Shown: in pieces, positions 1 through 26,917 of the stretch
Layout of the letters: every line of letters begins with the position of its first letter
Numbering within the stretch: the stretch's first letter is position 1
Source: a virus
Strand: one strand, 5' to 3'
Length of the DNA: 26,917 nt
IMG/VR virus record: IMGVR_UViG_3300030390_001811
Span: 1 to 26,917 of that record
Notes under the pieces: generated by a model
Databases searched by the model: none
Told to the model about the DNA's origin: nothing
What the model saw: the letters and a program-made list of their open reading frames with translations, nothing else
Position numbers and translations under genes: made by a program

Positions 1-163
1 GAATAGTCGCGTAATCTGTTGTGCCTTCGTTGCGGCGGAAAGACCTCTGTACTAAATACGGGCCTTGCGCTTGAATTCTTTTTTGTTGCTGTCTACGATA
101 AAAATCGGCAGCAGCCTTGTTTTGTCTTGGGAATAAATCCTTTGGCTTACTACCGATAAACAT
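1..163 (-). CDS. Partial hypothetical protein, probably virion-related
   Basis: The N-terminal 54 codons of a leftward gene that runs off the left edge. It begins MFIGSKPKDLFPRQNK and contains a basic, Arg/Gln-rich stretch (YRRQQQKRIQAQ). Its ATG follows the stop codon of the next gene upstream directly (TAAATG), so the two are probably translationally coupled. It lies downstream of the major capsid gene, where head-completion or tail proteins are usual. That role is inferred from position only, and I do not recognise a family. Confidence 0.6.
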   Translation of the reverse strand, partial: MFIGSKPKDLFPRQNKAAADFYRRQQQKRIQAQGPYLVQRSFRRNEGTTDYATI

Positions 164-316
164 TTATTTAGCCTTTTTAAGTGCTTTTAATTCAGTTTCA
201 CGCTGTTTTTCACGCTTAATGCGCTTTAATTTTACTTGCTCTTGAGTTGTTAGCATTTTGCCAACTTCAAAACCATCTTCATTTAATACTGGTTTAACTT
301 CTGCTTTATCAGTCAT
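164..316 (-). CDS. Small basic hypothetical protein (50 aa)
   Basis: A 50-residue ORF starting MTDKAEVKPVLNEDGFEVGK and ending in a strongly basic, probably helical tail (KLKRIKREKQRETELKALKK). It lies just beyond the terminator that follows the major capsid gene and touches the next gene (TAAATG). A structural accessory or head-decoration role is possible from context but not shown. Coding is supported by the tight junction and clean start. Confidence 0.6.
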   Translation of the reverse strand: MTDKAEVKPVLNEDGFEVGKMLTTQEQVKLKRIKREKQRETELKALKKAK

Positions 317-331
317 TATTTAATCCTTAGA

Positions 332-360
332 TAAAAAGAAAGCGGGCTTTTACACCCGCT
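332..360 (-). terminator. Rho-independent terminator after major capsid gene
   Basis: Read leftwards, a perfect 6-bp stem (AGCGGG at 360-355 with CCCGCT at 346-341) closes an 8-nt loop and is followed by TTCTTTTT. It starts 6 nt after the capsid stop codon. A partial terminator here would set capsid mRNA apart from the downstream tail/completion genes. Confidence 0.8.
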
Positions 361-365
361 ACTGG

Positions 366-1379
366 TTAGTTATGCACGTAGTACGCAATGCCAACGTTCT
401 CACGCTCAAACTGACGCGACCAGTTAGCTGCAAGTGCGAACTCTGCAACGGTTGGAGAGTCGCCCGCCACTGTGGTTTCAGTCCAGCGATAACCTTCAGG
501 GTGAATCAACCACTGCTTACGTTCAACAAGAGTTTCAATGCCTGCGCCGTTACCAGCTAGCTCGTCAAACTCTGTAGCCACTGGGCGCTCTGGCATACCA
601 TCGCCATAACCGAATGCACCAGTCTTGTACAATACAGACACATAACGAGAACCAGAAGTCGCACCAGCAATAACTGGCAGCTTCTTATCTTCAAGTAAGC
701 GTAAGCCGTTATACGTTGGAATCATCACGCCAGTTTCAGAGTCTTGAATATACTCGATCTGGTTTTCTTTGATGATTTGCGCCATCGTATCAGGGTGAAC
801 AGCCATTAAACCAAGGTTGTCAGCCGACTCACCCATAGTTGCGCGAGCATCAACAAAGCCACCAAAGTTGAACTTGTTAGCCGCTGTAGCGTTGTTGCCA
901 TCTTCCGTTGAATCATCATGAATCATGTCACTAGAGTTACTAGCGATGTTATCCAGATAAATACCCAAAGTAGCAGCTTGTACGCGAGCAGCAAATCGTT
1001 GCTCCCAATATGCAGCTGTACGGCTTGCAATCTGCTGCATAGGGTTTTCAGAACCTAGAACAGAAGAAACCAAGTTGGCAGACTGCCAGGCGTTGTTAAT
1101 ATGAACACGGCGAGCCTGCATTTTGCCGGTACCAATCTTATCTGGCGTTGCGTTTGCTGCTGGGTCATCTGTAGAAATATTCTCGCCAGACGCGTCTAAA
1201 TCTTTCCAGTATGGAATAGACGTAATATCGCCATCGCCATTTGCGCGAGAAGCTAGCACTGAGTTAGTAACTGCCACACCAGACAAGGTGTAAGCATTAC
1301 GGTCGGTGCGGTTTTCCTGTACGTATGTCAAATACACATCAGGGTCGAATTGAACATCGGATAGGCGGGTAGTAGCCAT
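366..1379 (-). CDS. Major capsid protein
   Basis: A 337-residue protein beginning MATTRLSDVQFDPDVYLTYV. The order of elements fits HK97-fold coat proteins of the 'major capsid protein 13-like' kind: an N-terminal arm, a segment with aromatic/acidic repeats, a long helix (SENPMQQIASRTAAYWEQRF, about residues 109-128) and a C-terminal part with MAVHPDTMAQIIKENQIEYI. The length is normal for a coat protein. Position agrees: directly after the scaffold-like gene (2-bp gap) and before a strong terminator. Shine-Dalgarno AAAGG lies upstream of the ATG. Family recognition is from memory, and the function call rests on both sequence and gene order. Confidence 0.85.
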   Translation of the reverse strand: MATTRLSDVQFDPDVYLTYVQENRTDRNAYTLSGVAVTNSVLASRANGDGDITSIPYWKDLDASGENISTDDPAANATPDKIGTGKMQARRVHINNAWQSANLVSSVLGSENPMQQIASRTAAYWEQRFAARVQAATLGIYLDNIASNSSDMIHDDSTEDGNNATAANKFNFGGFVDARATMGESADNLGLMAVHPDTMAQIIKENQIEYIQDSETGVMIPTYNGLRLLEDKKLPVIAGATSGSRYVSVLYKTGAFGYGDGMPERPVATEFDELAGNGAGIETLVERKQWLIHPEGYRWTETTVAGDSPTVAEFALAANWSRQFERENVGIAYYVHN

Positions 1380-1381
1380 TT

Positions 1382-2089
1382 TTAAGTACCTTTAATTTGT
1401 CGTTTAAACCCTTCCGGGTCGTTTTGTTTGAACTCTAAGCGCTCTCGGTCATTCATATCTTTGAGCGATTTGGTAGCCCCGCCACCGCTTTGGTTTCCAG
1501 AAGCCCCGCTTCCGGTATTTCCAGAACCATCAGCCAGCCAAGGCTTTTGGATTCTGATAATATCTGCCAACTGAGCCGCATTAACACCAGCACCGTCAAC
1601 AGTAAAACTAACTTCACCGCCATCTGTTAAGATTGCGGAGGATTTGTATAGCTGCATAATATCACGCTGCTTGTCGCCCTGCGCAGTAACCATGGAGGCT
1701 ACACGGGATAATTCAGAATTAATCTGACTATCCTTTGTTTTTTCTAGCATATCGGCATTAATCGCCTGAGCTTCTGCTAGTTGCTGCTCTAACTCATGCG
1801 CTCGTTTGGCTTTCGTGTTGTAAGCCTCTTCAAACTTACCACTTTCTAGAGCTTGTTTTTCTGCGTCTTTAGCAGCCTGAGCTTCACGAATCCGCTGGGC
1901 CTCTTCAAGCTCCGCAAGTTTCCGCTTGGCCTCGCCACGCTCCTCTCGCTCTTTGCGTAGTGCTTCTTTAAGCTCGTCTGCTGGATCAATACCAGTCACG
2001 CCAAGCCTAAATTTCCCATCTTTTTCTGTGTAAAGGCTTTTGTGTGCCTCTTCCACTTCTTCAAGAGAATCAATCTCAAATTTTAACAT
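1382..2089 (-). CDS. Scaffold-like capsid assembly protein
   Basis: A 235-residue, highly charged protein with a long coiled coil (about residues 37-120, rich in E, K, A, Q, R). A Gly/Ser/Asn-rich linker (about 188-205) precedes a charged C-terminal tail, DMNDRERLEFKQNDPEGFKRQIKGT. This layout, with the tail ending in a basic helix that would bind coat protein, is typical of phage scaffolding proteins (DUF4355-like). It lies directly upstream of the capsid gene. Its ATG abuts a 13-nt hairpin whose GGG loop carries the probable Shine-Dalgarno. No protease motif was seen. Confidence 0.75.
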   Translation of the reverse strand: MLKFEIDSLEEVEEAHKSLYTEKDGKFRLGVTGIDPADELKEALRKEREERGEAKRKLAELEEAQRIREAQAAKDAEKQALESGKFEEAYNTKAKRAHELEQQLAEAQAINADMLEKTKDSQINSELSRVASMVTAQGDKQRDIMQLYKSSAILTDGGEVSFTVDGAGVNAAQLADIIRIQKPWLADGSGNTGSGASGNQSGGGATKSLKDMNDRERLEFKQNDPEGFKRQIKGT

Positions 2090-2090
2090 T

Positions 2091-2123
2091 GCAACCCCGT
2101 TGCTTATTATGTAGCCCCGCTAC
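2091..2123 (-). promoter_or_regulatory. Two GGG-loop mini-hairpins at the scaffold start
   Basis: Read leftwards there are two 13-nt hairpins, each with a perfect 5-bp stem and a 3-nt GGG loop: GTAGC-GGG-GCTAC (2123-2111) and GCAAC-GGG-GTTGC (2103-2091). The second ends one base before the scaffold ATG at 2089. The same 5-3-5 design abuts the small terminase ATG at 7300. They could govern ribosome access or RNA stability of late messages. That role is inference. Confidence 0.55.
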
Positions 2124-2180
2124 GTTAAGACCATTATACATAAAAACGGGCATAGTCAATAGTTTTGGTGAATAGTAGGT

Positions 2181-2207
2181 ATTCATGAGATGAATTAGGC
2201 TTATAGT
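2181..2207 (+). promoter_or_regulatory. Possible promoter with palindromic operator for the 2249-2768 genes
   Basis: A perfect inverted repeat ATTCAT-GAG-ATGAAT (2181-2195) lies just upstream of a -10-like TATAGT (2202-2207), about 40 bp before the first rightward start codon. The -35 match is poor (TATTCA at 16-bp spacing), so promoter strength is doubtful. The position suggests dedicated regulation of the small rightward island. Confidence 0.35.
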
Positions 2208-2248
2208 GACTGATTATGTATGGTTAATAAAACAACAAAGGAACACTT

Positions 2249-2422
2249 ATGCCAGACTACCCAGCAAAGATTAACCACGAACTAGACAAGCTAGGAAATC
2301 CTATTTTCATCATCAGAAAGGAGTCGATAGAAAACGGCGCTATTCTATACGATAAGAACGGACTAGCAGCAGCAATTAAAAAGAAAGGCCAGATTTTGGC
2401 TATATTGGAGGGTGATGAATGA
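2249..2422 (+). CDS. Small hypothetical protein (57 aa)
   Basis: First of three overlapping rightward genes. It begins MPDYPAKINHELDKLGNPIF and ends AAAIKKKGQILAILEGDE. A Shine-Dalgarno AAAGGAAC precedes the ATG. It overlaps the next gene by ATGA, which supports translation. No domain recognised. It lies against the direction of the surrounding late genes, like a moron-type insertion. Confidence 0.6.
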   Translation: MPDYPAKINHELDKLGNPIFIIRKESIENGAILYDKNGLAAAIKKKGQILAILEGDE

Positions 2423-2607
2423 AGCCATACAAAGCACGAGAACAGATAGAGATAGATGGTAAGTGGGTTACATTTAGCGAATCTGAATTTATTGGAACGC
2501 CTAGCGAGGTGGTTGATGGAAGTATGTTTGTTGATGGCAGTGGCAAAAGAGGGCTCATTAAATACAAAGGCGAAATAAGAGAGATTAAAGGAGGTTTAGA
2601 TAAATGA
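2419..2607 (+). CDS. Small hypothetical protein (62 aa)
   Basis: Middle gene of the rightward island: MKPYKAREQIEIDGKWVTF. It looks like a small beta-rich protein (alternating hydrophobic/charged residues and Gly turns, with DGSMFVDGSGKRGLIKYKGE). It overlaps both neighbours by 4 bp (ATGA), indicating coupled translation. Function unknown. Confidence 0.6.
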   Translation: MKPYKAREQIEIDGKWVTFSESEFIGTPSEVVDGSMFVDGSGKRGLIKYKGEIREIKGGLDK

Positions 2608-2768
2608 ACACTTTTACTTTTACGGATGAGCAGGTAAAAATAATAGAGAGGGCAATCTTAGATACTCAGCGAGAAATGCTAGGTGGTAGTAGCGATAAGT
2701 CAAAAATGAGCGACTATTCAAATCTTAGCGATATATTATTTATACTATATAGAGCTAAAGAAAAGTAA
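2604..2768 (+). CDS. Small hypothetical protein (54 aa)
   Basis: Third gene of the island, starting MNTFTFTDEQVKIIERAIL, mostly helical by appearance, ending SDILFILYRAKEK. The Shine-Dalgarno AAAGGAGG lies at a good distance before the ATG. Its last 14 bp overlap the 3' end of the oppositely oriented head gene, so the two transcripts converge. Function unknown. Confidence 0.6.
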   Translation: MNTFTFTDEQVKIIERAILDTQREMLGGSSDKSKMSDYSNLSDILFILYRAKEK

Positions 2769-3717
2769 CTGGCTCCAATGCCGCAAGCTCTTGCAGGGAG
2801 TAGGTCTTTTTAATATTGACTCGCTCTCTTACTTCCTTTGGCTGCAACTTCAACCAACCTCGATAACTAAGATTAGCTGATACCTGCCCCGACTCACTGG
2901 CTCTTGTGCCTTCTAATCCTGGTATTTCATACTTTCGCTCAACCAGCATAACTCTTAGCGACCGGCAATTAAAATGCAAAGGAGGCATTGGCCCCTCATT
3001 CACTGGCCAGATAGTTTTATCAGCACTAATACAAACATCGCTCGTATGGCTATCTAAGGTAGCTATTATCTGTTCGCCTCGCAATACATCAGTATTAGCC
3101 TTAGCCGTTTCAGTATGCGCCTGATTGCTTGTAGCGCTAATCGTAGTCGATACTAATGCCCTAGCTTGCGCCTTAGTTCGCTTATTTACCTGATTGGCTA
3201 CCTTGCGGGTTATTTCGTCCGTAGTTTCGCCACCAATAAAGCCCTGTTGAATTAATGATCGTATTTCTTGTGACTTTTTACCACTGAATTGAGAAATAGC
3301 CTCATTAATAGTCATTCGCTCAACTGCGCCGCTAGCCTGAGTTAGCACCATATCGGTATTTTCTAAGGCCGCATTAAGCTGCTCAATAGCTGGCTGAACT
3401 GCATCAACCTTAATTGCACCTTGCAGCATTCGCGTATTAAAACCAGCCTCATATTCTGAGAATTCCTTAATGTAACCACCCAAGTCTAACTCGAACTGCT
3501 GAAATGACTTAGCCATAATGTCATCAATATCAGCCAGTAGCTCTTGAGCGCGAAAGAATTGGAACTCGGTCATATTCTCACTACTTAATCGAGCAACCAA
3601 TTTATCTCGCATATCATTTAAGATAGGCTCTAGGTCGTTATATCGCCCGTGGCCGTATCGCTCAACGAATATTGCGTGCCTAGTGGTTGCGTCAATTAAG
3701 TAGCCTGTCGTACTCAT
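2755..3717 (-). CDS. Minor head protein, SPP1 gp7/Mu F-like
   Basis: A 320-residue protein with an N-terminal helical region. The C-terminal domain fits phage head morphogenesis proteins (PF04233): a helical RAQARALVSTTISATSNQA segment, then LDSHTSDVCISADKTIWPV and PPLHFNCRSLRVML (about residues 218-257). The LDS-C-D...PPLH-N-CRS pattern is the family hallmark. Such proteins sit inside the procapsid and associate with the portal. It overlaps the portal stop (ATGA) and follows it directly, as expected. Confidence 0.85.
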   Translation of the reverse strand: MSTTGYLIDATTRHAIFVERYGHGRYNDLEPILNDMRDKLVARLSSENMTEFQFFRAQELLADIDDIMAKSFQQFELDLGGYIKEFSEYEAGFNTRMLQGAIKVDAVQPAIEQLNAALENTDMVLTQASGAVERMTINEAISQFSGKKSQEIRSLIQQGFIGGETTDEITRKVANQVNKRTKAQARALVSTTISATSNQAHTETAKANTDVLRGEQIIATLDSHTSDVCISADKTIWPVNEGPMPPLHFNCRSLRVMLVERKYEIPGLEGTRASESGQVSANLSYRGWLKLQPKEVRERVNIKKTYSLQELAALEPVTFL

Positions 3718-5090
3718 AGGGCAGTACTACTCGCATTCTCTGAGTCGATGTCTTTGTCGGATCGGTCAGCGTCAATAATGCCAGCGCGCTTTAACAAGGC
3801 TCTAAGGTCTGACTGTGCAATATCTCCACGGTCTGCCGATACGTTAGCCGCCATCCATTCCTGTGCAGTCAATACAGTATCGAAAAAGTCACGATTCATT
3901 TGATATTTAGAAGGCTCAGTCTTAACGAATTCGCCCATTAAGCTAACAACTGAATTGAGTGTATCTTCTACATTGCCAACGATTGTCGATAATACCGAAG
4001 TCTCAGAGCTTGCCGCTATTCGTGCCGCTTCTGCTGTCTCGTTAATTGCGTTGGTAGTGATTAAGCGAGCGCCAATACTTACCATCTGATCTTCTTTAGC
4101 TTTCATGGCCTCAGAGGTCGCTTGAGCTGGTTCTAGTTGAAGTAATGACATAGAGCCGCTATCACCAAGAAAAACACCTTGATCAGCGCCAACCAGCACG
4201 CCGTTAGGATTCATTTCTCGCCATTCATCAGAACCCATTGTAGTAGTAATGCCAAGTGTTCCGCCCGAATGGATATATAGATTTTTCTCGAAGTCCGCAC
4301 TGTTGCGATAATGGCCGATATTAATTTCAGCAATTGATTCTAGCGGTATTTCGTCAACTGTCGGTTTATTATCTTCTGACCCAGTGAAATAGAACGGGAT
4401 AAATGACATTCTTTCGCCATTTAATCGAGGCTCAAAGGTTTCTATCTGCTCGCCGCTGTCATCATAAAGGGTATTAACATAAAGACCGTCATCAAGAGTA
4501 AGCGCCCGATATTGAATGACTTCTTCTCGCGCAAACCTATCATCATTCAGAGCTTTATATGACTTCTCGCACAGCACCACCATTGATAAGGTATTAATTC
4601 CATTTTCTTTGGTAGTCTCCCAGTTGATAATTGATTCAGCAGTATAAGAGGCTGCATAAGGTTTTACACCCATGCGCTGCTCATCTTCACGGCTTGCACC
4701 TTCTGGAACTGTAGGAAAGTCAACCAAGATACCATGACGGCCAGTTAGTTGGATTTCAGATACCATGCGCTTGGCTACCTGATCAATTCCCATGCCTTCA
4801 CCGTCTAAATCAGTCTCAACGAACGACAAGGGTTCTGGCAAATCTTCCATAAATGAAGGCTCTTTGCGGAATACAGCACCAGTAAGCGCCGCATTAGTCC
4901 GACCTGTAACGCCAAGGTATAAAGCCCGCTGCTTATAGGTTGCATACTTATCAGCGTCTTTATCCGCCCCCTTTGGCAAGTACTTCTCACCAGCTTTCTT
5001 AATGCCGTTAGCGCTTGCCGCAAGTCGTGTCTTTGTCCAGCTAGGTAGAGCCGCGTCATACGCCGGATGCTGGTATTTAACGTCAGCCAT
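3714..5090 (-). CDS. Portal protein (DUF4055 family)
   Basis: A 458-residue protein opening MADVKYQHPAYDAALPSWTK. It has the early YLGVTGRTNAALTGAVFRKEP segment and a central section with YRNSADFEKNLYIHSGGTL, both typical of DUF4055 portal proteins. The dodecameric portal forms the DNA entry channel at one capsid vertex and docks terminase. The length is normal. The gene lies between large terminase and the gp7-like protein, the standard order. Shine-Dalgarno GAGG precedes the ATG, and a candidate extended -10 TGCTAGAAT lies upstream at 5116-5124. Confidence 0.88.
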   Translation of the reverse strand: MADVKYQHPAYDAALPSWTKTRLAASANGIKKAGEKYLPKGADKDADKYATYKQRALYLGVTGRTNAALTGAVFRKEPSFMEDLPEPLSFVETDLDGEGMGIDQVAKRMVSEIQLTGRHGILVDFPTVPEGASREDEQRMGVKPYAASYTAESIINWETTKENGINTLSMVVLCEKSYKALNDDRFAREEVIQYRALTLDDGLYVNTLYDDSGEQIETFEPRLNGERMSFIPFYFTGSEDNKPTVDEIPLESIAEINIGHYRNSADFEKNLYIHSGGTLGITTTMGSDEWREMNPNGVLVGADQGVFLGDSGSMSLLQLEPAQATSEAMKAKEDQMVSIGARLITTNAINETAEAARIAASSETSVLSTIVGNVEDTLNSVVSLMGEFVKTEPSKYQMNRDFFDTVLTAQEWMAANVSADRGDIAQSDLRALLKRAGIIDADRSDKDIDSENASSTAL

Positions 5091-5115
5091 TATTTAAACC
5101 TCTGAATTTTTGTTA

Positions 5116-5124
5116 ATTCTAGCA
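5116..5124 (-). promoter_or_regulatory. Candidate extended -10 upstream of portal
   Basis: Read leftwards, TGCTAGAAT lies in the 40-bp gap between large terminase and portal. It matches the extended -10 at 7352-7360 base for base. No good -35 is visible at 16-17 bp spacing. It may be an internal late promoter using the extended -10 alone. Confidence 0.35.
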
Positions 5125-5130
5125 TTGTAA

Positions 5131-6681
5131 TCATACAAAGCCCATTTTGATTGGTTTGTAGGTCTTCTTCTTACGAGCTACGCGATACCTAAGCGCATCA
5201 TAGTCGTGATCCTCTTGCTCTGTATCAATATCATCAGGCTTTTTACTATCCCTTGACAGGATTGGAAACCTTGAGATTATGCCGCGAACATTACTAAAGA
5301 AGTATAGAGCCGGTCTTTCTGGCATTCCTGACTGGCTATCAGCACCCTCTAAAGCAGCTTCAAGGTATTCACACAATAAAGCAGCCCCATTAATGCGAGA
5401 GCCTGGAGACTTATCTGACTCAATCCACTTAACGCCCTGCTTTGCCATTTTGTCAGCTATGGATATTTGTTCGTCATCTTTGTTGTTAATGGCGTTATCT
5501 GCTGGCCCTGCCTTAACCTTGCCTGAAACTATGCCGGGCATTAGGTTAATCTCACCTCTAGGGCTTTTTATCTCGTGATTCTTATCAGAGAATGCCTTGT
5601 CAATATCAGCAACAATCTTAGCCACATTGGTGGCGCTCATCTTCAAGCCGGTGTTATGCTCTTCTGGTTCACACCCATAAAACTCACCGATGCAAAATAT
5701 AGTGCCAGCAGGATAGCACTTAACACCATTAGGAGTGGCGACCTCAGTGCCGTCAGACTCTGCAAACCATAGATTGCTAAATGGCTTTGATTCTCCCCAG
5801 TCATGAGAGCGATCAACGTGCCAGCAAGATGGTATATCAAAAGGCTGAACAACATGAACGTGTTCACGCCACAAGTGGTCAAACCGACCGCCAGAAGTTA
5901 TAGACCAATCACCATTAACCCAGGCAGCCTTCTTGTTAGGATCCTTGATGGCCATTAGGAAGGCAATGTATTGAGGATCAAGAAACTTATTCTCACGCCA
6001 TGAACCATGAATAGCAACTCTAGTTAATACAACCTCTTCTTCTTCGTCCGTTTGAGGGTTTATCACCATAGTTGAATGTCTAACTACTTGACCGCGCGGA
6101 GCTGGATCAATAAACCGTTTCTTAACCCACGAATGACCAACACCAAAAGGATTGGTAGTACTAAAGCATTCTAAAGGGATTGGCGCTAGCAATGAACCAT
6201 CAGGTTTTGGATAATCAATAGGACGAAATGATGAGCGCATACAGGAAAACATAGCTTCATAGAACTCTGAATCTCCTCGCTTTGTTAGCTCGTTATGCCC
6301 AACAAAAGGGAACTCCTGCCCATGATAGTTCCAATATCCATCTGCTTTCTGCTCATACCTAAACAGCAACTCTTCACCAGTAGGCCAAACCCACTTTAAT
6401 TCACTGGCCGAGCTTAGGAATCTAGCTCCGTCATTGAATCGAGCAAATAGCTTTTTAGATTGTGAAATTATGTCACCAAGGTTTTTGTACTCAATATCGA
6501 ATATAACACCTTTCCAGAATGCGCCGTAACCAACACCAACCAGCCTACGAAAGCGCATTAACTGGGCAGCAGTCTTGCCCGGACCTCTTGTGCCTTCATA
6601 AAGTATCTCATTACAAGGGCACGACAAAGATAATGACTGTGAACCAGACTGGGGCGCAATAGCTATTTTATAATCAGTCAC
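5131..6681 (-). CDS. terL: Terminase large subunit
   Basis: A 516-residue packaging motor with ATPase and nuclease domains. A Walker A-like GTRGPGKT lies at residues 30-37. A probable Walker B strand is FPFVGHNEL. The RNase H-like nuclease starts near HVDRSHDWGESKPF, where the Asp of DWG is the likely metal ligand, and has a C-terminal acidic residue in DHDYDALRYRVARKKK. It appears to start with GTG at 6681 (MTDYKIA), overlapping the end of the small subunit, so translation is probably coupled. Motifs, length and context agree. Confidence 0.92.
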   Translation of the reverse strand: MTDYKIAIAPQSGSQSLSLSCPCNEILYEGTRGPGKTAAQLMRFRRLVGVGYGAFWKGVIFDIEYKNLGDIISQSKKLFARFNDGARFLSSASELKWVWPTGEELLFRYEQKADGYWNYHGQEFPFVGHNELTKRGDSEFYEAMFSCMRSSFRPIDYPKPDGSLLAPIPLECFSTTNPFGVGHSWVKKRFIDPAPRGQVVRHSTMVINPQTDEEEEVVLTRVAIHGSWRENKFLDPQYIAFLMAIKDPNKKAAWVNGDWSITSGGRFDHLWREHVHVVQPFDIPSCWHVDRSHDWGESKPFSNLWFAESDGTEVATPNGVKCYPAGTIFCIGEFYGCEPEEHNTGLKMSATNVAKIVADIDKAFSDKNHEIKSPRGEINLMPGIVSGKVKAGPADNAINNKDDEQISIADKMAKQGVKWIESDKSPGSRINGAALLCEYLEAALEGADSQSGMPERPALYFFSNVRGIISRFPILSRDSKKPDDIDTEQEDHDYDALRYRVARKKKTYKPIKMGFV

Positions 6682-7300
6682 GACTTAGAATTGAATCCTG
6701 ATTCTTTTTAGCAGACTCTTCCCAGTCCTCAACACTGTCAGCAGTTGGAACAGGCATGACAGACTGGACAGTTACTTCGATCTTTTCACTATCACCGAAT
6801 AACTTTAGATGCTTACCAAGTAAATCAAGTGAGCTGCGCTTATCCGCCAACTTATACTTTCGCTTAATGACAATAGGTGCGCCGCCGTCTTCGCTGCCCA
6901 TTTGATCCTCTGTAACTTCCTGAATTGAGGCTGCAACATCACTATCAAGCTCATGAACTGGTATTAAGTCGCCACTAGAGTCATATACTCCGCCGATGTT
7001 GCTAAATGCAAGCTTTGACAGTTCATGTAAGACCTTATCTGCTGTAATTAGTGTCCTAGCTGCTCTAGCGTTCATCTGCTGCTTGAGCGCCTCCCTAACC
7101 TTTGGGATTTTAAGTGTCTTTGATGACTCTGTTCCGGCCGTTTTCTTGTTCTCACAACCAGTAGCCCTCATCCATGCTTGAGTGCCATTAAGATCAATCA
7201 TAAATTCAATAATGAATAACGACTGCTTTTCAGTGAGGTCATCACCCATTATCTGAGAGATTAAATCGCCATCCCCTTTATCAATTTTCTTACTAGTCAT
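6674..7300 (-). CDS. terS: Terminase small subunit
   Basis: A 208-residue protein fitting the terminase_2 family (PF03592). An N-terminal HTH-type segment LTEKQSLFIIEFMIDLNGTQAWMRATG is followed by ALKQQMNARAARTLITADKVLHELSKLAFSN, a typical oligomerisation-region motif. It recognises the packaging site and feeds DNA to the large subunit, whose gene it overlaps. The ATG abuts a 13-nt GGG-loop hairpin, so the hairpin loop is the likely Shine-Dalgarno. Confidence 0.88.
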   Translation of the reverse strand: MTSKKIDKGDGDLISQIMGDDLTEKQSLFIIEFMIDLNGTQAWMRATGCENKKTAGTESSKTLKIPKVREALKQQMNARAARTLITADKVLHELSKLAFSNIGGVYDSSGDLIPVHELDSDVAASIQEVTEDQMGSEDGGAPIVIKRKYKLADKRSSLDLLGKHLKLFGDSEKIEVTVQSVMPVPTADSVEDWEESAKKNQDSILSRD

Positions 7301-7313
7301 ATAGCCCCGCTAT
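7301..7313 (-). promoter_or_regulatory. GGG-loop mini-hairpin abutting the small terminase start
   Basis: Read leftwards, ATAGC-GGG-GCTAT forms a perfect 5-bp stem with a 3-nt loop and ends exactly at the ATG at 7300. The architecture repeats at the scaffold start (2091-2123). The only purine-rich ribosome-binding sequence is within this hairpin, so folding would hide it. Confidence 0.55.
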
Positions 7314-7351
7314 TAAGTGCAACCCTGTCACACTGACTATTAATTTCCTCC

Positions 7352-7379
7352 ATTCTAGCATATTTGCGCCAAGTGTAAA
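7352..7379 (-). promoter_or_regulatory. Probable promoter for leftward late (head) genes
   Basis: Read leftwards: -35 TTTACA (7379-7374), 16-bp spacer, extended -10 TGC-TAGAAT (TAGAAT at 7357-7352). It begins inside the tail of the preceding terminator and lies about 50 bp upstream of the small terminase. This separates head-gene transcription from the accessory operon. Inferred to be read by host sigma-70. Confidence 0.6.
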
Positions 7380-7400
7380 AAAGCCCTAATTAAAGGGCTT
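7377..7400 (-). terminator. Rho-independent terminator, end of leftward accessory operon
   Basis: Read leftwards, a perfect 7-bp stem AAGCCCT (7400-7394)/AGGGCTT (7387-7381) with 6-nt loop is followed by TTTT and then ACAC. The stem overlaps the last codons of the 27-residue membrane peptide gene. It isolates the upstream operon from the late promoter. Confidence 0.8.
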
Positions 7401-7473
7401 GATTGAATAGGTAAATAAAGAGATGAGCAGTAACAACGCCCAATATAATTAGGTCTATGTATCTAGCTTTCAT
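7390..7473 (-). CDS. Tiny predicted membrane protein (27 aa)
   Basis: MKARYIDLIILGVVTAHLFI followed by YLFNQAL: essentially a single transmembrane helix with a basic N-terminus. The ATG overlaps the preceding stop (ATGA), which argues for real coupled translation. The terminator stem covers its 3' end. Function unknown. Single-helix phage peptides can be lysis regulators or superinfection-exclusion proteins, but nothing here discriminates. Confidence 0.5.
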   Translation of the reverse strand: MKARYIDLIILGVVTAHLFIYLFNQAL

Positions 7474-7799
7474 TTCATTAGACCCCATAGATTCCACATA
7501 TTACTAACTTTCAACTCAGGCGAAAATGTCTGCTCAATCATCCAGCACACAGAATCACAACACCTTCTAAGCTCCGCAATCAGCTCTTCACTCATTCCTG
7601 AGAATAAAACAACATGCGCCGATTCCAGCTTAGAATAATCTTCACTATCCATTATTGGCGACCTGTCATTCCTATTTTTACACATATTAATAAGGTTATT
7701 AATTGGGCATAAATTAAAGTGCTTAGAACTAAATGACTCTTCTACTAGCTCATCTTTATTGGCTAGGAATAAATGCCTCTTGAATTCTGCATCATTCAT
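7470..7799 (-). CDS. Hypothetical protein (109 aa)
   Basis: Starts MNDAEFKRHLFLANKDELVE and ends WNLWGLMK. It contains several Cys (CPINNLINMC, RRCCDSVCW) and looks soluble and helical. ATGA overlaps at both ends place it firmly in the operon running from 9343 to 7390. No family recognised. Confidence 0.65.
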   Translation of the reverse strand: MNDAEFKRHLFLANKDELVEESFSSKHFNLCPINNLINMCKNRNDRSPIMDSEDYSKLESAHVVLFSGMSEELIAELRRCCDSVCWMIEQTFSPELKVSNMWNLWGLMK

Positions 7800-8077
7800 T
7801 TCATCACCTCACAATTAAACCGATACTTGTTACCCTGCTCATCCATGCCAGCAAAGCCCTTGCCTGCAATACAGTCTTTAGTTATAAGATGAATATAACC
7901 CTTCCACCCCTTCAACTGTTTGCCTTGAGAATCGCTTAGAGCCATTAACTGCTCATTCTGTTTTACCAGCTGCTCAATAATGACACTTGATTCAGATAGC
8001 GCCTCACCTAGCTTAATCTCATTATCTAGACCAGCCGCAGCACTAAAACTAATCATCATTAATAATAGATATTTCAT
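7796..8077 (-). CDS. Small secreted or membrane-anchored protein (93 aa)
   Basis: An N-terminal hydrophobic segment MKYLLLMMISFSAAAG looks like a signal peptide (possible cleavage after an Ala). A helical coiled-coil stretch (LSESSVIIEQLVKQNEQLMALS) and a C-terminal region with two Cys (DCIAGKGF, FNCEVMK) follow. A periplasmic location is likely. An i-spanin-like role is conceivable but unproven, since the endolysin is about 3 kb away. It overlaps both neighbours by 4 bp. Confidence 0.65.
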   Translation of the reverse strand: MKYLLLMMISFSAAAGLDNEIKLGEALSESSVIIEQLVKQNEQLMALSDSQGKQLKGWKGYIHLITKDCIAGKGFAGMDEQGNKYRFNCEVMK

Positions 8078-8604
8078 TTCTCACCCTCCAACTCATCCTC
8101 GACAAGTTTTGCGTAGCCAATAATATCATGCCAATTGTCAATATAATCAGCATCACCATTAACAATCCTAGCTATCTTTGCCGCTATCACTTCTAACGCT
8201 TCTCTCTGTGTGTCTCGCAAGTCATTAGAATTAGTCCCTGATTTCATTACCCGTTTAATCTCCTGAGAGACACGGGCATTATCGCAAAACTCACCATAAC
8301 GACTCCCTCGCTCAGCAAGCGTATTATCAATCGAGCTATCCAATTCAGCATAGTGCTCGCCATCATTACCGTTCTGCGATACCTGCTCCATTCTTTCCCC
8401 TCCCTTCTTCCATTCGTCTGGGCGCATCTCGATCTTATACCTCTTAATTTTGTAAGTCTCAATACTCCACTGGATATCACTTACTATCCAGCACCGGTTA
8501 ATTGGCATCATTTCGTACTTAGTGCCGTCAACCCACTTTACAAATAAGCCATCAATGAAACACTCGGCATCTTCTTTTGCATTACTCCAATCTACCTTAT
8601 TCAT
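8074..8604 (-). CDS. DUF6378-like phage protein
   Basis: 176 residues. The N-terminal part (MNKVDWSNAKEDAECFIDG) is Trp-rich. The C-terminal half has the pattern ERGSRYGEFCDNARVSQEI ... EALEVIAAKIARIVNGD ... DNWHDIIGYAKLVEDEL, which I recognise as DUF6378, widespread in phages and distantly like helical MazG/dUTPase-type nucleotide pyrophosphohydrolases. Enzymatic activity is inference. The start follows GGTAGGGGG and is clear. Confidence 0.7.
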   Translation of the reverse strand: MNKVDWSNAKEDAECFIDGLFVKWVDGTKYEMMPINRCWIVSDIQWSIETYKIKRYKIEMRPDEWKKGGERMEQVSQNGNDGEHYAELDSSIDNTLAERGSRYGEFCDNARVSQEIKRVMKSGTNSNDLRDTQREALEVIAAKIARIVNGDADYIDNWHDIIGYAKLVEDELEGEK

Positions 8605-8605
8605 A

Positions 8606-8812
8606 TCAACCCCCTACCTTTGCTTTAGCGTGATAACCATCAATCAAGGCTTTAGCCTCTTCTAGTGTTTGTACTTTTTGTATTGGCTGGCAGTGGTAGC
8701 CTTTTACCGTGTTGTTAGCAATGTTATCACTAGTAGCTATGCCCATAAGGTATGCGCCAATACCAATTCCAGCAAGTAGAATCAATACAACTTCAAATAG
8801 ATCAAACTTCAT
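8606..8812 (-). CDS. Small membrane-anchored protein (68 aa)
   Basis: MKFDLFEVVLILLAGIGIGA begins a single N-terminal transmembrane helix (about residues 6-25). A soluble tail with YHCQPIQKVQTLEEAKALID follows. It has a good GGAGGG Shine-Dalgarno and its ATG is adjacent to the previous stop codon (TAGATG). Function unknown. Confidence 0.65.
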   Translation of the reverse strand: MKFDLFEVVLILLAGIGIGAYLMGIATSDNIANNTVKGYHCQPIQKVQTLEEAKALIDGYHAKAKVGG

Positions 8813-9343
8813 CTACTCGCCCTCCGGTGCTTTGAAGCCTTTGTTGGCCATCTTGCACACTAGCTCCGCCTTTCCCATTTCAGCATCATCAATAAGCCTC
8901 ATTGCCTTCTCAATAAAAGCCTCTCGATCTTTCTGCCCTTGGGTTTTTAGTGGGCGGAATTTTGGTGATCCAATCAGCCTATCAATCTCACCTCGATGGC
9001 TTCCAGAAGACACTTGATAAATGTACTCTTCCCCTAATCCCTTCCCTACATACAGGCACTCGACCAAATCACCCTTATGCAGAGTTATGCACTCACATCC
9101 AACAGGAGGCAATCCATCTACCCATTCTTGGGTTGACTCTTCTGGTAGTTCTTCGGATGCCGTTGGATCGCCAATACAATCATTCCAAGGATCATCAGCA
9201 GAACACAAAGGTTCATTATACCTCTCAACCCTAGGGCTTCCGACCTTATAAAATGAAACCTTCCCTTGGCCTAGTTCGTGGCAATGCGTAGCCCCTTCAG
9301 GCACCTTATGCCCTTTGTATTCCTTAACGTAATTCTTACTCAT
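8813..9343 (-). CDS. Hypothetical phage protein with FRPLKT C-terminal motif (176 aa)
   Basis: First gene of the 9343-to-7390 operon. It begins MSKNYVKEYKGHKVPEGATH. The central GLPPVGCECITLH and C-terminal SPKFRPLKTQGQKDREAFIE are patterns I have seen in many uncharacterised phage proteins. Several Cys (CHELG, CSADD, CIGD, CECI, ECLY) are present. Shine-Dalgarno AGAGGAAAG precedes the ATG. Function unknown. Confidence 0.65.
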   Translation of the reverse strand: MSKNYVKEYKGHKVPEGATHCHELGQGKVSFYKVGSPRVERYNEPLCSADDPWNDCIGDPTASEELPEESTQEWVDGLPPVGCECITLHKGDLVECLYVGKGLGEEYIYQVSSGSHRGEIDRLIGSPKFRPLKTQGQKDREAFIEKAMRLIDDAEMGKAELVCKMANKGFKAPEGE

Positions 9344-9362
9344 TTATCTTTCCTCTTTAGTG

Positions 9363-9404
9363 TTGACCTTGTTTGCATTTCTTAATACTATAGCGGAATA
9401 AGCC
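9363..9404 (+). promoter_or_regulatory. Sigma-70 promoter with GGAATAAGCC operator
   Basis: -35 TTGACC (9363-9368), exactly 17 bp, -10 TACTAT (9386-9391), then GGAATAAGCC at 9395-9404 over the likely transcription start. The reverse strand shows a weaker leftward promoter (TATAGT -10 at 9394-9389, overlapping the same -10). The site could therefore control both the 9432 gene and the leftward 9343 operon. It is one of five such sites in the window. Confidence 0.7.
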
Positions 9405-9431
9405 AATAAGCAACAAGTAAGGAAAATAAAT

Positions 9432-9695
9432 ATGAACCATTCAGAACTAATAGAAACTAGAGCTAATACACCTTCACCTAAGCCGCCTTCATTAACAAGC
9501 GCAAAGATTAGCGAGGCTGAGGAAATGAGAAAGCAGGTTGAAGCCTTTATTGCTAAAGGTAAGAATTACACGGTAATTGGAGGTAATACGGAATCTAGAG
9601 CTATGACAGCTAAAGAGCAGATGGCCGCGTGTTATGATAAGGCTATAGAAGACGGCCGCAAAATGGATAAGCCGTTAAATCCAAAGAAGCGTTAA
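9432..9695 (+). CDS. Hypothetical protein (87 aa), operator-controlled
   Basis: Monocistronic rightward gene beginning MNHSELIETRANTPSPKPPS and ending KPLNPKKR. The N-terminus is probably disordered and Pro-rich, with a helical middle (SEAEEMRKQVEAFIAKGK). It is driven by a strong promoter carrying the shared operator, so it is likely produced early or in the prophage state. It converges with the leftward 36-residue gene, overlapping by 4 bp. Function unknown. Confidence 0.6.
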   Translation: MNHSELIETRANTPSPKPPSLTSAKISEAEEMRKQVEAFIAKGKNYTVIGGNTESRAMTAKEQMAACYDKAIEDGRKMDKPLNPKKR

Positions 9696-9802
9696 ACCCT
9701 AATATCTAGCTTTCCGCATCTAGAGCATTGAAAGGCGTATGGGCTAACCCGTTCGCCTTTCCTCATCTTCACCCATTTATGAAATCCAATCTTACAGAGC
9801 AT
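9692..9802 (-). CDS. Small zinc-finger-like protein, DUF1660-like (36 aa)
   Basis: MLCKIGFHKWVKMRKGERVS then PYAFQCSRCGKLDIRV. An LCK-GFHKW start plus a CSRCGK pair resembles the small phage DUF1660 zinc proteins. C3, H8, C26 and C29 would be the metal ligands. It begins inside the end of the holin-like gene in another frame, and a strong hairpin (9730-9761) is folded into its coding sequence. Last gene of the long leftward operon. Confidence 0.55.
   Translation of the reverse strand: MLCKIGFHKWVKMRKGERVSPYAFQCSRCGKLDIRV
9730..9761. terminator. Strong hairpin in a convergent region, possible bidirectional terminator
   Basis: An 8-bp perfect outer stem GAAAGGCG/CGCCTTTC (9730-9737 with 9754-9761) continues after a 3-nt internal loop into GGG/CCC (9741-9743 with 9748-9750). 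It lies just past the end of the rightward 9432 gene. No U tract follows on either strand, so a classical intrinsic terminator is uncertain. Confidence 0.4.
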
Positions 9803-10001
9803 TGCCATTCTTTAAGCTCTCGATCTTAGCCTTATGCAGCTCATTCTCTCTTCCGTTTCGCTTCCATGCAACGTAAACATGAATAAACCCGAATACAACC
9901 ATAATAACTAAGTACCACTCGTCAGTCAGAAATGTCCCCATCATTGTCATTGCGTAGATGAGTAGATTTGTTCCTGTGTGCCCGGTATCTGTAGTATTCA
10001 C
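9792..10001 (-). CDS. Holin-like membrane protein (69 aa)
   Basis: Starts with GTG overlapping the previous stop codon (GTGA). Two hydrophobic stretches (LLIYAMTMMGTFL and WYLVIMVVFGFIHVYVAW) are separated by the charged TDE, followed by a charged tail KRNGRENELHKAKIES. Small size, two helices and a charged C-terminus fit class II holins. The endolysin lies in the same leftward operon about 900 bp upstream. A holin role is likely but not proven. Confidence 0.5.
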   Translation of the reverse strand: MNTTDTGHTGTNLLIYAMTMMGTFLTDEWYLVIMVVFGFIHVYVAWKRNGRENELHKAKIESLKNGNAL

Positions 10002-10477
10002 TTACTGTGTCCGCTGTGGTGGTGATCGCTGCCCAAGTGCAAAACGCTGTGAAGCAAATGCCCAGAATCATTAAGAATGTCATTCATAACGCCCTTAGAG
10101 TCTTCCATGGAACAGACCAGAATTAATTGAATGTATCCGATTGTACCAGCAATAAGACCAATCACATAAGACGTTGAACCAACATTCAATAAGTGAAGAT
10201 AGTGAATGAATCCTGCAACTACATCAAGGCTGGCAAGAATGCCAATAAGGAAAGGTAGATTTAAACGAGTCTTTCGCCAATTAGCAAAGCTGGCCATCAT
10301 CAAGATGAGATTGGCACCACAAAAGAAAGTTATTGCGGCGTCTGGAGATGAATTGCTAACCGCAACAATTGCACCCAACCCAGATATCAGAAGAAGCCAT
10401 AAAGCCATTTCACTACGCTTCATTAAAGCAGCAAGTAACACCCCAATCATTAATGCAAACGACATTGCATCTATCAT
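9998..10477 (-). CDS. Multi-pass membrane protein (159 aa)
   Basis: I start it at the ATG at 10477 (MIDAMSFALMIGVLLAALMK), one base past the preceding stop (TAACATG), rather than at the further upstream in-frame ATG, which would overlap the basic protein gene. Four to five hydrophobic helices follow. The C-terminal tail is soluble and His-rich (HLLHSVLHLGSDHHHSGHSK). Between endolysin and holin-like genes, it may be part of the lysis set. Metal binding by the tail is speculation. Confidence 0.6.
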   Translation of the reverse strand: MIDAMSFALMIGVLLAALMKRSEMALWLLLISGLGAIVAVSNSSPDAAITFFCGANLILMMASFANWRKTRLNLPFLIGILASLDVVAGFIHYLHLLNVGSTSYVIGLIAGTIGYIQLILVCSMEDSKGVMNDILNDSGHLLHSVLHLGSDHHHSGHSK

Positions 10478-10478
10478 G

Positions 10479-10661
10479 TTATGCCTTCCTGGTCTTCTTA
10501 GACTGCGTAGACTTCTTATTTTTTGATTTACTATCAGCTCCAAAGAATGCACCAGCACCTGCTACTTTTCTTTGCTTGCTTTTTGGCTTAGCCTTACCAT
10601 TCTCTCCAGTAGTGGCTTTGTTCTTCTTTACTCGTTGTCCGCGTACTGGTTTATTTGGCAT
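10479..10661 (-). CDS. Small, very basic protein (60 aa)
   Basis: MPNKPVRGQRVKKNKATTGE at the start and SKSKNKKSTQSKKTRKA at the end. About a third of the residues are Lys/Arg with almost no hydrophobic core except AGAGAFFGAD, so it is probably disordered and nucleic-acid- or membrane-binding. It fits between its neighbours with a 1-bp junction, and Shine-Dalgarno AAAGGG precedes the ATG. Function unknown. Confidence 0.6.
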   Translation of the reverse strand: MPNKPVRGQRVKKNKATTGENGKAKPKSKQRKVAGAGAFFGADSKSKNKKSTQSKKTRKA

Positions 10662-10870
10662 TATAAAAACCCTTTGATAATCTTAATGTATTCATCACGA
10701 TCATGCTTTAATTTGTTGACTGCATCATCATCTATTTTTGTATCGGTCATCTTTGCCAGCTTATCCAACCCTGCAACACTGGCATCATAGACCAATTCAG
10801 GTGCATTCTTCTTCAAGTAATACATTGCAATTGCGCCAATGGCATTCTTGATAATTAGTAGTAACGGCAT
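10661..10870 (-). CDS. Small protein with N-terminal hydrophobic segment (69 aa)
   Basis: MPLLLIIKNAIGAIAMYYLK, a hydrophobic/amphipathic start, precedes a helical charged part (LAKMTDTKIDDDAVNKLKHD). Shine-Dalgarno AGGG lies in the 3' arm of the hairpin at 10876-10911. It lies directly downstream of the endolysin. Membrane association is likely, function unknown. Confidence 0.6.
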   Translation of the reverse strand: MPLLLIIKNAIGAIAMYYLKKNAPELVYDASVAGLDKLAKMTDTKIDDDAVNKLKHDRDEYIKIIKGFL

Positions 10871-10875
10871 AATAA

Positions 10876-10911
10876 AGCCCTGTGTAGTTTTGGTTATTCT
10901 ATCACAGGGCT
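10876..10911 (-). terminator. Hairpin after the endolysin, possible attenuator
   Basis: A perfect 9-bp stem AGCCCTGTG/CACAGGGCT (10911-10903 with 10884-10876) with an 18-nt loop is followed by TTTATTATG when read leftwards. The T run is short and the next gene's Shine-Dalgarno is in the stem. It may partly terminate after the endolysin or regulate the downstream gene. Confidence 0.5.
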
Positions 10912-10924
10912 GTTAGTGTGCAAA

Positions 10925-11338
10925 TTAAGCAATCTCGATGTGAGGCTTGTCCCATCCGTCCAGCTCATCAGAACCGAACTCACCACCCCATTTCAACTTG
11001 ATGTTAATCATTCCCTCATCATAAAGACGGTTAGCAGTAGTCATAATTGCACCGGCAACCATGCTTAAGTGATGAGGTCGCCAGCTAGCCTGTCCGTTAA
11101 CGAAAGCATAAAAGTCTAAGGCCTTTCCGTCTTGGTGCTTGCTGCGAATATCGAACCCGTCGCATTTAGATACCCCTTTAACAAACAATTCGTTTTGCTC
11201 GCTATCCGTTCGCTTACCGCCGTGACCCGGTATGCCAAAATCAATAGGGCTGACCTTAATTGCTTCTCTGAAAACCAAATCAAGCTGATTATCAACACCT
11301 TCTTTTCGCTCTATGCTTCGCTCGCTAAATCTGAACAT
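10925..11338 (-). CDS. Endolysin, M15-type peptidase (L-alanyl-D-glutamate endopeptidase-like)
   Basis: 137 residues matching VanY/T5-endolysin-like peptidases. GHGGKRTDSEQNELF carries the conserved Arg and Gln-type substrate residues. SKHQDGKALDFYAF has the zinc ligands His and Asp (H..G.A.D). The C-terminal DKPHIEIA supplies the third zinc ligand His. It would cut peptide crosslinks in peptidoglycan. No signal peptide is seen, so release needs a holin. Shine-Dalgarno GGAG lies upstream of the ATG. It overlaps the preceding small gene by 28 bp. Confidence 0.88.
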   Translation of the reverse strand: MFRFSERSIERKEGVDNQLDLVFREAIKVSPIDFGIPGHGGKRTDSEQNELFVKGVSKCDGFDIRSKHQDGKALDFYAFVNGQASWRPHHLSMVAGAIMTTANRLYDEGMINIKLKWGGEFGSDELDGWDKPHIEIA

Positions 11339-11499
11339 TCTTTAAGCTCCTGTATTTTTAAATCCATCATGCGCCCACTCAGCATTTTAGCCTGAGCCTC
11401 ATTAAATGCCTTTTTATCAGGGTCATTAGTCGCTGCTGCCAGCGCATTAAACCGTTCAATCTGTTTTTTGTAGTATGGAATGTAAGTCGAACTACTCAT
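11311..11499 (-). CDS. Small hypothetical protein (62 aa)
   Basis: MSSSTYIPYYKKQIERFNAL, a short helical protein ending KIQELKECSDLASEA. Its Shine-Dalgarno is AGAGGGTGAT in the end of the previous gene, and it overlaps the endolysin start by 28 bp. No family recognised. Confidence 0.55.
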   Translation of the reverse strand: MSSSTYIPYYKKQIERFNALAAATNDPDKKAFNEAQAKMLSGRMMDLKIQELKECSDLASEA

Positions 11500-11500
11500 A

Positions 11501-11668
11501 TCACCCTCTAATCATCTTATTAATTGCCGCATCAGCTTCTATGCACGAAGCAAGCAGATCACTAGCTACCTTATCTCGCGTGCTGTATGTTGCGTAGTTT
11601 GAGTACTCAAAGTCACTCATAAATAAATAACCCTCTTCCCAAGGCTCTCTAATGTCGAATCCTTCCAT
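11501..11668 (-). CDS. Small acidic hypothetical protein (55 aa)
   Basis: MEGFDIREPWEEGYLFMSDF at the start, ending ASCIEADAAINKMIRG. It is preceded by AGGTGATAT before the ATG and ends 2 bp before the next gene. Its coding status rests on operon fit and intact frame. Function unknown. Confidence 0.5.
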   Translation of the reverse strand: MEGFDIREPWEEGYLFMSDFEYSNYATYSTRDKVASDLLASCIEADAAINKMIRG

Positions 11669-11688
11669 ATATCACCTATATTGCGCCC

Positions 11689-11853
11689 CTACAGGGAGGC
11701 GACTTGCTTCTTTAGCTTTTCTGACTGTTCTTGAGTTAAGCAAACAACTAGCTCGCAACCCATCTCTCTACTAAATACTGTAACCAATATTTCTCCATCA
11801 TCCGAATCAATATCAAGCTTATTACCCTTATTCTCACAGCATTCATAACTCAT
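11689..11853 (-). CDS. Small protein, paralogue of the 26028 gene (54 aa)
   Basis: MSYECCENKGNKLDIDSDDG, then EILVTVFSREMGCELVVCL. It aligns without gaps to the product of 26028-26195 with 23 identical positions of 54 (about 43%), sharing C-EN-G-K, DGE, VT, S-E, C-LV-CL and EK-K. The AAGAGGGTTT Shine-Dalgarno type is also shared. The family therefore appears twice in this genome, in oppositely oriented operons. The paired Cys might bind metal. Function unknown. Confidence 0.65.
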   Translation of the reverse strand: MSYECCENKGNKLDIDSDDGEILVTVFSREMGCELVVCLTQEQSEKLKKQVASL

Positions 11854-11885
11854 CTTTAAACCCTCTTATTAATTACACTTTATTC

Positions 11886-11936
11886 AGCGGGACATAGCCC
11901 GCTAATAGCTTTGTTATAGCGCCCATATAGAGCGCT
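11886..11936 (-). terminator. Two hairpins downstream of ssb
   Basis: Read leftwards, AGCGC (11936-11932)/GCGCT (11922-11918) with a 9-nt loop lies just after the ssb stop. It is followed by AGCGGG (11903-11898)/CCCGCT (11891-11886) with a 6-nt loop. Neither has a convincing U tract, so they may be stabilising or partial terminating structures that lower expression of the lysis genes beyond. The about 90 bp between 11854 and 11946 holds nothing else. Confidence 0.4.
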
Positions 11937-11946
11937 TATTTATTGA

Positions 11947-12450
11947 TCAGAACGGTATATTTTGATCGTTATTGCCAAAATTGTTCTGTTGTTGCTGTTG
12001 CTGCTGATTGTATGCCTGTTGATTAAAGCCTGGAGGCGTTTGTGGCTGCTGTGGTGCAAAATTCTGCTGTGGTGCCTGTTGCTGGAATTGCTGCGGCTGC
12101 GCTTGTTGCTGGCCAGCGTTCGGATTACTGTAGTTGCTAATGCTGGCATTCATCATCTTCAACTTAATGTACTCAGTTCCATTACTGCCCTGCTGCTTAT
12201 CAATCTTCAACTTATCGCAATTGACAACAACAAACGAACCTTCAGCAATCGCCTTAGAATGAAAATCAATAGCTCCAGGTGTCTTGGCGAACAAAGCTAC
12301 ATCGTAATTAGTATACGAATCTTCAGCTCCGCCAGTGCCTTTGTTAAACTCTGACAATTCAAAGCAGAACATTGTATAGCTGCCGTTATTGTTTTGGCCT
12401 TCTTTGATGAAAGGGGCTTTACGGATTGAGCCTGATACTGTGTGTGACAT
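11947..12450 (-). CDS. ssb: Single-stranded DNA-binding protein
   Basis: 167 residues. The N-terminal OB-fold-like domain (about 1-105) begins MSHTVSGSIRKAPFIKEGQN. A low-complexity Gln/Asn/Pro-rich linker (about 115-158) follows, then the acidic hydrophobic tip NDQNIPF, the hallmark C-terminal peptide by which SSB recruits replication and repair partners. It lies directly after the ERF gene, a common phage recombination pairing. The CAG-rich coding repeats create a long antisense Leu-rich frame that is not a gene. Confidence 0.85.
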   Translation of the reverse strand: MSHTVSGSIRKAPFIKEGQNNNGSYTMFCFELSEFNKGTGGAEDSYTNYDVALFAKTPGAIDFHSKAIAEGSFVVVNCDKLKIDKQQGSNGTEYIKLKMMNASISNYSNPNAGQQQAQPQQFQQQAPQQNFAPQQPQTPPGFNQQAYNQQQQQQQNNFGNNDQNIPF

Positions 12451-12474
12451 AATTTTTACTCTTTGTTGTGCTAG

Positions 12475-12999
12475 CTATATGCCAGCGTTAGTTTTAATAA
12501 ATGTTTTGTACGCTGGATCTGTAATTTGATTCAGTACTGCGCTATCTTGCTTAACCGCGTTAATCCAACCTTGTGCAGTTTCATCTAATGCGAATTGAGC
12601 CGTTTTAGGTGCTGCATTACTGTTATTCATTGAATCAGCGTCTTTCGTATCGTCAATACAGAACAGCCCATTCAGTGCGTACTTTCGAGCGTATGAACTG
12701 GCCGTTCCAGTTATCTGACTGTCATCCATACCTTTCTTTGTAACAGCTTCCCTAGCACTTGCAGAAACCTCTATGCTATTTTCGCCGTCCATAAGCTTGG
12801 CTGTTGACGTAACATAAATATTACCACCGATAGCCTCTACCTTGTCAGAAAGAGTGAGAACCAACTCACCAAGCATAGGCTTTACTGCCTCCAGAATATC
12901 CTCACAGTTACGGTAGTTGTATTTGCCGAACTTATTAAACTGACCCTTTGGAGCCTTTAGGTCTTTCTGAATTCGCGCCAACTCTTTATGAATACTCAT
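12475..12999 (-). CDS. erf: ERF-family single-strand annealing protein
   Basis: 174 residues fitting the ERF superfamily (PF04404). FGKYNYRNCEDILEAVKPML (about 25-44) and ITGTASSYARKYALNGLFCI with DDTKDAD are the characteristic blocks. It anneals complementary single strands in phage recombination. I choose the ATG at 12999, which overlaps the preceding stop (ATGA) and has GAGG at a 7-bp distance. The ATG two codons earlier is too close to that Shine-Dalgarno. SSB is encoded next. Confidence 0.87.
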   Translation of the reverse strand: MSIHKELARIQKDLKAPKGQFNKFGKYNYRNCEDILEAVKPMLGELVLTLSDKVEAIGGNIYVTSTAKLMDGENSIEVSASAREAVTKKGMDDSQITGTASSYARKYALNGLFCIDDTKDADSMNNSNAAPKTAQFALDETAQGWINAVKQDSAVLNQITDPAYKTFIKTNAGI

Positions 13000-13274
13000 A
13001 ACCATTCCTCAACTTGCTTTAATGCTCTTTGTAATGCTTCTTTTTGTCGCTTTAACTTAAGCTCTCTATTTGCCGCTAGATTAGGCTTATCAACAACCTT
13101 GCGCTCAATGTATGGGTGACGCATTCCGTTTATTCTTTGCTGAATACCAAAGCGCTCAGCGTTTAACTTCTCGATGGCTTTATAGCAACCTAGCACCGGA
13201 TTCATGTCGGGGGAGTCTAGTAGACTTTCAAGTCTATCAATCTCTTGCTTAACGTCATCTGGCATAGGAAGCAT
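12996..13274 (-). CDS. Coiled-coil hypothetical protein (92 aa)
   Basis: MLPMPDDVKQEIDRLESLLD, then a helical, charged protein ending KLKRQKEALQRALKQVEEWL, probably two antiparallel helices. It lies immediately upstream of ERF with an ATGA overlap, so it may take part in the recombination module. A second ATG three codons in is possible, but neither has a strong Shine-Dalgarno. Confidence 0.6.
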   Translation of the reverse strand: MLPMPDDVKQEIDRLESLLDSPDMNPVLGCYKAIEKLNAERFGIQQRINGMRHPYIERKVVDKPNLAANRELKLKRQKEALQRALKQVEEWL

Positions 13275-13276
13275 AA

Positions 13277-13561
13277 CTAAAACACCAAATTAAATTTATC
13301 AGCCATGTCAGCAGCAGTCTTACCAGCCACCTCGTCAATAATACCCATAACCTTACTGTAGCTAGGGTTGGTGCGATCAATGCGGCTTAGAAGCTCACAC
13401 ACAAGCTCCTCGTCAATATTATTGACAATAGTCTTGAAGTTAACCTTGCAATCATCATCTTTAACCGAGTCGCCATTGATAATGGTATTCTTAATAGCCT
13501 CTTGCAATTCATCTTTAGAGCGAGCCATTGCTAGCTCATCTACCGTATAAATCTCATTCAT
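13277..13561 (-). CDS. Hypothetical protein (94 aa)
   Basis: MNEIYTVDELAMARSKDELQ, acidic and helical, ending TAADMADKFNLVF. It overlaps the upstream gene by 8 bp and is followed 2 bp later by the coiled-coil gene. Its first residues (MNEI) match those of the upstream gene product, probably by chance. No family recognised. Confidence 0.6.
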   Translation of the reverse strand: MNEIYTVDELAMARSKDELQEAIKNTIINGDSVKDDDCKVNFKTIVNNIDEELVCELLSRIDRTNPSYSKVMGIIDEVAGKTAADMADKFNLVF

Positions 13562-13826
13562 TTCTCATTACTCCAGAATTAAGATGCTCTTCCAACTTCT
13601 TACTGTAAAAGTAACTATCAATACAGCCTCCGTCTTCGCAAGTCGGGCAGTAGTGCTCCGTGTATGCTGGCGCTTCCCACCCATCGTGATGATCAAAACT
13701 ACTATCAACATCAGAAACTTTAAACACTCCATCGCAACCAGAGCAAGAGCACATATCAAGATCGGGTAACTTTTCTCCGCCATCACCTGCAGGCATGTCT
13801 GACATATCCAGAATAATCTCATTCAT
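13554..13826 (-). CDS. Zinc-ribbon-like small protein (90 aa)
   Basis: First gene of the long leftward operon. It begins MNEIILDMSDMPAGDGGEKL. Cys pairs CSCSGC (about 26-31) and CPTCEDGGC (about 60-68), with intervening His residues, suggest a zinc-binding fold. The Shine-Dalgarno is AAAGAGGGTTA, a sequence used repeatedly in this genome. It lies about 30 bp from an operator-bearing promoter. Function unknown, with a regulatory or recombination accessory role possible. Confidence 0.6.
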   Translation of the reverse strand: MNEIILDMSDMPAGDGGEKLPDLDMCSCSGCDGVFKVSDVDSSFDHHDGWEAPAYTEHYCPTCEDGGCIDSYFYSKKLEEHLNSGVMRNE

Positions 13827-13858
13827 TTCTTAACCCTCTTTGTTAATTTCTGTGTTGA

Positions 13859-13887
13859 ATATTAGCGGCTTATTCCAATTCAATCAA
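13859..13887 (-). promoter_or_regulatory. Leftward early promoter with operator in the spacer
   Basis: Read leftwards: -35 TTGATT (13887-13882), exactly 17 bp, -10 TAATAT (13864-13859). The spacer contains GGAATAAGCCGC (GGAATAAGCC at 13876-13867). The 17-mer ATTGGAATAAGCCGCTA is identical to that in the promoter at 22269-22297. It drives the zinc-ribbon/ERF/SSB/lysis operon. A protein bound here would block RNA polymerase. Confidence 0.72.
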
Positions 13888-13911
13888 GCACTAATTCAAA
13901 CTAATTTATAT

Positions 13912-13954
13912 TTGATTTAATTATTATTCTGTCTTACTATTGCTGGAATAAACC
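13912..13954 (+). promoter_or_regulatory. Rightward early promoter with operator downstream of -10
   Basis: -35 TTGATT (13912-13917), 17-bp spacer, -10 TACTAT (13935-13940), then GGAATAAACC (13945-13954), one base different from the other copies, over the start site. It is back-to-back with the leftward promoter in a 144-bp divergent region, like a lambdoid immunity switch. The first gene it drives encodes an HTH protein. Confidence 0.72.
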
Positions 13955-13970
13955 AACAAGAGGGTAAATT

Positions 13971-14408
13971 ATGTCCATTGATAATAAGTGTATTGAAAGC
14001 GAAATATCTGAAGCGGAGCTGGCTCTTGATTCTGTCGTTTCTGCAAATGAGTCCAAACAGCGTGACATGCCAGGTTACGAGGCATTCAAAGAAGAGGAAG
14101 CAGAAGAAGCGGGGGGGTCAGTATCATTAAGCCCAGCTGAAAAGCGCAAGATTAGAGCACAAAAGAGTATGGAGTTTAGAAAAAAGCATCAGGCGAAAGT
14201 AAAGAAGGGAATGCGCCTAATAATGAAAAAAAGAGGATTTAAAAATGCGCATCAATTTGAAACCGCTTGCGGACTAGGAAGCAAAACAATCACCTCCATA
14301 CTTGAAAGCGGAAACGTGTCTCTATTTACAATGGAAATGATAGGTATTGGGCTTGATTATACCATCAACCCAGCAAAACAAGTACTTAAAGACTTTGAGG
14401 GTAAGTAA
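13971..14408 (+). CDS. HTH DNA-binding protein, candidate phage repressor
   Basis: 145 residues. The N-terminal 60 residues are acidic and probably disordered (MSIDNKCIESEISEAELALD). A basic linker (EKRKIRAQKSMEFRKKHQAK) follows, then a C-terminal XRE-type helix-turn-helix: GMRLIMKKRGFKNAHQFETA, CGLGSKTITSILESG and a third helical part ending in IGLDY. It lacks the LexA-like peptidase domain of lambda CI. It lies at the divergent operator region and so is the best candidate to bind GGAATAAGCC. Repressor identity is inferred from position. Confidence 0.65.
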   Translation: MSIDNKCIESEISEAELALDSVVSANESKQRDMPGYEAFKEEEAEEAGGSVSLSPAEKRKIRAQKSMEFRKKHQAKVKKGMRLIMKKRGFKNAHQFETACGLGSKTITSILESGNVSLFTMEMIGIGLDYTINPAKQVLKDFEGK

Positions 14409-14755
14409 TGGCTAAGGCATGGACTCATAAAGAGCTAAAAGAGTGCGCTAAAATATACTCAACTCAAGGATCAAAAGCCGCTTGTGAGTTTACAGGCAGA
14501 GAAAAGGGGTCGGTTAGTGCAACTATGAGTAAGTTCGGCGCCAAATGTGCAACTAGGCCAGCAGATAGCTTAAGGCCAAGAAAGCGCCAATGGTACGCTG
14601 AGAATATAGCTTTTATATTCGAATCACTATCAGGTGGAACGTCTAGAAAAGATATTGCTGATTATCTTGGGTTAAACGTATGCTCGATAAATACAGCAAT
14701 AAGCAATGCAAGAAAGAATGGCTTTGACGCGTATCCGCCAAGGGGTTCTCGATGA
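14408..14755 (+). CDS. Protein with two HTH-like segments (115 aa)
   Basis: MAKAWTHKELKECAKIYSTQ, followed by AACEFTGREKGSVSATMSKF, looks like a homeodomain/SANT-like HTH. A second segment, GGTSRKDIADYLGLNVCSIN plus TAISNARKNG, looks like a resolvase- or sigma-type HTH. It starts in the stop codon of the previous gene (TAATG). A DNA-binding regulator is likely, target unknown. Confidence 0.6.
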   Translation: MAKAWTHKELKECAKIYSTQGSKAACEFTGREKGSVSATMSKFGAKCATRPADSLRPRKRQWYAENIAFIFESLSGGTSRKDIADYLGLNVCSINTAISNARKNGFDAYPPRGSR

Positions 14756-15066
14756 GTATTAATAATCTAAACACATACACTAAGCCGACATTCTCTGTTG
14801 CTGAAATGTGCATTAATAGAAATGCAATAAATAGAGATTTAAAGACTGGCCCCGGCTTTAAGTTTTCATCCGATGGCCGAGAATACAACAAGAGAATATA
14901 TCTTGATGAGACTGGCTTGATTGTAGATAAAAGCGACATTACAGATAAATACAACCTATCTGGGCGCAAGGTTCTAGAAATATTTGATCGCGCAGGTGGC
15001 GATTATATTGAGGCGCACAAAGAGCTATTAAAAAGCTCAAAGCGAAAGAAGGGTAGAAAATCATGA
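14752..15066 (+). CDS. Hypothetical protein (104 aa)
   Basis: MSINNLNTYTKPTFSVAEMC, ending in a very basic tail KSSKRKKGRKS. The middle (DKSDITDKYNLSGRKVLEIF) could hold an HTH. Together with its place among DNA-binding genes and 4-bp overlaps on both sides, this hints at nucleic-acid binding. No family recognised. Confidence 0.55.
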   Translation: MSINNLNTYTKPTFSVAEMCINRNAINRDLKTGPGFKFSSDGREYNKRIYLDETGLIVDKSDITDKYNLSGRKVLEIFDRAGGDYIEAHKELLKSSKRKKGRKS

Positions 15067-15242
15067 ATAGAGAAATAAAGGTCAACTTCTCACATGCAAG
15101 GCTTTCTGAGATTGCGGCTATTAAGAAATTAACAGATAAAAGCTTTTCTACTGTTGCTCGTCGAGTAATGGAACAAGGGATTCTAGCAGTTAAGAATATG
15201 AGTGCTGATGAGTTTAACGAGTTAATGAGGACTAAATCATGA
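15063..15242 (+). CDS. Ribbon-helix-helix-like protein (59 aa)
   Basis: MNREIKVNFSHARLSEIAAI, then KKLTDKSFSTVARRVMEQGI. A short N-terminal strand (EIKVNFS) followed by two helices with the second at SFSTVARRVMEQ matches the Arc/MetJ/CopG layout, in which the strand of a dimer enters the major groove. It has ATGA overlaps on both sides. Third consecutive likely DNA-binding gene downstream of the HTH protein. Confidence 0.6.
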   Translation: MNREIKVNFSHARLSEIAAIKKLTDKSFSTVARRVMEQGILAVKNMSADEFNELMRTKS

Positions 15243-15580
15243 TAACAAAAGAATTTTTACAGTCTTGTACTGATGAGCAGATTAGCAAAGGTGTTGCTTG
15301 GCTTGGAGTAAGGTCATTACTAAGCATAAGAAGCTCAAGAAATTGTGAAATATATAAGTTAGCGGCGAAAAACATACTACTAAGATCAATATCTGGTAGT
15401 GATGATTATTGCATTAATCCTGACATATCGTGGTCTGTTATTTTAGAAAATAGAATAGGCATTAAACCGCGCGGTGTCGATAGTGACTGGTACGCATATC
15501 AAGGAAAGATTGAAGTGATAAGCGAAAACCCACTACGCGCAGCAATGGAGGTTTACATACTTATGAGCACTCAATCATGA
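15239..15580 (+). CDS. NinX-like protein (DUF2591)
   Basis: 113 residues. The C-terminal half reads DDYCINPDISWSVILENRIG, then DSDWYAYQG and ENPLRAAMEVYILMS. This follows the NinX/DUF2591 plan (N-terminal helices, a W...I.E..I segment, a W.A strand and a final PL.AAM..YV helix). NinX-type proteins are common in the early accessory regions of gammaproteobacterial phages. Their molecular function is not established. Confidence 0.65.
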   Translation: MITKEFLQSCTDEQISKGVAWLGVRSLLSIRSSRNCEIYKLAAKNILLRSISGSDDYCINPDISWSVILENRIGIKPRGVDSDWYAYQGKIEVISENPLRAAMEVYILMSTQS

Positions 15581-15822
15581 TGGAGTATATGTCATTCATC
15601 TTAATTATATTATCTACACTTTGCCATTTTTGGTTAAATCTAAAAATATACAAAGCAAATGAATTTATAGGGTGGTCAAAATCAGTGGATGATATTGATA
15701 ATGTAATATCTGAAAGGGTATTTATTAAGAAGATGGAGCTAGACACACTATTTGAATTCTTAAGATTAAGCCAAATGGTACTAGTTATTTCCTGCCTTGT
15801 ATTTTTCATACAGACAATTTAA
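15577..15822 (+). CDS. Small two-helix membrane protein (81 aa)
   Basis: MMEYMSFILIILSTLCHFWL starts an N-terminal transmembrane helix. A charged middle (KSVDDIDNVISERVFIKKME) precedes a C-terminal helix LSQMVLVISCLVFFIQTI. The start overlaps the NinX-like stop. First of three membrane proteins in a row. Confidence 0.6.
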   Translation: MMEYMSFILIILSTLCHFWLNLKIYKANEFIGWSKSVDDIDNVISERVFIKKMELDTLFEFLRLSQMVLVISCLVFFIQTI

Positions 15823-15833
15823 AGGACTAAATC

Positions 15834-16046
15834 ATGATCCCACAATCAATAAGCCTTGTATTCTTCATGCTAGCCTCTGCACTTAGCTGCCTAATGTTTA
15901 TGGGAGGTTATTTAATGCAAGGTATGCAACCTAATAATAAGTGGTTCTACGGGGTTTATGCGGCTGGTTGCGTATTAACTGCACTGGCTGGCGTATTCCT
16001 TCATCAGTCAGGATTCTACTTAACCATGGAGATTGGTTTCAAATGA
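15834..16046 (+). CDS. Small membrane protein (70 aa)
   Basis: MIPQSISLVFFMLASALSCL and a second hydrophobic segment (WFYGVYAAGCVLTALAGVFL) give two transmembrane helices linked by a short polar loop. It could be a holin-like or superinfection-exclusion protein, with no motif to decide. Confidence 0.6.
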   Translation: MIPQSISLVFFMLASALSCLMFMGGYLMQGMQPNNKWFYGVYAAGCVLTALAGVFLHQSGFYLTMEIGFK

Positions 16047-16132
16047 ACGAAATATTACTAGTTCTAACTGCATGGATTGGCATTTGTGCGACTATCTGTC
16101 TATTCACCGTACTTTGCATTAAGAATAAATAA
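16043..16132 (+). CDS. Tiny single-helix membrane protein (29 aa)
   Basis: MNEILLVLTAWIGICATICL then FTVLCIKNK: one transmembrane helix and a basic end. Its ATG overlaps the previous stop (ATGA), which supports translation. Last gene of the 13971-16132 operon. Confidence 0.5.
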   Translation: MNEILLVLTAWIGICATICLFTVLCIKNK

Positions 16133-16161
16133 AAACAACCCGCTACTACTCAGCTAGCGGG
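16126..16161 (-). terminator. Leftward intrinsic terminator
   Basis: A perfect 7-bp stem CCCGCTA (16139-16145)/TAGCGGG (16155-16161) with a 9-nt loop. The T-rich tail (TTGTTTTTATTTATT) follows it on the minus strand, while the plus-strand side is CCTCTTAC. No leftward protein gene feeds it, so it either ends an unannotated leftward RNA or acts on the rightward operon from a weaker side. Confidence 0.6.
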
Positions 16162-16285
16162 CCTCTTACTCTAATCAGCCTACTCAAAACTAAAGAGCAA
16201 TGATTCAGCCATTTAACTGGATCGGGTAGAGCGCCCCAGCCAGCGAGGTAGTGTTTAGCAACCCAGTTATTCTACCACCTTCAAA
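16139..16285 (-). ncRNA. Possible leftward structured small RNA
   Basis: The 257-bp gap between 16133 and 16389 has no ORF but contains a leftward terminator. It also has two interleaved complementary pairs: TAACTGG (16214-16220) with CCAGTTA (16263-16269), and GGTAGA (16225-16230) with TCTACC (16271-16276). The order allows an H-type pseudoknot or a switch. Only a weak leftward promoter (TTGTAC-17-CAAAAT) is visible upstream. Orientation rests mainly on the terminator. Confidence 0.35.
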
Positions 16286-16323
16286 TTATTTTGCATTTAT
16301 TCCTTATTTCGTACAAATAAAGC

Positions 16324-16351
16324 TTTACATTGTGCGGATATAGCGTATTAT
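16324..16351 (+). promoter_or_regulatory. Rightward promoter for the 16390-19684 operon
   Basis: -35 TTTACA (16324-16329), 16-bp spacer, -10 TATTAT (16346-16351), about 38 bp before the first ATG. No GGAATAAGCC site lies in it, so this operon is probably outside the operator network. Confidence 0.6.
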
Positions 16352-16389
16352 TACCTTATTGAAAGACAACAACGAAAGAGAGAAGCGAA

Positions 16390-16620
16390 ATGCTTTATTC
16401 AAAACCAAACGAAAATATTGTTGAAGTAGCAAAAAGCAACATTGGAGCGTCATCATTCACTAGCGGAACTAAAACAAACACTTTGAAAGCTGGTAATAGC
16501 TTTGTAGTTCGAGGGTGGATTGATGGAAAGCATGTCTATTTTATTGAGCGTCGTCTAGCTGGACACCTAAAAAGCTCTAAAACTGTAAATACAATCAAAG
16601 AACTAAAAGCGGCGCTTTAA
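16390..16620 (+). CDS. Hypothetical protein (76 aa)
   Basis: MLYSKPNENIVEVAKSNIGA. Soluble, probably beta-rich in the middle (GNSFVVRGWIDGKHVYFIER) with a helical end (TVNTIKELKAAL). Shine-Dalgarno AAGAGAGAAG lies before the ATG. First gene of the operon that contains the glycosyltransferase. No family recognised. Confidence 0.6.
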   Translation: MLYSKPNENIVEVAKSNIGASSFTSGTKTNTLKAGNSFVVRGWIDGKHVYFIERRLAGHLKSSKTVNTIKELKAAL

Positions 16621-16643
16621 GCGCCATAACCGAGGATAAAAAA

Positions 16644-16850
16644 ATGCCAAATATGAGCTATTGCAAGTTTCAAAACACGATTGACGCCATGATTGACTGT
16701 AATGAGTCGCTGACTGACTTTATTGAGAATGAAGGGGACCTTTCAGACGTTTCAGAAGAAGAACGCGAAGCAATGGAAAAGATGCACTACATGGCAAAAG
16801 AAATGGTACTTGCGTTTGAGGAATTGGAAGTTGATGAGGAGGAGTGCTAG
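16644..16850 (+). CDS. Small acidic phage protein (68 aa)
   Basis: MPNMSYCKFQNTIDAMIDCN followed by an acidic helical body ending FEELEVDEEEC. The opening 'PNMSYC.F.NT' is familiar from many uncharacterised phage proteins. Very high Glu/Asp content could suggest DNA mimicry, but there is no evidence for it. It ends 3 bp before the next gene. Confidence 0.65.
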   Translation: MPNMSYCKFQNTIDAMIDCNESLTDFIENEGDLSDVSEEEREAMEKMHYMAKEMVLAFEELEVDEEEC

Positions 16851-16853
16851 CAA

Positions 16854-17075
16854 ATGACCCCAGCACAAATAACCAAAAAAGGAGGGCTTACCGTTACTAA
16901 AATGGTAAGCCTGACCAATACGCCACGTAGAACGATATACGACCTGTTCGAACGTGACCAATCCAAGTTTATCGACTTAGCAATTAAAGCGCGTACTGAG
17001 CTATACAGGCAGGAATTAGCGCGTGTTGCTGATGAGTATCACCAGGATATTAATAATTTAGAGGGGGAGAGATAA
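16854..17075 (+). CDS. HTH-like small protein (73 aa)
   Basis: MTPAQITKKGGLTVTKMVSL and TNTPRRTIYDLFERDQSKFI form a probable helix-turn-helix. A helical tail (ELARVADEYHQDINNLEGER) follows. The stop overlaps the glycosyltransferase ATG (TAATG), so expression is tied. It may regulate the cassette. Confidence 0.55.
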   Translation: MTPAQITKKGGLTVTKMVSLTNTPRRTIYDLFERDQSKFIDLAIKARTELYRQELARVADEYHQDINNLEGER

Positions 17076-18286
17076 TGATTTTCAATCCGCACAATGAGTG
17101 GCTAGGAATGCCAGAGTTCAAACAAGAAAAGAAAGAAGCCTTTAGGGTTGTTAATTTCTTTATTGGTGAACGCAAGATAATCTGTCGATTCGATAACGAT
17201 CGAGACGTTGACTCATTTATTTTTCATACTGGAATAAACCTACCTTATGAAGCAAAGCGAATAAATCTAGCTATTGGCGATTCAGAATACCTAAGCAAGT
17301 TATTTGATCAAAAGATAACCGACAAAAGTAAGTCTATTTGGTATCCATACAAATCCCACTGGGGGTTAGCCAAAAATCGCTGGAAGACTGAGACAGATGT
17401 CTTGCCAAAATATCCTGTCTACATTGTGTCAAAGGGTCGCGCTCACAATGGACTAACAACTAAGGCGCTTACAAATATGAAAGTTTGCCATTTTATTGTC
17501 GTAGAGGATGGCGAACTAAATGATTACTTACTGAGCCCCTCTGTTTCTACATCTTACGCAACATTATTGACACTGCCAAAGTCTTACCTAGATGATTACG
17601 ACACTTGTGACGATCTTGGAAACACTAGAAGCAAAGGACCAGGAGCTGCTCGCAACTTCTGCCTAGATCATTCAAAAGAGAATGGCTTTAAGCGCCATTG
17701 GGTTATGGATGACAATCTAGATGCTTTTCATCGCCTCAATGACAATGAAAAATACGAAGTAGAAACAGGCGCAACACTTTTAGCTGCTGAGGATTTCGTA
17801 GACCGTTATTCTAATGTCCCTGTTGCTGGATTAAATTATTATTCATTCTGCAAAAAGACAGACAAAGTTCCACCATTCATTAAGAATACGCGTATTTACT
17901 CATGCTTACTTATTGAAAATGATGCTGGCTATCGCTGGCGTGGTCGCTATAACGAGGACACTGATTTATCGTTAAGGGTATTAAAAGATGGCCTTTGCAC
18001 CATTCAATTTAACGCATTTTTATGCGGAAAGGTTACGACTCAGCGCATGAGGGGCGGAAACTCTAAAGAATTTTATGACAAAGAGGGAACATTACCAAAA
18101 TCTAAGATGCTTGAAGACTTGCATCCAGACGTATCTAAGGTCGTGTGGCGCTTCAACCGCTGGCATCACTCCGTCAACTACAAGCCATTTAAAGATAATG
18201 AGCTTATTAGAATAAGCGATAAGCCAGAAAATAAAATAAACAATTACAGCATGAGCCTAACCAAAGAGGGTTGTCACAATGAGTAA
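17075..18286 (+). CDS. TET-associated-type glycosyltransferase (TAGT-like), DNA-modification candidate
   Basis: 403 residues in two parts. The N-terminal about 105 residues (NEWLGMPEFKQEKKEAFRVV ... ITDKSKSIWYP) form a domain I have seen attached to other phage DNA-acting proteins. The C-terminal GT-A-like domain starts at YPVYIVSKGRAHNGL. It carries GPGAARNFCL, WVMDDN (about 209-214, the probable DxD-type metal site), RYNEDTDLSLRVLKDG (catalytic acidic cluster near 293-297) and FLCGKVTTQRMRGGN. These are TAGT hallmarks (PF20691 pattern from memory). Family members are thought to glycosylate hydroxymethylated pyrimidines in phage DNA. No TET/JBP dioxygenase is in this window. It overlaps the Mom-like gene. 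Confidence 0.78.
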   Translation: MIFNPHNEWLGMPEFKQEKKEAFRVVNFFIGERKIICRFDNDRDVDSFIFHTGINLPYEAKRINLAIGDSEYLSKLFDQKITDKSKSIWYPYKSHWGLAKNRWKTETDVLPKYPVYIVSKGRAHNGLTTKALTNMKVCHFIVVEDGELNDYLLSPSVSTSYATLLTLPKSYLDDYDTCDDLGNTRSKGPGAARNFCLDHSKENGFKRHWVMDDNLDAFHRLNDNEKYEVETGATLLAAEDFVDRYSNVPVAGLNYYSFCKKTDKVPPFIKNTRIYSCLLIENDAGYRWRGRYNEDTDLSLRVLKDGLCTIQFNAFLCGKVTTQRMRGGNSKEFYDKEGTLPKSKMLEDLHPDVSKVVWRFNRWHHSVNYKPFKDNELIRISDKPENKINNYSMSLTKEGCHNE

Positions 18287-18866
18287 AGAATCTTTCTCAA
18301 TATCAATAATAAGCAAAGATCAATCTGCTGACATACTGCTTAACTATCACTATTTGAAGGATATTAGCAAGACATTTAAAAGTGGTATCAATTACGGGTT
18401 ATTTCACAATAACAGCCTAGTTGGTTGCTGTATATTTACAGGCTTTCCAGTTCCTGAGCTAGTAAAGGGATTGTATGGTCTAGAGCGTGATAATCAAGAC
18501 GGATTTTATGAATTAAGTCGATTATGTATTGAGCCAGGGATACAAGCTACCGAACATAATATAGCAAGCTGGTTTGTATCACGCTGTATAAAGCAACTTA
18601 GAAAAGATTTTAAGGTTAGAGCTATTCTATCCTACGCTGATGAGTCTTTTCATAACGGAACCGTATACCGAGCGCTTAACTTTAAGTATTACGGATTAAC
18701 AACAGCTAAAAAAGACTTTTGGATACTACAGAATGACGGAAGCTACATGAAGCATTCCAGAGGAAAAACCAAAGGCATACCAGGCGAGTGGCGGCCAAGA
18801 ACTCAGAAACATAGGTTCTTACTTACATATGATAAAGCCCTAGAAATTAAATGGACTGAACAATGA
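18279..18866 (+). CDS. Mom-like GNAT-fold DNA-modification protein
   Basis: 195 residues with the pattern of Mu Mom-family proteins: GLFHNNSLVGCCIFTGFPV, FYELSRLCIEPGI, NIASWFVSRCIKQLRKDFKV, then AILSYADESFHNGTVYRALN and FKYYGLTTAKKDFWI. The E-SRL, S-F--R-IK-L and SYAD...G-VY-A-NF-Y-G-T blocks are the family core. Mu Mom converts adenine in DNA to a carbamoylmethyl-type derivative, protecting it from restriction. Overlap with the TAGT gene (8 bp) suggests joint action. The substrate here is unknown. The Shine-Dalgarno is AAAGAGGGTT. Confidence 0.75.
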   Translation: MSKESFSISIISKDQSADILLNYHYLKDISKTFKSGINYGLFHNNSLVGCCIFTGFPVPELVKGLYGLERDNQDGFYELSRLCIEPGIQATEHNIASWFVSRCIKQLRKDFKVRAILSYADESFHNGTVYRALNFKYYGLTTAKKDFWILQNDGSYMKHSRGKTKGIPGEWRPRTQKHRFLLTYDKALEIKWTEQ

Positions 18867-19057
18867 GAACAACAAGCGAAAAAGAGCAGGTAATTAACTC
18901 AAGAACTGAGAATAAACTATCTGAGCAGTCGGCAAGGTCTTATAAGGTATTAGTGGGGAGAAAGAGGATGTCAGTAATTACCATGAATGGAGAAACGAAA
19001 TCCGAAGTAGAGAATAAACTAAGCGGTAAATTCGCAGAATGCGTAACAATGCTTTAA
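18863..19057 (+). CDS. Small basic hypothetical protein (64 aa)
   Basis: MRTTSEKEQVINSRTENKLS, ending KSEVENKLSGKFAECVTML. It contains a repeated ENKLS tetrad-plus motif (residues 16-20 and 50-54). ATGA overlap with the Mom-like gene. Function unknown. Confidence 0.5.
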   Translation: MRTTSEKEQVINSRTENKLSEQSARSYKVLVGRKRMSVITMNGETKSEVENKLSGKFAECVTML

Positions 19058-19082
19058 CAACCTAACCAAAGAGGGCTAGATT

Positions 19083-19466
19083 ATGAAAGAAATTACACTA
19101 TACCGTGAAGATAACGGTCAATATTCAACCAGTGAAGCTAGGCAGGATGATGTTAGCGGCGTATACGTGCAGAAAGAACATTTAACAGAACTACAAAAAG
19201 AGAATGACGAGCTGCGGGCTTATGCAAACCGCCTAGCTAATGCTTTAGTGATTTGCGATGCGCAGCACGATGGGAGCTATATTGGTGGCGGCCATGTTCG
19301 GGAGGTGCTGGACGAATCCCTAGCCCAATCCCTAGCAGAGATTAAGGCCGAGGCTGTGTTTGGTATCATGGATAATGTTAATGATTTTGAGGCTTTCGGC
19401 TCACCAAAAATGATGGAAGTAAAAGATATTATTGAATACGCCAACAAGCTAAAAGGTGGTGAGTGA
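19083..19466 (+). CDS. Coiled-coil hypothetical protein (127 aa)
   Basis: MKEITLYREDNGQYSTSEAR. A heptad-like segment (VQKEHLTELQKENDELRAYA) lies near residues 29-48, then a Gly-rich turn (DGSYIGGGHVREVL) and a helical end. It resembles the general plan of lambdoid Ea22-like accessory proteins, without a firm match. It is preceded by AAAGAGGGCTA. Confidence 0.55.
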   Translation: MKEITLYREDNGQYSTSEARQDDVSGVYVQKEHLTELQKENDELRAYANRLANALVICDAQHDGSYIGGGHVREVLDESLAQSLAEIKAEAVFGIMDNVNDFEAFGSPKMMEVKDIIEYANKLKGGE

Positions 19467-19684
19467 TGAAGATTCAGAAAGTAACATTTTTAGTAAAGAA
19501 AACAATATATCAGCAAGTCGAGCTTACCGAGAATAACTGGGGTCAGCTTCCAAAAACAGGTATTGAATTAATAGATCTTGCTGATGATATTAGAAATAAA
19601 CCTCATACATTTTGTGATAATGACGAATGGGGTAATGATGAGATACAGATGACTAATTTAGAAATAATAGAGCAACCTAACTAG
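19466..19684 (+). CDS. Hypothetical acidic protein (72 aa)
   Basis: I choose the ATG at 19466 (MKIQKVTFLVKKTIYQQVEL), which overlaps the preceding stop (TGATG). The GTG one codon earlier is less likely. Probably beta-rich N-terminally with an acidic end (DNDEWGNDEIQMTNLEIIEQ). Last gene of the operon. Function unknown. Confidence 0.55.
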   Translation: MKIQKVTFLVKKTIYQQVELTENNWGQLPKTGIELIDLADDIRNKPHTFCDNDEWGNDEIQMTNLEIIEQPN

Positions 19685-19711
19685 CCAACCTGTAACCCCC
19701 ACTTACCACAG

Positions 19712-19728
19712 CCCCTTAATTGGGGTTT
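19712..19728 (+). terminator. Weak hairpin, possible terminator
   Basis: CCCC-TTAATT-GGGG (19712-19725) followed by TTTAAAT. The stem is only four G-C pairs and the T run is short. It lies between the accessory operon and the replication promoter, where a terminator would be expected. Confidence 0.35.
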
Positions 19729-19744
19729 AAATAAAAATGATTAT

Positions 19745-19753
19745 TGCTATAAT
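19745..19753 (+). promoter_or_regulatory. Extended -10 promoter for the replication operon
   Basis: A perfect extended -10, TGC-TATAAT (19745-19753), with a modest -35 (TTTAAA at 16-bp spacing). Transcription would begin near 19760, giving a roughly 100-nt structured leader before the initiator gene. Confidence 0.7.
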
Positions 19754-19759
19754 GATAAT

Positions 19760-19863
19760 CCCCAGCGCGGATAGATCGGACTAATTACCCGATTGAACTA
19801 GGTCCACCAAATCCCTTTTCCGTGCCGCCCCTTCGATTTGGTATAAAAATTTGGTGATTACGA
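19760..19863 (+). promoter_or_regulatory. Structured 5' leader with two competing pairings over the initiator Shine-Dalgarno
   Basis: A first hairpin ATCGG/CCGAT (19775-19779 with 19789-19793) precedes CACCAAAT (19805-19812). That segment can pair either with ATTTGGT at 19836-19842 (7 bp) or with ATTTGGTG at 19849-19856 (8 bp). The second pairing covers GGTG, the only plausible Shine-Dalgarno for the ATG at 19864. The two are mutually exclusive, which suggests a translational switch. Confidence 0.5.
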
Positions 19864-20598
19864 ATGAGTATGAGTTTAATGGTTTTGGCTATGAAGGCCA
19901 AAGTCGGAAACCCGCTGCGCAAGCTGGTTTTAATCAAGTTGGCAGATAATGCCAATGATAAAGGTGAGTGCTGGCCTAGCTATCAACACATAGCGGACCA
20001 GTGTGAGATGTCAAAAAGCACGGTCCGTAAGCATATTAAGGACCTTAGTGATTCTGGTTTTTTATGGGTTGAAAACAGAAAAGGACCTAAAGGCAATACG
20101 TCAAACCTATATCATTTAACGCTACACCCTATGCCGTCAGAAAACACACCTATGCCGTCAAATAGCACAGGGGGTATGCCGTCAGATGACACCAGAACCT
20201 ATCACTCTTATGAACCTATCAATGAACCTATTGCGGCTAAAGCCGGAAAGAAGTTAACCAAGGCTGAGTTATTAGCAAAAAAGGTCCGTGATAATTCAGA
20301 AGTTTATCCAGCATTGAATTGCATTGATGATGAACTCTTACTTGAATGGTCCAAGCTTAGGACCAGAAAAGGAGCAAGTGATTCTGATAGAGCATTAAAG
20401 CGAATCGAAGCAACACTTGAAACTTTACGGACCACTGGCAACACTGCGCCTGATTACGCTATTAGCAAACAATGTGATGCTGGATGGACCACAGTAGAAG
20501 TTGATTACTTTGTTAAAAGCAGTGGTCCTACTGGCCAACAGCTAGCAGCACACCAGCCACAACAATCACTTGATGATGTTTTAAATAGGGCTTTCTAA
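19864..20598 (+). CDS. Replication initiator, lambda O-like with winged HTH
   Basis: 244 residues. The N-terminal winged helix-turn-helix (about 15-80) includes LVLIKLADNANDKGECWPSY, IADQCEMSKSTVRKHIKDLS and DSGFLWVENR, typical of phage O-like initiators. A repeat-bearing linker (MPSENTPMPSNSTGGMPSDD) is encoded by DNA iterons. The C-terminal part probably contacts the helicase loader and ends DDVLNRAF. Iterons inside the gene mirror the lambda O/ori arrangement. It overlaps the next gene (TAATG). Confidence 0.83.
   Translation: MSMSLMVLAMKAKVGNPLRKLVLIKLADNANDKGECWPSYQHIADQCEMSKSTVRKHIKDLSDSGFLWVENRKGPKGNTSNLYHLTLHPMPSENTPMPSNSTGGMPSDDTRTYHSYEPINEPIAAKAGKKLTKAELLAKKVRDNSEVYPALNCIDDELLLEWSKLRTRKGASDSDRALKRIEATLETLRTTGNTAPDYAISKQCDAGWTTVEVDYFVKSSGPTGQQLAAHQPQQSLDDVLNRAF
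20130..20232 (+). repeat. Iteron arrays, candidate replication origin
   Basis: Three direct copies of TATGCCGTCA begin at 20130, 20151 and 20175 (21- and 24-bp spacing, with similar flanking RATNNCAC). They are followed by three copies of GAACCTAT(C/T) beginning at 20195, 20212 and 20224. All lie inside the initiator gene, between its DNA-binding and C-terminal parts, as in lambda. DNA further downstream is A-rich and could be the unwinding region. Confidence 0.6.
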
Positions 20599-20951
20599 TG
20601 AATAACGAACTATTCGCTGCTGAACTGATTAAACAGTTCTCAGGCATCTGGCCAAGCCTGCGAGCCACAATGCGCCCTGAGGACGTTTTGCAGTATCAAG
20701 GCCAAATGATTAAGGCGCTAACTGAAACTGGTTTAAATACACCAGAGGCAATTCAGCAGGGTTTTCGCAAGGCCAGAACAGAGGGCGGCCAGTTCCCGCC
20801 GAGCGTTCCTGAGTTTGTTCGGTGGTGCAAGGTTGAACAGAAAGAACCTAGTCACGTACTATTGCCGCGCCTCGAAAAGACCGAAGCCACACCAGAACAG
20901 AAAGCCACGTTTTTGGCTAATTTAGCAGAAGCCGCTAAGGAAATTAAATAA
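20598..20951 (+). CDS. Replication protein P-like helicase loader
   Basis: 117 residues. KQFSGIWPSLRATMRPEDVL, EAIQQGFRKARTEGGQFPPS and VPEFVRWCK follow the phage replication protein P pattern. In lambda, P delivers the host helicase to O bound at ori. It is shorter than lambda P. It lies between initiator and DnaB helicase with TAATG junctions on both sides, so the three are made together. Confidence 0.78.
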   Translation: MNNELFAAELIKQFSGIWPSLRATMRPEDVLQYQGQMIKALTETGLNTPEAIQQGFRKARTEGGQFPPSVPEFVRWCKVEQKEPSHVLLPRLEKTEATPEQKATFLANLAEAAKEIK

Positions 20952-22252
20952 TGTCCATGATTAACAATCCAGAGTGCCAGGTATTGGGCGCTTTACTTCT
21001 TGAGCCTAGTTACATTTTCCAAATTCAGGAAGCATTAAGCGAAGATGATTTTTCTAGTAGTAATCATCGTAAGATATTTAAAGCAATTCTAGCAGTGGGA
21101 GATAAAGCTGATGTATTCACCGTTTGTGATGAGATTGGTGGATCGAATGATGATATTGTATATCTAAATGACATGGCTGATTGCTGCGTCGTTCCAAAAA
21201 GCGTCATGGCATACGCTCAGTCGGTTATTGAATCATCACGACAGCGAAAAATCAGAGCTATCGGCCAAATGATTTTCGACAGCCAGCAAAGCAAGGATAA
21301 ATCAGAGGTTATTTTAGACGCTGTAGGAGAAGCGCTAAACCTAATCGGCACTACTGATATTAGAAACACACAAACAACGCTGAATGACGCTTTAAAAGAG
21401 GTTGTGGCGCAAGTACAAGAGCGAACAGAAGGAATTAACGAAGTTTATAAAACTGGCTTTGCAGAATTAGACGAATACATGCCTTTTGAAAGCGGCGGTT
21501 TGTACTTTCTCGGGGGATTATCAGGCATGGGTAAAACAACACTTCTACAGTCGTTTATTGAAACTCAGATATTTGGAGAAATACCGGTATATTTTAACTC
21601 CGCTGAAATGTCGGCCGCTCAAGTCGCCAAGCGTTTTTTGCAGTCTGCTGGATCAATTAAAAGCTCATTCTTTAAAGACCCTAATAAGACCATAGGTGAT
21701 GGTGATGTAGGAAAAAGAATGACGGCCGGCCTGATTAAGCTCAAGGATAAAAACCTTCTTATTGATGATGAGCAGGGATTGAATGTTAACCAGCTAAAGG
21801 TTCGAGCTAGAAATTGGCTAAGCTCCCAGAAATCATATCAGGAGAATGGAAAAGGAATGCTAGTGGTTGATTATATTCAGCTACTAGAATACGACCACAG
21901 AGCCAGCGCAAGCTCACTAGGCAAGATAAGTAAGGAGCTGAGGGCGTTCGGAAAGGAGATGGGCGTACCTGTAATTATACTAGGTCAGCTAAATAACGAT
22001 TACAAAACACGCCAGGATAAGCGACCAATACCGTCAGACATTGCAGGATCAAGCGAGATTTACAAGGATTGTGACGGGGTAATCTTCTGTTATCGAGACA
22101 TTGTATTTAATCCAGAAACACAGGATCGCGACATAATGGAAATAATATGCGGCAAGAACCGAGATGGCGCTCAAGGTACGGTAAGAACCATTGCTGAGAT
22201 GCAATACTTCCGAGTAAAAGACATTAAGCAAGAATACACCTATCAAGGATAA
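20951..22252 (+). CDS. dnaB: Replicative DNA helicase, DnaB family
   Basis: 433 residues. The N-terminal helical domain (NPECQVLGALLLEPSYIFQI) and a linker precede the RecA-like ATPase domain: Walker A GGLSGMGKTT (about 188-197), GLNVNQLKVRARNWL, Walker B-type GMLVVDYIQLLEYD, and the conserved VIILGQLNNDYKTR and ICGKNRDGAQGT blocks. It is a ring helicase that unwinds at the fork. The phage thus carries its own helicase beside a P-like loader. Shine-Dalgarno AAGGAAA lies upstream. Confidence 0.9.
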   Translation: MSMINNPECQVLGALLLEPSYIFQIQEALSEDDFSSSNHRKIFKAILAVGDKADVFTVCDEIGGSNDDIVYLNDMADCCVVPKSVMAYAQSVIESSRQRKIRAIGQMIFDSQQSKDKSEVILDAVGEALNLIGTTDIRNTQTTLNDALKEVVAQVQERTEGINEVYKTGFAELDEYMPFESGGLYFLGGLSGMGKTTLLQSFIETQIFGEIPVYFNSAEMSAAQVAKRFLQSAGSIKSSFFKDPNKTIGDGDVGKRMTAGLIKLKDKNLLIDDEQGLNVNQLKVRARNWLSSQKSYQENGKGMLVVDYIQLLEYDHRASASSLGKISKELRAFGKEMGVPVIILGQLNNDYKTRQDKRPIPSDIAGSSEIYKDCDGVIFCYRDIVFNPETQDRDIMEIICGKNRDGAQGTVRTIAEMQYFRVKDIKQEYTYQG

Positions 22253-22268
22253 ATAATCAAAATAGCGG

Positions 22269-22297
22269 TTTACTATTGGAATAAGCCGCTATACTAT
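22269..22297 (+). promoter_or_regulatory. Promoter with operator in the spacer
   Basis: -35 TTTACT (22269-22274), 17-bp spacer, -10 TACTAT (22292-22297). The spacer holds GGAATAAGCC (22278-22287) followed by GCT. Flanking AGCGG (22264-22268) and CCGCT (22286-22290) add an imperfect inverted repeat around the site. It drives the four-gene operon from 22324. Confidence 0.72.
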
Positions 22298-22323
22298 AAG
22301 GGAAATTAAAGAGGAGAGAGATT

Positions 22324-22548
22324 GTGAAAAACATTGAGGGCGCATTTGGAGATATTGGCGATTCTGTTGATTGGGTAAATGGAATGTTATTTAAAACCAC
22401 GAAAAAAGAAGGCTATCAAATCAATGGCTTTGAGGATCAAGAGGAAATGCAAGCCATTGCAGAGCAGCGCGGGCATAAAATCCAATCAGTAGCGCAAGCC
22501 ACTAGTGGTGAATGGGTATATTCAAAGGAGCAACACAATGCAGAATAA
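22324..22548 (+). CDS. Hypothetical protein with GTG start (74 aa)
   Basis: GTG start at 22324 behind GAGGAGAG: MKNIEGAFGDIGDSVDWVNG. It ends [16 protein letters not shown]. Probably a small alpha/beta protein (FEDQEEMQAIAEQRGHKIQS looks helical). First gene under an operator-bearing promoter. It overlaps the next gene by 11 bp. Function unknown. Confidence 0.6.
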   Translation: MKNIEGAFGDIGDSVDWVNGMLFKTTKKEGYQINGFEDQEEMQAIAEQRGHKIQSVAQATSGEWVYSKEQHNAE

Positions 22549-22705
22549 AGATATTGAGGCAGCTACAAAAGCGATGATTGGCGGCATTCGAGTTATGAAA
22601 AATGAATTATTACCACCAAATGAGATTATTTTACTCGTCGGTGTTGATGCTTATGAGCGAATAAAGAATGCTGACAAGCTAGAAAAGGAGTCTGGTGATG
22701 AGTAA
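22538..22705 (+). CDS. Hypothetical protein (55 aa)
   Basis: I start it at the ATG at 22538 ([20 protein letters not shown]), which has AAAGGAG at a good distance. The ATG 33 bp earlier has no ribosome site. It ends EKESGDE. Helical, no family recognised. Its last codons overlap the SEC-C gene start. Confidence 0.55.
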
Positions 22706-22844
22706 GTGGCTTGCAGGCCCCAGCTACTTTCATGCGCACCACCCATTCACTAGAAGCGCAAAGAAGATTGGTCGAAATGAAAAGTGCCCTTGCAAATCAG
22801 GCAAGAAATATAAAAAGTGTCATGGAGCAAATGGTGATGAGTGA
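22698..22844 (+). CDS. SEC-C motif zinc microprotein (48 aa)
   Basis: [20 protein letters not shown] then [20 protein letters not shown] and CHGANGDE. The C-terminal half is a full SEC-C motif (GRN-KCPC-SGKKYK-CHG), with C30, C32, C41 and H42 as zinc ligands, as in the SecA C-terminus. Here the motif is nearly the whole protein. SEC-C modules bind zinc and often partner ribosomes, SecB or nucleic acid. The role in a phage is unknown. It overlaps both neighbours in other frames, and the exact motif supports this frame. Confidence 0.75.
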
Positions 22845-23208
22845 TATTAAGATGAGTGAGGTGTTTGATTTGCCAGTATATCAATCTAAATCAAGCAAGA
22901 AGATTATTAAAGATGCTAGATACGATGCACTAGCTAGATACGACTGGGAGAAAGAGGCGGAAGCAGCCGTTCATGCCATCAACTCCCACGACAAACTAAC
23001 CCAGCAAGTAAAAGACCTTGAATTCTCGCTAGATAATAGGGATTGCTATATTGCCGATGCTGATATGAAGAACGAAGATCTAACCCAGCAAGTGGCAGAG
23101 CTTCGGGCGGCTTTACTTTCAATCAAGAGTCATCAGCAAACAGTTACACCGAGCGGCTTTGAGTTTTCTAGTACTTGGCAGATTGCGGATAAGGCTTTAA
23201 GCGAATAA
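22837..23208 (+). CDS. Coiled-coil hypothetical protein (123 aa)
   Basis: I choose the ATG at 22837 ([20 protein letters not shown]), preceded by GGAG. Longer in-frame starts would run through the SEC-C gene. A repeated LTQQV element begins two heptad-like stretches ([17 protein letters not shown] and [17 protein letters not shown]). This resembles Ead/Ea22-type phage proteins in plan only. Last gene of the operator-controlled operon. Confidence 0.6.
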
Positions 23209-23215
23209 GTGTCCT

Positions 23216-23250
23216 ACCCTGAGCGTTTTTGTGAGTATAAAGCGCTTGAG
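23216..23250 (+). terminator. Imperfect hairpin, possible terminator
   Basis: CCCTGAGCG and CGCTTGAGGG can pair with a wobble/mismatch section around a stem AGCG/CGCT. No U tract follows; instead a TATAAT -10 lies a few bases downstream. It separates the 22324 operon from the antirepressor-like gene, but terminator function is uncertain. Confidence 0.3.
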
Positions 23251-23257
23251 GGTTGTG

Positions 23258-23263
23258 TATAAT
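23258..23263 (+). promoter_or_regulatory. Consensus -10 (TATAAT) for the antirepressor-like gene
   Basis: A perfect TATAAT about 95 bp upstream of the ATG at 23358. No clear -35 is seen at 16-18 bp, so an activator or RNA-structure effect may be involved. No GGAATAAGCC site is nearby. Confidence 0.45.
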
Positions 23264-23269
23264 GAATGC

Positions 23270-23317
23270 GTGGATAGCCTTAGCGGGTGAACGCTGGCTT
23301 CAGTAACCAGCTTCCAC
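23270..23317 (+). promoter_or_regulatory. Structured RNA element in the leader of the antirepressor-like gene
   Basis: A closed 48-nt fold. GTGGA (23270-23274) pairs with TCCAC (23313-23317). Inside, AGCC-TT-AGCG (23276-23285) pairs with CGCT-GGCT (23292-23299) around the loop GGTGAA. TGAA in that loop could also pair with TTCA at 23299-23302. GCTGG/CCAGC is an alternative inner helix. The compact nested fold in an untranslated leader suggests a regulatory or structured RNA. Confidence 0.45.
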
Positions 23318-23357
23318 TTCAAATCTTACTGATAATTCTTAACTGGAGAATTGCATA

Positions 23358-24056
23358 ATGAATATTATTCAATCTAATGTAAAAACAATGTCATCTTCTC
23401 AGCTTGGGCAGTTGCTAGGCTATGAGAAAAAAGAAGTTAATCGCAAGGTTTTAGCCATGTTTGAGGCTGAAATAGATGGTGGAGTAATTTCACCATCTCT
23501 TGACGCTAGAGGATATATCGATGAATACCACTTGCCAGAGGTTGAGTCGAATATGTTTGCGGCAAAATGGAACATTCAACACTTACGGAAAGTAACCGAG
23601 TATTTTGTTTTAGCGCCTAAGCCAATGACTCAGCTTGAGATGATAGCAGGTATGGCTAGCTCAATGGTTGAGGTTGAGCGTAAGCAGGCTGAGCAGGCTA
23701 AGGCACTGGAAGACATTACGAGTAAGGTTGAGCGACTAGAAACAAGCGACAAGGTTTTATCATCTTGCCCTGTCAATGCTGAAGGTATCACCTCAATATG
23801 CGCCAGAATGAATCTCAAATACTCCATTCCAGCCTGGGCGGTTAAGGAAATCGTTCGCGGATCGTATGGCATCAGACCTGCTGGTAACGTCCAGAATCAA
23901 CATGAGAACGCCAAAGGCTCAGCTTATGTGGTTTGGTGGGTGTCTGACATTACAGCGCTGTTTAAGCGTGTTGCTAATGAGTCTGAGCGAGTAACTAATA
24001 CATTGGTAACTCATCCGACAGTATCGAAGCGTTTTAAATTAATGGAAGGGGTTTAG
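23358..24056 (+). CDS. Antirepressor-like (Rha/KilA-type) regulatory protein
   Basis: 232 residues. The N-terminal segment MSSSQLGQLLGYEKKEVNRK, then SPSLDARGYIDEYHLPEVES and KVTEYFVLAPKPM, matches the plan of phage Rha-like regulatory proteins. A coiled middle (VERKQAEQAKALEDITSKVE) follows, then a C-terminal ARMNLKYSIPAWAVKEIVRG region that may be a second DNA-binding domain. Shine-Dalgarno CTGGAG lies before the ATG. An antirepressor role is inferred from the domain plan. Confidence 0.6.
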   Translation: MNIIQSNVKTMSSSQLGQLLGYEKKEVNRKVLAMFEAEIDGGVISPSLDARGYIDEYHLPEVESNMFAAKWNIQHLRKVTEYFVLAPKPMTQLEMIAGMASSMVEVERKQAEQAKALEDITSKVERLETSDKVLSSCPVNAEGITSICARMNLKYSIPAWAVKEIVRGSYGIRPAGNVQNQHENAKGSAYVVWWVSDITALFKRVANESERVTNTLVTHPTVSKRFKLMEGV

Positions 24057-24057
24057 C

Positions 24058-24393
24058 ATGAGAGAGATTAAGTTTAGGGGGTTGATTCCTGATTCGGGTG
24101 AGATTTCTATGGTACAGAGTATTAGTTTTGAAGAGGATGAAATTTATTTTTCAGAGCATGGGGGTTATTGCTTTGATATAGACGATTGCAATTTAATGCA
24201 ATTCACTGGCCTTACCGACAAGAACGGCGTTGAACTGTATGCTGGTGACGTTGTTTATCTTGCTGGATATGGCGAGTACGTGTGCGAATTCCCATTTATT
24301 GAGCTTTACGAAGGAGCAGCGGAGAATGACATAGGCGCGCTGATAGGGAATATCTATCAAAACCCAGAATTGATAGAAAATAACAATGAATAA
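24058..24393 (+). CDS. YopX family protein
   Basis: 111 residues opening MREIKFRGLIPDSGEISMVQ, with CNLMQFTGLTDKNGVELYAG and DVVYL, then IGNIYQNPELI. The REIKFRG start and LMQFTGL-DKNG-E-Y-GD core are diagnostic of YopX (PF09643). The family is common in phages and forms beta-rich oligomers of unknown role. It starts directly after the antirepressor-like stop. Confidence 0.9.
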   Translation: MREIKFRGLIPDSGEISMVQSISFEEDEIYFSEHGGYCFDIDDCNLMQFTGLTDKNGVELYAGDVVYLAGYGEYVCEFPFIELYEGAAENDIGALIGNIYQNPELIENNNE

Positions 24394-24397
24394 CCCC

Positions 24398-24426
24398 TTT
24401 ACTATGTCGGAATAAGCCGATAGTAT
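24398..24426 (+). promoter_or_regulatory. Promoter with operator in the spacer
   Basis: -35 TTTACT (24398-24403), 17-bp spacer, -10 TAGTAT (24421-24426). The spacer holds GGAATAAGCCGA (24409-24420). Layout and spacing are identical to the promoter at 22269-22297, including the same -35. It drives two very small genes. Confidence 0.72.
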
Positions 24427-24451
24427 ATGCACACCAACTAAGGAGAGAGCG

Positions 24452-24571
24452 ATGATTGATTTAGTACACGATGTAGCAGTATTTAACGGTAAAGACCTAT
24501 TGCTTTGTGTTGTTGTCGCTGTCGGCCTTGGGTTTTGTTTGATTAATGAAATGAGAGGATTTATGAAATGA
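24452..24571 (+). CDS. Tiny membrane protein (39 aa)
   Basis: MIDLVHDVAVFNGKDLLLCV then VVAVGLGFCLINEMRGFMK: one transmembrane helix with a short polar start and basic end. Shine-Dalgarno AAGGAGAG. It overlaps the next ORF by ATGA. An operator-controlled small membrane protein in a phage could act in exclusion, which is speculation. Confidence 0.55.
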   Translation: MIDLVHDVAVFNGKDLLLCVVVAVGLGFCLINEMRGFMK

Positions 24572-24699
24572 TTATTCCAGTTCGTAATGTTGTGTACTTT
24601 GATTATAACGTAATGGCGTTTAAGGTTACTGGATATTCGCGTAAGTTTGACAACTCAACACTCGCGAGCGATTTTATTAACTCTCTACATTATAGCTAG
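24568..24699 (+). CDS. Small hypothetical protein (43 aa)
   Basis: MIIPVRNVVYFDYNVMAFKV then TGYSRKFDNSTLASDFINSL. ATGA overlap with the membrane protein supports translation, and AGAGGA lies upstream. No family recognised. Confidence 0.45.
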   Translation: MIIPVRNVVYFDYNVMAFKVTGYSRKFDNSTLASDFINSLHYS

Positions 24700-24799
24700 A
24701 TTTCATAACTGAGAGGTGATGTTATCTCAACAGGCTGTGGATCAGCTCCAACCTTGCCGCTGTGAAGCGTGAAATGGTTACTAAGTTCTTATAGGTGTG
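24700..24799 (+). other. Non-coding stretch before the tRNA-like element
   Basis: No ORF with a ribosome site. Small hairpins are visible (GAGA/TCTC near 24711, GCTG/CAGC and CGC/GCG around 24731-24765). It could be leader RNA of the tRNA-like transcript or simply the downstream end of the preceding operon. Confidence 0.3.
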
Positions 24800-24894
24800 G
24801 TGACTGTGGTGTAACGGTAACATTACAGGCTACACGGTAAAACGTGACCCGGGAGGCGATGCGGGAGATGCGGGTTCGATTCCCGCCAGTCATC
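24800..24894 (+). tRNA. tRNA-like element, anticodon not assignable
   Basis: A 95-nt segment. The acceptor stem is GTGACTG (24800-24806) with CAGTCAT (24887-24893), including one G-U pair. A perfect T-arm is GCGGG-TTCGATT-CCCGC (24870-24886). A D-arm-like GTGT-AACGGTA-ACAT (24809-24823) carries the invariant-type AA and GG. No regular 5-bp/7-nt anticodon arm fits: CACG/CGTG encloses only six bases and lacks U33. The length would suit a class II tRNA, with CCCG/CGGG as variable arm. CCA is not encoded. It is either a divergent tRNA, a decayed one, or a tRNA mimic. Confidence 0.45.
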
Positions 24895-24930
24895 ACAACC
24901 TATAAACATTTAACCCCTTAAACAAACGCA

Positions 24931-24960
24931 GAGCGAAGCGATGTCGCTTTGCTTTAAATT
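24931..24960 (+). terminator. Strong terminator after the tRNA-like element
   Basis: GCGAAGCGA (24933-24941) pairs with TCGCTTTGC (24944-24952), including one G-T wobble, around a very short loop, and is followed by TTTAAATTGTTAT. It lies 37 bp after the tRNA-like element and 24 bp before the next gene, so it closes that transcript. Confidence 0.6.
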
Positions 24961-24983
24961 GTTATATTTACGGAGTTTACAGA

Positions 24984-25169
24984 ATGGCAAAGCTAGAAGA
25001 AATATGGATTGAGAATCATGCCAATTCAAACCCAGCAATTAGAATTGACTGGGATAATGATAGACATCAACGAATAGAAATTAAAGGTCGAAACCCTTTG
25101 CATGTAATTGAAGCGTTAAAGCTTGCTGCATTAGAGCTTAAAGCTGAATTACATAATGAGGAAATATAA
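24984..25169 (+). CDS. Hypothetical protein (61 aa)
   Basis: MAKLEEIWIENHANSNPAIR, then WDNDRHQRIEIKGRNPLHVI and a C-terminal helix EALKLAALELKAELHNEEI. A small alpha/beta fold is likely. CGGAG precedes the ATG. Function unknown. Confidence 0.55.
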   Translation: MAKLEEIWIENHANSNPAIRIDWDNDRHQRIEIKGRNPLHVIEALKLAALELKAELHNEEI

Positions 25170-25172
25170 CCG

Positions 25173-25190
25173 CCGCAATATGCGGTTTAT
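25173..25190 (+). terminator. Small hairpin with short T run
   Basis: CCGCA-ATA-TGCGG (25173-25185) followed by TTTAT. A 5-bp stem and weak tail give a possible terminator just after the 24984 gene. Confidence 0.4.
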
Positions 25191-25243
25191 CCGCATGATT
25201 GCTTTGTTATACGCAACCAATTTAACCAAGTGGGAAATATGCT

Positions 25244-25468
25244 ATGAAATACTATGTTAGTGATAAAACAATTCAGGCCCTTAAAAAAGGGATGCCGTTT
25301 TGTGATGTTTACATGCCGCGAGAAAAAACGGACACAAGAAAGCGAGCAATAGATATTGCAATTTTGGCTAACTGTCATGCTTGTAGCGAGGAATTTGTTT
25401 TAGAAGACAAAAACGAGCATGTTGACGGTGATTTTTGCGACCACTGCCTAAAAGTGCATGGCGTATAA
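25244..25468 (+). CDS. Small zinc-binding-type protein (74 aa)
   Basis: MKYYVSDKTIQALKKGMPFC. The C-terminal half has CHACSEEFVLEDKNEHVDGD followed by FCDHC, two CxxC pairs about 22 residues apart, fitting a treble-clef or zinc-ribbon. The 5' half is basic (MPREKTDTRKRAIDIA). No named family recognised. Confidence 0.6.
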   Translation: MKYYVSDKTIQALKKGMPFCDVYMPREKTDTRKRAIDIAILANCHACSEEFVLEDKNEHVDGDFCDHCLKVHGV

Positions 25469-25535
25469 CACCGAGATGTGCGGCGCAAAGTGTCCCTATA
25501 TTGATGCGTTATGGGGATTTAATAAAGAGGGTTAA
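25458..25535 (+). CDS. Possible 25-aa peptide
   Basis: MAYNTEMCGAKCPYIDALWG then FNKEG. It starts inside the end of the zinc protein gene in another frame and ends 3 bp before the next ATG. The overlap geometry suits coupled translation, but it is very short and the downstream Shine-Dalgarno forms its last codons. Confidence 0.3.
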   Translation: MAYNTEMCGAKCPYIDALWGFNKEG

Positions 25536-25538
25536 GTG

Positions 25539-26024
25539 ATGGCTAAGAAAAAACGAAAACAATATGTAGCGCACCAGCAAAAGGCCAAGAGCGCTAAGGC
25601 TGCGCTTAGAAATTTAGGTATTGGGTTTGTTGCTAGTGGCGATGGATTAGAGCTAATTAACGTGGCAAAGAACCGCATTGAGGCTTGCGGGCCTAGCATT
25701 GATGCAGCCATGAGCAAGATACGCTATAAGTGGCAAATTTATATCGCTGCAATGGGTCGTAGCAAGCTGGGGCAGGCTTATATTAAGAGCGAAGAAATCA
25801 ACGTACCTGGAGAGTATTTCAAACATGAGCTAAGCGCCACTGTGTCAGATTTGCATGATAAGTTAAGCGAAACAGTGCCTAAAGATCAGCTATCTAATCT
25901 GGGTTGGATTGCTCTACCTGTTGCGCGTGATATTAGTGAGAAAGAGCTAGAGGCTTTATTTAATACGTTTGGTTGCTGGGAGAATCCAGCACCTTGGCAA
26001 GATGAGATATTAAAAGAGGGTTAG
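25539..26024 (+). CDS. Hypothetical protein (161 aa)
   Basis: Start at 25539 (MAKKKRKQYVAHQQKAKSAK) with AAAGAGGGTTA upstream. The GTG one codon earlier is less likely. A basic N-terminus precedes a helical body (INVAKNRIEACGPSIDAAMS) and LGWIALPVARDISEKELEAL, then FNTFGCWENPAPWQ. It resembles no family I can name. The largest unknown gene at the right end. Confidence 0.6.
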   Translation: MAKKKRKQYVAHQQKAKSAKAALRNLGIGFVASGDGLELINVAKNRIEACGPSIDAAMSKIRYKWQIYIAAMGRSKLGQAYIKSEEINVPGEYFKHELSATVSDLHDKLSETVPKDQLSNLGWIALPVARDISEKELEALFNTFGCWENPAPWQDEILKEG

Positions 26025-26027
26025 GGG

Positions 26028-26195
26028 ATGAAATTTGATTGTACTGAAAACGCAGGAGACAAAATTGAGTTTGATTTATTTGATGGGGAGCTGATTGTCA
26101 CAATCAAAAGCACGGAATTGAATTGCACGCTGGTTGCCTGTCTGTCGGAAGAGGATACAGAGAAGGCTATAAAAACTCTATACAGGCAGAGATAA
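26028..26195 (+). CDS. Small protein, paralogue of the 11689 gene (55 aa)
   Basis: MKFDCTENAGDKIEFDLFDG then ELIVTIKSTELNCTLVACLS and a helical end EEDTEKAIKTLYRQR. It aligns ungapped to the product of 11689-11853 (23 of 54 identical). The Shine-Dalgarno AAAGAGGGTTA is of the recurring type. It overlaps the next gene by one base (TAATG). Function unknown. Confidence 0.65.
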   Translation: MKFDCTENAGDKIEFDLFDGELIVTIKSTELNCTLVACLSEEDTEKAIKTLYRQR

Positions 26196-26527
26196 TGGAT
26201 ATTGAGCAGCTAATAAACGACTGGCGCAACTCAGTTGATGAATACTCTAAAGCAAAGGCTGATACAGAATATTTACGGGAGTTTCGCAAGTCTAAAAAAG
26301 CTATTTTAATCGGCCAAGCTGAGAAAGAAGGCCATAAAACAGGGCAAGAGCGCGAATCATACGCTTATTCACACAAAGAGTATGTGGAGCTGCTAGATGC
26401 GCTGAGAATAGCTATAGAGAAGTCTGAGCAGCTAAGGTGGCGAATGACTATAGCGCAAGAAAGAATAAATATTTGGCGCACTAAGCAAGCCAATGGACGA
26501 AAAGAACAATCGAATTATGGAGCATAA
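26195..26527 (+). CDS. Helical hypothetical protein (110 aa)
   Basis: Start at 26195 (MDIEQLINDWRNSVDEYSKA), directly at the previous stop (TAATG). The longer in-frame start lies inside the upstream gene. Almost entirely helical and charged (EYVELLDALRIAIEKSEQLR, WRMTIAQERINIW). A coiled-coil protein of unknown role. Confidence 0.6.
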   Translation: MDIEQLINDWRNSVDEYSKAKADTEYLREFRKSKKAILIGQAEKEGHKTGQERESYAYSHKEYVELLDALRIAIEKSEQLRWRMTIAQERINIWRTKQANGRKEQSNYGA

Positions 26528-26528
26528 A

Positions 26529-26792
26529 ATGACAAGCGAATATGTAAGCACAATGAAAACTAGCGAGAATGTAGAGTTTAAAGGGGTTACCCTGCTACAA
26601 AAAGAGGATGGCACCTATGCCGTTCCAGGTGGCGGTCACATCGTTAAGCGTGGAGACGCTGAGAGAGCTGCTAAGGGGTTGTTTAAGTCTAACAAAGGCA
26701 TTCAGTCGCCCATTAGCAAACTAGCAGATAAGACAGTTACAAGGCTTAATGCTGCCAGTCGTGAAGGTGTTGATTTGGTATTGGGGGTTTAG
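26529..26792 (+). CDS. Hypothetical protein (87 aa)
   Basis: Start at 26529 (MTSEYVSTMKTSENVEFKGV), preceded by GGAG and one base past the previous stop. Two earlier in-frame ATGs lack ribosome sites. The N-terminal half has a beta-like LLQKEDGTYAVPGGGHIVKR. The basic helical end is LADKTVTRLNAASREGVDLV. Function unknown. Confidence 0.55.
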   Translation: MTSEYVSTMKTSENVEFKGVTLLQKEDGTYAVPGGGHIVKRGDAERAAKGLFKSNKGIQSPISKLADKTVTRLNAASREGVDLVLGV

Positions 26793-26794
26793 TT

Positions 26795-26917
26795 ATGGGT
26801 CCGGATATGATTAGCCTAATCGCGGATTGTGTGATTAATGCAGTGATTACCCACAAGAAAACCAATACTAACTATACGATTGTAAATCCTGTCATGATTA
26901 AAATTAATGGCGATTGG
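26795..26917 (+). CDS. Partial hypothetical protein, runs off the right edge
   Basis: Forty-one open codons from the ATG at 26795: MGPDMISLIADCVINAVITH, then KKTNTNYTIVNPVMIKINGD. It begins 2 bp after the preceding stop, with GGGGG upstream. Frame is open to the last base. Too little to classify. Confidence 0.5.
   Translation, partial: MGPDMISLIADCVINAVITHKKTNTNYTIVNPVMIKINGDW

Follow-up and report, generated by a model that had tools for sequence, protein, structure and literature searches.

We found that a TAGT-family glycosyltransferase encoded by a marine-type phage fragment begins with a separate conserved domain, formed by the first ~104 residues of its ORF, which a preliminary description of this DNA had not picked out. 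We named this domain MPEF after its motif, W.gMPEF.q...Py..i..RF....D....f...QklT.KtKSiWyP. As judged from profile matches, MPEF marks a widespread branch of the TAGT family, because the TAGT of phage T6, which belongs to the same Pfam family, is unmatched by the MPEF-TAGT profile and has no MPEF. In the fragment analysed here, the fused MPEF-TAGT gene overlaps a gene of the Mom family, and we consider it moderately probable that the two are independent nucleic-acid-modification modules in one early operon, with MPEF-TAGT adding sugar to phage DNA and Mom modifying adenine.

Source of the window and organization of the operon

The window, by which we mean the whole stretch of DNA analysed, is a 26,917-bp virus contig from IMG/VR that is classed as linear and is therefore probably a fragment. 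Its layout is lambdoid, with genes for a major head protein, head morphogenesis, portal and both terminase subunits, together with genes for an Erf-like annealing protein, SSB, an O-type replication initiator, a P-like helicase loader, a DnaB-like helicase and an Ant-like protein. Since its large terminase shares 66% identity with that of Escherichia phage HK639, the window probably comes from a temperate, HK639-like gammaproteobacterial phage with a full size of roughly 45-50 kb. A megablast of the whole window against phages gave no match, and at the DNA level the window has no close relative among annotated phages. On the plus strand, positions 24800-24894 match the Rfam tRNA family at 38.2 bits; the acceptor and T arms of this tRNA-like element are good, and its anticodon region is odd. 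ARAGORN finds nothing there by default and reports tRNA-Ser(act) when introns are allowed; a tRNA in decay, a tRNA mimic and an att-like site are all conceivable.

The preliminary description had presented the TAGT and Mom genes as one overlapping unit, and indeed they share 8 nt (18279-18286) within a single operon (Table 1). Plausible ribosome-binding sites precede both starts, that of Mom being a Shine-Dalgarno-like AAAGAGG ahead of the ATG, and small overlapping ORFs lie on both sides. The upstream one has 1 nt in common with the TAGT start codon and is not among the recurrent neighbours of TAGT elsewhere. Overlap, ribosome-binding sites and flanking ORFs together indicate that TAGT and Mom are co-transcribed and probably translationally coupled.

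Table 1. Features of the MPEF-TAGT/Mom operon, in coordinates of the window.
Feature	Position	Strand	Remarks
73-aa small protein, same operon, directly upstream of TAGT	16854..17075	+	HTH_43 E=0.066, below cut-off
MPEF-TAGT fusion protein, 403 aa	17075..18286	+	MPEF aa ~9-104; GT-A-fold TAGT glycosyltransferase aa ~112-398
MPEF domain, aa 9-104	17099..17386	+	MPEF HMM E=5e-23
TAGT catalytic domain per PF20691	17411..18058	+	DDN aa 212-214, NEDTD aa 293-297
Mom-family DNA adenine-modification protein (predicted), 195 aa	18279..18866	+	PF25680, phrog_1384, residues common with Mu Mom
64-aa ORF, overlaps Mom end by 4 nt	18863..19057	+	No significant family (Pfam, PHROGs)

The TAGT and Mom proteins

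From the letters alone, the two genes had been read as a TAGT-type glycosyltransferase with DDN and NEDTD sites and a Mom-family protein, and profile searches of both had been proposed. These searches bore out the reading, with both matches above the curated Pfam cut-offs. The TAGT ORF matched PF20691 over residues 113-328 (E=3.8e-51; 174.4 bits, cut-off 27.5) and phrog_842, "beta-glucosyl-HMC-alpha-glucosyltransferase" (E=8.6e-52), and the Mom ORF matched PF25680 (E=1.1e-23; 84.4 bits, cut-off 27.1) and phrog_1384, "Mom-like DNA modification protein" (E=2.1e-30). A sequence search of solved structures with the two proteins gave nothing meaningful. In the glycosyltransferase, the first site spans D212-D213-N214 and the second N293-E294-D295-T296-D297. 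Among about 122 distinct TAGTs, D212, D213, E294 and D295 are invariant, while N214 and D297 are each missing in one only. The AlphaFold2 model of the whole fusion is of high confidence (pLDDT 89.6, pTM 0.89); its best PDB fold matches are GT-A glycosyltransferases, with low whole-chain TM-scores, and its best viral structure matches include TAGT-domain proteins. The window TAGT is thus a PF20691 member with a GT-A fold and conserved acidic metal/catalytic motifs.

The window Mom belongs to the same Pfam family as Mom of phage Mu and shares with it residues at H24, Y25, R81, S118, A120, D121, Y130, N134 and F135, at an overall identity of 23%. These matching residues point to ordinary adenine chemistry, so that the protein most likely modifies adenine N6 as in Mu, with a predicted N6-carbamoylmethyl-type product. 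It differs from the Mu system in that no Com-like regulator was recognised in the window and in that the gene sits behind TAGT. Both window ORFs are intact and share 56-77% identity with diverse relatives.

We scanned viral contigs with each window protein, which yielded 80 TAGT relatives and 11 Mom relatives; later scans contributed a further 80 MPEF loci and some 76 Mom loci. The Mom family was found in the window and in none of the 88 other TAGT-bearing records, and neither TAGT nor MPEF was found in any of 87 Mom loci (1.1 Mb in all). The TAGT-Mom pairing is therefore rare, and unique in the sample searched. Given that Mom and TAGT travel separately, the simplest reading is that they are two independent modules on different targets rather than a system in which Mom further acylates a sugar. 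For the same want of co-occurrence, we rejected a functional Mom-TAGT complex. The preliminary description had offered two options, and "two separate base changes" is the better one; its other option, a sugar further decorated by the GNAT protein, is disfavoured both by these counts and by Mom residues (H24, Y25, R81, S118, D121 and Y130) that fit adenine chemistry.

Close Mom relatives are very common in IMG/VR viral contigs, with at least 585 confirmed stretches in one scan. In Roseobacter phage CRP-212 (L003:7983-8933), a 316-aa open frame joins a full Mom domain to an apparent MazG-type nucleotide pyrophosphohydrolase. This fusion is hidden in the annotation, where the gene start of the record removes the N-terminal part of Mom.

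Linkage of MPEF to TAGT

MPEF has no match in Pfam and, for the window ORF and a stand-alone MPEF, none in NCBIfam. Modelled alone it reached moderate confidence (pLDDT 75, pTM 0.44), and the stand-alone model had no PDB fold match; we claim no fold for it. An RRM-like Pfam match on one ParB-MPEF protein (E=0.003) was below the cut-off and was not used.

By examining 130 distinct TAGT sequences retrieved, we found MPEF linked to TAGT in 126. In 78 of the 130 it was a stand-alone gene overlapping or adjacent upstream, in 15 it was fused to TAGT as in the window, in another 15 it lay upstream with other genes in between, and in 18 it formed the C-terminus of an upstream ParB_N protein. In most relatives, then, MPEF is its own gene, the end of which overlaps the TAGT start, with 11 nt as the commonest overlap. 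Four TAGTs fall outside this pattern: two are parts of a single frame-broken gene (L042), one is cut short where its contig stops (L079), and the last, the divergent TAGT of Lactobacillus phage phi jlb1, is preceded by a ParB_N protein that has no MPEF. Searches with MPEF only, using queries taken from TAGT-linked copies, gave the reciprocal picture. Among the best 80 of 553 contig hits in a viral-contig scan, TAGT lay downstream in 75 loci, and the other 5 were cut by a contig end. With tblastn, 19 of 50,697 phage records matched, all 19 of them also TAGT-bearing, and none of 72,556 plasmids did. The association of MPEF and TAGT is thus reciprocal, and the window ORF can be placed in a proposed MPEF-TAGT subfamily, in which MPEF is fused to, or closely upstream of, TAGT. 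A scan of genome contigs gave a single match, in a gammaproteobacterial MAG (L183).

Some loci hold more than one copy of either part. In T4-like phages, TAGT can be followed directly by another MPEF-like protein, a short one of 58-66 aa (L034:11026-11226, L039:11122-11322, L083:11122-11322 and L267:6077-6256), and the fused proteins of Kuja and PTm1 have a degenerate extra MPEF at the N-terminus. Tandem MPEF-TAGT pairs occur at L032:2850-5146 and L265:7692-10380, and in L160 and L162 a second, divergent TAGT lies between MPEF and TAGT. Such tandem pairs and second TAGTs might reflect the stepwise addition of two sugars.

Genomic neighbourhood of MPEF-TAGT

To identify neighbours, we read the representatives of gene clusters and drew on clusters that also contain annotated window genes. 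MPEF-TAGT copies lie mainly among replication, recombination and packaging genes, which read as DnaB, O-type initiator, terminases, DNA polymerase, SbcC, RusA and helicases. In Vibrio phage henriette 12B8 the gene stands between the clamp loader and dUTPase/DNA polymerase, and in 1.076.O between the portal and head genes. Among the genes inserted between MPEF and TAGT are those for an FkbM methyltransferase, a group-1 glycosyltransferase, a second TAGT and other methyltransferases, which fits the building and decoration of a sugar.

Several other neighbours are worth recording. In T4-like contigs, DAHP_synth_1 and a cytidylyltransferase, resembling Kdo synthesis, are directly downstream of MPEF-MTase-TAGT (L145:5752-7162 and L141:4405-4839), a possible hint to the sugar used. 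Adenine modification recurs beside MPEF-TAGT: a 168-aa protein with an NPPY motif, adenine-methyltransferase-like and with no Pfam match, lies between MPEF and TAGT at L145:4191-4697, L168:4191-4697 and L174:4191-4697; an N6-adenine methyltransferase is encoded two genes downstream of TAGT in 1.124.O; and the window has Mom. An N6_N4_Mtase is also encoded by 1.076.O. Finally, between ParB-MPEF and TAGT, L067:9443-9988 and L073:9448-9987 encode a protein of ~180 aa that reads like a 2OG-Fe(II) dioxygenase, with no Pfam match for the L067 copy, and which is a candidate for making a hydroxyl acceptor.

Search for precursor enzymes

In agreement with the preliminary description, the window, a 26.9-kb fragment, showed no recognisable gene for TET, a thymidylate-synthase-type enzyme or a dNMP kinase. 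A precursor enzyme could be encoded in the missing part of this phage. The thymidylate-synthase family PF00303 was absent from 20 of the 24 MPEF-TAGT records that reach at least 40 kb, in a search that finds gp42 of T6 as positive control. The remaining 4, from giant Aeromonas phages, carry PF00303 hits that score as ordinary thymidylate synthase (td) and have 22-23% identity to T6 gp42 or no match to it. Aeh1 and 65 reportedly lack gene 42 (PMC2993671), and with these scores and identities we rejected the Aeromonas genes as a source of hydroxymethyl-C. In Kuja, an Ackermannviridae phage with two MPEF-TAGTs, a thymidylate-synthase-family gene lies about 7 kb away; it shares 41% identity with the td-like gene of phage 65 and only 23% with gp42. 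A dCMP hydroxymethylase resembling gp42, as in T4/T6-type systems, was thus found neither in the window, which is incomplete, nor in its long relatives. TET/JBP was found in none of 98 records (the window and 97 related ones), but the control genomes gave no match for TET either. When most of the annotated non-structural proteins in 1.076.O were scanned directly against Pfam, no TET, 2OG or TS domain appeared.

Since the long MPEF-TAGT carriers have no thymidylate-synthase-type hydroxymethylase, glucosylated hydroxymethyl-C, the known TAGT substrate, is probably not what this branch uses. The preliminary description had taken the overlapping pair, with no precursor enzyme in the window, to suggest an unusual chemistry. 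The puzzle of the missing precursor does exist, but as a property of the whole MPEF-TAGT branch and not of the TAGT-Mom pair.

Comparison with known systems

The TAGT of T2/T6 falls in the same Pfam family as the window TAGT (PF20691, E=3.7e-9 for T6) and likewise has a GT-A fold (PMC13216743), but it is too diverged for the MPEF-TAGT profile. Its gene in T6 adjoins that of the gp42 hydroxymethylase and its product acts after alpha-GT, whereas the window type was without these partners in the records searched. The same paper, from 2026, also describes 288 of 753 TAGT-carrying phage genomes without T-even alpha- or beta-glucosyltransferases, calling their enzymes potentially novel transferases; these solitary TAGTs resemble ours in that respect (PMC13216743). 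The passages of it that we consulted make no mention of an MPEF or ParB partner, of the lack of a precursor or of Mom, and the words ParB and Mom are absent from its main text (PMC13216743). The TAGT and Mom families, as well as the existence of solitary TAGTs, are therefore already known. Among open-licence papers, we found no description of MPEF as a partner or in its ParB_N form, of so nearly obligate a linkage to TAGT, or of phages that have MPEF without a known precursor route.

Discussion

We propose that MPEF-TAGT, as a GT-A enzyme, would transfer a sugar from a host nucleotide-sugar to phage DNA during or after replication; in a TAGT the acceptor would be a base or a base-linked sugar. 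MPEF, carried elsewhere on ParB_N proteins, would position the acceptor or the DNA, and MPEF or ParB-MPEF would help to choose or present the site; the sugar may sometimes be decorated further. The Mom-type transferase would modify adenine N6. Each module would protect phage DNA from restriction, and both together would mask two different bases. This DNA target, the role of MPEF and the protective function are what we regard as most likely, the target by analogy with T6 TAGT, which is described as acting on glucosylated hydroxymethyl-C in DNA (PMC13216743).

The main rival, which we consider unlikely, is that TAGT glycosylates a non-DNA target, such as a virion protein, RNA or a host surface glycan, and that its place among DNA genes is incidental. 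It owes its rank to the view that the DNA of T4 relatives without hydroxymethyl-C genes is largely unmodified (PMC2993671): as the giant T4-like phages Aeh1 and 65 have MPEF-TAGT without gene 42, the modification would have to be sparse there, or the target is not DNA. A non-DNA target would also agree with the lack of any tested base-hydroxylating enzyme in 20 of the 24 records of at least 40 kb, where the other 4 have only td-like genes, with protein and polysaccharide glycosyltransferases among the PDB fold neighbours, and with the position of the gene between portal and head genes in 1.076.O. The FkbM, group-1 glycosyltransferase and Kdo-type genes that adjoin some copies would fit surface-glycan or protein glycosylation as well. 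Speaking for DNA, the neighbours are mostly replication and packaging genes, MPEF is often carried on a ParB_N protein, and the only characterised PF20691 enzyme cited acts on DNA (PMC13216743).

A conventional route, in which the unsequenced part of the phage encodes a TET/JBP oxidase or dCMP/dUMP hydroxymethylase and TAGT glycosylates hydroxymethylpyrimidines, seems to us improbable. The TAGT name comes from TET-associated DNA hypermodification cassettes, which have the TAGT family in common with the window, and the window is a fragment. TET/JBP would be expected in such cassettes; the searches for it were negative in the window and the 97 related records, though their control was also silent. 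The T6 TAGT does work on hydroxymethyl-C (PMC13216743), and the gene near the Kuja TAGTs is of the right family, though closer to td than to gp42. What argues against this route is the absence of PF00303 from 20 of the 24 long records with a working gp42 control, the td-like nature of the four Aeromonas genes, the reported absence of gene 42 from Aeh1 and 65 (PMC2993671) and the negative Pfam scan of 1.076.O. That Mom acts on the TAGT-added sugar, in a single composite modification, would suit the 8-nt overlap and the translational coupling of the operon, but Mom occurs without TAGT in 87 loci and is absent from 88 other TAGT-bearing records, and its active-site positions match those of the adenine-modifying Mu Mom, which makes this reading very improbable. 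We give almost no credence to chance neighbours of which at least one is decayed and non-functional: the pairing is unique in the sample, but both ORFs are intact, follow plausible ribosome-binding sites, are 56-77% identical to a diverse set of relatives and keep the conserved residues of their active sites.

Returning to the two-module reading, we tentatively extend it to the branch as a whole. MPEF-TAGT might represent a widespread DNA glycosylation that proceeds without hydroxymethylpyrimidines from known enzymes, in which MPEF, sometimes on a ParB-like protein, would supply or present a new acceptor, perhaps in a site-specific manner; in the window phage, the addition of Mom would then give two bases with bulky groups.

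MPEF provides a sequence handle for a large set of TAGTs without T-even glucosyltransferases; it defines their branch, and T6 does not have it. Most long carriers of MPEF-TAGT are without the thymidylate-synthase-type enzymes that make the classical acceptor. As isolated phages with hosts exist (henriette 12B8, 1.076.O, 1.124.O, 65 and Aeh1), the acceptor could be found by mass spectrometry. Whether it proved to be a new glycosylated base or a glycosylated target other than DNA, the finding would be news for phage defence and counter-defence.
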